This document shows, piece by piece, positions 1 to 64,000 of a DNA stretch of 64,000 nucleotides (its first letter is position 1; each line of letters opens with the position of its first letter). The notes below the pieces were generated by a model. It did no database searches and was not told the origin of the DNA. It saw only the letters and a list, made by a program, of their open reading frames with translations. Origin of the DNA: Modestobacter roseus (GTDB taxonomy: Bacteria > Actinomycetota > Actinomycetes > Mycobacteriales > Geodermatophilaceae); contig NZ_VLKF01000001.1 in assembly GCF_007994135.1 (NCBI RefSeq), positions 1,116,001 through 1,180,000 on the forward strand. The letters are read 5' to 3'. Made by a program: the position numbers and the translations under genes.

Positions 1-1
1 C

Positions 2-1552
2 GACGGGGGCGCCCTGGTCTCGCTGCTCGAACCCCAGCCGGGCACGCCGGACGCCGACCGGCTGCGCGCCGAGCTCATCGAGGCGGTGATCGCCGAGAGC
101 GAGGACGAGACGCTGATGGAGCGCTACCTCGACGGCGCCCCGATCGGCCTGCCCGAGCTGGTCGCCGACCTCGAGACCGCGGTCACCCGGGGGGCCTTCC
201 ACCCGGTGCTGTGCGTCTCCCCGCTCACCGGGCTCGGCGTGGACGCACTGCTGGACCTGCTGGTCACCGGCTTCCCGTCGCCGCTGGAGCGGCCCTGCCC
301 GCCGGTGCTGCGCCCCGACGGCAGCCCCGCCGGCCGGGTCTCCTGCGACCCCGACGGCCCGCTGGTGGCCGAGGTGGTCAAGACCACCACCGACCCCTAC
401 CTGGGCCGGATCAGCCTGGTGCGGGTCTTCTCCGGGCGGCTCCGGCCGGACATGCCGGTGCACGTCTCCGGGCACGGGCAGGGGCACGGGTGGGGCGACC
501 GGCACCCCGACCACGACGCCGACGAGCGGGTGGGCGCGATCTCCGGCGCGCTCGGCAGCGTGCTGCGCCCGGTGGCCGAGTGCCTGGCCGGTGACGTGTG
601 CGCGGTCGCCCGGCTGGCGACGGCGGAGACCGGGGACACCCTGTCCGACCCCGAGCGACCGCTGGTGGTCCAGCCGTGGGACCTGCCCGTGCCACAGCTG
701 CCGGTCGCGGTGGCGGCGGCCTCCCGCACCGACGAGGACCGGCTGGCCGCGGCGCTCGCCCGGCTCACCCTGGAGGACCCCATCGTGCGGGTCGAGCGGC
801 GCACCGACACCGGGCAGCTGCTGCTGTGGTGCACGGGCGACGCGCACGCGGAGGTGCTGCTGGAGCACCTGCGCACCCGCTACCAGGTCACCGTCGCCAC
901 CCCACCGGTGCGGGTGGCGCTGGTGGAGACGCTCGCCGGGCCGGCGACGGTCACCGCCCGGCACGTGAAGCAGTCCGGCGGGCACGGCCAGTACGCCGTT
1001 GTCGTGGTGGAGGGCCGGCCCGGGCCGCCCGGGTCGGGGATCACCTTCGACCAGCGGGTGGTCGGCGGCGCGGTGCCCGGGCAGTTCCACGGCAGCGTGG
1101 AGAAGGGCATCCGCACGCAGGCCGCCCGCGGGGTGAGCCCGGACCGGCCGCTGGTCGACGTCGCCGTCACCCTGGTCGACGGCAAGGCGCACTCGGTCGA
1201 CTCCTCCGACGCGGCCTTCGCCGCCGCCGGTGCGCTGGCGCTTCGCGAGCTCGCCGCGACCGCCGGCACCCGCGTGCTGGAGCCGTGGTGCCGGATCGAG
1301 GCGGTCGTGCCGGTCGACGCGGTGGGCCCGGTGCTCGGCGACCTCGCCGGCCGGCGGGCCCGGGTGACCGGCAGCGACGTCGGCCCCGGCCGCGAGGAGA
1401 CGACGGTGCGCGCCGAGGTGCCCGAGCGGGAACTGCTCGACTACGCCCGCGCGCTCCGCTCGCTCTCCCACGGCACCGGCCGGTTCCGCCGGGAACCGCT
1501 GGGTCATGAGCCGGCGCCGGCCGCGGTCGCCGCCGAGCTGCAGCCCGCGTGA
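2..1552 (+). CDS. elongation factor G-like GTPase (EF-G2 type), 3' part
   Basis: The reading frame is open from base 2, so the gene starts left of the window; about 516 residues of a roughly 700-residue protein remain. What is present is the end of the G domain, a domain II barrel (around KTTTDPYLGRISLVRVFSG), a domain III-like segment with GDAHAEVLLEHL, a domain IV with SGGHGQYAVVVV and GAVPGQFHGSVEKGI, and a domain V starting near PWCRIEAVVPV. This is the translocase/ribosome-binding half of the EF-G family. The divergence from housekeeping EF-G (HGQYAV rather than the usual RGQYG) and the lack of neighbouring rpsL, rpsG or tuf genes point to the second, EF-G-like paralogue common in actinobacteria. 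Its role there is not settled. The stop overlaps the next start by 4 bases (GTGA). Confidence 0.88.
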   Translation, partial: DGGALVSLLEPQPGTPDADRLRAELIEAVIAESEDETLMERYLDGAPIGLPELVADLETAVTRGAFHPVLCVSPLTGLGVDALLDLLVTGFPSPLERPCPPVLRPDGSPAGRVSCDPDGPLVAEVVKTTTDPYLGRISLVRVFSGRLRPDMPVHVSGHGQGHGWGDRHPDHDADERVGAISGALGSVLRPVAECLAGDVCAVARLATAETGDTLSDPERPLVVQPWDLPVPQLPVAVAAASRTDEDRLAAALARLTLEDPIVRVERRTDTGQLLLWCTGDAHAEVLLEHLRTRYQVTVATPPVRVALVETLAGPATVTARHVKQSGGHGQYAVVVVEGRPGPPGSGITFDQRVVGGAVPGQFHGSVEKGIRTQAARGVSPDRPLVDVAVTLVDGKAHSVDSSDAAFAAAGALALRELAATAGTRVLEPWCRIEAVVPVDAVGPVLGDLAGRRARVTGSDVGPGREETTVRAEVPERELLDYARALRSLSHGTGRFRREPLGHEPAPAAVAAELQPA

Positions 1553-3192
1553 GCGCCGAGAGCGGCACCCGCCCCGAGCGGACCGGCTCCTCGGCGTCAC
1601 GGGCCGGGGAGCCGGTCGACCAGGACCAGCCCGACGTCACCGACACCGCCGTCCCGCCGCGGCGGCAGTGGGCCGGCCGCATCGGCGGCCCGGTCGCCGC
1701 GCTCGTCGTCTACTTCCTGCTCCGCCAGAGCGACGACCTGAGCACCGCCGGGCGCACCACCGCGGCGATCGGGGTGCTGCTCGCGGTCTGGTGGATGACG
1801 GAGGCCCTGCCGTTGCCGGCGACGGCGCTGGTGCCGATCGTGGCGTTCCCGCTGCTCGGGGTGCTCCCGGTCGGCGAGGCCACCGCGCCCTACGCCGACC
1901 CGAACATCTTCCTGTTCATGGGCGGCTTCATGATCGCGCTGGCGATGCAGAAGTGGGAGCTGCACCGGCGCATCGCACTGCTCACCGTGCGGGCGGTCGG
2001 CACGGAGCCGAACCGGCTGATCGGCGGCTTCATGGTCGCCACCGCGTTCCTCAGCATGTGGGTGAGCAACACCGCCACCACCGTGCTGATGCTGCCCATC
2101 GGGCTCAGCGTGCTGCTGCTGGTGCTGGACCGGGTGGGCGCCGGGGACGAGGACGCCGCCGCCGCTGACCAGGCCCGAGGAGGGACGACGGCGGTCACCG
2201 AGGCCATCAAGGACAAGGACACCCGCAATTTCGCCGTCGCGCTGATGCTGGGCATCGCCTACGCCGCCAGCATCGGCTCGCTCGCCACGCTCATCGGCAC
2301 CCCGCCCAACCTGATCCTGGCGGCCTTCGTCCGGCAGAACTACGACATCGTCCTGGGGTTCGGGGAGTGGATGCTGCTCGGCCTGCCGCTGGCGGTGGTC
2401 TTCCTCGGGCTCGCCTGGCTGGTGCTCACCAAGGTGGCCTTCCGGTCCGGTCTGCGGGAGATCCCCGGGGGTCGGCAGGTCATCCAGTCCGAGCTGGACC
2501 AGCTCGGGAAGATGTCCCGCGGCGAGTGGACCGTGCTCGCGGTGTTCGTCGTCACGGCCCTGCTGTGGGTGTTCCGGCAGCCGCTGACCGGGTGGGAGGC
2601 GCTCACCGACGTGCTGCCGTTCGTCGCCGAGCTCAGCGACCCGGCCATCGCGATCGCGGCCGCGATCGCCCTGTTCCTCATCCCGGTGAAGGCGCGGGAG
2701 GGCGTCTCGGTGCTGGACTGGCACACCGCCCAGCAGCTGCCCTGGGGGGTGCTGCTGCTCTTCGGCGGCGGGCTGAGCCTGGCCGCCGCGGTCCAGGAGA
2801 GCGGGCTGGACGAGTACATCGGCGGCCAGGTGGGCGCGGTCGGGGCGCTGCCGGCCATCGTGCTGGTGTCCATCACCGCCGGCGTGGTGCTGCTGCTCAC
2901 CGAGGTCACCAGCAACACCGCCACCGCCGCCGCCTTCCTGCCGGTCCTCGGCGGGGTCGCGCTCGGGCTGGACCTGCTGCCGCTGGTGCTGCTGGTGCCC
3001 GCGGCCCTGGCGGCCACCTGCGCGTTCATGCTCCCGGTGGCCACCCCGCCCAACGCCATCGTGTTCGGCTCGGGCTACGTCACGATCGGGCAGATGCTGC
3101 GGGCCGGTGTCGTCCTCAACGTGATCGGCATCGTGCTGATCACCGCCGCGGTCTACCTGCTCGGCGGGGTCGCGCTCGGCATCACGTTCTGA
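1549..3192 (+). CDS. SLC13/DASS-family sodium:anion (dicarboxylate-type) permease
   Basis: This 547-residue polytopic membrane protein has about a dozen hydrophobic segments and a soluble N-terminal tail of about 40 residues. It carries the two SNT signature motifs of the DASS fold, VSNTATTVLMLPI in the first half and TSNTATAAAFLPV in the second, each followed by an ATPPN/GTPPN-type turn (IGTPPNLI, VATPPNAI). In characterised members these form the substrate and sodium sites for di- or tricarboxylates or sulfate. The substrate cannot be read from sequence. The GTG start overlaps the upstream stop by 4 bases, so translation is probably coupled to the EF-G-like gene, though a functional link is not obvious. 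Confidence 0.9.
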   Translation: MSAESGTRPERTGSSASRAGEPVDQDQPDVTDTAVPPRRQWAGRIGGPVAALVVYFLLRQSDDLSTAGRTTAAIGVLLAVWWMTEALPLPATALVPIVAFPLLGVLPVGEATAPYADPNIFLFMGGFMIALAMQKWELHRRIALLTVRAVGTEPNRLIGGFMVATAFLSMWVSNTATTVLMLPIGLSVLLLVLDRVGAGDEDAAAADQARGGTTAVTEAIKDKDTRNFAVALMLGIAYAASIGSLATLIGTPPNLILAAFVRQNYDIVLGFGEWMLLGLPLAVVFLGLAWLVLTKVAFRSGLREIPGGRQVIQSELDQLGKMSRGEWTVLAVFVVTALLWVFRQPLTGWEALTDVLPFVAELSDPAIAIAAAIALFLIPVKAREGVSVLDWHTAQQLPWGVLLLFGGGLSLAAAVQESGLDEYIGGQVGAVGALPAIVLVSITAGVVLLLTEVTSNTATAAAFLPVLGGVALGLDLLPLVLLVPAALAATCAFMLPVATPPNAIVFGSGYVTIGQMLRAGVVLNVIGIVLITAAVYLLGGVALGITF

Positions 3193-3293
3193 ACCGGTCG
3201 TGTTTCCCGCCGACCGGTCGGTGGGCACGGGGCGCCGGGGCGCGGTGACCGGCACGTCGTCCGCCATCCACCGGAGCCGGGCGAGGAGGACCA

Positions 3294-4499
3294 GTGCAGG
3301 ACCTGCACCTGGGGTATGCGCTGGTCGGCAGCCTGGCGGTGGTGCTGGCCGCGCTGTCGAGCAAGATGCGCGACCTGCCCGTCAGCGAGCCGCTGCTGGC
3401 GATGGTGCTCGGCGTCGTCGTCGGCCCGCAGGTGCTCGGGTGGATCGAGATCGCCGACGCCAGCCGCTCGACCCTGGTCGAGGAGACGGCCCGGGTGCTG
3501 CTGGCGGTCTCGCTGATCGGGGTGGCGCTGCGCTACCCGGTGCGCCGGCTGCGGCCGATCATCACCCCCACGACCCTGCTGGTGACCGCGGGGATGGCCG
3601 GCATGGCGCTGCTCTCGGCCGGGGTGGCCTGGCTGGTCCTCGGCGTGCCGGTGGCCCTCGCCGCGCTCATCGGTGCGTGCATCACCCCGACCGACCCGGT
3701 GCTCGCCTCCAGCGTGGTCACCGGCGAGCCGGCCGAGGAGCACCTGCCGGCGCGCACCCGGCAGCTGCTCTCCGCCGAGTCGGGCACCAACGACGGGCTC
3801 GCGCTGCCGCTGGTGCTGCTCGGGATCGCGCTCGTGCTGGGCGAGTCCCTGGGCCACGCGGCCCTCGACGGCCTGTACCAGGTCGTCGTCGCCGTGGTCA
3901 TCGGCGCCGTCGTGGGGCTGCTGGCCGGGCGCGCGGTCAGCTTCGCGCAGAGCCGCGACGACGTCTCCGAGGGTGCGTCGCTGGTGTTCACCCTGGTGCT
4001 CGCGGTCGCGGTGCTGGGCATCGCGCGGCTGGCGAACGCCGACGGGATCCTCGCGGTGTTCGTCGCGGGGCTCGCCTACAACTTCGTCGTCAGCCAGGAC
4101 GACGTCGGCCCGCAGAACACCATCGACGAGGGGGTCAACCGGTACCTGGTGCTCCCGCTGTTCCTGCTGCTGGGCATCCTGCTGCCGTGGTCGGCGTGGG
4201 GCGATCTGGGCTGGGGTGTCGTGGTCTTCCCGATCGCGGTGCTGCTGCTGCGGCGGCCCCCCGTGCTGCTGGCGCTGATGCGGCCGCTCGGGCTGGAGCT
4301 GCGCGATGCGGTCTTCCTGGGCTGGTTCGGGCCGGTCGGGGTGAGCGCGCTGTTCTACCTCTCCTTCAGCGAGGAGGAGGGGGTGACCGATCCCCGGCTG
4401 TGGGCGGCCGGCACGCTGGTGGTCGCGGCCAGCACGCTCGCGCACGGCGTCACCTCGGCACCCGGCCGCCGCCGCTACCGCCGTGCGGCGGGCAGCTGA
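3294..4499 (+). CDS. CPA1-family cation:proton antiporter (NhaP type)
   Basis: This 401-residue membrane protein has around 12 hydrophobic segments. It carries the CPA1 hallmarks: an ITPTDPVLASSVV segment in the unwound helix and SAESGTNDGLALPLV, the acidic motif that carries Na+/H+ in NhaP-like antiporters. The protein acts at the cytoplasmic membrane and probably exchanges Na+ or K+ for H+. The GTG start is supported by GAGGAGG about 7 bases upstream. It ends before a hairpin shared with the convergent MarR gene. It lacks the long cytosolic C-terminal tail of some NhaP proteins. Confidence 0.9.
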   Translation: MQDLHLGYALVGSLAVVLAALSSKMRDLPVSEPLLAMVLGVVVGPQVLGWIEIADASRSTLVEETARVLLAVSLIGVALRYPVRRLRPIITPTTLLVTAGMAGMALLSAGVAWLVLGVPVALAALIGACITPTDPVLASSVVTGEPAEEHLPARTRQLLSAESGTNDGLALPLVLLGIALVLGESLGHAALDGLYQVVVAVVIGAVVGLLAGRAVSFAQSRDDVSEGASLVFTLVLAVAVLGIARLANADGILAVFVAGLAYNFVVSQDDVGPQNTIDEGVNRYLVLPLFLLLGILLPWSAWGDLGWGVVVFPIAVLLLRRPPVLLALMRPLGLELRDAVFLGWFGPVGVSALFYLSFSEEEGVTDPRLWAAGTLVVAASTLAHGVTSAPGRRRYRRAAGS

Positions 4500-4536
4500 C
4501 GGGGCCGGCGTGACGAGCTGGCTGCTGGTGCACCCA

Positions 4537-4552
4537 CCACCGGCGACGGTGG
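4537..4552. terminator. hairpin between convergent genes
   Basis: A perfect inverted repeat CCACCG / CGGTGG is closed by a GCGA (GNRA) tetraloop. It sits in the 58-base gap between the antiporter stop and the stop of the opposing MarR gene, so it could serve both directions. There is no U-tract, as is usual in this GC range. Confidence 0.55.
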
Positions 4553-4557
4553 GCGGG

Positions 4558-5058
4558 TCAGGCGTCGCCGTCTGACGCGGGGTACAGGCTGGCGTCCGGC
4601 CGGGGCGCGTCGCTGGTGGCCCGGACGATCTTGAGCAGCAGCTCGTTGAGCTGCCGGCTCTCGTCGGCGGTCAGCCCCGCGTCACCGAGGTCGCTCGTGG
4701 CCTGGGCGACTCCCCACACGGCGTCGAGCGTCTGCCGGCCGGTGTCGGTGATCTGCACCGGGTTGCGTCGACCGCGGGCGCGGGCGCCGGTGCGGCGGAT
4801 CAGGCCCCGCTGCTCCATCCCGTCCAGCAGCGGGGACATGCTCTGCGGCCGGACCAGGACCGCGCGTGCGATCTCGGAGGTGGTCATCTCCGGGTAGACC
4901 GCGAGGAACGCGAGCACCCCGAAGTGGATCGGGTTGATCCCGTGGTCGGCCAGGGCGAGCGTCATCCGGTACCCGGCGAACCGGGCCACCCGGACCAGGT
5001 TCCAGGTCAGCACCCCGTCGAGGCCCGGGTCCGCGTCGTCCGATGGCTGCACGCCCAC
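4558..5058 (-). CDS. MarR-family transcriptional regulator
   Basis: This 166-residue regulator has a winged helix-turn-helix. The recognition region runs through MTTSEIARAVLVRPQSMSPLLDGMEQRGLIRRTG, followed by the basic wing (ARARGRRNPVQITDTGRQTLD), and the C-terminal helices dimerise. It is divergent from an FMN-binding split-barrel gene. The 90-base space between them holds a perfect 7-bp inverted repeat that is a likely operator for both genes. The start is GTG at 5058, with a second in-frame GTG two codons later. MarR proteins usually respond to phenolics, oxidants or drugs; the ligand here is unknown. Confidence 0.9.
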   Translation of the reverse strand: MGVQPSDDADPGLDGVLTWNLVRVARFAGYRMTLALADHGINPIHFGVLAFLAVYPEMTTSEIARAVLVRPQSMSPLLDGMEQRGLIRRTGARARGRRNPVQITDTGRQTLDAVWGVAQATSDLGDAGLTADESRQLNELLLKIVRATSDAPRPDASLYPASDGDA

Positions 5059-5112
5059 ATCCTGCCCGGGCTCCTCCGGCGCCGGGTTGCCGGATCGCCC
5101 TCGAGGCGTAAC

Positions 5113-5128
5113 TTACAGAGGTCTGTAA
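5113..5128. promoter_or_regulatory. palindromic operator candidate in MarR/FMN-protein divergent promoter
   Basis: TTACAGAGGTCTGTAA has perfect 7-bp arms (TTACAGA / TCTGTAA) around GG. It lies 54 bases upstream of the MarR start and 20 bases upstream of the opposing ATG. Its size, symmetry and location fit a MarR dimer site; that MarR binds it is an inference. Confidence 0.7.
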
Positions 5129-5148
5129 CTCCACCGAGGGGACCGATC

Positions 5149-5646
5149 ATGCCCGACACCACGACCAGCGACCGGCAGCACATCGCGGACCTCGTCAGCA
5201 AGGCGAAGGTGGCGATGCTCACCACGATGACGCCGGAGGGCAGGCACGTCAGCCGCCCGATGGCCCTGCAGGAGGCCGAGTTCGACGGCGACCTGTGGTT
5301 CTTCGCCTCCGCGGACTCCGCGAAGGTGCACCAGATCGAGGCGGCGCCGGCGGTCAACGTCTCCTTCTCCGACACCGGTGACCACTCGTGGACCTCCATC
5401 GCGGGCACCGCGCACGTCGTCTCCGACCGGGCGAAGGCCGAGCAGCTGTACACGAAGGTGCTCCAGGCCTGGTTCCCCCAGGGGCTCGACACCCCGGGGC
5501 TCACGCTGATCCGGGTCGAGGCCGAGAGCGCCGAGTACTGGGAGGGACCGAGCAGCACGGCGTCCTACGTCCTGCAGACGCTGCGTGCCGCGGTCACCCG
5601 GGACGCCGACCGGGACCCGGTCCGCAACGACACCGTCGACCTGTGA
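5149..5646 (+). CDS. pyridoxamine 5'-phosphate oxidase-like FMN-binding protein (general stress protein type)
   Basis: This 165-residue split-barrel protein matches the pyridox_ox_like group: KVAMLTTMTPEGRHVSRPMALQ on the first strands, DLWFFASADSAKVHQI in the flavin region, SWTSIAGTAHVVSD, and a C-terminal RVEAESAEYWEGPS. Such proteins bind FMN or F420 and are usually stress-induced; the reaction is unknown. The frame extends further upstream, but I chose ATG 5149 because it follows the operator and a GAGGGGACC Shine-Dalgarno. The stop overlaps the next GTG by 4 bases. Confidence 0.88.
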   Translation: MPDTTTSDRQHIADLVSKAKVAMLTTMTPEGRHVSRPMALQEAEFDGDLWFFASADSAKVHQIEAAPAVNVSFSDTGDHSWTSIAGTAHVVSDRAKAEQLYTKVLQAWFPQGLDTPGLTLIRVEAESAEYWEGPSSTASYVLQTLRAAVTRDADRDPVRNDTVDL

Positions 5647-6377
5647 CCGGGAGCCGGACCTCCCCGCACGGCGACGCGGGCGGCCCGCGGCACGCGAGGC
5701 TGCTCGTCCTCGGAGCGAACGGCCCGACCGGTCGGCGGGTCGTGCAGCAGGCCCTCGACCGCGGGCACCGGGTGAGCGCGCTGACCCGGCACCCCGAGTC
5801 GTTCCCGATCCGGCACGACCGGCTGCACGTCCTCGCCGGTGACGCCACCGACGAGCGGGTGATCGACGCCGCGGTCGCCGGGGCCGACGCGGTGGTCTGC
5901 GCGATCGGTGCGTCCTTCACGCGACGACCCGTGCAGGTCTACTCGGCGAGCGCCCGGCTGCTCGTCGAGGCGATGACGCGCCACCAGCGGCGGCGGCTGG
6001 TCGTCGTGACGTCGTCCGGGTTGGGGCCACCGGACCCGGACGCCGGGGTCGTGGGCCGGGCGTTCCGCCTCCTGATGCGGCAGTACGTCGGCAGGACCGT
6101 CTACGACGACATGGCCGGGATGGAGGTGCTGGTATCGGCCAGCGATCTGGACTGGACGATCGTCCGACCGCCCGGGCTGACCGACGCACCCGGCACCGGG
6201 TACGCGGTGGCGGACACCGAGATCGACGCCGCCTTCTGTGCCCGCGAGGACCTCGCCGGCATGCTCCTCGACCAGCTCGACGACGACCGGTTCGTCCGGG
6301 GGATCGCCGCCGTCGCCACCCCGGGTCTCCGCGTCGGCGCCGGGTACATGCTCTGGCACGAGGTGCTCAAGCGCTGA
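5643..6377 (+). CDS. NAD(P)-binding atypical SDR (NmrA/SDR_a5-like oxidoreductase)
   Basis: This 244-residue Rossmann protein has the nucleotide motif GANGPTGRRV near residue 25 and GADAVVCAIG at the end of beta-4. RLVVVTSSGLG occupies the region where classical SDRs carry catalytic residues, and VYDDMAGMEVLVSASDLDWTIVRPPGLTD is typical of NmrA-like and flavin-reductase-like members. The classical YxxxK is not evident. The GTG start overlaps the FMN-binding gene stop (GTGA), so the two are probably co-expressed under the MarR-type operator. A redox or quinone-stress role is plausible but inferred. Confidence 0.85.
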   Translation: MTGSRTSPHGDAGGPRHARLLVLGANGPTGRRVVQQALDRGHRVSALTRHPESFPIRHDRLHVLAGDATDERVIDAAVAGADAVVCAIGASFTRRPVQVYSASARLLVEAMTRHQRRRLVVVTSSGLGPPDPDAGVVGRAFRLLMRQYVGRTVYDDMAGMEVLVSASDLDWTIVRPPGLTDAPGTGYAVADTEIDAAFCAREDLAGMLLDQLDDDRFVRGIAAVATPGLRVGAGYMLWHEVLKR

Positions 6378-6435
6378 CGCTGCCGCGCGACGGGCCGACC
6401 CACGGGCGCGACCCATCTGGACGTGGCGTTGGGTC

Positions 6436-6471
<36 letters not shown>

Positions 6472-6504
6472 TGATCACCTCGGCCCGAGCGGGGCGTCCC
6501 GGCA

Positions 6505-6536
6505 GGTGACCACCCCGCTGGAGCCGGGTGGTCACC
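6505..6536. terminator. hairpin terminator downstream of the NmrA-like gene
   Basis: GGTGACCACCC and GGGTGGTCACC form perfect 11-bp arms with a 10-base loop, 128 bases after the stop at 6377. The same gap (6378-6601) also holds a GGC/GGT-rich simple repeat at about 6438-6472. Confidence 0.6.
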
Positions 6537-6601
6537 CGCCCGCGGTCGTTGCGGCCTGCACCCACCCGGCGGGTGATCGCCGACGCCGGTAGGCATGCGG
6601 C

Positions 6602-7651
6602 ATGACGGTGCTGGGCTTCCACAACTCCCACGAGCAGGTGCACCCTGCCGACCTGCTGCGGGCGGTGCAGCACGCCGAGCAGGTCGGCTTCACCGCGGCG
6701 ATGTGCTCCGACCACCTGGAGCCCTGGAACGAGCGGCAGGGCCAGTCCGGTTTCGCCTGGTCCTGGCTGGGCGCCGCGCTGGCCACCACCGGGCTGCCGT
6801 TCGGGGCGGTCAACGCCCCCGGCCAGCGCTACCACCCGGTGATCGTCGCCCAGGCGATCGCCACCCTCGGGTCGATGTTCCCGGGCCGGTTCTGGGTGGC
6901 GCTGGGCTCCGGTGAGGCGATGAACGAGCACGTCACCGGGCACGTCTGGCCGCGCAAGGAGCTGCGCGACGCCCGGCTGCGCGAGTGCGTGGACATCATC
7001 CGCGCGCTGCTGGCCGGTGAGGAGGTCAGCCACGACGGGCTGGTCACCGTCGACCGGGCGCGCATCTGGACGCGGCCGGAGCAGCAGCCGGCGCTCATCG
7101 CCCCGGCCGTCTCGGCGCGGACCGCCGCTCGGCACGCCGAGTGGGCCGACGGGCTGGTCACCATCAACCAGCCGCACGACGTGCTGCGCGAGGTCGTCGC
7201 CGCCTACCGGGACGCCGGCGGGCAGGGCACGCTCACCATCCAGGTGCACGTCTCCTACGACCCCGACCAGGAGAAGGCGGTCGCGATCGCGCACGACCAG
7301 TGGCGCAGCAACGTCTTCCCGCCGCCGCTGTGCTGGGACCTGGACACCACCCGCGCCTTCGACCAGGCCAGCCAACACGTGCGGCCCGAGGACATGGGGG
7401 AGTCGGTGCGCATCTCCAGCGACCTCGGCCAGCACGCGGCCTGGATCGCGGAGTACGTCGACCTGGGGTTCGACCAGGTGTACCTGCACCACGTGGGCCA
7501 GGAGCAGCTGCCGTTCCTGGACGCCTTCGGCGAGCACGTGCTGCCGCAGCTCGACGTCACCGCACCCGCCCCGGCCGTGGCCATCGACCCGCCCGGCCCG
7601 GCCGAGCCGCGCCGTCCGGCGCAGGTGCCCGAGCCCGCCGTCCTGGACTGA
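6602..7651 (+). CDS. LLM-class flavin-dependent oxidoreductase (TIGR03885-like)
   Basis: This 349-residue protein belongs to the bacterial luciferase-like (TIM barrel) superfamily. The N-terminal VLGFHNSHEQVHPADLLRAVQHAEQVGFTAAMCSDHLEPW, the SMFPGRFWVALGSGEAMNEH segment and WADGLVTINQPHDVLREVV are characteristic of the TIGR03885 subfamily. Members use FMN or F420; no substrate is established that I know of. It lies 11 bases upstream of the GH13 enzyme, an association I recall from other actinobacteria, so the pair is probably one operon. The ATG at 6602 gives the full N-terminal strand. Confidence 0.87.
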   Translation: MTVLGFHNSHEQVHPADLLRAVQHAEQVGFTAAMCSDHLEPWNERQGQSGFAWSWLGAALATTGLPFGAVNAPGQRYHPVIVAQAIATLGSMFPGRFWVALGSGEAMNEHVTGHVWPRKELRDARLRECVDIIRALLAGEEVSHDGLVTVDRARIWTRPEQQPALIAPAVSARTAARHAEWADGLVTINQPHDVLREVVAAYRDAGGQGTLTIQVHVSYDPDQEKAVAIAHDQWRSNVFPPPLCWDLDTTRAFDQASQHVRPEDMGESVRISSDLGQHAAWIAEYVDLGFDQVYLHHVGQEQLPFLDAFGEHVLPQLDVTAPAPAVAIDPPGPAEPRRPAQVPEPAVLD

Positions 7652-7662
7652 GGAGCTGACCC

Positions 7663-9342
7663 GTGCGGATCACCGACACGAGCGACCTGTGGTGGAAGAA
7701 CGCCGTCGTCTACTGCCTGGACGTCGAGACGTTCATGGACTGGGACGGCGACGGGGTCGGCGACCTGGAAGGCCTGGCCCAACGGCTGGACCACCTGGCC
7801 GACCTCGGCGTCACCTGCCTGTGGCTGATGCCCTTCTACCCGACCGCCGGGCGGGACGACGGCTACGACATCACCGACTACTACGGGGTCGACCCCCGGC
7901 TGGGCACGCTCGGTGACCTGGTGGAGGTGATCCGGACGGCGAAGGACCGCGGCATGCGGGTGATCGCCGACCTGGTCGTCAACCACACCTCCGACCAGCA
8001 CCCCTGGTTCCAGTCGGCCAAGGCGAGCAAGGAGTCCCCGTACCGGGACTTCTACGTGTGGCGCGAGGACGAGCCGCCGGACACCAGCGACCAGGTGGTC
8101 TTCCCCGATGCCGAGGACGGCATCTGGACGCACAGCCCGGAGACCGACACCTGGTACCTGCACCGCTTCTACGCCGAGCAGCCCGACCTCGACGTCACCA
8201 ACCCCCGGGTCCGGGACGAGATCGCCAAGATCATGGGCTTCTGGCTGGAGCTCGGCCTGTCCGGCTTCCGCGTCGACGCGGTCCCGTTCCTGCTGGAGAC
8301 CGCCGGGGTGGACGAGGAGTCCGCCCGGCACTTCCCCGACCCGCACGCCTACCTGCGCGCGCTGCGCGCCTTCCTCGGCCGGCGCACCGGCTCCGGGGTG
8401 CTGCTGGGGGAGGTCAACCTGCCGTTCGAGCAGCAGGCGGACTTCTTCGGCGGTTCCGACGGCGACGAGCTGACCATGCAGTTCGACTTCAACACCATGC
8501 AGCAGATGTACCTCTCGCTGGCCCGCGGCGATGCCGGGCCGCTGGCCGCCTCGCTGGCTGCACGTCCGGAGATCTCCCCGGACAGCCAGTGGGGCACCTT
8601 CGTGCGCAACCACGACGAGCTGACCCTGGACAAGCTCGCCGACGACGAACGCGCCGAGGTCTTCGCCGCCTTCGGGCCCGACCCGGACATGCAGGTGTAC
8701 GACCGCGGCCTGATCCGCCGGCTGCCGCCGATGCTGGCCGGCGACCCGCGGCGGGTGCGGATGGTCTACAGCCTGCTGTTCTCCCTGCCCGGTACGCCGG
8801 TGCTGTTCTACGGCGAGGAGATCGGCATGGGGGAGGACCTCTCGGCCGGCAGCCGGCTGTCGGTGCGCACCCCGATGCAGTGGACCAGCGGGGCCACCGG
8901 CGGGTTCTCCGACGCCCCGGCCGACCAGCTCACCCGGCCGGTCGTCGACGGCGGCTTCGCACCCGAGTTCGTCAACGTCGCCGGCCAGCGCCGCGACCCG
9001 GACTCGCTGCTGTCGTTCATGAAGCTGCTGGTCCGCCGCTACCGGGAGTCCCCGGAGCTGGGCTGGGGCGGGTTCCAGCTGCTGGAGCAGCCGCACGCCG
9101 CCGTCCTGGCGCACCTGTGCACCTGGGACGACGGCGCCCTCGTCGCCGTGCACAACCTGGGCGCCGAGCCGCTGACGGTGCCGCTCACCGTGCCCGGCTG
9201 CGGCGCCACCCACCGGCTGGAGGACCTGCTCGCCGCGGGCGGTGTGCAGCTGGCCGACGACGGCTCGGTCGAGCTGGCGCTGGAGGGCTACGGGTTCCGC
9301 TGGCTGCGGGTGGTCGCGGAGGACAGCCGGCGGCTGCTCTGA
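7663..9342 (+). CDS. GH13 alpha-amylase family protein, trehalose-synthase-like
   Basis: This 559-residue GH13 enzyme has the barrel motifs in order: DDGYDITDYYGVDP, VIADLVVNHTS, GFRVDAVPFLLE (catalytic nucleophile Asp), LLGEVNLPFE (general acid Glu), VRNHDELTLD (transition-state Asp), and a C-terminal beta domain. Length and the GDGVGDLEGL start resemble maltose-trehalose interconverting TreS. However, the acid/base motif reads GEVN rather than the GEAN I expect in TreS, so specificity for maltose/trehalose is not assured. The start is GTG, directly behind the LLM gene. Confidence 0.85.
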   Translation: MRITDTSDLWWKNAVVYCLDVETFMDWDGDGVGDLEGLAQRLDHLADLGVTCLWLMPFYPTAGRDDGYDITDYYGVDPRLGTLGDLVEVIRTAKDRGMRVIADLVVNHTSDQHPWFQSAKASKESPYRDFYVWREDEPPDTSDQVVFPDAEDGIWTHSPETDTWYLHRFYAEQPDLDVTNPRVRDEIAKIMGFWLELGLSGFRVDAVPFLLETAGVDEESARHFPDPHAYLRALRAFLGRRTGSGVLLGEVNLPFEQQADFFGGSDGDELTMQFDFNTMQQMYLSLARGDAGPLAASLAARPEISPDSQWGTFVRNHDELTLDKLADDERAEVFAAFGPDPDMQVYDRGLIRRLPPMLAGDPRRVRMVYSLLFSLPGTPVLFYGEEIGMGEDLSAGSRLSVRTPMQWTSGATGGFSDAPADQLTRPVVDGGFAPEFVNVAGQRRDPDSLLSFMKLLVRRYRESPELGWGGFQLLEQPHAAVLAHLCTWDDGALVAVHNLGAEPLTVPLTVPGCGATHRLEDLLAAGGVQLADDGSVELALEGYGFRWLRVVAEDSRRLL

Positions 9343-9486
9343 TCCCGCACGCTGACGCTCAGGTCGTGATGGACCACGGTCGGTCACTCCCCGCCGGGAT
9401 CCCACCCGCCTCGCCCGCCACACCCGCCCGCCTCCGGCGCTGTGTCGGAGGTGCGACCTACCGTCCGCGCCGAGGTGATCGAACAG

Positions 9487-10131
9487 ATGAGTGACGAGCG
9501 AGAGGCCCGCGGTGGGGCGACCGCCCTCGCGGCGGTCCAGGAGAACGCCGAGCCGACGGAGGCGCCGGCTGCCGAGCCGGCGACGGCAGGAGGCCCGCAG
9601 GCGACCGGCCCGGTGCCGACGGTCGACGCGCCGCCGGTCCCGGCGCCGGCGCGGGCCGACCAGTCGGCGCCGCCGGAGTCGGAATCGTCCCCGGCTGGGG
9701 CGGGGGACGGGACTCCCGCGGGCCCGCCGCACCCGACGACGCCGGTCGACGTCCGACGGCGGCCGCGGCCGCGGTTGCGCCGGCCCGACCCGATGATCCG
9801 GATGGGCCCGTGGGCGCCGGTCGCCGGTGCCGGTGTCGGGCTGCTGCTCGGCCTGGTCGTGGTGCTGTTCCTGGCCCCGGCGGTGGACACCTTCGACCAG
9901 CGGCTGTCCCTGGTCTTCGTGGTGCTCGGGCTGTCGCTGCTGGGCGCCGGTGGCACGCTGCTCGCCGACGAGGTGCGGCTGCTGCGCCGCGGGGCGCAGG
10001 CCGCGGAGGCGCGGGCGGCGAACGTCGGGGTGATCGCCGGCCTGCTCAACGGGCTCACCCCGGCCCGGCTGCTGATCACCGCCAGCGCCTTCGTGCTGCT
10101 GCTCAGCGCCTACGTCACCGGCGGCAGCTGA
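9487..10131 (+). CDS. hypothetical membrane protein with Pro/Ala-rich N-terminal tail
   Basis: This 214-residue protein is not recognised. The first roughly 100 residues are a disordered, Ala/Pro/Glu-rich cytosolic-type tail. They are followed by three hydrophobic helices (GVGLLLGLVVVLFLAPAV, LVFVVLGLSLLGAGGTLLA, LLITASAFVLLLSAYV). I chose ATG 9487 over the in-frame GTG at 9442 because the extra 15 residues look like non-coding leader. It is monocistronic and followed by a near-ideal hairpin. The composition matches the genome, so it is not obviously foreign. Confidence 0.7.
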   Translation: MSDEREARGGATALAAVQENAEPTEAPAAEPATAGGPQATGPVPTVDAPPVPAPARADQSAPPESESSPAGAGDGTPAGPPHPTTPVDVRRRPRPRLRRPDPMIRMGPWAPVAGAGVGLLLGLVVVLFLAPAVDTFDQRLSLVFVVLGLSLLGAGGTLLADEVRLLRRGAQAAEARAANVGVIAGLLNGLTPARLLITASAFVLLLSAYVTGGS

Positions 10132-10133
10132 CC

Positions 10134-10169
10134 GTGCGGTTCCCGGCCCCGCGGGGCCGGGAACCGCAC
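10134..10169. terminator. perfect 17-bp hairpin, bidirectional terminator
   Basis: GTGCGGTTCCCGGCCCC pairs perfectly with GGGGCCGGGAACCGCAC around a 2-base centre. The hairpin starts 3 bases after one stop and lies 17 bases beyond the stop of the opposing SRPBCC gene. Confidence 0.85.
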
Positions 10170-10185
10170 CGTCGGGCTGGTGTCC

Positions 10186-10668
10186 TCAGTGGGCCAGCAG
10201 GGCGTCGAGGCGTTCGTAGCCCTCGCGGACGCCGGTCTCCATGCCGCTGGCCAGGAACGCGTCCCGGCCCTCGAACGAGTCGACCAGCGAGGTCGCGGTG
10301 AGGCGGGTCCGTCCGCCGGGCAGCTCCTCCAGGACCAGCCGCTCCAGCGCGACGTCGTCCGGCATGCCGTCGTAGGTGAAGGTCTGCACGATCAGCTGGG
10401 CCGGGCGGACGTCGTGGAACGAGCCGTGGAAGGCGTGCTCCTCGCCGTCCCTGGTGTGCACGTAGCGGTAGGAGCCCCCGGTCCGGCAGTCGTAGTGCTC
10501 CATCCGGGTCTCCATGCCGTGCGGGCCCTGCCACCGGGCGACCAGCTCGGGGTCGGTGTGGGCCCGGAAGACCTTCTCCGGCGGGGCGTCGAACTCGCGG
10601 GTGATCCGGACGAGCGGGACGTCGGGGTCGGCGACGATCCGGGTCTCGCGGGCGCTGGTGCTGGTCAT
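10186..10668 (-). CDS. SRPBCC/AHSA1-domain protein
   Basis: This 160-residue START-like (AHSA1/Aha1-C) protein shows the usual landmarks: ITREFDAPPEKVFRAHTDPELVARWQGP at the N-terminus, TGGSYRYVHTRDGEEHAFHGSFHDV in the middle strands and GMETGVREGYERLDALL on the long C-terminal helix. Such proteins have a hydrophobic ligand pocket. They are typically paired with an ArsR repressor, as here, where the ATG overlaps the regulator stop (ATGA). The frame extends upstream, but that part overlaps the regulator and looks non-coding. Confidence 0.9.
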   Translation of the reverse strand: MTSTSARETRIVADPDVPLVRITREFDAPPEKVFRAHTDPELVARWQGPHGMETRMEHYDCRTGGSYRYVHTRDGEEHAFHGSFHDVRPAQLIVQTFTYDGMPDDVALERLVLEELPGGRTRLTATSLVDSFEGRDAFLASGMETGVREGYERLDALLAH

Positions 10669-11039
10669 GACGGACCTTCCTTGCCTGGGGTGGGGGAGAC
10701 GTCGTCCGGCAGCGGCTCGTCGGGCATCGCGGCGAGCACGTCGTCCAGCCGGCGGTAGCGCTGCTCGGCCTCGCGGCGGTAGCGCTCGATCCACGTCGTC
10801 ATCAGGTCGAAGACCTGCGCTTCCAGGTGCACCGGGCGGCGTTGGGCCTCCCGGCTGCGGGTCACCAGGCCGGCGTCCTCGAGCATCCTGAGGTGCTTGG
10901 ACACCGCCTGGAGGCTCACGTCGTAGGGGGCGGCGAGCTCGTTGACCGTGGCGTCGCCGACGGCGAGCCGGGCCACCATGTCGCGCCGGGTGGGGTCGGC
11001 CAGGGCCGAGAACACCCGGGACAGGTCATCCGCCGCCAC
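10665..11039 (-). CDS. ArsR-family transcriptional regulator
   Basis: This 124-residue winged helix protein reads LSRVFSALADPTRRDMVARLA, then VNELAAPYDVSLQAVSKHLRMLEDAGLVTRSREAQRRPVHLEA, the classic ArsR recognition helix and wing. No metal-binding cysteines are present, so it belongs to the SRPBCC-associated non-metal group. I chose GTG 11039 because AGGAGG lies 5 bases upstream; a longer frame to 11105 would run through the operator. Two inverted repeats lie immediately upstream, suggesting autorepression of this two-gene operon. Confidence 0.88.
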   Translation of the reverse strand: MAADDLSRVFSALADPTRRDMVARLAVGDATVNELAAPYDVSLQAVSKHLRMLEDAGLVTRSREAQRRPVHLEAQVFDLMTTWIERYRREAEQRYRRLDDVLAAMPDEPLPDDVSPTPGKEGPS

Positions 11040-11051
11040 CGGACCTCCTCT

Positions 11052-11077
11052 CTTCCTCAACCGATTGGTTGAGGAAG
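11052..11077. promoter_or_regulatory. ArsR-type operator, 11-bp arms
   Basis: CTTCCTCAACC / GGTTGAGGAAG is a perfect inverted repeat around GATT. It begins 13 bases upstream of the ArsR start codon. The core TCAACC-N4-GGTTGA recurs at 11102-11117. Confidence 0.75.
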
Positions 11078-11101
11078 GGTGGGGCGGGCGGCAGCCTGTC
11101 G

Positions 11102-11117
11102 TCAACCAGTCGGTTGA
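11102..11117. promoter_or_regulatory. second ArsR-type operator half-match
   Basis: TCAACC-AGTC-GGTTGA is a 6-bp-arm palindrome with the same core as the site at 11052-11077. The centres are 45 bases apart, about four helical turns, which would allow cooperative binding. Confidence 0.65.
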
Positions 11118-11141
11118 ACGATGCGGGGGGAGGCTCCCGGG

Positions 11142-11894
11142 TCAGCTCTGCCCGTCGGCGGGCACCCGGAGGGCGTCCAGCGGCAGGAGGCCGGTGACCA
11201 GGTCGGCGGCGACGTCGTCCACCATGCGTTCCTGGGCGAAGGCGTGGGCCTTCAGCAGCGCCAGCGCGTCCTCGCTGTCGAGCCCGTGCGCCACGTTGAC
11301 CATGCCCATCGCCTGCCAGACCCGCGCCCGGCGCATCGCATCGGGCCCCTCCCACCAGCCGCGACCCGGGTCCGGCTCGGCGTCAGCCGTACCCCGGGCG
11401 GCGACGGAGAGCTCGCGGCTCACCGCGACCACGACGTCCAGCACCTCGTTCCGGTCGATCGCCGGCAGCGCCTCGGGATCCTGGACGTACAGGTCGAGCA
11501 CCACCAGCGGCCCGAGCGGGGGCAGCAGCGGCACCGAGAGCACCGCGCGGAACGGCGTCGTCGTGGTGAGCGCCGCATGCAGGTCCGGCCAGTTGCGGGC
11601 GATCTCGCCCTCGTCGAAGGCGATGGCGACGCCGTCGTCGTGCGCCCGGATGCAGGGGCCCACGCCCTGGGTGAACTGCAACCGCTCGGCCTGCGCCGCT
11701 ACGGGGTCACTGGCGCCCAGCGGCGTCCGCAGGCCGCCCATGTCGTGGATGCCCAGACCGGCGCCGTCCACCGGCAGCGTCGCAGCGCAGGCGCGCGCCA
11801 GCCGGACGCCGAGCAGTTCCGGGGCCTGCAGCTCCGGCGGTGCCTGCTCCAGTTCTCGGGCGAAGCGGTCGGCAGCGGGGCCTGGGGCGGTCAT
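11142..11894 (-). CDS. GAF-ANTAR domain RNA-binding antiterminator-type regulator
   Basis: This 250-residue protein has an N-terminal GAF-like sensor (about residues 25-165, with GIHDMGGLRTPLGASDPVAAQAERLQFTQGVGPCIRA and FRAVLSVPLLPPLGPLVVLDLY). A C-terminal ANTAR helical domain follows (about 185-240, ARVWQAMGMVNVAHGLDSEDALALLKAHAF). ANTAR domains bind paired RNA hairpins and cause antitermination. GAF-ANTAR proteins are numerous in actinobacteria and usually lack known targets. It is transcribed alone on the minus strand, downstream of the TauE/SafE pair. Confidence 0.88.
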   Translation of the reverse strand: MTAPGPAADRFARELEQAPPELQAPELLGVRLARACAATLPVDGAGLGIHDMGGLRTPLGASDPVAAQAERLQFTQGVGPCIRAHDDGVAIAFDEGEIARNWPDLHAALTTTTPFRAVLSVPLLPPLGPLVVLDLYVQDPEALPAIDRNEVLDVVVAVSRELSVAARGTADAEPDPGRGWWEGPDAMRRARVWQAMGMVNVAHGLDSEDALALLKAHAFAQERMVDDVAADLVTGLLPLDALRVPADGQS

Positions 11895-11963
11895 CGGTCC
11901 TCCGTGGGTCGGTACTGCTGTGCCGCGGGCACCTCGTGCCCCGGCGAGGGCCCCATCATGCGG

Positions 11964-12737
11964 TCAGCCGTAGGCGTCGATGCCCAGGTGCACCGCCAGT
12001 GCCAGTCCGGCGACGGCGATGACCCGCCGGAGCAGGCGTTGCGGCACCCGCCGCACCACCCGGGGCCCGAGCCGGCCGCCGACGAAGAAGCCGAGGGCCA
12101 GGGGCAGCGCGGCGAGCCAGTCGACGTCGGCGAGGAACGCGTACCCCAGCGCCGCCACCAGGTTCGCCAGCCCCAGCACCAGGTTCTTCAGCGCGTTCCC
12201 CCGCGGCACGCCCTCACCGAGCACCAGCAGGTACATCGCCAGCATCAGCACGCCGGCGGCAGCGCCGAAGTAGCCCCCGTAGACCGCCACGAGGAAGGTG
12301 CCCAGCGCGAGCCCCCAGTGGTCCCGCGGCGGGTGCGCCGCCGCATCGGCGGCGCCCTCCGCGGCGAGTTCCCGGGGCGGCCGCTGGACGAGGATGGCCA
12401 CCGACGCCGCCGCGATCAGGAAGGGCACCAGCAGCTCGAAGGCGTCCGCCGGGGTGAGCAGCAGCAGGACGGCGCCCAACAGCCCGCCGAGCACCGCGGC
12501 GACGCCCAGCCGGACCAGCCGCGGGCGCTGACCGCTGAGCTCGGGACGTGAGGCGCTGACCGAGCCGACGCTGTTCAGCACCAGCGCGACGGTGTTGGTC
12601 ACGTTGGCCGACAGCGGGGACAGCCCGGTCGCCAGCAGGGCGGGGTAGCTGACCAGCGAGGCCAGCCCGGCGATGCTGCCGGTGAGGCCGCCGCCGACCC
12701 CGGCGAGCACCAGCAGGACGAACTCGAGCACGGTCAT
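11964..12737 (-). CDS. TauE/SafE-family permease (second of a pair)
   Basis: This 257-residue protein has 7-8 hydrophobic segments and the two-fold TauE/SafE pattern: a first repeat GVGGGLTGSIAGLASLVSYPALLATGLSPLSANVTNTVAL and a second containing GTFLVAVYGGYFGAAAGVLMLA. The family exports sulfite, sulfoacetate or related organic anions; the substrate is unknown here. Its ATG overlaps the stop of a paralogue by 4 bases, so the two are probably made together and could form a hetero-oligomer. Confidence 0.88.
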   Translation of the reverse strand: MTVLEFVLLVLAGVGGGLTGSIAGLASLVSYPALLATGLSPLSANVTNTVALVLNSVGSVSASRPELSGQRPRLVRLGVAAVLGGLLGAVLLLLTPADAFELLVPFLIAAASVAILVQRPPRELAAEGAADAAAHPPRDHWGLALGTFLVAVYGGYFGAAAGVLMLAMYLLVLGEGVPRGNALKNLVLGLANLVAALGYAFLADVDWLAALPLALGFFVGGRLGPRVVRRVPQRLLRRVIAVAGLALAVHLGIDAYG

Positions 12738-13531
12738 CGCGTGAGCAGCACCCCCAGCGCGACGAGGCCGAGCACGACGATCGCGCTGCGGAGCACCGGG
12801 GCGGGCAGCCGCCGGCCCAGCGTCGACCCGACGTACCCGCCCACCACCGAGCCGCCGGCGACCAGTGCGGCCGCGGTCCAGTCGATCCGGTCGGTGGCGA
12901 CCAGGACGTAGGTCAGCGCCGCCACCGCGTTCACCCCGAGGGTGAGCACGTTCTTGATCGCGTTGAGCCGCTGGAGCGGCTCCCGCAGGAGCAGCCCGAA
13001 GATGCCGATCTGCAGCACGCCCTGGCTCGCCGCGAAGTACCCGCCGTAGGTGCCGGTGGCGTACGCCCCGGCGAACAGCGCGGCCAGCCGGCCGCGGCCG
13101 ACGACCTGCACGGCCGGTTCGGTGTCGCTGGCGGCGGCCCGGCGGCGGGCCAGCCAGCGCTGCAGCAGCGGCTGCACGGCGACCAGGACGACGGCCAGGG
13201 CCACCAGGCCGGGGACGATCGCCTCGAACGCGGCGGCCGGCAGGTGCAGCAGCAGGAAGGCGCCGGTGAGGGCGCCCAGCACGGAGGCGGGGAACAGCCG
13301 CAGCAGCAGGCCGCGCTGGCCCCGCAGCTCACGGCGGTAGCCGATGGCCCCGGTCAGGTTGCCCGGCACGAGCCCCAGGGAGTTGGAAATGGTCGCGGTC
13401 ACCGGCGGCAGGCCGACGGCCAGCAGCACCGGGAAGGTGACCAGGGTGCCGGAGCCGACGACGGCGTTGATCGACCCGGCGGCGAGCCCCGCGGTGGCGA
13501 CCGCGACCATCTCCCACGCCGTCATGCGCAC
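12734..13531 (-). CDS. TauE/SafE-family permease (first of a pair)
   Basis: This 265-residue paralogue of the next gene has GLAAGSINAVVGSGTLVTFPVLLAVGLPPVTATISNSLGL in the first half and GAYATGTYGGYFAASQGVLQIGIFGLLL in the second. These are the paired glycine-rich motifs of the family. GTG 13531 and ATG 13525 are both possible starts and differ by two residues. The 71-base gap to the helicase gene holds no feature I recognise. Confidence 0.88.
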   Translation of the reverse strand: MRMTAWEMVAVATAGLAAGSINAVVGSGTLVTFPVLLAVGLPPVTATISNSLGLVPGNLTGAIGYRRELRGQRGLLLRLFPASVLGALTGAFLLLHLPAAAFEAIVPGLVALAVVLVAVQPLLQRWLARRRAAASDTEPAVQVVGRGRLAALFAGAYATGTYGGYFAASQGVLQIGIFGLLLREPLQRLNAIKNVLTLGVNAVAALTYVLVATDRIDWTAAALVAGGSVVGGYVGSTLGRRLPAPVLRSAIVVLGLVALGVLLTR

Positions 13532-13602
13532 ATCGCCGCGAGCGTGTCACAGGGCTGCGGGTGAGCCCGCGCACGCCCCGCGAGCGCCGCAGCCGGGGGG
13601 CC

Positions 13603-16209
13603 TCAGTCCTTGCGGCCGGCGTCGACCAGGCGGAGCACGACGCTGCCCTCCTCGTCGGAGGCGCCGAGGTCGACCTCGGCGTCGAAGCCCCAGTCGTGGT
13701 CGCCGGCCGGGTCGTCGACGATCTGGCGCACCCGCCACAGCCGCGGCTCGTCCCGGTCGACGATGAGCAGGGCGGGGCCGCGGGCGTCGGCGCCGGTGCC
13801 CACCTCGGCGTGCTCGGCGAAGTAGGCCTGCACGACCTCGCCCCAGCGGTCGGCGTCCCAGCCGGCGGCGGAGTCCAGCTCGCCCAGGTCGTACCAGCGG
13901 CGGCGGGCCCACAGCTCCACGCGGCGGAACAGCTGGTTGCGCACCATGGCGGTGAACGCCCGCTCGTTGCCGGTGAGCGGCCGGGGGCGGGCCGGGACGG
14001 CGACCGGTGCGTCCAGCGGCTGGTCCGGGCTGGTCAGCTGCTCCCACTCGTCCAGCAGCGAGGAGTCGACCTGGCGCACCAGCTCACCCAGCCACTCGAC
14101 CAGGTCGGTGACCTCCTCCGTGCGGGCCTCGGTGGGCACGCCGGAGCGCAGCGCCTTGAACGCGTCGGAGAGGTACCGCAGCACCGCGCCCTCGGAGCGG
14201 GTCAGCCCGTAGTGGTTGACCAGCTCCCGGAAGGTCATCGCCTGCTCCCACATGTCCCGCACCACGGACTTGGGGGACAGCTGGGCGTCGCGCGCCCACG
14301 GGTTGCCGGCGGAGTAGACCTCGAAGGCGTGGCCGAGCAGCTCCTCGAGCGGCTTCGGGTAGGTGACCTCCTCCAGCAGCTCCATTCGCTCCTCGTACTC
14401 GATGCCCTCGGCCTTCATCTGGGCCACGGCCTCGCCCTTGGCCTTGTTCAGCTGTGCGGCGATGATCTGGCGCGGGTCGTCGAGGGTCGCCTCGATCACC
14501 GAGACGACGTCGAGGGCGTAGCTGTCGGACTCCTGGTCGAGCAGGCCGATGGCGGCCAGTGCGAAGGTCGACAGCGGCTGGTTGAGCTGGAAGTCCGGCG
14601 GCAGGTCCAGGGTGAGGCGGTAGCGCCGTCCGTCGGGGTCGGGGACGTCGAGCCGCTCGACCACGCCGGCGGTGATCAGCGAACGGGCGATGCCGATCAC
14701 CTCACGCACGTGCTTGAGCTGCCGGGCCCGGGGCTCGTGGTTGTCGGTGAGCAGGTGCCGCATCGCCGCGACCGGGTCGCCCGGCCGGGCCAGCACGTTG
14801 AGCACCATCCCGGTGGAAACCCGGAAGTGGCTGGTCAGCGACTCGGGCTCGGCGTTGATCAGCCGCTGCTGGGTCGACTCGCTCCACGGCACCATGCCCT
14901 CGGGCACCTTGCGGCGCACCAGCTTGCGGCGCTTCTTGGGGTCGTCGGCGACCTTGGCGAACTGCTTGAGGTTCTCCACCTCGTGCTCGGGCGCCTGGAC
15001 GACGACGGTGCCCGCGGTGTCGTAGCCGGCCCGCCCCGCCCGGCCGGCGATCTGGTGGAACTCGCGGACGGTGAGCATCCGCATCCGGGTGCCGTCGTAC
15101 TTGCTCAGCGCGGAGAACACCACGGTGCGGATCGGCACGTTGATCCCGACGCCGAGGGTGTCGGTGCCGCAGATGACCTTGAGCAGCCCCGCCTGGGCCA
15201 GCTGCTCCACCAGCCGCCGGTACTTGGGCAGCATCCCGGCGTGGTGCACGCCGATGCCGTGCCGCACCAACCGGGACAGCGTCGTGCCGAAGGCGGAGGA
15301 GAAGCGGAAGCCGCCGATCATGTCGGCGATCGCCTGCTTCTCCTCCTTGGTGGAGACGTTGACGCTCATCAGCGCCTGGGCCCGCTCCAGCGCCGAGGCC
15401 TGGGTGAAGTGGACGACGTAGACCGGCGCCTGCCGGGTGTCCAGCAGCTCCTGGATCGTCTCGTGCATCGGCGTCGTCGCGTAGTAGTGGTGCAGCGGCA
15501 CCGGGCGCTCGGCGTGGGCGACCAGCGCGGTGGGGCGGCCGGTGCGGCGGGTGATGTCCTCGCGCAGCGCCGTGACGTCGCCGAGGGTCGCGCTCATCAG
15601 CAGGAACTGGGCGTTGGGCAGCTCGATGAGCGGCACCTGCCAGGCCCAGCCGCGGTCAGGGTCGCCGTAGAAGTGGAACTCGTCCATCACCACGAGCCCG
15701 ATGTCGGCGTCCGGCCCCTCACGCAGCGCGATGTTGGCCAGCACCTCGGCCGTGCAGGCGATGATCGGGGCGTCGGCGTTGACCGAGGCGTCACCGGTGA
15801 GCATGCCGACGTTCTGCGCGCCGAAGACCCCGCACAGGGCGAAGAACTTCTCGCTGACCAGGGCCTTGATCGGGGCGGTGTAGAAGCTCACCCGGTCGTT
15901 GGCCAGTGCCGCGTACTGCGCCCCGGTGGCCACCAGTGACTTGCCCGACCCGGTCGGGGTCGCGAGCACCACGTTGGCTCCGCTGACCAGCTCGATCAGC
16001 GCCTCCTCCTGCGCGGGGTACAGCGTCGTGCCGCCCTCGGCGGCCCACTCGGCGAAGTGGGTGAACAGCGCGTCGGGGTCACCGGCGAGCGACTGCAGCT
16101 CGGTGAGGTCGTCCGGGTCGCCGATCAGCGAGCGGACGGCGGGTGAGGGCAGCGCGGCGGCGGGGGAGTCGGCCGGGGTGGCGTCGGTGCCGGCGGGAGT
16201 GAGCGTCAT
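13603..16209 (-). CDS. DEAD/DEAH-box RNA helicase with C-terminal DUF3516
   Basis: This 868-residue Ski2-like superfamily 2 helicase has Walker A ATPTGSGKSLVATG (residues 83-96), TAPIKALVSEKF (motif Ia), DEFHFYGD (motif II, 176-183), LMSATLGD (motif III) and the C-terminal RecA motif EFHQIAGRAGRAG. The last half contains the actinobacterial DUF3516 region, including EVTYPKPLEELLGHAFEVYSAGNPW. The family probably remodels RNA or DNA; no specific substrate is known to me. It is monocistronic and divergent from a 40-residue ORF. Confidence 0.92.
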   Translation of the reverse strand: MTLTPAGTDATPADSPAAALPSPAVRSLIGDPDDLTELQSLAGDPDALFTHFAEWAAEGGTTLYPAQEEALIELVSGANVVLATPTGSGKSLVATGAQYAALANDRVSFYTAPIKALVSEKFFALCGVFGAQNVGMLTGDASVNADAPIIACTAEVLANIALREGPDADIGLVVMDEFHFYGDPDRGWAWQVPLIELPNAQFLLMSATLGDVTALREDITRRTGRPTALVAHAERPVPLHHYYATTPMHETIQELLDTRQAPVYVVHFTQASALERAQALMSVNVSTKEEKQAIADMIGGFRFSSAFGTTLSRLVRHGIGVHHAGMLPKYRRLVEQLAQAGLLKVICGTDTLGVGINVPIRTVVFSALSKYDGTRMRMLTVREFHQIAGRAGRAGYDTAGTVVVQAPEHEVENLKQFAKVADDPKKRRKLVRRKVPEGMVPWSESTQQRLINAEPESLTSHFRVSTGMVLNVLARPGDPVAAMRHLLTDNHEPRARQLKHVREVIGIARSLITAGVVERLDVPDPDGRRYRLTLDLPPDFQLNQPLSTFALAAIGLLDQESDSYALDVVSVIEATLDDPRQIIAAQLNKAKGEAVAQMKAEGIEYEERMELLEEVTYPKPLEELLGHAFEVYSAGNPWARDAQLSPKSVVRDMWEQAMTFRELVNHYGLTRSEGAVLRYLSDAFKALRSGVPTEARTEEVTDLVEWLGELVRQVDSSLLDEWEQLTSPDQPLDAPVAVPARPRPLTGNERAFTAMVRNQLFRRVELWARRRWYDLGELDSAAGWDADRWGEVVQAYFAEHAEVGTGADARGPALLIVDRDEPRLWRVRQIVDDPAGDHDWGFDAEVDLGASDEEGSVVLRLVDAGRKD

Positions 16210-16281
16210 CGTGCCCCACAGCGTGCCGGATGCCCGGCAGCTTCCCGGCGCCGCGTCCCTGCTGGCGTCCGAGATGGTCCG

Positions 16282-16297
16282 GTAACGAAACGGTCAC
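16282..16297. promoter_or_regulatory. GTNAC-N6-GTNAC response-regulator-type site
   Basis: GTAAC-GAAACG-GTCAC matches the spaced direct-repeat pattern bound by OmpR-type regulators of actinobacteria (AfsQ1/MtrA; GlnR has a related pattern). It lies between the divergent helicase start (16209) and the small CPEC gene (16375). Which regulator, if any, uses it is inferred. Confidence 0.45.
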
Positions 16298-16374
16298 GAC
16301 TCCTCCAGTCGCGCGTGCGATCGGTCGATGCAGGGGAGAAGGTGAACAGCAGGTGAACGAAAGGTGGATGGGAC

Positions 16375-16497
16375 ATGCGCGAACGCTTCTGCCCGGAGTG
16401 CCGCTGGACGCTGGTGACCGACCGGGACGGCCGCCGGCACCTCGAGATGCGCTGGGTGCCGGTCGGCGCGGAGACGCCGATGGCCCGCGCGGCCTGA
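16375..16497 (+). CDS. small 40-residue protein with a CPEC zinc-knuckle-like motif
   Basis: ATG 16375 opens a 40-codon frame beginning MRERFCPECRW and continuing through TLVTDRDGRRHLEMRWVPV. AGGTGG lies upstream and a strong hairpin starts 25 bases after the stop. One CxxC pair next to aromatic residues resembles half of a zinc ribbon, so metal binding would need dimerisation. The ribosome site, terminator and non-repetitive composition favour a real gene. Function is unknown. Confidence 0.55.
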   Translation: MRERFCPECRWTLVTDRDGRRHLEMRWVPVGAETPMARAA

Positions 16498-16521
16498 TCG
16501 GGCGGCTTCGGAACACGACCC

Positions 16522-16579
16522 CGACGCGGGCGGTAGGAGGGGCGCGCACCGACGCGCGCCTCTCCCACCGCCCGCGTCG
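16522..16579. terminator. long 26-bp hairpin after the small CPEC gene
   Basis: CGACGCGGGCGGT pairs with ACCGCCCGCGTCG, and the helix continues inward (GGAGGGGCGCGC with GCGCGCCTCTCC) to a 6-base loop with only one clear mismatch and one GU pair. It is a terminator candidate for the 40-residue gene. Confidence 0.75.
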
Positions 16580-16706
16580 TGCGTCTGGGTCACGACGCCA
16601 GGCCGGCGGGCAGATCCCGGACTTGGGGGGCACTCCGCTGGAGCGGTACGTCTCCGATGCACGGTTCGCCGTCACCGGCGCCGAACCGATCCGCTGGCGG
16701 CCCGCC

Positions 16707-16772
16707 GAGTGCGCAGTTCTGGTCGCCACCGCTGGTGTGTCTGCGCGCGTCGGCGACCAGAACTGCTCACTC
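16707..16772. repeat. 21-bp-arm inverted repeat overlapping the mmuM stop
   Basis: The arms at 16707-16727 and 16752-16772 (core GCAGTTCTGGTCGCC / GGCGACCAGAACTGC, flanked by GAGTG/CACTC) have one mismatch and a 24-base spacer. The right arm contains the mmuM stop codon, so it can act as that gene's terminator. Its high symmetry also resembles a REP-type genomic element. Confidence 0.6.
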
Positions 16773-17681
16773 GTGCGCGGAGGTGGCGGCGGCGATGGCG
16801 GCGACGTCGGCGGGTCGTACCCGGCAGCAGCCACCGACCAGCCGCGCCCCGGCGGCGGTCCACGCGGTGACGTCGCCGACGCCGGGCTGCCCGGTCCAGC
16901 GGCGGGCGGCGGCGTCCCAGCGCTCGCCGCTGTTCGGGTAGGCCGCCGCCGGCTTCCCGCTGGCCGTGGCCATGACCGCCACGGCCGGGGGCACGCCGGC
17001 CGGATCGGTGCAGTTGACCCCGACGGCCACCACCTGCGACAGGCCCCGGACCAGCGCGGCGACCTCGGCCAGCGGTTCCCCGCGACGGGTCCGTGGCACG
17101 CCGTCCGGGCCGGTCGTGCTGGTCAGCGACAGCCAGGCGGGGACGTCGAGCGACTCGAGCTCCGCCAGCAGCGCCTCGACCTCGGCGGCGCCGGGCAGCG
17201 TCTCGACCGCCAGCACGTCGGCGCCGGCCTCGGCCAGCAGCGCCAGCCGTGGCCGGTGGAACGCGCGCAGCTCCGTTACGGACACGTCGTCCAGGTAGCC
17301 GCCGGTGTACTCCGACCCGTCGGCGAGGAACGCGCCGTAGGGCCCGACCGACCCGGCCACCCAGCCGGTGCGCCCGGCGGCGGCGAGGCCCTCCCGGGCC
17401 AGGCGCACGGAGCCCGCGATCAGGTCCCGGGCCCGGTCGGTGTCGATCCCGGCCGCAGCGAACCCGGGGAGGGTGGCCTGGTAGCTGGCGGTGGTCAGCA
17501 CCTGTGCGCCGGCCGCGGCGAAGGCGGCGTGCGCGGCCACGACCGCGGCCGGGTCGTCGCGCAGCAGCCGCGCCGACCACAGCGCGGAGGAGACGTCGTG
17601 CCCGCGGGCCTCCAGCTCGGTGGACAGCCCGCCGTCGAGGACGACCGGGCCGGCGGCGAGCGCGGTGGCGAGAGAGGTCAC
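16767..17681 (-). CDS. mmuM: homocysteine S-methyltransferase
   Basis: This 304-residue protein of the S-methylmethionine/homocysteine methyltransferase family has VVLDGGLSTELEARGHD at the N-terminus, GVNCTDPAGV carrying the first zinc Cys, and ARLVGGCCRVRPADVAAI with the GGCC pair that completes the zinc site. It transfers a methyl group from S-methylmethionine or SAM to homocysteine, giving methionine. GTG 17681 is chosen because it overlaps the upstream stop (GTGA) and gives the family's normal N-terminus. The stop lies inside a long inverted repeat that could terminate transcription. Confidence 0.9.
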   Translation of the reverse strand: MTSLATALAAGPVVLDGGLSTELEARGHDVSSALWSARLLRDDPAAVVAAHAAFAAAGAQVLTTASYQATLPGFAAAGIDTDRARDLIAGSVRLAREGLAAAGRTGWVAGSVGPYGAFLADGSEYTGGYLDDVSVTELRAFHRPRLALLAEAGADVLAVETLPGAAEVEALLAELESLDVPAWLSLTSTTGPDGVPRTRRGEPLAEVAALVRGLSQVVAVGVNCTDPAGVPPAVAVMATASGKPAAAYPNSGERWDAAARRWTGQPGVGDVTAWTAAGARLVGGCCRVRPADVAAIAAATSAHE

Positions 17682-18364
17682 GCCTCCGATGGTGCCCGGT
17701 GGAAGCGCAGCAGACCCGGGGTGTGCCGATCGGCCGCGACGAAGGCCACGGCGACCGCGAGCGGGGCGGCGCCGGCGATCCCGGTCACGGCCAGCACGTC
17801 GGCGAACGTCGCGGTGGAGACCGGGGCCGAGGACAGCAGTGCCCAGCCGAGGCCGGTGAGCGGCACGGTGACCAGGCCGGTGCCGAGCGCCAGCCGGACG
17901 CGGACAGCCCGTCCGGCGGTGGAGGCGAGCAGCCCGGCGAGGACCGCCGGCACGACGGGCACCAGGCAGCGGACCAGGAGGTCCGCGGGGCGTTCGGCGG
18001 CGGTCGAGAACGACGCCAGCGACAGCGCCGCGGCCACCGAGACCGCGGCCGAGCCCAGCACCAGGGCCCACCACAGCCGCACCGCCGGCACGGTCGGCAG
18101 CAGTCTCGCGGGGCGCACCAGGCGGGCGCCGCAGAGGCACAGCAGCACACTGATCAGCAGGAAGGAGACCAGCGACTGCGGCACGTCGGACACCCCGCCG
18201 CCGTCCCGGCCGGGCAGCTGCCACGGCTGGCGGCCGAGCACGGTGAGCAGGACGGTCAGCCCGATCAGGGACCCGAGCAGGCCGGCGGGGCCCATCGCGC
18301 GGGGGGTGGTCCCGGCGGCCGCCCGGGCGTCGAGGGCCTCGGCGCGGCGCATCAGGTCCGCCAT
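17678..18364 (-). CDS. hypothetical polytopic membrane protein, paralogue of the gene at 18568-19185
   Basis: This roughly 228-residue protein has six or so hydrophobic segments. It is not a recognised family, but it aligns by eye with the gene at 18568-19185: SDVPQSLVSFLL against ADVPTSLLALVV, then ARLVRPARLL against ATLTRPWALG, and TGLVTVPLTGLGWALL against MGTLVLPLLALGWALY. ATG 18364 (GGAG nearby) is my choice. The frame stays open to 18511, so a 277-residue form with a soluble N-terminal tail is possible. It overlaps mmuM by 4 bases. Confidence 0.65.
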   Translation of the reverse strand: MADLMRRAEALDARAAAGTTPRAMGPAGLLGSLIGLTVLLTVLGRQPWQLPGRDGGGVSDVPQSLVSFLLISVLLCLCGARLVRPARLLPTVPAVRLWWALVLGSAAVSVAAALSLASFSTAAERPADLLVRCLVPVVPAVLAGLLASTAGRAVRVRLALGTGLVTVPLTGLGWALLSSAPVSTATFADVLAVTGIAGAAPLAVAVAFVAADRHTPGLLRFHRAPSEA

Positions 18365-18567
18365 CACCGGGTTCTCCGGCAGGGCGGGGCGCTCGGCGTC
18401 GGCCAGGGGGGCGACGGCGTTGCCGGTCACCACGTGCAGCCGGGGCGAGGCGTCCTGGTTCACCACCCGAGCGTCACACTCGGTGAGCGGGTCCGCGACC
18501 GGAACGGCCACCCGTCACCGGACCGGGCGACACGGTCGTTCCCGAACGGGGTGCCCGGTCACCGCGG

Positions 18568-19185
18568 TCACCCGACCGGGGTGGCCCGGCGGTTCCTCGG
18601 CAGGGTGATGGCCAGTGCGATCAGCAGCGGGACGACGCCGAACACCGCAGCCGCGTACAACGACCCCAGCAGCGTCTCCAGGATGCCGCCGTCGTCGTAG
18701 AGCGCCCAGCCGAGGGCGAGCAGCGGCAGGACCAGGGTGCCCATGCCGAGCGTGGCCCGCAGGTGCGCCCGCCGGCCGAGAGGGCGGGCGGCCACGCCGA
18801 CCAGCAGCACGGGCACGAAGGTGAACAGCCAGTCGAACACCGGGATGACCGGGCCCTCGCCGCTGCCCAGCGCCGCGAAGTAGACGTCGTTCCAGCCCTG
18901 GGCGAAGGTCGACGCCGCCGCCAGGACCACCCACGTGGCGGCCGCGGTGGTGGAGCCGAGCGCCCACGGGCGGGTGAGAGTGGCGGCGACGGTGAGGCAG
19001 ACCAGCGCCGTACCCACGACCAGGGCCAGCAGCGAGGTCGGCACGTCGGCCACCTGCCAACCGGACATCGTGCGCCGGGGGGCCGGCCAGTCCAGCGACC
19101 CGACGACGCCGGCGGCGGCGGTCAGCAGCACGGCGGCCGCACCGAGCGACAGCGGGCTGGGCGGGGCGGTCGACGGCGCTGTCAT
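18568..19185 (-). CDS. hypothetical polytopic membrane protein
   Basis: This 205-residue protein has about six hydrophobic helices, a Trp-Pro-rich first loop (SLDWPAPRRTMSGWQVADVPTS) and an acidic-aromatic loop (QGWNDVYFAALGSGEGP) between helices 3 and 4. It shares layout and motifs with the next gene downstream, suggesting tandem duplication. No family is recognised. It is divergent from the ArfB-type gene, with a 69-base promoter gap. ATG 19185 fits the start of the first helix. Confidence 0.7.
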   Translation of the reverse strand: MTAPSTAPPSPLSLGAAAVLLTAAAGVVGSLDWPAPRRTMSGWQVADVPTSLLALVVGTALVCLTVAATLTRPWALGSTTAAATWVVLAAASTFAQGWNDVYFAALGSGEGPVIPVFDWLFTFVPVLLVGVAARPLGRRAHLRATLGMGTLVLPLLALGWALYDDGGILETLLGSLYAAAVFGVVPLLIALAITLPRNRRATPVG

Positions 19186-19254
19186 GGCCGCAGCCTGGCA
19201 GGTCGGCCGGGAAGTCGGTCGTGGCCGGCGCGCGGAGCAGGGAGGATGGTCACC

Positions 19255-19692
19255 GTGCCCGGGGACGACGCCTACGCAGACCTGCCGGTGACGGCGTCCC
19301 TCGTCGTCCCGGCGGGCCTGCTGTCGTGGCGGTTCTCCCGGTCCTCGGGGCCCGGTGGGCAGGGGGTCAACACCGCCGACTCGCGGGTGGAGCTGTCCGT
19401 GGCACCGCTGGAGCTGCCCGGCCTGACCGACGCCCAGCGGGCGCGACTGGCCGACCGGCTGGCGAACCGGCTGGTCGACGGCGTGCTGACGGTCGCTGCC
19501 AGCGAGCACCGGGCGCAGCTGCGCAACCGGGAGGCCGCCCGCGAGCGCCTCGCCGCGGTGCTGCGCGCGGCGCTGGCCCCGCCCGCACCGGCCCGCCGGA
19601 AGACCAAGCCCACCCGCGGCTCGAAGGAGCGGCGGATCACGGCCAAGAAGCAGCGCGGGGAGACCAAGCGCCTGCGCGGCCGGTGGGACTGA
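19255..19692 (+). CDS. arfB: ArfB-type peptidyl-tRNA hydrolase (ribosome rescue)
   Basis: This roughly 145-residue RF-1-like protein has the GGQ motif in SSGPGGQGVNTADSRVEL (peptidyl-tRNA ester hydrolysis). It ends in a long basic tail (ARRKTKPTRGSKERRITAKKQRGETKR) of the kind that enters the empty mRNA channel in ArfB/YaeJ. It would release nascent chains from stalled, non-stop ribosomes. GTG 19255 is preferred because GGAGG at 19241 lies 9 bases upstream; ATG 19246 directly abuts that sequence. The stop is 2 bases from the stop of the opposing gene. Confidence 0.9.
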   Translation: MPGDDAYADLPVTASLVVPAGLLSWRFSRSSGPGGQGVNTADSRVELSVAPLELPGLTDAQRARLADRLANRLVDGVLTVAASEHRAQLRNREAARERLAAVLRAALAPPAPARRKTKPTRGSKERRITAKKQRGETKRLRGRWD

Positions 19693-19694
19693 GT

Positions 19695-20141
19695 TCAGTC
19701 CTCGTCCAGCACCGGGATCGGGGTCAGTTGCGTGCGCAGCCACTCGGCCTGGGCGCGCCCGACCGCCACCTCCAGCTCGCCGGTGGTCGTCTGAACGGTC
19801 AGCACGACGTCCAGGAGGTCGTCGGTCCTGCTCCTCTCCCACCAGGTCGTCGGCCGCTCCCCGCGCCGGACGACCAGCACGTCGAGGACGACGTGGCTGC
19901 GGCCGTCCACGAGCCACCGGGAGAGGTCCAGCCGGCCGGGACGCGGCTCCGCCAGACGTCGCTGCCACCGGTCGGGAACCTGCCGGTGCACCCCCTGGAC
20001 GGTGCGGACGGCCACCGGTGTCGTCCCGGTGACCTGCCGCCTCCCGAGTCGCTTGATGCGCGCGCGCCGGAAGACGACGAGTCCGACGACGATCAGGCTG
20101 TAGATGATGAGCAGCCGCACCAGGTCTTCGCCGTCGAACAC
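19695..20141 (-). CDS. hypothetical single-pass membrane protein
   Basis: This 148-residue protein has one N-terminal transmembrane helix (LVRLLIIYSLIVVGLVVF, residues 8-25), a basic stretch and then a cytosolic beta-rich domain ending in an acidic tail. The layout resembles small actinobacterial DUF2550-like proteins, but I do not see enough to assign it. It is convergent with the ArfB gene, with two bases between stops and no room for a terminator. Confidence 0.65.
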   Translation of the reverse strand: MFDGEDLVRLLIIYSLIVVGLVVFRRARIKRLGRRQVTGTTPVAVRTVQGVHRQVPDRWQRRLAEPRPGRLDLSRWLVDGRSHVVLDVLVVRRGERPTTWWERSRTDDLLDVVLTVQTTTGELEVAVGRAQAEWLRTQLTPIPVLDED

Positions 20142-20183
20142 CGCGGGAGCGTGGCACAGCAGCCGGCACGTCCGACGGGCCGG

Positions 20184-20342
20184 CTAGCGACGGCGGGCCA
20201 CGCGGGTGCCGACCAGCACGCCCATCAGCGACCAGAAGGCACCCACCCCGACCCCGGCCAGCACCACCCAGAACGGCACCCGCATCTCGTCGGTCGCCGT
20301 CGCCACCAGCCGCTCCTGCACGCTCGGTTCCATGAAGGGCAT
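20184..20342 (-). CDS. small hypothetical membrane protein
   Basis: A 52-residue protein begins MPFMEPSVQERLVA, has one transmembrane helix (VPFWVVLAGVGVGAFWSLMGVLV) and ends with a basic tail (TRVARRR), suggesting N-out/C-in topology. No clear Shine-Dalgarno is visible, and the frame continues upstream into the lower-GC insert, which is unlikely to be coding. This is the last host-like gene before the insert. Confidence 0.5.
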   Translation of the reverse strand: MPFMEPSVQERLVATATDEMRVPFWVVLAGVGVGAFWSLMGVLVGTRVARRR

Positions 20343-20411
20343 CTTGACGGACAGTGCGCCGCACGGGTTGACGCGCAGCGCTCTGGACTTCCTTGCAGGC
20401 TGTATGTGACA

Positions 20412-20439
20412 TGGCCACGTCGAGTGGCTTGCGTGGCCA
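20412..20439. promoter_or_regulatory. inverted repeat upstream of the two-gene cassette
   Basis: TGGCCACG and CGTGGCCA are perfect 8-bp arms separated by 12 bases, about 136 bases upstream of the ATPase ATG. It could be an operator or an end structure of the insert; nothing in the sequence decides between these. Confidence 0.4.
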
Positions 20440-20574
20440 ACATGGCCTGTCACGCCTCGTGTCTCGTGCGCACCATGTCCGGAGTTGTCTACTTCCTAGC
20501 CACCATGCGCCGCCTGCAGCACGACCGGTTCGCTGACCGTGTCGACTTCAGCTTCTTCCGCGCATGTGTTAGAC

Positions 20575-22020
20575 ATGCCCGTGCGCATTGAGCGGCTCTG
20601 GTTCGCGGGTATCAAGAGCTTCGACGCGACCCAAAGTCTCACTTTCCAAGGCTTGAACCTTATCTACGGACCGAACTCCTCAGGGAAAAGCAGCATATTT
20701 CAGGCCCTACTGTTATTGAAGCAGAGTGTTCAACGTGCCTACGCGGCCGAGCCAGGGGTGCTGGAGTTTCGTAGCGGGGTGGCGGACCTTGGGGGGTTTC
20801 GAACCTTCGTCCACGGTCATGATGTAAGCAAAGCGATTACGGTGGGCTTATCCCTAACACAGGTTAGAACGCCCGCTCCGCGATTCTTTGGTCATCGAGT
20901 TTCTGTGGAACTCAAATTCGGCATGCGATCCGCTGCCGATAGGGAGCCTAGCCTTCTGCAGATTACCGTCGGGGATGACACGGACATAAAGTTTGCGTTC
21001 GATAGGCAGTTCGGCGAGATGAGGTTGGCGGATGCTGCTAGCTCGGCAGCACTGATCAACAAATGGTCGTCCGTGTACGAGGATCAAGCGCGCCATCGAG
21101 GGCGAAACGAGCCCCTGCCCACGGATGCAGACAGGCGATGGCTGCGAGAGTGGGTTCGCAAGCATGGCTGTCAACTGGCTGGCTGGTTGCCATATTGGTC
21201 GCCAGCGGAGTATGGCCGCGGAAAGCCTGGTCGACCATTCGGTGGTAGCTTTGATGCACCGCGATACGACTACCTGCAGAGCCTTCTTTACTGGTGGCAG
21301 AGTTGGTCGAGTGGTTTCGCTTTCGAGCTCTATCAAATGCTAGAGGACCTGGTATACGTTGGTCCTCTACGCGAATTTCCTCGTCGTGTGGCTACCGAAG
21401 CCAGTGATGCAATCGGTGTTGGTGTGCGTGGCGAGCGCCTCGTGTTGCACTTGGCGCGCCATGGTGAGCTCGTCGATCAAGTCAATGACGCATTCAGGGA
21501 ACTGGAGATTCCGTACCGACTGAAGGTCGACCAGGTCCAGTCTGAGGCTGTGCAGGATGCGTTGGGGGACGTGGCTATCGCAATTCTAAGTGACGTACGC
21601 ACAGGGGTCGACGTTAGTCCGGCGGATGTTGGATTTGGACTGTCCCAAGTACTCCCGGTAATCGTCCAACTTCTCGGGAACACTAATAGCATTATCCTCG
21701 TCGAACAGCCGGAGATTCATCTACATCCAAAGGTCCAGTCCAGGCTAGCGGATGTACTCATCAAGTCCGCAGTCAGGGGCAAGAATCAGGTCGTCGTTGA
21801 GACTCACTCGGAACACATACTCCTACGTGCGCAGCGACGAATGCGTGAACGCCAGACTGCTGGGTTCCGGGCAGGTTCGTTGGGAGTTCAGTACGTGTCA
21901 TCGGTCGAAGGACGGGGTGTAGTGCAAAGCTTGCGCGTGGCCGCGGATGGTTCGCTTCTTGATCCCTGGCCGGACGGGTTCTTTGACGAGCGATTCGAAG
22001 ACCTATTCGCAACGATCTGA
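20575..22020 (+). CDS. AAA/ABC-type ATPase, OLD-like with C-terminal DUF3696
   Basis: The 481-residue ATPase starts MPVRIERLWFAGIKSF. Its Walker A is GPNSSGKSS (32-40), with a signature-like DVGFGLSQVLPVIVQLL segment, Walker B IILVEQPEIHLHP (373-385) and an H-loop-like ETHSEHILLR (409-418). The end (GSLLDPWPDGFFDERFEDLF) matches the DUF3696 tail of COG4938-type ATPases. No TOPRIM nuclease domain follows, unlike GajA/OLD nucleases, so it probably acts as a sensor/motor for the adjacent gene. The start could be GTG 20539; no clear Shine-Dalgarno is seen. Low GC and isolated context indicate transfer. Confidence 0.85.
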   Translation: MPVRIERLWFAGIKSFDATQSLTFQGLNLIYGPNSSGKSSIFQALLLLKQSVQRAYAAEPGVLEFRSGVADLGGFRTFVHGHDVSKAITVGLSLTQVRTPAPRFFGHRVSVELKFGMRSAADREPSLLQITVGDDTDIKFAFDRQFGEMRLADAASSAALINKWSSVYEDQARHRGRNEPLPTDADRRWLREWVRKHGCQLAGWLPYWSPAEYGRGKPGRPFGGSFDAPRYDYLQSLLYWWQSWSSGFAFELYQMLEDLVYVGPLREFPRRVATEASDAIGVGVRGERLVLHLARHGELVDQVNDAFRELEIPYRLKVDQVQSEAVQDALGDVAIAILSDVRTGVDVSPADVGFGLSQVLPVIVQLLGNTNSIILVEQPEIHLHPKVQSRLADVLIKSAVRGKNQVVVETHSEHILLRAQRRMRERQTAGFRAGSLGVQYVSSVEGRGVVQSLRVAADGSLLDPWPDGFFDERFEDLFATI

Positions 22021-22023
22021 CGA

Positions 22024-22938
22024 GTGTTTGAGGTGCTGACCGCCACGTCTTCGAGTCAAGGTGTCGCCGCGGTCGATAACGACGTAATGACTGCACTGGC
22101 GGAAAAGCTTGTCAACACTGCCGTTCTGACTCGCCCATCGGTGGAGTGGCAGGCAGCTCTGCGCCAGGTGCTTAAAGACGCACCTCTGGACACGCAACAA
22201 CGGTGGATCGAGTACGTGCGGGGTCGCCTCGTTTCGGACAGAAATCGGTGGTCGTGCGTTACGTGCCGACTTAACGCCCCGTTGGGGCTTATATTCGCGT
22301 CTGACGAGTCGGGAACCTGTCCCACGTGTTCGGGCGACAAAGAACTTCCAGTTGGCGTGCTAGGTAGCCCTCGCCTTGATCAGTGCAGAGCGGCCCAGGT
22401 TGCGCCACTTGAAAGGGGTGACGACTGTGCTGGTCGCCTCAACGCCGGGTTTGGCCCGATCCTCGATTTCTCCGACCAGGTGGACGTCGTCGACCCGTAC
22501 GCCGTTACTGATGCACTGCGTAACCCTGCGGCCTCTGGTCTCGCACGATTCGTGCAACGCGCCGCGGCTGGTGGGGTCACGCGGTTGTTCGTTCATACGG
22601 GCGTAGGGGGGTCGCACAACAAGAAGGTCTTGCCCGCAAGTGATCTGGCTTCAGAGCTGGGTCAACTCGCCTCGAACGTGCTGGACGGTCTTCCTATGGA
22701 AGTGCACATAAGTGTGCTGAATAGCCAAGAGCGCGCGAAGCACATGCATGACCGCTTCGTGGGAATGTCCTGGGGGTCACGCGGCAAACTCTCTTGGGCT
22801 CTTGGTAAGGGACTCGGTCAATTCAATGGATCGCGAGCAAGTCGTGCCTACGCGGTTGCGCGTCAGAGTGATGGCGCAGTGGCTCGAATAGTGACCGACT
22901 TGCGTGTCTTCTCCACGTTAGGAATGCGGGTCTATTAG
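22024..22938 (+). CDS. zinc-ribbon plus PLD-like (MIT_C-like) putative effector
   Basis: A 304-residue protein starts with GTG three bases after the ATPase stop, without its own Shine-Dalgarno, so it is probably translationally coupled. The N-terminal 70 residues are helical. A zinc ribbon follows (CVTC at 78-81, CPTC at 99-102). The C-terminal half reads VDVVDPYAVTDAL (153-165), LFVHTGVGG, and HMHDRFVGMSW...LGKGLGQFNG (240-269). The DPY plus HDR...GKGLGxF pattern resembles the phospholipase-D-like domain at the C-terminus of MIT proteins. Nuclease or other phosphodiesterase activity is my inference. The low GC matches the ATPase gene. Confidence 0.75.
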   Translation: MFEVLTATSSSQGVAAVDNDVMTALAEKLVNTAVLTRPSVEWQAALRQVLKDAPLDTQQRWIEYVRGRLVSDRNRWSCVTCRLNAPLGLIFASDESGTCPTCSGDKELPVGVLGSPRLDQCRAAQVAPLERGDDCAGRLNAGFGPILDFSDQVDVVDPYAVTDALRNPAASGLARFVQRAAAGGVTRLFVHTGVGGSHNKKVLPASDLASELGQLASNVLDGLPMEVHISVLNSQERAKHMHDRFVGMSWGSRGKLSWALGKGLGQFNGSRASRAYAVARQSDGAVARIVTDLRVFSTLGMRVY

Positions 22939-23044
22939 CCGCCTGCTGCTCTCACGGCCACACAGCGGGAGGTGTGAGGCGAACGGAACGCGACCTTGAC
23001 GTGAGCGCAGCCGCCGGGAAACGGCGTCCCCGGAACCTCTAGAT

Positions 23045-25618
23045 GTGTCCGCCGCCGTCTCGTTGCCCACCCCCGGGGTCGGCACGCGCACCACCGAGAC
23101 GCACTGCCCGTACTGCTCGCTGCAGTGCGGCATCACCATGACCGCGGGCGATCGGCCGGCCACCCTGGTGCCCGCCGACTTCCCGGTCAACCGCGGCGGC
23201 CTGTGCTCCAAGGGCTGGTCGGCGGCGGAGCTGCTCGACCACCCCGAGCGGCTCACCCGCCCGCTCGTGCGCGCCGACCCGGCCGACCGCAGCAGCCCGC
23301 TGGTCGAGACCAGCTGGGACGCCGCGCTGGACCGGGTGGTCGCCGCGATCCGCCGCACCCAGGCCGAGCACGGCCGGGACGCCGTCGGCTGCTTCGGCGG
23401 GGGTGGCCTGACCAACGAGCAGGCCTACCAGTTCGGCAAGTTCGCCCGGGTCGCGCTGCGCACCAGCGCCATCGACTACAACGGCCGGTTCTGCATGTCC
23501 TCCGCCGCCGGTGCCGCCGTGCGGGCCTTCGGGCTGGACCGGGGCATGCCGTTCCCGCTCAGCGACGTCGCCGCGGCCGACGTCGTCGTGCTGGTCGGCA
23601 GCAACCCGGCGGACACCATGCCGCCGGCGATGCAGTACCTCGACGCTGGCCGTGCCGCCGGTGCCGAGCACATCGTCGTCGACCCGCGGCGCACCAACAC
23701 CGCCCGGCACGCCGACCTGCACGTGCAGCCGCTGCCGGGCACCGACCTGGCGCTCGCCAACGGGCTGCTGCACATCGCGCTGGCCGAAGGGCTGGTCGAC
23801 GAGGACTACGTCGCCGCCCGCACCACCGGCTTCGACCAGGTGCGGGCCGGGGTCGCGGGGTACTGGCCGGACCGGGTCGAGCGGCTCACCGGGGTGCCGG
23901 TGCAGCAGCAGCGGCGGATCGTCTTCGCCCTGGCCCGCGGCAAGCGGTCGATCGTCCTCACCGCGCGCGGTGCCGAGCAGCACCGGCACGGCACCGACAC
24001 CGCGACCGCCTGGATCAACCTGGCCCTCGCCCTCGGGCTGCCCGGGCGGCCGGGCAGTGGCTGGGGCACGGTCACCGGGCAGGGCAACGGCCAGGGCGGA
24101 CGGGAGCACGGGCAGAAGGCCGACCAGCTGCCCGGCTACCGGAAGATCACCGACCCGGCCGCCCGGGCGCACGTCGCCGCCGTCTGGGGCGTCGACCCCG
24201 AGGACATCCCCGGCCCCGGCCGCAGCGCCTTCGAGCTGCTCGACGCCCTGGGCACCGACGGCGGCGTGCGCACCCTGCTGGTGCTGGCCTCCAACGTCGC
24301 CGTCTCCGCTCCCGACGCCCGCCGGATGGTCAGCCGGCTCCGCGACCTGGACTTCCTCGTGGTCAGCGACTTCTTCCTCTCCGAGACCGCCGAGCTCGCC
24401 GACGTCGTGCTGCCCAGCGCCATGTGGGCCGAGGAGGAGGGCACGATGACCAACGTCGAGGGCCGGGTCATCCGCCGCCGTCGCGCGCTCGCCCCTCCCG
24501 GGGAGGTCCGCGACGACCTGCAGCTGCTCGCCGAGCTGGCCGAGCGGCTGGGCGCCCCGGGGTTCAGCGGGGACGCCGAGACGGTGTTCACCGAGCTCGG
24601 CCGGGCCAGCGCCGGGGGAGTGGCCGACTACGCCGGTCTCAGCTACGCCCGGATCGACGCCGAGCAGGGCCTGTTCTGGCCGGTGCCCACCGCCGACCAC
24701 CCGGGAACTCCGCGGCTGTTCACCGAGCGGTTCGCGCACCCCGACGGCCGGGCCCGGTTCACCCGGGTGGAGCACGTGCCGGCGCACGAGGAGCCCGACG
24801 CCGACTACCCCTACGTGCTCACCACCGGCCGCGTGCTCGCGCACTACCAGTCGGGCACCCAGACCCGCCGTTCGCGGAGCCTGCAACTGGTCGCCCCCAC
24901 CGCGCGGGCCGAGCTGCACCCCGACCTCGCCCGCCGGCTCGGCATCGCCGCCGACGACGTCGTGGAGCTGACCACCCGCCGCGGCCGGGCCCGCTTCCAC
25001 GCCACGATCACCGACGCCGTCCGGCCCGACGTCGTCTTCGCACCCTTCCACTGGGGCGGGGCCAGCTCGGCCAACGCGCTCACCGACCCGGCGCTGGACC
25101 CCACCAGCCGGATGCCCGCCTTCAAGGTCTGCGCCGTCGCCGTCTCCCGGGTCGGCGGGCCCGAGGAGCTGATCGCCCCACCCGACCCGACCGGTCAGCC
25201 GCGGCCGCTCGCGCACCAGAGCCCGACGTCCCCCACGCCGCACGCCCCGTCCCGGAGGAGGACCACCCGAGTGAAGAGCAGCCCGCGCTTCCTGCAAGGC
25301 GTCTACCCGATCACCGGCGAGGGGCTGGCCAAGCCCGGCCCGCTGGACCCCGCCCTGCGCTACGAGGTGCCGCAGGGCAAGACCGCCCAGGCGCTGTACT
25401 TCCGCGGCGGCAACTCCACCGCCGAGCTGGTCTACCTGCTGCTGGTGCGCGACGGGCAGCCGATGCGCTGGTTCCCGATCGGCGCCAAGGGCGACGTGCA
25501 CGTGCCGCTGCGGGTGGTCGAGGACCTCGACGGCGGCACCGTGGTCGAGCTGCACGTGGCCGCCCCGGAGGGCGTCACCGGCGACGTCGTCGTCGACCTC
25601 GGGCTGGTGGAGGTCTGA
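23045..25618 (+). CDS. nasC: molybdopterin nitrate reductase (assimilatory), fused to a small C-terminal domain
   Basis: This 857-residue protein begins with the [4Fe-4S] motif HCPYCSLQCGI...GGLCSKGW. Molybdopterin domains follow (GCFGGGGLTNEQAYQFGKFARVA, VLVGSNPADTMPP, GSGWGTVTGQGNGQGGREHG) and then the dinucleotide-binding barrel (YVLTTGRVLAHYQSG...). It reduces nitrate to nitrite in the cytosol. After a Pro/Ser linker (about 720-742) comes a roughly 115-residue beta-rich segment starting at KSSPRFLQGVYPITGEG that is not part of the canonical enzyme. That segment has its own strong Shine-Dalgarno and GTG (25271), so it may also be made separately. The stop overlaps nirB by one base (TGATG). 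Confidence 0.88.
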   Translation: MSAAVSLPTPGVGTRTTETHCPYCSLQCGITMTAGDRPATLVPADFPVNRGGLCSKGWSAAELLDHPERLTRPLVRADPADRSSPLVETSWDAALDRVVAAIRRTQAEHGRDAVGCFGGGGLTNEQAYQFGKFARVALRTSAIDYNGRFCMSSAAGAAVRAFGLDRGMPFPLSDVAAADVVVLVGSNPADTMPPAMQYLDAGRAAGAEHIVVDPRRTNTARHADLHVQPLPGTDLALANGLLHIALAEGLVDEDYVAARTTGFDQVRAGVAGYWPDRVERLTGVPVQQQRRIVFALARGKRSIVLTARGAEQHRHGTDTATAWINLALALGLPGRPGSGWGTVTGQGNGQGGREHGQKADQLPGYRKITDPAARAHVAAVWGVDPEDIPGPGRSAFELLDALGTDGGVRTLLVLASNVAVSAPDARRMVSRLRDLDFLVVSDFFLSETAELADVVLPSAMWAEEEGTMTNVEGRVIRRRRALAPPGEVRDDLQLLAELAERLGAPGFSGDAETVFTELGRASAGGVADYAGLSYARIDAEQGLFWPVPTADHPGTPRLFTERFAHPDGRARFTRVEHVPAHEEPDADYPYVLTTGRVLAHYQSGTQTRRSRSLQLVAPTARAELHPDLARRLGIAADDVVELTTRRGRARFHATITDAVRPDVVFAPFHWGGASSANALTDPALDPTSRMPAFKVCAVAVSRVGGPEELIAPPDPTGQPRPLAHQSPTSPTPHAPSRRRTTRVKSSPRFLQGVYPITGEGLAKPGPLDPALRYEVPQGKTAQALYFRGGNSTAELVYLLLVRDGQPMRWFPIGAKGDVHVPLRVVEDLDGGTVVELHVAAPEGVTGDVVVDLGLVEV

Positions 25619-28158
25619 TGGGCGCCACCCTCGGCGGTCGCCTCGAGGGGCTGACCTCGCTGCACTTCGCGCTGGACGAGGCCGACGGCGTGGACTCCCG
25701 GCAGCGCCTGGTGGTGGTCGGCAACGGCATGGCCGGCGCCCGGCTGGTCGAGGAGGTGCTCGAGCGCCGCGGCGGCGAGCAGTTCGCGATCACCGTCTTC
25801 GGCGAGGAGCCGCACGGCAACTACAACCGGATCATGCTGTCCCACGTGCTGGCCGGCGAGGAGCACGAGGACGACATCGTGCTCAACAGCCACGACTGGT
25901 ACGCCGACAACGGCATCGTGCTGCGGGCCGGCGTCCGGGTCGAGCGGATCGACACCCACGCCAAGCTCGTCTACGCCTCCGACGGGACGGCGACCGGCTA
26001 CGACCAGCTGGTCATCGCCACTGGCAGCCGCTCGTTCGTGCCCCCGATGGAGGGCATCCGCACCGCCGACGGCGCACTGATGCCCGGCGTGCTGGGCTTC
26101 CGCACCATCGACGACACCCGGGCGATGCTCGCCGCGGCGGCCGAGCACGAGAAGGCGGTCGTCGTCGGCGGCGGGCTGCTGGGCCTGGAGGCCGCCCGCG
26201 CGCTGCAGGGCCACGGCCTGGCCGTCGAAGTGGTGCACGCCGGCACCCACCTGATGAACCAGCAGCTCGACCCCGACGGCGGCGCCATCCTCAAGCAGTC
26301 GGTGGAGGACCTCGGCATCATCGTGCACCTGGCCACCCGCACCACCGAGGTGATCGGGCCCGACCGGGTGCGTGGCGTGGTGCTCGCCGACGGCCGGGCC
26401 CTCGACGCCGACCTGCTGGTGCTCGCCGCCGGCATCCGCCCGGTCACCGAGGTCGCGCTGATGAGCGGCATCGAGGTCGAGCGCGGCGTCGTCGTCGACG
26501 ACCAGCTGCGCACCGACGACCCCGACGTCTACGCGGTGGGGGAGTGCGCCCAGCACCGCGGCGAGGTCTACGGCCTGGTCGCCCCGGTGTGGGAGCAGGC
26601 CCGGGTGCTCGCCGACGTGCTCACCGGCACCGACCCGGACGCCGAGTACCACGGCTCGCGCACCGCCACCAAGCTCAAGGTCGCCGGGGTCGACGTCGCC
26701 ACCATGGGGCTCAACCGGCCCGAACGGGACGCCGACGAGTTCCTGGTCATCTCCGAGCCGCGCCGCGGGGTGCACCTGTCGGTGGTGATCCGCGACGACG
26801 TCCTCATCGGCGCCACGCTGCTCGGCGACACCCGCAAGGTCGCCTTCCTCACCCAGGCCTTCGACCGGGGCACCCCGCTGCCGGAGGAGCGGATCCGGCT
26901 GCTGGTCGACCTCTCCGACGGCGCGGCCGAAGTCGGCGTCGCCGAGCTGCCCGCCGAGTCGCAGGTGTGCAACTGCAACGGCGTCACCAAGCAGGCCATC
27001 TGCGACGCCGTCGCCGGTGGCTGCGCGAGCGTCGGCGGCGTCATGGACGCCACCCGCGCCGGCAAGGGCTGCGGCTCCTGCAAGGGCCTGGTGCAGCAGA
27101 TCGTCGAGTGGGCCGCCGACGGCGACGTCGTCGAGGACCCGGCCGCGAGCTGGTACGTGCCGGGCATCCCGCTGGCGAAGCCCGCGCTGATGGCCGAGAT
27201 CCGCTCCCGGGACCTGCGGTCGGTGTCGGCCGTCTTCGCCGCGCTCGCCCCCGGCGGTGCGGAGGACGCCAAGTCGAAGATGGCGCTGACCTCGCTGCTC
27301 CGGATGATCTGGGGCAGCGACTACGAGCAGGAGAACGACGCCAAGTTCATCAACGACCGGGTGCACGCCAACATCCAGCGCGACGGCACCTTCTCCGTCG
27401 TCCCGCAGATGAAGGGCGGGGTGACGACGGCGGCCCAGCTGCGCACGATCGCCGACGTCGCGGAGAAGTACGAGGTCCCGATGATCAAGGTGACCGGCGG
27501 GCAGCGGATCGACCTGCTCGGCGTCCGCAAGGAGGACCTGCCCGCGATGTGGGCCGACCTCGGCATGCCCTCCGGCTACGCCTACGGCAAGAGCATGCGC
27601 ACGGTGAAGACCTGCGTCGGGTCGGACTTCTGCCGGTTCGGTCTCGGCGACTCCACCCAGCTGGGCATCGACCTGGAGACCCGGTTCCAGGGCATCGAGA
27701 GCCCGGCCAAGATCAAGATGGCCGTGGTCGGTTGCCCCCGCAACTGCGCCGAGGCCTACGTGAAGGACGTCGGCGTGGTCGCGGTCGGCAACGGGAAGTG
27801 GGAGGTCTACGTCGGTGGGGCCGCGGGCGCGAGCGTGCGGAAGGGCGACCTGCTGGCCACGGTCGACTCCCCGGCGGCGGTCATGGAGCTGACCGGGCGG
27901 TTCGTGCAGTACTACCGGGAGAACGCCAACTGGCTGGAGCGCACCTACGACTTCGTGCCCCGGGTCGGGCTGGCGCACCTCCAGCAGGTGCTGCTGGAGG
28001 ACAGCGAGGGCATCGTGGTGCACCTCGACGAGGGCATCCAGCGCTCGATCGACGCCTACACCGACCCCTGGGCGCAGGACCGCGCGGAACCCGCCACCGC
28101 CGGCCAGTTCCGCCCCGCGTTGCCGCTGGTCGAGCTGCCGAAGGTGCCGGTCCGATGA
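25618..28158 (+). CDS. nirB: assimilatory nitrite reductase (NADH), large subunit
   Basis: The 846-residue large subunit has, in order: an FAD pyridine-nucleotide oxidoreductase fold (LVVVGNGMAGARLVEEVL at about 30, AVVVGGGLLGLEAARAL for NAD), a BFD-like [2Fe-2S] domain with CNCNGVTKQAICDAV and GKGCGSCKG, two nitrite/sulfite reductase half-domains, and the [4Fe-4S]/siroheme cysteines in TCVGSDFCRFGLGDS and GCPRNCAEA. It takes nitrite to ammonium with NADH. It overlaps nasC by one base and nirD by four, giving a single nas/nir operon. Siroheme supply may involve the HemD-like gene at 37377-38516. Confidence 0.95.
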   Translation: MGATLGGRLEGLTSLHFALDEADGVDSRQRLVVVGNGMAGARLVEEVLERRGGEQFAITVFGEEPHGNYNRIMLSHVLAGEEHEDDIVLNSHDWYADNGIVLRAGVRVERIDTHAKLVYASDGTATGYDQLVIATGSRSFVPPMEGIRTADGALMPGVLGFRTIDDTRAMLAAAAEHEKAVVVGGGLLGLEAARALQGHGLAVEVVHAGTHLMNQQLDPDGGAILKQSVEDLGIIVHLATRTTEVIGPDRVRGVVLADGRALDADLLVLAAGIRPVTEVALMSGIEVERGVVVDDQLRTDDPDVYAVGECAQHRGEVYGLVAPVWEQARVLADVLTGTDPDAEYHGSRTATKLKVAGVDVATMGLNRPERDADEFLVISEPRRGVHLSVVIRDDVLIGATLLGDTRKVAFLTQAFDRGTPLPEERIRLLVDLSDGAAEVGVAELPAESQVCNCNGVTKQAICDAVAGGCASVGGVMDATRAGKGCGSCKGLVQQIVEWAADGDVVEDPAASWYVPGIPLAKPALMAEIRSRDLRSVSAVFAALAPGGAEDAKSKMALTSLLRMIWGSDYEQENDAKFINDRVHANIQRDGTFSVVPQMKGGVTTAAQLRTIADVAEKYEVPMIKVTGGQRIDLLGVRKEDLPAMWADLGMPSGYAYGKSMRTVKTCVGSDFCRFGLGDSTQLGIDLETRFQGIESPAKIKMAVVGCPRNCAEAYVKDVGVVAVGNGKWEVYVGGAAGASVRKGDLLATVDSPAAVMELTGRFVQYYRENANWLERTYDFVPRVGLAHLQQVLLEDSEGIVVHLDEGIQRSIDAYTDPWAQDRAEPATAGQFRPALPLVELPKVPVR

Positions 28159-28520
28159 GCCTCACGCGCACCGAGACCTCGGCCGGCGGACCGGGTCTGT
28201 TCGGCACCCGGGCGACCGGCACCGCACACGTGGTCGGCCGGGTCGAGGACGTGCCGCCGGGGGAGGGCCGGGCGTTCGTCGCCGGCGACGTCCAGGTGGC
28301 GGTGTTCCGGCTGCGCGACGGGTCGCTGCACGCCACCCAGGCCGCCTGCCCGCACGCCGGCGGTCCGCTGGCCGACGGGCAGACCGACACCGACGTGCTC
28401 GTCTGCCCGCTGCACCTCTACACGTTCCGCTGGGCCGACGGCACCAGTCCCGGGGGCGCGGGGCCGGTGCGGGTCTACCCGGTGCACGAGGAGGACGGGC
28501 GGCTCGTCGTCACCGTCTGA
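28155..28520 (+). CDS. nirD: assimilatory nitrite reductase small subunit (Rieske)
   Basis: The 121-residue Rieske-type protein has ACPHAGGPLADG and CPLHLYTFRWADG, where Cys-x-His...Cys-x-x-His would bind a [2Fe-2S] cluster. Many NirD proteins have lost these ligands, so their presence here is worth noting. The ATG overlaps the nirB stop (ATGA). A 24-bp tandem repeat lies 12 bases past the stop. Confidence 0.93.
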   Translation: MSLTRTETSAGGPGLFGTRATGTAHVVGRVEDVPPGEGRAFVAGDVQVAVFRLRDGSLHATQAACPHAGGPLADGQTDTDVLVCPLHLYTFRWADGTSPGGAGPVRVYPVHEEDGRLVVTV

Positions 28521-28532
28521 CGCCGCCACCTT

Positions 28533-28604
28533 CCAGGTTTCGGCGCCGAAGCCCGGCCAGGTCTTGGCGCCGAAACCCTGGCAGGTTTCGGCGCCGAGAG
28601 CTGC
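28533..28604. repeat. three 24-bp tandem repeats, each with an internal palindrome
   Basis: The units start at 28533, 28557 and 28581, each beginning (C/G)CAGGT and containing TTCGGCGCCGAA or a near copy (TTGGCGCCGAA in unit 2). The spacing is exactly 24 bases. The array lies between nirD and the stop of the opposing DUF2000 gene, where a terminator is expected. The palindromic cores can form alternative hairpins. Confidence 0.8.
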
Positions 28605-28615
28605 GCGGGGCGCCG

Positions 28616-29071
28616 TCAGGCGTGCATGCGGGCGCCCTTGAGGATCTTGTCGACGGCGTTCCTCGGGCCGTGGACGGCGAGCCCGACCAGGTCCAGGTCG
28701 GCGCCGGGCACCGCCCGGACGGCCGCGCGGTTCTCCGCGTCGCCGCCGGTGGCGAACAGGTCGGCGGTGAACAGCGACGTCGGCAGGCCCCGGGCCAGCG
28801 CCTTGGTCCGGGCACTGCCCAGCAGCTGCGCCGGGCCGGTGAGCACCAGCACCGGCTGGCGGAACATCGCCAGGTACCGGGTGCCGTCGCCGTCCTCGTA
28901 CGGCGCGCCGATCAGCTCGGGCACCGCCGCGGCGATCGCGCTGGACAGGAAGGCGGTCACGTTGAGCTCCTGCCAGGGCAGCAGCCCCTCACGCAGCAGG
29001 ACGGCGATCTTGGTCGGCCACGGCGGGCCGGCGACCGGTGCCTCAGCGGCCGGGTCGAGCAGCGTCTCCAT
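28616..29071 (-). CDS. DUF2000-family protein
   Basis: This 151-residue protein begins METLLDP and then shows the DUF2000 pattern: KIAVLLREGLLPWQELNVTAFLSSAIAAA, GAPYEDGDGTRYLAMFRQPVLVL, and a C-terminal GLAVHGPRNAVDKILKGARMHA. The family has a peptidyl-tRNA-hydrolase-2-like fold but no established activity. It is divergent from an AraC regulator with 50 bases between starts, an arrangement I recall from many actinobacteria, so the AraC protein probably controls it. Confidence 0.88.
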   Translation of the reverse strand: METLLDPAAEAPVAGPPWPTKIAVLLREGLLPWQELNVTAFLSSAIAAAVPELIGAPYEDGDGTRYLAMFRQPVLVLTGPAQLLGSARTKALARGLPTSLFTADLFATGGDAENRAAVRAVPGADLDLVGLAVHGPRNAVDKILKGARMHA

Positions 29072-29121
29072 GCCGGTCAGCGTCGGGCACCGGGCCCGGC
29101 CGGGGCTTGTACGTTCCTGAC

Positions 29122-29910
29122 GTGGCAGACGAGGTGCGCGCCTGGCGCCCGGCCGTCCCCGGGCTGACCGAGGTCTTCCACGCGCACTTCACCGACCACG
29201 TCTACCCGGCGCACACCCACGACGCGTGGACGTTGCTGCTCATCGACGACGGCGCGGTGCGCTACGACCTGGACCGCCACGCGCACGGCGCCACCACCAC
29301 CGCGGTGACCCTGCTGCCGCCCGGGGTGCCGCACGACGGGCGGTCGCAGCACCCCGGCGGCTTCCGCAAGCGGGTGCTGTACCTGGAGCCGGCGACGCTC
29401 GGCACCCACCGGGTCGGCTCGGCCGTCGACTCCCCGGCGTTCGCCGACCGGGCGCTGCGGGACCGGGTGTCGCAGCTGCACGCCGCGCTCGCCCCGCACA
29501 CCGAGGGGCTGGAGGCCGAGAGTCGGCTGGCGTTCGTGCTGGAGCGGCTGCGGCAGCACCTCGACGCCGACGTCCGGTCCGCGCCCGACGTGCGGGACGA
29601 CCGGCTGGCCGACCGGCTGCGCGAGCTGCTCGACGCGCGGCTCGTCGAGGGGGTCTCCCTGGAGGCGGCGGCCGTGGAGTTCGGGGTGCACCCCACGCAC
29701 ATGGTGCGGGCGTTCACCCGCCGGCACGGGCTGCCGCCGCACCGGTACCTGACCGGACGCCGGATCGACCGGGCGCGGCGGCTGCTGCTCGCCGGTCAGC
29801 CACCGGCCGAGGTGGCGACGGCGGCCGGCTTCTACGACCAGGCGCACCTCACCCGGCACTTCCGCCGGGTGCTCGGGACGACGCCGGCCGCCTACGCCCG
29901 TTCCGCCTGA
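29122..29910 (+). CDS. AraC-family transcriptional regulator
   Basis: This 262-residue regulator has an N-terminal AraC-type cupin (HTHDAWTLLLIDDGAVRYDL, LLPPGVPHDGR) and a C-terminal pair of helix-turn-helices: SLEAAAVEFGVHPTHMVRAFTRRHGLPPHRYL and PPAEVATAAGFYDQAHLTRHFRRVLGTTPAAY. The GTG at 29122 starts the family's usual N-terminus; the frame upstream overlaps the divergent gene. The inducer is unknown. Confidence 0.9.
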   Translation: MADEVRAWRPAVPGLTEVFHAHFTDHVYPAHTHDAWTLLLIDDGAVRYDLDRHAHGATTTAVTLLPPGVPHDGRSQHPGGFRKRVLYLEPATLGTHRVGSAVDSPAFADRALRDRVSQLHAALAPHTEGLEAESRLAFVLERLRQHLDADVRSAPDVRDDRLADRLRELLDARLVEGVSLEAAAVEFGVHPTHMVRAFTRRHGLPPHRYLTGRRIDRARRLLLAGQPPAEVATAAGFYDQAHLTRHFRRVLGTTPAAYARSA

Positions 29911-29913
29911 CGA

Positions 29914-30330
29914 TCACGGCGCCGGCACCTCGACGGCCGCCTCGGCGGGACCGCCGCACTCCTCGGTGCCACCCACCCGCACCCAGTCGAGGTCGGCGTC
30001 CCGTTCGGCGAGCACCGCGCCGTCCGCGGCGAGCACCGTGACGACGACGGAGTCCGGACTGGTCATCGGGAAGGCCACGGACGCCGTGCCGCCGGCGACG
30101 TCGGCGACGAGTTCCCGCCCTTCCACGGCCGGCTGGTCCTCCCGGACCTCCAGCGTGCAGGGGCTGGGGCAGGTCACCAGGACCGACACCGGGTCGCCTG
30201 CCGCCCACTCACCGGGCAGTTCGACCCTGAGCCCGTTGCTCCAGCCGATCGCCGGGCAGGCGGTCTGGACGAGCGGACCGCACCCACTGAGCAGCCCGAC
30301 GAGCAGCACGGCGCCCGCCGCGCGCCTCAC
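29914..30330 (-). CDS. hypothetical lipoprotein
   Basis: This 138-residue secreted protein has a signal peptide with lipobox (MRRAAGAVLLVGLLSGC, lipidated Cys at 17). It is followed by a beta-rich domain with further cysteines (TACPAIG, VTCPSPCTLEV, TEECGGP) that could form disulfides. No family is recognised. It is convergent with the AraC gene (3 bases between stops). The 135 bases upstream, before the next gene, hold nothing I can identify. Confidence 0.75.
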   Translation of the reverse strand: MRRAAGAVLLVGLLSGCGPLVQTACPAIGWSNGLRVELPGEWAAGDPVSVLVTCPSPCTLEVREDQPAVEGRELVADVAGGTASVAFPMTSPDSVVVTVLAADGAVLAERDADLDWVRVGGTEECGGPAEAAVEVPAP

Positions 30331-30465
30331 GGCGTCCCCGCAACAGGCCGGGGCAGCGGAGGCCGCGGGCGGGCCGGCCGCCGAAGCGCAGGCAGCGGCC
30401 GGGTCCGCGCCTCCTCGGCCAGCTGGCGCGCCGCGATCACCGACGCAGGTTCCGTGGCCGCCACG

Positions 30466-31887
30466 TCAGTTGCCGCCGCCCGGGGTCGCGGCGATGGCCT
30501 CCAGGCCGTTGTACCCCAGCGGGCGGGTGCTGCCCACCGACTGTCCAGCGGCCAGGAACTCCACGCCCTCCACGTCCACCGACGGGGGCAGGACGGCGAC
30601 GCCGTCGACGAGGCCCACCTGCTGAAGCACGGCGCCTGCGCCGTCGAGGAGGCGGGCGGAGTCGGCGGCCGGGGGGCCGATCAGGACCAGGCTCTCGATC
30701 GGATCGGTTCCCTGCAGGAACGGCGCGCTGCAGCGGAGTGCGAACACCTGATCGGACAGCGCCGGACCGCCTGCGCGGAGGTCGGTGGCGCACCAGGTGC
30801 TGGCGACGGTCCCGTCGGCGGAGGTCGCGGCGAGCACCGCCTCCAGGTAGACCGAGCCCGAGGGGAGCGTTGCGGCGAGCAGGTCCACCCGGGCCGTGTC
30901 CGCGGTGGAGGCCGGCACGTCCCCTCGCCAGACGACCGTGAACTCCAGCTCCTCCGCCGGCAGCCCGGTGATCTCCAGGACGTGGTCGATGGCACCGGTC
31001 AGCACCGGCCCGCGGTCCCCTGGCTCGCCCCGCAGCCAGGTCACCGGGACATCGTCCGCTGCTGAGGCCCCGACCGAACGGTGGGTGCTGGGCATGGCGG
31101 TGGTCACCTCCGCGCCGTCCCGGGTGACCCGGTAGCGCAGCGCCTCGTCGTAGGTGCCCGCTGCTGGTGGCAGCACCACGGTGGCAACGCCGTTCGGCGC
31201 GTCGACCGGGTCGAAGCTGCGGCTCACGGCGCCGTCGGCGTGCACCTCCGGTCGTCGGGACAACGAGATCTCATCGCCCGGTGCGGCCACGACGACCAGC
31301 GCGCCGGTGCCCGCGTCGGACAGGGCGACCGGGGACGCGGCGTCGGTCCCGCTCAGCAGAGACGTCGGCTGCAGCTGCGCGGCCTCGGCACCGGCCGGTC
31401 CGGTGAACCAGGCGGCGGCGACCCGGTCCTCCCGCTCCGGGTCCGTGCCGGCCACCAGCGCCCACCGCGCGCCGGCCACCTCGCCGGCGAAGACGACGCG
31501 CCGGGACGCCAGCGGCGGGTCGACCTCAGCGGTCGGCGCGTCCGGGTCGTCGGCCTCGGTCCAGGTCAGGCGGCGCACGTCCTCGACGAACGCGGTGTCG
31601 GCGGCGAGAGACCCGCGGGTCGGTCCGGAGAGCACGTCGGCCTCGGCCGGGACCGGGACGTCGGCAACGACCGGGGTGGCGACAGACGCACGCTCTGCCG
31701 GTGACAGCAGGGAGGGCACGACGACCACGACCCCGGCGACCACGGCGGCGACCGCGGTCAGCGCGAAGGCCTGCCGCCGCTGGGCCCGGTGCCGGGTCAC
31801 CACGGCGTCGGCGAGGTCGTGGCGCGGCGGCGGGGACGTGCGGTCGGCCAGCCGGTGCAGCCGCTCGTGCAGGTCGGTGGGTTCCAT
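30466..31887 (-). CDS. hypothetical membrane-anchored protein, putative partner of the SigE-type sigma factor
   Basis: This 473-residue protein has a short cytosolic N-terminus (MEPTDLHERLHRLADRTSPPPRHDLADAVVTRHRAQRR), one transmembrane helix at about 41-62 and a large extracellular, beta-rich domain. It overlaps the sigma gene by one base (TGATG). Position and topology match the membrane regulators that accompany SigE-family sigma factors. However, no zinc anti-sigma HxxxCxxC motif is present, so an anti-sigma role is only inferred. Confidence 0.7.
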   Translation of the reverse strand: MEPTDLHERLHRLADRTSPPPRHDLADAVVTRHRAQRRQAFALTAVAAVVAGVVVVVPSLLSPAERASVATPVVADVPVPAEADVLSGPTRGSLAADTAFVEDVRRLTWTEADDPDAPTAEVDPPLASRRVVFAGEVAGARWALVAGTDPEREDRVAAAWFTGPAGAEAAQLQPTSLLSGTDAASPVALSDAGTGALVVVAAPGDEISLSRRPEVHADGAVSRSFDPVDAPNGVATVVLPPAAGTYDEALRYRVTRDGAEVTTAMPSTHRSVGASAADDVPVTWLRGEPGDRGPVLTGAIDHVLEITGLPAEELEFTVVWRGDVPASTADTARVDLLAATLPSGSVYLEAVLAATSADGTVASTWCATDLRAGGPALSDQVFALRCSAPFLQGTDPIESLVLIGPPAADSARLLDGAGAVLQQVGLVDGVAVLPPSVDVEGVEFLAAGQSVGSTRPLGYNGLEAIAATPGGGN

Positions 31888-32384
31888 CAGGCTCGTTCCT
31901 CCCGGGCGGCGTACGCCGGTGGGCTCAGCAGCTCGCGCAACCGGGCCAGCCCCCGCGCGGTCTGCGTGTTCACGGTGCTGGCCGAGCAGCCCATCGCCGC
32001 CGCGGTCTGCTGCTCGGACAGGTCGGCGTAGTAGCGCAGGACGACGGCAGTGCGCATGCGCGGGGGCAGGGCGCGCAGCGCGGCCCGCAGCTCCTCGTCG
32101 TCCTCCGTCGCGGGGGGCGCGGCCCGGTCGGGCAGCTGCTCGACGACCTGTTCGGTGGTCGACAGCCGCCGTCGCCAGCTGGTGTGGCTGGTCACCAGCA
32201 CCCGCCGGACGTAGGCGGTCGGGTCACCGGTGCAGGTGACCCGGCCCCAGTGTCGGTAGCTCTTCAGCAGCGCCGTCTGCACCAAGTCCTCCGCGTGCCC
32301 TCGGTCCCCGGCCAGCAGGACGGCGAGCCGCAGCAGCGCTGCCTGCTCCCGGGACACGAAGTCCTCGAAGCTCAGCCCGTCCAC
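31887..32384 (-). CDS. RNA polymerase sigma factor, SigE (ECF) family
   Basis: This 165-residue ECF sigma factor has region 2 (FEDFVSREQAALLRLAVLLAGDRGHAEDLVQTALLKSYRHW) and region 4 (LRALPPRMRTAVVLRYYADLSEQQTAAAMGCSASTVNTQTARGLARLRELL). It matches the actinobacterial SigE-fam_strep group (TIGR02983). The GTG start at 32384 has GGAGGAG five bases upstream. The linked membrane protein probably controls its activity; the stimulus is unknown. Confidence 0.9.
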   Translation of the reverse strand: MDGLSFEDFVSREQAALLRLAVLLAGDRGHAEDLVQTALLKSYRHWGRVTCTGDPTAYVRRVLVTSHTSWRRRLSTTEQVVEQLPDRAAPPATEDDEELRAALRALPPRMRTAVVLRYYADLSEQQTAAAMGCSASTVNTQTARGLARLRELLSPPAYAAREERA

Positions 32385-32488
32385 CCGTGCTCCTCCCGCT
32401 GGTCGCTCACCCGTCTACACGCGGTGGGCGGCTCGGCGGACCCACAACGGTGATCACGAACGGGTCACGATGCGGCCGGCGGCGACGT

Positions 32489-32536
32489 CCCCCTGCAGCA
32501 ACGGGCGTCCTCCCGCACCAACGTCGGTGCAGGGGG
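32489..32536. other. long-loop inverted repeat upstream of the sigma gene
   Basis: CCCCCTGCA (32489-32497) and TGCAGGGGG (32528-32536) are perfect 9-bp arms with a 30-base loop. They lie about 105-150 bases upstream of the sigma factor start and just beyond the terminator of the gene to the right. The repeat could be regulatory or an extension of that terminator. Confidence 0.4.
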
Positions 32537-32540
32537 AAGG

Positions 32541-32567
32541 GCTTCGATCAGGGCACCTGATCAAAGC
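32541..32567. terminator. terminator of the minus-strand gene at 32587
   Basis: GCTTCGATCAGG / CCTGATCAAAGC form 12-bp arms with one mismatch and a GCA loop. The hairpin starts 20 bases beyond the stop at 32587, in the gene's direction of transcription. Confidence 0.75.
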
Positions 32568-32586
32568 CACGCGCGGGGGTCCTTCG

Positions 32587-33381
32587 TCAGGCGGGCGGGA
32601 GGTCCAGGTCCGCGAGGGCGGTGGCGACGTCGTCGTCCCGGACGAAGTCCAGCGCGAGCAGCCGGTGCACCAGCACGCCGCGACGGGTCAGCCGCAGGTC
32701 CGCGGGGCGCAGCCGCGGCCGCACCGCCCCCGGCCGGGCGACGGCGGGCGCGGGGTCGAGGAGCCCGGCGCGCTGCAGGTCGGCGACGTCCTCGCGGGCG
32801 CCCCACGCCGTCCAGGCGCGCGGCTCGTCCTCGAGCGCCCCGGTCGGCAGCGGCGTGCGGTCCCGCCGGCCGACCGCGGCGAGGAACACCAGCTGCCGCC
32901 AGCTGCAGGACTCGGCCAGCTGCAGCGCCCGGGTGGCGAGCGCCGGGTCGACGTCGGGGGAGACGGCGGTCTCGGCCAGCAGGTAGCCCAGGTGCCGCAC
33001 CTGCCGCTCCTCGGGTGTGCGGCGGGCGGCCTGCACCACCGACTCCGCCAGCCGTTCGGCGGCCGACCGGGTCGCGACGGTGGCCGCGAAGAAGCCGTCC
33101 CGCCGCACGTGCCGGCCCTGCTGCCCGCGGGTGACCGAGAGCTCGGCGGCGAAGGCGAGGGCGGCGCCGGCGCGGGCCCGCTCCCAGAGCAGCGGCAGGT
33201 CGGCCGCGCCGGTGGCCGCGTCGCGCAGGCAGGCGGCCAGCCGGTCGTCCAGGCGGACGGCGCCCGGTCCGTCGCCGAACAGCAGCTCGGCCACCGTGCG
33301 GCTCATCGACCCGGCCACCAGCTCGCCGGTCTCGACCAGCGACCGTGCCGGCGGCGTCTCGCCGTCCAGGGAGTCCCTCAC
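32587..33381 (-). CDS. conserved-looking hypothetical cytosolic protein
   Basis: This 264-residue helical protein, with no signal or membrane segment, is not recognised. Its N-terminus is ETGELVAGSMSRTVAELLFGDG. A central Arg-rich region (RHVRRDGFFAATVATRSAAERLAESVVQAARRTPEERQVRHLGYLLAETAV) is followed by SCSWRQLVFLAAVGRRDR and a C-terminal LRLTRRGVLVHRLLALD that resembles a winged-helix end. GTG 33381 is my choice; 20 further upstream codons look non-coding. Its stop carries the TGACGAAGGACCCC context seen at two other genes here. Confidence 0.65.
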   Translation of the reverse strand: MRDSLDGETPPARSLVETGELVAGSMSRTVAELLFGDGPGAVRLDDRLAACLRDAATGAADLPLLWERARAGAALAFAAELSVTRGQQGRHVRRDGFFAATVATRSAAERLAESVVQAARRTPEERQVRHLGYLLAETAVSPDVDPALATRALQLAESCSWRQLVFLAAVGRRDRTPLPTGALEDEPRAWTAWGAREDVADLQRAGLLDPAPAVARPGAVRPRLRPADLRLTRRGVLVHRLLALDFVRDDDVATALADLDLPPA

Positions 33382-33489
33382 GCGGTGATCATGGCGGCTG
33401 GGTGCCGCCGGCGCACCTGCCGACGGCGGCCGCCTCCCCACCGCGGGGCAGCCGGGGACCTCCTGGGGGAACGGCCGCCCCGCGGCGGG

Positions 33490-34935
33490 TCACACGCCGG
33501 CCTGCTGCATCAGCGTGCCGCGGCGCAGGTAGACGAACCAGGTCACCGCCACGCAGGCCACGTAGAAGGCGCAGAAGGCGCCCAGCGCCGTCCCGACCCC
33601 GCCGGTCGCGCTGTAGGACTCGGAGATGATCCGCGGGATGAAGACCGCGCCCAGCGCGCCGACGGCGGAGATGATGCCGACCGCGGCGGCAGTGTCCCGC
33701 CGGGCCCGGTACATCGTCTGCGCCGGGGTCTCGCCGGTGCTGGCGGCGGCCGCCTCGGCGCGGTAGATGATCGGGATCATCCGGTAGGTGGAGCCGTTGG
33801 TCATGCCGACGATCCCGAACAGCACCAGGAAGCTGAGCAGGAACCCGGCGAAGCTGCCGGCGTTCACGAAGGCGATCGCCACCCCGATGGCCAGGGCCTG
33901 GCCGACGAAGGTCACCACGGTCACCCGCGCCCCGCCCACCCGGTCGGCGAGCAGCCCGCCCAGCGGCCGGGTGAGCGAGCCGACCAGCGGCCCGAGGAAC
34001 GCGTACTGGTAGGTGTTCGCGGCGAACTCGTTGGCCAGCACCAGCGGGAAGGCGCCGGAGAAGCCGATGAACGAGCCGAAGGCGCCGATGTACAGGAAGG
34101 ACATGATCCAGGTCTGCTTGCGCCGGGTGATCGCGGCCTGGGCGCCGATGTTGGCCTTGGCGCCGGAGAGGTTGTGCATGCCGAACCAGGCGCCGGCCAT
34201 CGCCAGCAGGATGAACGGCACCCAGATCAGCGCCACGTTCTGCACGTAGCGGTCCGCGCCGTCCTCGGTGGTGCCGGTGACCCCGCCGACGACGGCGAGC
34301 GCCCCGGCCCCGGCGGCCAGCGGGCCCACCAGCTGGATGATCGCGACGCCGATGTTCCCGCCGGCGGCGTTCAGCCCGAGCGCGAAGCCCTTCTCCTTGT
34401 CCGGGTAGAAGAAGGAGATGTTGGCCATCGACGAGGCGAAGTTGCCGCCGCCGAACCCGCAGGTGATCGCGGTCAGCACCCAGAACCAGTAGGGCTGGTC
34501 GGTGGTCGCGGCGACGACGAGCAGCGTCACCGGCAGCAGCAGCAGCGCGGCGCTGACCACCGTCCAGTTCCGGCCGCCGAACAGCGCTGGCATGAACGTG
34601 TAGGGCACCCGCATGATCGCCCCGACCAGCCCGGCCGTGGCGACCAGCCAGAACAGCTGGTTGCTGGTGAACCCGTAGCCGATCGAGGCGAGCACGGCCG
34701 TGGAGACGCTGAACAGCTGCCAGACGCTGAACCCGATGTTCTCCGCGAACACCGACCAGACGAGGTTGCGCCGGGCGACCGGCTTGCCCTGCGGAGAGGC
34801 CCAGAAGGCGGGGTCCTCCGGGTCGTAGTGGTCGATCCAGCGGCCACCGACCCGGGCGACCGGCCCGTTGCCGGCCGGCGGGGCCGGGGTGGGTGCGACG
34901 GCGACGCCGGCGCGGTCGAGCTGGGTGTCTGTCAT
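33490..34935 (-). CDS. narK: nitrate/nitrite transporter (NarK, MFS)
   Basis: This 481-residue MFS protein of the nitrate-nitrite porter family has twelve hydrophobic segments. The family signature lies around GGGNFASSMANISFFYPDKEKGFALGLNAAGGNIGVAII, including the Gly/Asn-rich nitrate signature, with a second one near GIVGMTNGSTYRMIPIIY. It imports nitrate and/or exports nitrite for the nas/nir system at 23-28.5 kb. Its upstream region shares a 71-bp element with cynS, suggesting co-regulation. No obvious terminator is seen in the 108-base gap after its stop. Confidence 0.93.
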   Translation of the reverse strand: MTDTQLDRAGVAVAPTPAPPAGNGPVARVGGRWIDHYDPEDPAFWASPQGKPVARRNLVWSVFAENIGFSVWQLFSVSTAVLASIGYGFTSNQLFWLVATAGLVGAIMRVPYTFMPALFGGRNWTVVSAALLLLPVTLLVVAATTDQPYWFWVLTAITCGFGGGNFASSMANISFFYPDKEKGFALGLNAAGGNIGVAIIQLVGPLAAGAGALAVVGGVTGTTEDGADRYVQNVALIWVPFILLAMAGAWFGMHNLSGAKANIGAQAAITRRKQTWIMSFLYIGAFGSFIGFSGAFPLVLANEFAANTYQYAFLGPLVGSLTRPLGGLLADRVGGARVTVVTFVGQALAIGVAIAFVNAGSFAGFLLSFLVLFGIVGMTNGSTYRMIPIIYRAEAAAASTGETPAQTMYRARRDTAAAVGIISAVGALGAVFIPRIISESYSATGGVGTALGAFCAFYVACVAVTWFVYLRRGTLMQQAGV

Positions 34936-35003
34936 GGCGTCATCCCCTGGTGGAACCGGTGGGCAGCTGGCGGCCCGCGGCGGCGCTGCGGCGAGTGCGG
35001 CTG

Positions 35004-35074
35004 ACGCTAGGAACCGGCCGTTTCCGTCCGGACGCGGTCAGGTCACCGGGGCGGAACATGTGCCGCACGCCGCC
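35004..35074 (-). promoter_or_regulatory. shared nitrogen-gene upstream element, narK copy
   Basis: This 71-bp segment aligns without gaps to 37220-37290 upstream of cynS, with about 56 identical positions by eye. In gene sense it contains TGTTCCGC, GACCGCG, CGGAAACG and GTTCCTAGCGT. The 3' edge is 68 bases before the narK ATG, against 62 bases for cynS. It is likely a promoter with operator for a nitrogen regulator. Confidence 0.75.
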
Positions 35075-35143
35075 GCCTCGGTGGTCGTGAGCACCCGCCG
35101 GGGAACGCCCGGTCCTGTCACACCACCGCCCTACGGTGCGCGC

Positions 35144-35671
35144 ATGACGGGACGAGCGGTGCTGCCGGTGTTGCTGCGCGGGTACGACGACGCCTGGGAA
35201 CGGCTGGCCGCCCGGGTCGGCGGGCTGACCGACGAGGAGTACCTCTGGGAGCCGGTCCGGTCTGCCTGGAGCGTCCGTCCCGGCGACACGGGGGAGTGGC
35301 TGGCCGACGGGGCGGTCCCCGATCCGGACCCCGCGCCGGTCACGACCATCGCCTGGCGCACCTGGCACCTCGCCGCGGACTGCCTGGCCGACTACCTGAG
35401 CCGTTCCCCGGCCGGCCGGCCGCTACCCGACCGCGGCCGGGGCTGGCACGGCGCGGCCGCACCGGCGCTGGTCGAGCTGGCCGCGGCGGCGACGGCCTTC
35501 CGGACGGCGATGACCGACCTGGGGGAGGACGGGATCTGGCAGCCGTTGGGCCCGGCCTGGGGGCCGTTCGGGGAAGCGTCCTGGGCCGACCTGCTGGTGC
35601 ACGCCACCGACGAGCTGGCCCACCACGGAGCCGAGATCGCGCTGCTGCGCGACCTCTTCCGCTGGCGCTGA
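35144..35671 (+). CDS. DinB-family protein
   Basis: This 175-residue DinB/YfiT-like four-helix protein starts GRAVLPVLLRGYDDAWERLAARVGGLTDEEYLWEP. It has the spaced histidines WRTWHLAADCLADY and LVHATDELAHHGAEIALLRDLFRWR that bind the metal in this fold. Members are thiol transferases or have unknown function. It is divergent from narK and convergent with the FNT channel gene, and it sits as a single gene inside the nitrogen cluster. Confidence 0.88.
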   Translation: MTGRAVLPVLLRGYDDAWERLAARVGGLTDEEYLWEPVRSAWSVRPGDTGEWLADGAVPDPDPAPVTTIAWRTWHLAADCLADYLSRSPAGRPLPDRGRGWHGAAAPALVELAAAATAFRTAMTDLGEDGIWQPLGPAWGPFGEASWADLLVHATDELAHHGAEIALLRDLFRWR

Positions 35672-35690
35672 ACCCTCGGGACACACGGCG

Positions 35691-35725
35691 GAGGGCGGCC
35701 CACCCGGGTCGGGTGGACCGCCCTC
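35691..35725. terminator. bidirectional terminator between DinB and FNT genes
   Basis: Arms of 15 bases (GAGGGCGGCCCACCC / GGGTGGACCGCCCTC) with one mismatch and a 5-base loop lie between two convergent stops. Confidence 0.8.
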
Positions 35726-35765
35726 ACCAGGCGGAGCAGGGGTCAGCGGGTTCCGTCGGGGACGA

Positions 35766-36641
35766 TCACTGCATCCCGACGGGCGTGGTGTCGGCCGGCA
35801 CGGCCGCGTCCGGGGGGAGGTCGCTGGTCAGCAGCGGCTTGCGGCTGGCGCCGGTGCGGGCGTGCGTGGCGTAGAGGGTGAGCCCGACGAAGGCCAGCCC
35901 GCCCACCAGGTTGCCGACGACGGTCGGGATCTCGTTCCAGACCAGGTAGTCGCCGATCGAGAAGTCCCCGCCCAGCAGCAGCCCCGAGGGGAACAGGAAC
36001 ATGTTGACGATCGAGTGCTCGAAGCCCATGTAGAAGAACAGCAGGATGGGCATCCACATCGCGATCACTTTGCCGGAGACCGAGGTCGACATCATCGCGG
36101 CGACGACGCCGGTGGAGACCATCCAGTTGCACAGCACGCCGCGCAGGAACAGCGTCAGCATCCCGGCGGCGCCGTACTCGGCGTAGCCGACGGTCCGGCC
36201 CTCACCGATCGTGCCGATGGCCTGGCCGACCTCGTTCGGGGGCATCGCGAAGCCGTAGGTGAAGATCACCGCCATGATCACCGCGACGGTGAACGCGCCG
36301 GCGAAGTTGCCGGTGAAGACCAGGCCCCAGTTGCGCAGCATGCCGCGGACGGTCACCCCGGGCCGCTTGTCGAACAGGGCCAGCGGCACCAGCGTGAAGA
36401 CGCCGGTGAGCAGGTCGAACCCGAGCAGGTAGAGCAGGCAGAAGCCGACCGGGAACAGCAGGGCGCCGACGATCGGCTGGCCGGTCTGCACGGTGACGGT
36501 GACCGCGAAGGCGGCGGCCAGGGCGAGGATCGCCCCGGCCATGAAGGCGCGGATCAGGGTGTCGCGGGTGGCCATGAAGACCTTGGCCTCGCCGGCGTCG
36601 ATCATCTTGGTGACGAAGTCCTTGGGCGCCACGTAGGACAT
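35766..36641 (-). CDS. formate/nitrite transporter family channel
   Basis: This 291-residue FNT protein has six transmembrane helices. The family features are GNFAGAFTVAVIMAVIFTYGF, LRGVLCNWMVSTGVVAAMMSTSVSGKVIAMWMPILLFFYMGFEHSIVNMFLFPSGLLLGG (the FNT signature with the conserved His) and VVGNLVGGLAFVG. In this position between narK and cynS, nitrite (NirC-like) passage is more likely than formate. It is transcribed with cynS upstream, but a hairpin lies between them. Confidence 0.9.
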   Translation of the reverse strand: MSYVAPKDFVTKMIDAGEAKVFMATRDTLIRAFMAGAILALAAAFAVTVTVQTGQPIVGALLFPVGFCLLYLLGFDLLTGVFTLVPLALFDKRPGVTVRGMLRNWGLVFTGNFAGAFTVAVIMAVIFTYGFAMPPNEVGQAIGTIGEGRTVGYAEYGAAGMLTLFLRGVLCNWMVSTGVVAAMMSTSVSGKVIAMWMPILLFFYMGFEHSIVNMFLFPSGLLLGGDFSIGDYLVWNEIPTVVGNLVGGLAFVGLTLYATHARTGASRKPLLTSDLPPDAAVPADTTPVGMQ

Positions 36642-36686
36642 GCGGGTGCTCCTCGTTGGACGGGTGCGGGGAGGACGGGTGCAGCG

Positions 36687-36703
36687 GGCGCGCTCAGCGC
36701 GCC
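36687..36703. terminator. short hairpin between cynS and the FNT gene
   Basis: GGCGCGC-TCA-GCGCGCC is a perfect 7-bp hairpin, 5 bases beyond the cynS stop. It may attenuate rather than end transcription into the FNT gene 46 bases further on. Confidence 0.55.
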
Positions 36704-36707
36704 GGGG

Positions 36708-37157
36708 TCACCAGCGGTAGTCCAGGAACTTGCCGTCGAGGGTGATGACCACCCGGTCACCGTCGGGGTGGGGACGGCGCGCGACGTCGACGTTGAAGTT
36801 GATCGCGCTCATGATCCCGTCGCCGAACTCCTCGTGGATCAGCTCCTTGAGCGCCGGGCCGTAGACCGACAGCGCCTCGGTGAGCCGGTAGATCGTCGGG
36901 TCGGCCATCCGGGCGGGATCGGTGCCGCGGGAGGGCTGCAGCTGCAGGCTCTCCGCCACGGTCTCGTCCAGGCCGAGCAGCTTGGCGGCGAGCTCGGCCT
37001 GGTGCTTGCTCATCGGGTGCTGCCCCAGCAGTGCAGCGGTGGTCCACACGACCGGTGCGCCGATCTCCTCGGCGAGCTGGGCCCAGGTGAGCCCCCGGCG
37101 GATCCGCGCGGCGACGACCAGGTCGGCGGCGTCGGACTTGGACAGGATCGGGGTCAT
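36708..37157 (-). CDS. cynS: cyanate hydratase (cyanase)
   Basis: The 149-residue cyanase has an N-terminal helix-turn-helix-like dimer domain (GLTWAQLAEEIGAPVVWTTAALLGQHPMSKHQAELAAKLL) and the catalytic C-terminal domain: IYRLTEALSVYGPALKELIHEEFGDGIMSAINF, with the Arg, Glu and Ser of the active site. It ends FLDYRW as the family does. With bicarbonate it turns cyanate into ammonia and CO2. The ATG at 37157 matches family length; the nearest AGGAG is 13 bases upstream, rather far. The 71-bp element upstream is shared with narK. Confidence 0.93.
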   Translation of the reverse strand: MTPILSKSDAADLVVAARIRRGLTWAQLAEEIGAPVVWTTAALLGQHPMSKHQAELAAKLLGLDETVAESLQLQPSRGTDPARMADPTIYRLTEALSVYGPALKELIHEEFGDGIMSAINFNVDVARRPHPDGDRVVITLDGKFLDYRW

Positions 37158-37219
37158 CAGGGTGATCGCGCTCCTCGCAGGACGGGCGGTCGGCAGCCGC
37201 CTCGGTCGGGATGCGAGGA

Positions 37220-37290
37220 ACGCTAGGAACGGGGCGTTTCCGCACCGGCGCGGTCCGGTGACCGCTGCGGAACAGTCACCGCACACCGCC
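37220..37290 (-). promoter_or_regulatory. shared nitrogen-gene upstream element, cynS copy
   Basis: This is the partner of 35004-35074: same length, same order of blocks, no gaps. The 3' edge in gene sense is CGTTCCTAGCGT. It also contains a near-palindrome GGAAACG-CC-CCGTTCC that is kept in the narK copy as GGAAACG-GC-CGGTTCC. Confidence 0.75.
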
Positions 37291-37316
37291 TGGGTGCCCG
37301 CTGTGAGGTGCCGTGC

Positions 37317-37371
37317 GGCCCTCCTGCAGGGGCCCGGCGCGAGCTCGCGAGCGTCGGGGGGCAGGAGGGCC
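37317..37371. terminator. terminator of the HemD-like gene
   Basis: GGCCCTCCTGC and GCAGGAGGGCC are perfect 11-bp arms enclosing a GC-rich inner part (CGCGAGCTCGCGAGCG). The hairpin starts 6 bases past the stop at 37377, inside the CGAAGG-type stop context discussed in the findings. Confidence 0.75.
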
Positions 37372-37376
37372 CTTCG

Positions 37377-38516
37377 TCAGACCGCCAGGCGGTACCCGCG
37401 CTTCACCACTGTCTCGACCACCGGCGCTGCCAGCGCCGCGCGCAGCCGGGTCACCGCCATCTCCACCGCGTGCGCGTCGCCCCCACCGGACAGCTCGGCG
37501 AGCAGGTCGGGGCGGGAGACGACGACCCCGGGCCGGCGGGCCAGCGCCCGCAGCACCGCCATCGGCCCCGGGGGCAGCTCGACCAGCCGGCCGTCGAGGA
37601 CGGCGGCGTGCCCCCGCACCTGGAGGGTGTGGGCCCCGGAGGTGAGCACCGGGTGCCGGGCCGGCAGCTGGGCGACGACCTCCCGGGCCAGCGCCCCGAG
37701 CCGGGCCCGGGTGGGCTGCACCGAGCGGATGCCGGCGGCCTCGAGCGGCCCGGCGGTCACCGGGCCGACGGCGACCGGCAGGACCGCGTCGGCGAACGCG
37801 GCGAGCACCCCGGCGCGGACGCCCTCGTCGGCGGAGACCTGCAGCAGGCTGGCCGCGGCCGGCGCGCTGGTGAAGGTGACGGCGTCGACCCCGCGAGCGG
37901 CGATCGCGGTGACCAGCCGGCGCAGCGGGGCGGTGTCCTCCGGCAGCACCCACCGGTAGACCGGCACCCGCACCACCTCGGCGCCGGCCCGTTCCAGGCC
38001 GGCCACGAGCTCGGGCAGCGGGTCGCCGTGCAGCTGGACGGCGATCCGGCGTCCCGGCAGCGGGCCCTCGGCGCCGGACAGCAGGTGCGAGAGCACCTCG
38101 GCGGAGCTCTCGGACTCGGGGGACCAGGCGTCGACCAGCCCGGCGCCGCGGATGGCGCCGCGGGCCTTCGGGCCGCGGGCCAGCACCCGGGCGCCCAGCA
38201 GGTGCTCGCGCAGCGGCAGGTCCCAGGCGTCGGCGGCCTCCAGCCACCCGCGGAAGCCCACCCCCGTGGTCGCCACGACGAGGTCGACCGGCCGGGCCAG
38301 CACGTCCTGGGTGGCCGAGACCAGGTCCGCGTCGTCGGACAGCGGCACGATCCGGATCGCCGGGGCGTAGACCACCCGGGCGCCTCGGCGGTCCAGCAGC
38401 GCGCCGAGCTCCTCGCTGCGCCGGGCCGCGGTCACCGCCACCGTGTAACCGGCCAGCGGGAGCAGCTCCTCCACCACGGCGTCGTCCATCGGGTGGTCGA
38501 GCGGGCTCTCGGTCAC
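37377..38516 (-). CDS. uroporphyrinogen-III synthase-like protein with C-terminal winged-helix domain
   Basis: This 379-residue fusion has a HemD-like two-lobed domain over about residues 20-270 (GYTVAVTAARRSEELGALLDRRGARVVYAPAIRIVPL, DLVVATTGVGFRGWLEAA, GVDAVTFTSAPAAASLL). An OmpR/PhoB-type DNA-binding domain covers the last 90 or so residues (LQVRGHAAVLDGRLVELPPGPMAVLRALARRPGVVVSRPDLLAELSG...VETVVKRGYRLAV). The same architecture is known from actinobacteria such as mycobacterial Rv0260c, often near nitrate/nitrite genes. It may make uroporphyrinogen III for siroheme, regulate nitrogen genes, or both. The start is GTG 38516, or an internal ATG at 38487. Confidence 0.87.
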   Translation of the reverse strand: MTESPLDHPMDDAVVEELLPLAGYTVAVTAARRSEELGALLDRRGARVVYAPAIRIVPLSDDADLVSATQDVLARPVDLVVATTGVGFRGWLEAADAWDLPLREHLLGARVLARGPKARGAIRGAGLVDAWSPESESSAEVLSHLLSGAEGPLPGRRIAVQLHGDPLPELVAGLERAGAEVVRVPVYRWVLPEDTAPLRRLVTAIAARGVDAVTFTSAPAAASLLQVSADEGVRAGVLAAFADAVLPVAVGPVTAGPLEAAGIRSVQPTRARLGALAREVVAQLPARHPVLTSGAHTLQVRGHAAVLDGRLVELPPGPMAVLRALARRPGVVVSRPDLLAELSGGGDAHAVEMAVTRLRAALAAPVVETVVKRGYRLAV

Positions 38517-38618
38517 ACCCCCATGGTGCGGGGTCGGTGTTCCATCCGTGTGACGCGGCACCCCACCGGTGTCGCACGGGCGCGGCGCGAGGACCTCCCG
38601 GCGGTGCAGGATGGAGCC

Positions 38619-39200
38619 GTGTCCGACACCCCCGAGCCCGACACCTCCGAGCCCGACACCCCCGGGCCCGACACCGCCGAGCCCGACACCTCCGGGCCCG
38701 ACACCTCCGAGACCGTCGCCGCGTCCCCGCCGGTCACCGCCGTCCCCCGCCGGCTGCGGGTGGTGACCGCCCTCGCCGCGTCCGGCCTGCTCGCGGTCAT
38801 GATCGTGGTCGCCGTCCTGCTCAAGGAGTCCTCGACCGGGGTCGTCGCCTTCCGCACCTCCGACCAGTTCGCCATGGTCGGGCTCGGAGTCGCACTCGCT
38901 GCCGGGGTGCTGGTGCTGGGCCGTTCCCGGGTGCAGGCCGACGCCGACGGGATCCGGGTGCGCAACATGCTCGTCGAGCACCAGCTGCCCTGGGAGGCGG
39001 TGCGGGCCGTCCGGTTCGACGAGCACTCGCCCTGGGCCAGCCTGCTGCTCAGCAACGGTGACGAGCTGGCGGTCACCGCCGTCCAGGCCACCGACGGGGT
39101 GCGGGCCGTCGCCGCCGTCCGGGGGCTGCGGGCGCTGCTCGCCGCCCACCAGGAGCGCACCGCGACACCGGCTCCCGACCTGCTGTACCCCTGGGAATGA
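38619..39200 (+). CDS. PH-like domain membrane protein with a pentapeptide-repeat tail
   Basis: The 193-residue protein has a soluble tail made of repeats (EPDTS, EPDTP, GPDTA, EPDTS, GPDTS), two transmembrane helices (VVTALAASGLLAVMIVVAVLL and QFAMVGLGVALAAGVLVLG) and a C-terminal bacterial PH-like domain (ADGIRVRNMLVEHQLPWEAVRAVRF...SLLLSNGDELAVTAVQATDG). This resembles the actinobacterial PH-domain protein family linked to septum or envelope functions. The repeats are encoded by near-identical 15-bp units. GTG 38619 starts the tail. Confidence 0.8.
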   Translation: MSDTPEPDTSEPDTPGPDTAEPDTSGPDTSETVAASPPVTAVPRRLRVVTALAASGLLAVMIVVAVLLKESSTGVVAFRTSDQFAMVGLGVALAAGVLVLGRSRVQADADGIRVRNMLVEHQLPWEAVRAVRFDEHSPWASLLLSNGDELAVTAVQATDGVRAVAAVRGLRALLAAHQERTATPAPDLLYPWE

Positions 39201-39522
39201 CGGCCGGGGTGGCGACGCTGTACTGTGGGCGTGCCTCCCCCCGCTACATCGAGGCGCGTGAACCACAGGTGGCCGAGATCCCGCATCCCGGCCACTGACC
39301 GAAGAGGAGCCCGCTCCCACCTGGCGCCGTCACAGGCACCCAGGTCCCCGGATCACGCAGGCCGGCCCTGTCGACCTGCGTGAACCGCACGAGCACCCCC
39401 GCCCCGGGGTGCTCCGTGTGGCGACCGGCGAGTGGGCCCCGTGAGCAGCAGCTCACGGGGCCTTTGTCGTCCGGCGCCGGGTGGGCCAGCGAACTCCTCA
39501 CCGCAGCAGCAGAGGAGAGGCC
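39201..39522 (+). promoter_or_regulatory. infC operon leader with alternative hairpins
   Basis: This 322-base non-coding stretch upstream of infC contains ordered hairpins: GTGGCCG/CGGCCAC near 39270, GAGCACCCC/GGGGTGCTC at 39391-39414, and a terminator-like GGCCCCGTGAG/CTCACGGGGCC followed by TTT at 39435-39465. This layout suits regulation by transcription attenuation, known for L20 leaders of infC-rpmI-rplT operons in Bacillus; whether L20 binds here is inferred. TGTACTGT near 39220 could be a -10 region. Confidence 0.6.
39435..39465 (+). terminator. intrinsic attenuator hairpin in the infC leader
   Basis: GGCCCCGTGAG and CTCACGGGGCC are perfect 11-bp arms with a CAGCAG loop followed by TTTGT, the nearest thing to a U-tract seen in this window. 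It ends 58 bases before the infC start. Confidence 0.75.
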
Positions 39523-40119
39523 ATCACCGAGCCCCGCATCAACGACCGTATCCGCGTCCCCGAGGTCCGCCTGGTCGGTCCCGAGGGCGAGCAGGTCGGC
39601 GTCGTGTCGATCGGCGAGGCGCTGCGCCTCGCGCAGGACAGCGAGCTCGACCTCGTCGAGGTCGCGCCCATGGCGCGTCCGCCCGTCGTCAAGCTCATGG
39701 ACTACGGCAAGTTCAAGTACGAGACCGCGCAGAAGGCCCGCGAGGCCCGGCGCAACCAGGCGCTCACCGTCATCAAGGAGATGCGGCTGCGCCTGAAGAT
39801 CGACCCGCACGACTACGAGACCAAGAAGGGCCACGTCGAGCGCTTCCTCAAGGGCGGCGACAAGGTCAAGATCACCGTGATGTTCCGCGGTCGCGAGCAG
39901 TCCCGCCCGGAGATGGGCTACAAGCTGCTGCAGCGGCTGGCCGGCGACGTCGCCGACCTCGGGGTGGTGGAGTCCAACCCCAAGCAGGACGGCCGGAACA
40001 TGGTCATGGTGATCGCACCGCACCGGAACCAGGCGGCGACGGACGCGGCGCGGCGGTCCGCCAAGCAGGAGAAGCAGGCGGCCAACGACGCGACCGCGGA
40101 GCAGGCGCCCCCGGCCTGA
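39523..40119 (+). CDS. infC: translation initiation factor IF-3, probable AUC start
   Basis: The 198-residue IF-3 has [27 protein letters not shown] at the N-terminus, the linker [24 protein letters not shown] region ([17 protein letters not shown]) and a C-terminal domain with [24 protein letters not shown] basic tail of about 30 residues is typical of actinobacteria. I place the start at ATC 39523 because AGAGGAGAGG ends just upstream and the family N-terminus begins there. The only canonical alternative, GTG 39481, has no ribosome site and would add 14 unlikely residues. IF-3 discriminates against AUC/AUU, so this implies autogenous control. Confidence 0.92.
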
Positions 40120-40202
40120 TTCAGGCCCGGCACGACACCGACGCACCCGCGCCGGGCAGCAGCCGCTGCCCGGCGCCGGGCAGACACGAACAGGACGCAG
40201 AG

Positions 40203-40397
40203 ATGCCGAAGAACAAGACGCACAAGGGCACGGCCAAGCGCATCCGCGTGACGGGCAGCGGGAAGCTGGTGGGTGAGCACACGAACAACCAGCACAAGTT
40301 CGAGGCGAAGTCCTCCTCCCGCAAGCGTCGCATCAGCGGCACCGGGGTGCTGTCCAAGGCCGACACCCCCCGGATGAAGAAGCTCCTCGGTCTCTGA
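40203..40397 (+). CDS. rpmI: 50S ribosomal protein L35
   Basis: This 64-residue basic protein reads PKNKTHKGTAKRIRVTGSGK at the N-terminus and ends RMKKLLGL, as L35 does. It is the second gene of infC-rpmI-rplT, 83 bases after infC. The ATG follows CAGGACGCAGAG. Confidence 0.96.
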   Translation: MPKNKTHKGTAKRIRVTGSGKLVGEHTNNQHKFEAKSSSRKRRISGTGVLSKADTPRMKKLLGL

Positions 40398-40433
40398 CCG
40401 CCCCTTTCCTGACGAGCAGAACGGAGCTCTCAC

Positions 40434-40826
40434 GTGGCACGCGTGAAGCGGGCGGTCAACGCCCAGAAGAAGCGTCGCACGACCCTCGAGGCGGCCAGCG
40501 GCTACCGCGGCCAGCGGTCGCGGCTGTACCGCAAGGCCAAGGAGCAGATCCTCCACTCGGCCACCTACAACTACCGCGACCGCAAGGTCCGCAAGGGTGA
40601 CTTCCGCAAGCTGTGGATCACCCGGATCAACGCGGCGGCGCGCCAGAACGACATGACCTACAACCGGTTCATGCAGGGCCTCAAGCTCGCCGGCATCGAG
40701 CTGGACCGCCGCGTCCTGGCCGAGCTCGCCGTCGCCGAGCCCGCGGCCTTCACGGCACTGGTGGAGTCCGCCCGGGCCGCGCTCGCCGCGAACCCCGAGG
40801 CGACCGGCGCCGCCACCGCTGCCTGA
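40434..40826 (+). CDS. rplT: 50S ribosomal protein L20
   Basis: This 130-residue L20 starts with GTG ([20 protein letters not shown]) and contains [16 protein letters not shown] and [17 protein letters not shown], the rRNA-binding and family signature regions. A 10-residue Ala-rich C-terminal extension is ordinary for actinobacteria. L20 is the candidate repressor of its own operon through the leader. A large hairpin follows at 40851-40894. Confidence 0.96.
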
Positions 40827-40850
40827 TCCGCAGCAGCACGAGCACCATCC

Positions 40851-40894
40851 GACGCCGCCGTGCGCGGGTCCCCGGACCCGCACACGGCGGCGTC
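40851..40894. terminator. terminator after rplT
   Basis: GACGCCGCCGTG pairs with CACGGCGGCGTC and, after one mismatch, GCGGGTCC/GGACCCGC closes the helix, giving about 20 pairs with almost no loop. It separates the ribosomal operon from the methyltransferase gene. Confidence 0.8.
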
Positions 40895-40926
40895 GTCGTC
40901 CGTCCGCCCTCGAGAGGACCCGCCCC

Positions 40927-41733
40927 GTGCCCGAACTGCTGACCGAGCGGTCCGCGCGGGTCGCGGCTGCCCGCAAGCTCACCCGCCGCAGCGGCCGGGA
41001 CGACGCCGGCGCCTTCCTGGCCGAGGGGCGGCAGGCGGTCAGCGAGGCGCTGGCCGAGGCCGGTACGGACCCGGACGCCGTCCGCGTGGTGTTCGTTACC
41101 GAGGCTGCCGCGGCCGCGCACCGCGACCTGCTGGCCGCCACCCGGGTGCCGGTGCGGCTGGTCACCGACAAGGCCGCGGCGTCGCTGTCGGAGACGGTCA
41201 CCCCGCAGGGGCTCGTCGCCGTCTGCCGGCTGCGCGACGTGCCCGCCGGAACGCTGGTGACCGACCCGCCGCGCCTGTCCGTGGCGCTCGCCGAGCTGAA
41301 CGACCCGGGCAACGCCGGCACCGTGCTGCGCACCGCCGACGCCTGCGGCGCGGGCACCGTCGTCTTCGGTGCCGGCTCCACCGACCCCTACCACGGCAAG
41401 GTCGTGCGCAGCAGCGCCGGCAGCCTCTTCCACGTCGACGTCGTGCGGAGCGCCCCGCTGGGAGAGCTCGTCGCCGACCTGCAGGCCGCCGGGGTCACCG
41501 TGCTGGCCGCCGACGGCGGGGGAGAGGTGCCCCTGGACGCCGCCGCCGGCGAGGGCCTGCTCGCCGCCCCGGTGCTGTGGCTGTTCGGCAACGAGGCCCG
41601 CGGGCTCGACCCGGCGCTGGCGGCGCTGGCCGACGCCCGGGTGCGGGTGCCGATGCGCGGTCGGGCGGAGAGCCTCAACCTCTCCGTCGCCGCGGCCATC
41701 TGCCTGTACACCACCCAGCTCGCCCAGGGCTGA
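40927..41733 (+). CDS. TrmH/SpoU-family RNA methyltransferase
   Basis: This 268-residue SPOUT enzyme has an N-terminal substrate-binding domain (SARVAAARKLTRRSGRDDAGAFLAEGRQAVSEAL). The three SpoU motifs are LAELNDPGNAGTVLRTADACGAG, LWLFGNEARGLDP and VRVPMRGRAESLNLSVAAAICLY, which form the knotted SAM site. It 2'-O-methylates rRNA or tRNA; placement after rplT is common in actinobacteria and hints at 23S rRNA. The GTG start has GAGAGGACC upstream. Confidence 0.92.
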   Translation: MPELLTERSARVAAARKLTRRSGRDDAGAFLAEGRQAVSEALAEAGTDPDAVRVVFVTEAAAAAHRDLLAATRVPVRLVTDKAAASLSETVTPQGLVAVCRLRDVPAGTLVTDPPRLSVALAELNDPGNAGTVLRTADACGAGTVVFGAGSTDPYHGKVVRSSAGSLFHVDVVRSAPLGELVADLQAAGVTVLAADGGGEVPLDAAAGEGLLAAPVLWLFGNEARGLDPALAALADARVRVPMRGRAESLNLSVAAAICLYTTQLAQG

Positions 41734-41738
41734 GCCGA

Positions 41739-47622
<5,884 letters not shown>

Positions 47623-47630
<8 letters not shown>

Positions 47631-48507
47631 CGAAGGACCCCGTCCTCCTCATCGCTCGCAGGCTCGCGACGAGCCTCGGGACGGGGCCGGCGCCAACCGG
47701 ACCACAGAGCTCTCCGGCACGGTCGCGCTGGTCACCGGGGCCTCGGCGGGCATCGGCCGGCACCTGGCCCAGGGGCTGGCCGCCCGGGGCGCGGCGGTCG
47801 CCGGACTGGCCCGCTCGGCGGACCGGCTGCAGACCGCGATGGACGAGGTCGCCGCGGCCACCGGTGCCCGCACGCTGGCCGTCCCGGCCGACGTGACCGA
47901 CCGCGCGGCGGTCGAGTCCGCCGTCGCCCGGGTCACCGCCGAGCTCGGGCCGGTCGACCTGCTGGTCAACAACGCCGGCCTGATGGACCCCGCCGAGGTG
48001 CCGGTCTGGCAGGCCGACCCCGACGAGTGGTGGCGCGTGGTGGAGAGCCACGTGCGGGGTCCGCTGCTGCTGGTGCACGCCGTCGTCCCGGGCATGGTCG
48101 AGCGGGGCCAGGGCCGGGTGATCGACCTGGGCAGCGGGCTGAGCACCCGCGGCCGGGACCTGTACAGCGCCTACTCGGTGGGGAAGACCGGCCTGATGCG
48201 GCTGACCGAGGTGCTGCACGCCGGGCTGGCCGGCACCGGGGTGCACGCCTTCGACCTCTCGCCCGGGGTGGTCGAGACGGCGATGTCGGTGGCGATGTCG
48301 ATCCACGAGGGCCGCACCGAGTGGACCGACCCGCAGGTCGTCGTCGACCTGGTCGCGGCGATCGCCGCCGGGGAGCTGGACCAGTGGTCGGGCCGGTTCG
48401 TCCGCGCCGGCGCCGACGAGCTGGACACGCTGCGCTCCGTGCAGCCCGAGGGCGACGCCCGGATGCTGCGGCTGCGCCGCTACGGGGACGACGACCCGAC
48501 CGGCTGA
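47623..48507 (+). CDS. short-chain dehydrogenase/reductase (SDR)
   Basis: A classical SDR with the nucleotide motif VTGASAGIGRHLAQ, LVNNAGLMDP, the substrate Ser in LGSGLST and the catalytic YSVGK (Tyr-x3-Lys). The substrate is unknown. The only canonical start before the Rossmann strand is GTG 47623, inside the last codons of pheT, giving 294 residues. The first 28 or so residues (Arg/Pro/Asp-rich) are then encoded by what looks like the pheT terminator. The family would normally begin near TELSGTVALV. The 3' end overlaps the convergent GNAT gene by 28 bases. Confidence 0.8.
47638..47686. terminator. pheT terminator-like hairpin lying inside the SDR frame
   Basis: CCCCGTCC and GGACGGGG are perfect 8-bp outer arms with an inner imperfect stem (CTCATCGC / GCGACGAG). 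The hairpin starts 7 bases after the pheT stop and falls within the only frame that can give the SDR a canonical start. Confidence 0.6.
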
Positions 48508-49118
48508 CCGGTCAGGTCGCGGCGCACCAGCCAGCGGGTGAACCCGGCACTGCGCGCCGAGGTCGTGACCGCGCGCGAGAAGCCGGTCGCCTCGAACATC
48601 GCCGTGGTGCCGACGTAGGCCAGTGAGCCGCTGATCCGGCCGCCGGTCGGGTCGACCGGATACCCCTCCACCGCTGGCGCCCCGTGCACCGCGGCGTGGT
48701 CGACGGCGCCGGCGAGCAGTGCGCGGGCGACCCCGGTGCGCCGGTGGCCCGGCGCGACCACGAAGCAGACGACGCTCCACACCGGCAGCTCGTCGACCAC
48801 CGGAATCGTCCGGGACCGCCGCAACCGGCCCATCTCCTCCCGGGGACCCACCGCGCACCAGCCGACCGGCTCCCCGTCCCGGTAGGCGAGCAGTCCAGGC
48901 GGGACGGGCCCGGCGCACAGCTCACGCAGCCGGTCCGGACGTTGCGCGCCGGTGAGGGCGGTGTTCTCCGCCGACGTCGTCCAGTACGCCAGGCACCAGC
49001 AGGCCGCGGCGTCGGGACGGCGCGGCCCGAGCAGGGTGGCCACGTCCTCGAACCGGTCGGCGGTGGCGGGCTCGATGCGCAGCGCCACCGGGTGCTCGAG
49101 CTGTGGTCCGGAGGTCAT
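48480..49118 (-). CDS. GNAT-family N-acetyltransferase
   Basis: This 212-residue acetyltransferase has the acetyl-CoA P-loop region CFVVAPGHRRTGVARALLAGAVDHA and the preceding strand VGWCAVGPREEMGRLRRS. An N-terminal Cys-rich segment (AAACWCLAYWTTSAENTALTG) is typical of one actinobacterial GNAT group. The substrate is unknown. ATG 49118 is chosen; the open frame upstream has no sign of coding. Its last codons overlap the SDR 3' end on the other strand. Confidence 0.87.
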   Translation of the reverse strand: MTSGPQLEHPVALRIEPATADRFEDVATLLGPRRPDAAACWCLAYWTTSAENTALTGAQRPDRLRELCAGPVPPGLLAYRDGEPVGWCAVGPREEMGRLRRSRTIPVVDELPVWSVVCFVVAPGHRRTGVARALLAGAVDHAAVHGAPAVEGYPVDPTGGRISGSLAYVGTTAMFEATGFSRAVTTSARSAGFTRWLVRRDLTGQPVGSSSP

Positions 49119-49210
49119 GATCGCCGGCCCCTTCCTGCCGGCCCCTCGGCCGACGGGCCCACCGTGCCCGGGAGGTCCGACAGTTCCCGCCCGGGCCGGC
49201 GCGCCGCCGG

Positions 49211-49618
49211 TCAGCCGGCGGTCTCGGCCTCGACGACCCACACGGTGTTGCCGTCCGGGTCGCTCACGCTGAACAGCAGTGGTGCGCCGGGGGCCCGGGT
49301 GGGCGTCGGACCGACGTCCAGGTCGCCGCGGGCCGCCAGCCGGGCGTGCTCGGCGAGCACGTCGGTGCTCTCCACGCCGATCACCCCACCGCCGGGCGTG
49401 CCCTCCATCGGCGGGTTGAGGGCCAGCCGCGCGGTGGAGCCGGGAGGTGCGACCTCCAGCCAACGATGCTCACCGCGCTCGCCGAAGCGGTCGTCGCCGC
49501 GGACCTCGAAACCCAGGACGTCGGTGTAGAAGGCCAGCGCGACGTCCTGGTCGGAGACCGCGAACATCGCGGTCGCGATGGAGGTCAGGGTGGTGGTCGG
49601 AGTCTGCGTCGGTGTCAT
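49211..49618 (-). CDS. VOC-superfamily (glyoxalase/bleomycin resistance-like) protein
   Basis: This 135-residue single VOC domain contains ATAMFAVSDQDVALAFYTDVLGFEVRGDDRFGE, RWLEVAPPGSTARLALNPP and a C-terminal LLFSVSDPDGNTVWVVEAE, the usual paired beta-alpha-beta3 modules. Glu and aromatic metal ligands appear to be retained; substrate unknown. It begins with a Thr/Pro-rich 15-residue lead (MTPTQTPTTTLTSIA). It probably follows the STAS gene on the same strand. Confidence 0.88.
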   Translation of the reverse strand: MTPTQTPTTTLTSIATAMFAVSDQDVALAFYTDVLGFEVRGDDRFGERGEHRWLEVAPPGSTARLALNPPMEGTPGGGVIGVESTDVLAEHARLAARGDLDVGPTPTRAPGAPLLFSVSDPDGNTVWVVEAETAG

Positions 49619-49661
49619 GCAGGTGGGACCGGCGCGACCCGCGCAACTCATCGCCCGGCGC

Positions 49662-50018
49662 TCAGCCGACCTGGGTGAACAGCGGGGAGGCCCCGGTCGC
49701 CTCGACGAGCCGGCGGACGGTGGAGGAGGGGCGGCGCAGCTCCGGGAGCCGGCCGGCGCGGCGGGCCGCCGCCGTCTCACGGACCAGCAGCCGCAGCCCC
49801 CGGCAGTCCAGGAAGGTCGTCCGGGACAGGTCCACCGCCTCAGCGCGGCGCGAGCCGGGCGCCGCCCCGGCGTCCCACGCCTCGACGACGGTGGTGTCCA
49901 CCTCGCCGTGCAGTCGGAGGACCGGGACCCCGCCCTCCTCGACCAGGTCGATCCCGCCGGTCGCCGTCCACTGCTCTGCCTGGGCCGTCTGCGGCTGCGT
50001 CATCTGCGGCTGCGTCAT
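49662..50018 (-). CDS. STAS-domain protein (anti-anti-sigma type) lacking the usual serine
   Basis: This 118-residue protein has a STAS fold with VPVLRLHGEVDTTVVEAWD and AVDLSRTTFLDCRGLRLLVRET. In classical anti-anti-sigma factors the residue after the Asp in this loop is the Ser that an anti-sigma kinase phosphorylates (D-S-x-G-L); here it is Cys (DCRGL). That would make regulation by phosphorylation impossible unless Cys is used differently. ATG 50018 has GGGGAGG upstream. The N-terminus begins with a short repeat (TQPQM/TQPQT). Confidence 0.82.
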   Translation of the reverse strand: MTQPQMTQPQTAQAEQWTATGGIDLVEEGGVPVLRLHGEVDTTVVEAWDAGAAPGSRRAEAVDLSRTTFLDCRGLRLLVRETAAARRAGRLPELRRPSSTVRRLVEATGASPLFTQVG

Positions 50019-50083
50019 CGTGATCGTCCTCCCCTGGCCGGCCTCGACCGCCGGACACCTCGCACTCTGCACCGGGGGTCTGA

Positions 50084-55602
<5,519 letters not shown>

Positions 55603-55670
55603 CGCCGGCCAGCGCCACGCGCGCCGGGTGCAGCTCGCCGCGCTCGCGCCTCCTGGAGAAGCGCGCATGA

Positions 55671-58350
<2,680 letters not shown>

Positions 58351-58354
<4 letters not shown>

Positions 58355-59643
58355 CCTCCGCGCCTTCCGTGATCGACGAGTTGCACCGCCGCGGGCTGAT
58401 CGCCCAGAGCACCGACGAGGACGCCCTCCGCGCCCATCTGGCCGAAGGCCCGGTCACCTACTACTGCGGCTTCGACCCGACCGCGGCGAGCCTGCACGTC
58501 GGTCACCTGATCCAGTTCATGGTGCTGCGCGCCCTGCAGCGGGCCGGGCACCAGCCGATCGTGCTGGTCGGCGGGGCGACCGGGCTGATCGGTGACCCCC
58601 GGCCGTCGGCCGAGCGGCAGCTCAACGACCCGGCGCAGGTGGCCAGCTGGGTGGACGGGATCCGCCGCCGGGTGGCGCCCTTCCTGGACCTGCCCGCTGC
58701 CGAGCACGGGCTGCGGCAGCCGATCTACGTCGACAACCTGGACTGGACGTCGCCGCTGTCGGCGATCGACTTCCTCCGTGACCTCGGCAAGCACTTCCGG
58801 GTCAACCGGATGCTGGCCAAGGAGGCCGTCTCCGCCCGGCTGAACTCCGACGCCGGGATCAGCTACACCGAGTTCAGCTACCAGATCCTGCAGGCCAACG
58901 ACTTCCGGGAGCTGTTCCGGCGGCACGGCTGCACGCTGCAGAGCGGTGGATCCGACCAGTGGGGGAACATCACCGCCGGCACGGACCTGGTGCGGCGCAC
59001 CGAGGGTGCCTCGGCGCACGCCCTGGCCACCCCGCTGATCACCACCTCGGACGGGAAGAAGATCGGCAAGACCGAGGGCGCCACGATCTGGCTGGACCCT
59101 GAGCTCACCAGCCCCTACGCCTTCTTCCAGTACTGGCTCAACCTCGACGACGTCGACGCCCGCGCCTGGCTGCCGCTGTTCTCCGAGCGACCCGTCGAGG
59201 AGGTCGCCGCGCTGCTCGCCGAGTCGGAGGAGCGGCCGGCGTCGCGGGCCCCGCAACGGGCTCTCGCCGAGGAGCTCACCCGGCTGGTGCACGGGCCGCG
59301 GGAGCTGGCGCAGGCCGAGGCCGCCGGCCGGGCACTGTTCGGGCGGGCGGAGCTGACGGAGCTGGACCCGCAGACCCTGGCCGCCGCGCTGACCGAGGCC
59401 GGCGCGGTCGAGATCGACGACCCGGCGGTGTCGGTGGGCACGTTGCTGCAGCAGACAGGCCTGGCGTCCTCGCTGTCCGATGCGCGCCGCACGGTCAAGG
59501 AGGGTGGTGCGTACGTGAACAACGTCCGGGTCACCGACGCCGACGCCGTCCCCGCGGCGGGGGACTGGCTCCCCGGTGGCTGGCTGGTGCTGCGCAAGGG
59601 CAAGCGCTCGATCGCCGGCGTGCACTGCCCGGCGGCCGGGTGA
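58351..59643 (+). CDS. tyrS: tyrosyl-tRNA synthetase
   Basis: The 430-residue class I synthetase has the HIGH-like DPTAASLHVGHLIQ, VGGATGLIGDP, the tyrosine-site YQILQANDF and SGGSDQWGNITAG, and the KMSKS-like DGKKIGKTEGATIW (KIGKT). A C-terminal S4-like RNA-binding domain (LASSLSDARRTVKEGGAYVNNVRVTD) follows. GTG 58351 overlaps the glycosylase stop. A 12-bp-arm hairpin follows at 59675. Confidence 0.95.
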
Positions 59644-59674
59644 CCTGCCGCTCGGCTGACCGGTGTGAACGCCA

Positions 59675-59712
59675 GGTGACGCCCGCGTTCCGGGCAGGTG
59701 GCGGGCGTCACC
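59675..59712 (+). terminator. tyrS terminator
   Basis: GGTGACGCCCGC and GCGGGCGTCACC are perfect 12-bp arms with a 14-base loop, 31 bases past the tyrS stop and just before the rRNA promoter. Confidence 0.75.
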
Positions 59713-60007
59713 ACCCCCGGGTTTGACACCCGCCGCGGGGGCCGCGTAACTTTCTCTCTGCGCCGGGAACGAGCCGCGAGGCCGGGAACGAGCGCCGAGA
59801 GCAAGACAACAAGCCGAAGACGACGGCCGAGAGGCCCGGTTCTCCGCGCGTCCGCTCCTTGAGAACTCAACAGCGTGCCGAAAGTCAGTGCCATATAGTT
59901 AAACCCCCATTCGGCTGGGTCGCCTTCGGGTGGTCTGGTTGGGGATTCCTTTGGTTGATTGACATCGAGAGTGCTAGCTCTCGGTTCTCAGCCGTGGGTT
60001 GAATTCA
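59713..60007 (+). promoter_or_regulatory. rRNA operon promoter and leader
   Basis: A clear sigma-70-type promoter has TTGACA at 59723-59728 and TAACTT at 59747-59752 with an 18-base spacer, so transcription should begin near 59760. The leader contains a boxA-like TTGAGAACTCAACAG (59859-59873). Closer to 16S, CGAGAG-TGCTAG-CTCTCG (about 59966-59983) probably takes part in processing. A second TTGACA at 59959 has no matching -10. There is no protein gene in this stretch. Confidence 0.8.
59859..59873 (+). promoter_or_regulatory. boxA-like antitermination element, 16S leader
   Basis: TTGAGAACTCAACAG matches the TTTGAGAACTCAA motif of actinobacterial rRNA leaders (boxA, the NusB/S10 site). The spacer before 23S carries a sister element at 61931. 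Confidence 0.6.

Positions 60008-64000
<3,993 letters not shown>

Follow-up and report, generated by a model that had tools for sequence, protein, structure and literature searches.

What is the small, low-GC cassette that stands in GC-rich DNA of Modestobacter roseus, and does it represent a phage-defence system of a known or of a new kind? The cassette was analyzed within a stretch of 64,000 nucleotides, hereafter the window, to whose positions all coordinates refer unless a locus is named. With moderate confidence, we read it as a mobile two-component anti-phage cassette, in which an OLD-type sensor ATPase licenses a PLD-fold effector that bears an HxR motif and most probably cleaves nucleic acid.

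The GC content over both genes is 0.54-0.60, versus ∼0.74 around them in the window, and the drop in third codon positions is steeper still: GC3 is 0.59 and 0.62 in the ATPase and partner genes, whereas the nasC-like gene and nirB, which come next downstream, reach 0.97 and 0.98. The lower-GC insert named in the original prediction is thus borne out, and the extent first given for it (20390..22960) designates a real cassette, the limits of which were mended from flank homology in genus relatives to approximately 20318..22970 (an unstranded feature with approximate boundaries). All 21 genus relatives resume homology on the right at 22953-22984. Sequence beyond 20134, on the left side, is alignable in 11 of the 21, with alignments ending at 20269-20322 and, in eight of these relatives, precisely at 20317. 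The nasC-like gene is present in 22 of 23 genus genomes, the own genome included, and in the closest relative (L117, with a nasC-like protein 94% identical) ∼217 bp lie between the matching blocks instead of the insert. It follows from these flank matches that the pair was inserted in this lineage.

The longest word common to the insert edges is 9 nt, and scans for promoters and terminators returned no more than were obtained from shuffled sequence. The remaining frames of at least 80 residues all overlap the ATPase and partner genes, so that no space is left for a mobility gene, in agreement with the original prediction. The cassette is a foreign and probably mobile two-gene unit. A small reverse-strand gene (20184-20453) adjoins the insert, and its start region has no match to the start of the gene in the relatives; the insertion may have replaced its N-terminus.

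The first gene (20575..22020, forward strand, with an ATG at 20575 and a stop ending at 22020) encodes an OLD/DUF3696-type ABC ATPase of 481 residues, the putative sensor. Its Walker A motif (GPNSSGKSS, 20668..20694, forward) has six residues that are invariant in seven of seven aligned ATPases. The Walker B motif (VEQPEIHLHP, 21700..21729, forward) was assigned from the sequence and the same alignment, and an H-loop-like ETHSEH (21799..21816, forward) has its first five residues, ETHSE, invariant in all seven. These motifs had been predicted; the alignment adds a putative ABC-signature-like GFGLSQ (21631..21648, forward), of which G, G and Q are invariant (7/7). Pfam assigns AAA_21 and AAA_15, with DUF3696 just below the threshold, and no TOPRIM domain was detected in the ATPase with Pfam at E values up to 1, again as foreseen. 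Among PADLOC families the top three matches were nearly tied, namely HEC-03B (4.6e-50), NsnB (6.4e-49) and PDC-M55A (1.9e-43), while AriA, GajA and PtuA matched more weakly. The best relative of the ATPase shares 72% identity with it along the whole protein, rising to 77% in the C-terminal 300 residues.

The second gene (22024..22938, forward strand, GTG start) begins three bases past the ATPase stop, exactly as originally placed, and encodes a PLD-like partner of 304 residues, the putative effector. It bears a zinc-ribbon-like element, C78xxC81 ... C99xxC102 (22255..22329, forward), which is predicted to bind metal. The two CxxC pairs are retained in all five members of the subfamily; among the other 34 partners only L038 has two CxxC, and the structure model is of low confidence in this stretch. 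Residues 123-304 (22390..22935, forward) constitute a PLD-fold, MIT_C-like domain, an assignment that began as a guess and now has the support of both profile and fold comparison.

In an alignment of 38 partners (L019 and L041 are identical in sequence, so that one duplicate is counted), D157 of a DPY motif (22492..22500, forward) is present in all 38. H242 and R244 of an HDR motif (22747..22755, forward), a candidate catalytic or phosphate-binding pair, are each found in 37, both being absent from L037, and G263 is kept in 35. The catalytic motif of the PLD superfamily is HxK(x)4D. The window partner has HDR, with no Asp four residues on; its PLD motif is thus HxR and not HKD, and the substitution of Lys by Arg in 37 of the 38 partners, together with the missing Asp, counts against the preferred reading.

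Profile databases assign the window partner to no family: no Pfam family scored above its cut-off, NCBIfam gave no match, and the Pfam, PADLOC and NCBIfam profiles revealed no HNH, TOPRIM or helicase domain in it, consistent with the original view that the effector is neither HNH nor helicase. A Pfam match to CapR was dropped (E 0.24). PADLOC-DB 2.0.0 contains no profile with a match to the window partner at E values of 1 or below, and an existing family comprising both genes was therefore not found there. In a PADLOC scan of eight relatives of the partner at E up to 5, six had no match whatsoever, and P0002 (3.4e-4) and P0004 (0.024) matched weakly to the C-terminus of ZorD only.

The fold assignment proceeds from a structure model built with 32 sequences, which superseded an earlier one built with four (mean pLDDT 56.7). 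All 10-residue blocks up to residue 120 have a pLDDT of 66 or less, and we therefore assign a fold to neither the N-terminal half nor the ribbon. The closest solved fold is MITD1, which is also the only PDB match obtained with the partner profile when E values of up to 10 were allowed (4.6e-6). The corresponding Pfam family, MIT_C (PF16565), matches seven of 32 family members (best E 1.9e-5) and not the window protein itself at E up to 1. Matches of the sequence to a dehydrogenase and to photosystem PsaC in the PDB (best E 0.092) were discarded as due to chance or cysteine spacing.

The likeness to MITD1 raises the question of the substrate, since the model is suggestive in two directions: folds resembling SauUSI and Zucchini suggest nucleic acid, and MITD1 suggests membranes. 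According to the title of a 2012 study by Hadders, MITD1 is reportedly a membrane binder, which counts against the preferred reading, and the PLD-fold domain might accordingly be a membrane-acting effector that, once released by the ATPase, binds or cleaves phospholipid and damages the membrane. We consider this unlikely. The PLD-fold nucleases SauUSI, Zucchini, NgoAVII and BfiI also score 7.8-10.2 against the partner fold, and the same type of domain terminates some BrxL proteins, where it is described as an HKD-type DNase with Lys changed to Arg (PMC12839542, in the passages drawn on here). A nucleic-acid substrate stays part of the preferred reading.

Close relatives of the partner are scarce. 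A query with the window protein against 5.8 billion proteins recovered three distant metagenome relatives (40-44% identical), and nothing in the collections of viruses, genomes or plasmids. Within the order, 298 genomes were searched and a convincing match was found in the own genome only; 15 others gave weak, partial matches (E up to 0.01) that were not taken as relatives, and many of the weak matches in the order fell in frames of ∼531 residues with the appearance of phosphoglycerate dehydrogenase, an enzyme to which the window protein also had a weak PDB match. One further genome of the class (of 394, beyond the own) encodes a pair of which the ATPase is 54% and the partner 32% identical to those of the window. 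This second partner keeps the four cysteines, DPY, MHDRF and LGKGLGQ-N-G, and the pair again stands by itself as an island of low GC (0.53-0.59, versus ∼0.73 around it) containing the two genes and one frame of 121 residues; as far as they are readable, the flanking frames are unlike those of the window.

Partners outside the subfamily are 10-20% identical to the window protein. Nevertheless, in a search of 2233 sequences, a profile of 34 partners, from which the subfamily was excluded, detected the window protein at 7.2e-16; shuffled copies, short partners and neighbour genes gave no match at E up to 10. Judged from these alignments, the long partners appear to be homologous despite fast sequence change.

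The pairing itself is recurrent. A relative of the ATPase is encoded in at least 522 of 590 pattern stretches of the genome collection, and the best 80 of these, all from titled genome records, were retained. In 29 of the 80, a PLD-like partner of 291-366 residues directly follows the ATPase, with gaps of -40 to +7 in 28 cases and +89 in one. Another 48 carry a short partner of 128-183 residues at this position, and three have no ORF within reach, two of them at the end of the locus. All of the short partners except those of L045, L048 and L072 (45 of 48) match a profile seeded with three proteins called HEC-03A by PADLOC. In these HEC-03A-like proteins D6, N8, D112 and D133 are invariant and E52 nearly so, and from the spacing of the D/N/E/D residues they appear PIN-like; neither one member nor a 16-member profile gave a convincing PDB match.

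In 10 of 80 viral-collection loci (kept from 118), the ATPase is followed by a frame that the partner profile matches at less than 1e-40. Among plasmids, 60 records contained an ATPase relative, and six were examined for the partner. In four (L024-L027), a gene of ∼300-340 residues overlaps or touches the ATPase stop and shares the D and H-x-R motifs with the window protein; its product is called a hypothetical protein in the three annotated records, the L025 record being without annotation. The other two (L028 and L029) have partners of other types. Adjacency of the two families, on which the original prediction depended, thus recurs in genomes, plasmids and viral contigs. A search of the class gave ATPase matches in 34 of 394 genomes, and 14 of 28 loci were parsed for the genes that follow it. 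Besides L158, PLD-like partners were recognized by appearance in L159 and L161-L163, short partners in L165-L167, and TOPRIM-like partners, by reading, in five others; L179 passes a loose motif filter only.

Several plasmid and genome loci show additional gene arrangements. A partner with a weakly DUF2325-like C-terminus follows a related ATPase in L022 (2226-3080) and L029 (4711-5577), and in L029 genes for HEPN and DUF262 proteins lie beyond it on the opposite strand. In L028 (3989-7953), reading of the translations indicates a Menshen-like trio of ATPase, TOPRIM-like and DUF262-like proteins. In L026 (7643-9977, a Deinococcus plasmid), the pair is followed on the other strand by genes for a DUF2357 protein and an AAA ATPase, possibly another defence pair.

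The type of partner tracks the ATPase phylogeny. The tree was calculated without L066, L099, L040, L095 and L104, with L022 in its corrected frame, and with rows longer than 700 residues trimmed to the last 480. All 33 PLD-partnered rows, that of the window included, are gathered on the same side of one branch (support 97/86), such that partner type changes once on the tree, versus a mean of 26.4 changes upon shuffling. The window ATPase forms a long branch (2.15), the exact placement of which is unsure, and falls outside the group with short partners. PLD-partnered ATPases are distributed over at least nine phyla.

The genes surrounding the relatives bear on what the pair might do. When all 180 neighbour genes were considered, HsdM relatives were found in the fetched flanks of 7 of the 29 long-partner loci (among the best 80 ATPase loci), and HsdS at 6. 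For PADLOC, 105 of the 180 were used (the four nearest per locus, none above 1400 residues, one ATPase removed), of which up to 6 matched a family of type I methyltransferases, and no more than 5 a specificity family. In a control of 100 genes at 20 arbitrary places, nine PADLOC families and no type I restriction were detected (the families included BrxC, PglZ, BrxD, DrmD and QatD, matched once each, and mad2 and mad3, matched twice each); the control came from the phylum of the window only and the test loci from many phyla, so that the two are unmatched by taxon. Type I restriction genes also lie beside two of the four plasmid loci with a PLD partner, L024 and L027. The defence-gene neighbours anticipated for the pair were thus found in part: at 22 of the 29 loci no HsdM was found, the flanks being short at several, and this counts against the preferred reading. 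Of the 105 neighbour genes (loci L030-L103), 3 to 5 have matches to RtcR or sigma-54-activator families.

These restriction neighbours, together with the fold likeness to the ATP-dependent endonuclease SauUSI, could also indicate a restriction-like system, in which the pair would cut foreign DNA directly, without killing the host, and the ribbon or the varied N-terminal half would confer specificity. Such a system seems distinctly unlikely, however, since the window insert contains no methyltransferase gene, which leaves self-protection unexplained, and the island of the second genome is equally sparse.

The partner domain also occurs in a BREX protein. When 396 genomes of the phylum were searched with the partner-family profile, six matches were obtained: two full-length proteins, three BrxL C-termini and one fragment without a nearby ATPase motif. 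Both full-length, stand-alone matches follow the ATPase, contrary to what would be expected if the partner existed mostly without it. Three of the ten viral-collection contigs mentioned above also encode a BrxL that ends in the same type of domain. A terminal MIT_C-like HxR PLD domain was observed in BrxL proteins of L113 (1-1998) and L115 (1-1959), and likewise in those of L241, L242 and L248 (each 1-2007, minus strand); the scores of L241 and L242 are alike, and the two may be near-copies. According to passages of PMC12839542, 1030 of the 2913 type 1 BREX taxa that encode BrxL have the HRD-type domain at the C-terminus of this protein.

The cassette's own neighbours in the window are housekeeping genes, which counts against the preferred reading, and the window partner has few relatives. 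Both facts would suit a module outside defence, either one for DNA repair or stress, or merely a mobile, selfish pair of the toxin-antitoxin kind. This is very improbable in our view, given the foreign composition, the empty site in relatives, the patchy spread, the defence-linked ATPase family and the restriction or BREX genes beside some of the relatives.

For the anti-phage reading, a hold-then-license account appears the most economical, by analogy with PARIS and the HEC-03 sister group; in PARIS, AriA activates AriB (PMC12839542, in part). The ATPase, which is an ABC protein of the OLD type and has no TOPRIM, would bind and restrain its partner and sense an infection cue, and an ATP-dependent rearrangement or release would then render the PLD-fold partner active. 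As each partner protein contributes a single HxR half-site, a dimer would be needed to build the active site. The activated partner might cleave phage DNA, or else cellular nucleic acid with abortive infection as the outcome, as in PARIS, and the ribbon could add contacts to nucleic acid or to the ATPase.

A broader proposal, which we advance tentatively and would not yet rely upon, is that the HxR PLD-fold (MIT_C-like) domain constitutes a distinct, phylum-spanning class of OLD-ABC effectors, captured by BrxL in BREX and, among eukaryotes, by the ESCRT-III cofactor MITD1, the PLD domain of which would then derive from an antiviral effector of bacteria; fast sequence drift would explain why the class is unlisted. 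If the preferred reading is correct, it describes a two-gene ATPase-effector branch in at least nine phyla, the second component of which is not clearly detected by any profile in the PADLOC release applied. The OLD-ABC class would gain an effector fold beyond TOPRIM, HNH, restriction-endonuclease and PIN, together with a link to the HRD domain of BrxL, and a bacterial origin of the unusual PLD domain in MITD1 would become testable. Being so small, with neither mobility nor restriction genes beside its two genes, the cassette is also convenient for direct bench work.

How, then, does the pair compare with known systems? One of the closest is HEC-03, a PADLOC candidate system reportedly named once in a survey of rumen defence systems, in which HEC-03B, a homologue of the window ATPase, is likewise followed directly by a small effector gene. 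The HEC-03 effector, HEC-03A, is however a ∼160-residue protein that is PIN-like by its residues, whereas the window partner is predicted to have a PLD fold and lacks a HEC-03A match. Two HEC-03A-partnered ATPases score 8e-123 and 1e-150 with HEC-03B, as opposed to 2e-31 to 8e-52 for five PLD-partnered ones. Menshen (NsnABC) is related through NsnB, the near-tied second match of the window ATPase, yet it includes a DUF262 gene (NsnA) and a TOPRIM partner; the window pair has neither, and its insert encodes two non-overlapping genes only.

A 2025 paper by Li et al. on domain polymorphism in Menshen, reportedly cited for the HKD domain of BrxL, may overlap with the present observations in covering PLD partners of OLD-ABC ATPases. 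Literature searches on DUF3696 returned nothing related, and for MIT_C or MITD1 with phage terms, among the matches listed, only a cell-biology paper on MITD1 was relevant.

PARIS, Septu and Gabija share with the window pair the layout of an OLD/ABC ATPase and an effector. Their effectors are TOPRIM in PARIS, HNH in Septu, and TOPRIM with a helicase in Gabija (PMC10952713 and PMC12839542, in part); no TOPRIM family, as in PARIS, Gabija and OLD, was found in either window protein, and no HNH (PtuB) family in the partner. BrxL carries the same type of domain fused to an AAA+ BREX protein, unlike the window, where the domain is a stand-alone gene after an OLD ATPase. The C-terminal domain of MITD1 has the D-P-Y, HDR and GxGL motifs in common with the partner, although MITD1 is a eukaryotic ESCRT-III-binding protein and the partner is bacterial.

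That OLD-ABC ATPases can pair with different nucleases (HNH, PD-(D/E)XK and PIN) is already described in the passages of PMC12839542 consulted, which do not name PLD partners. Because such pairing is established, the ATPase is related to HEC-03B and NsnB, and the Menshen paper may include PLD partners, the originally predicted status of an undescribed kind of system is not upheld. Instead, as the pairing recurs across many phyla, often beside antiviral genes, the cassette is probably an uncatalogued branch of a known phage-defence class.
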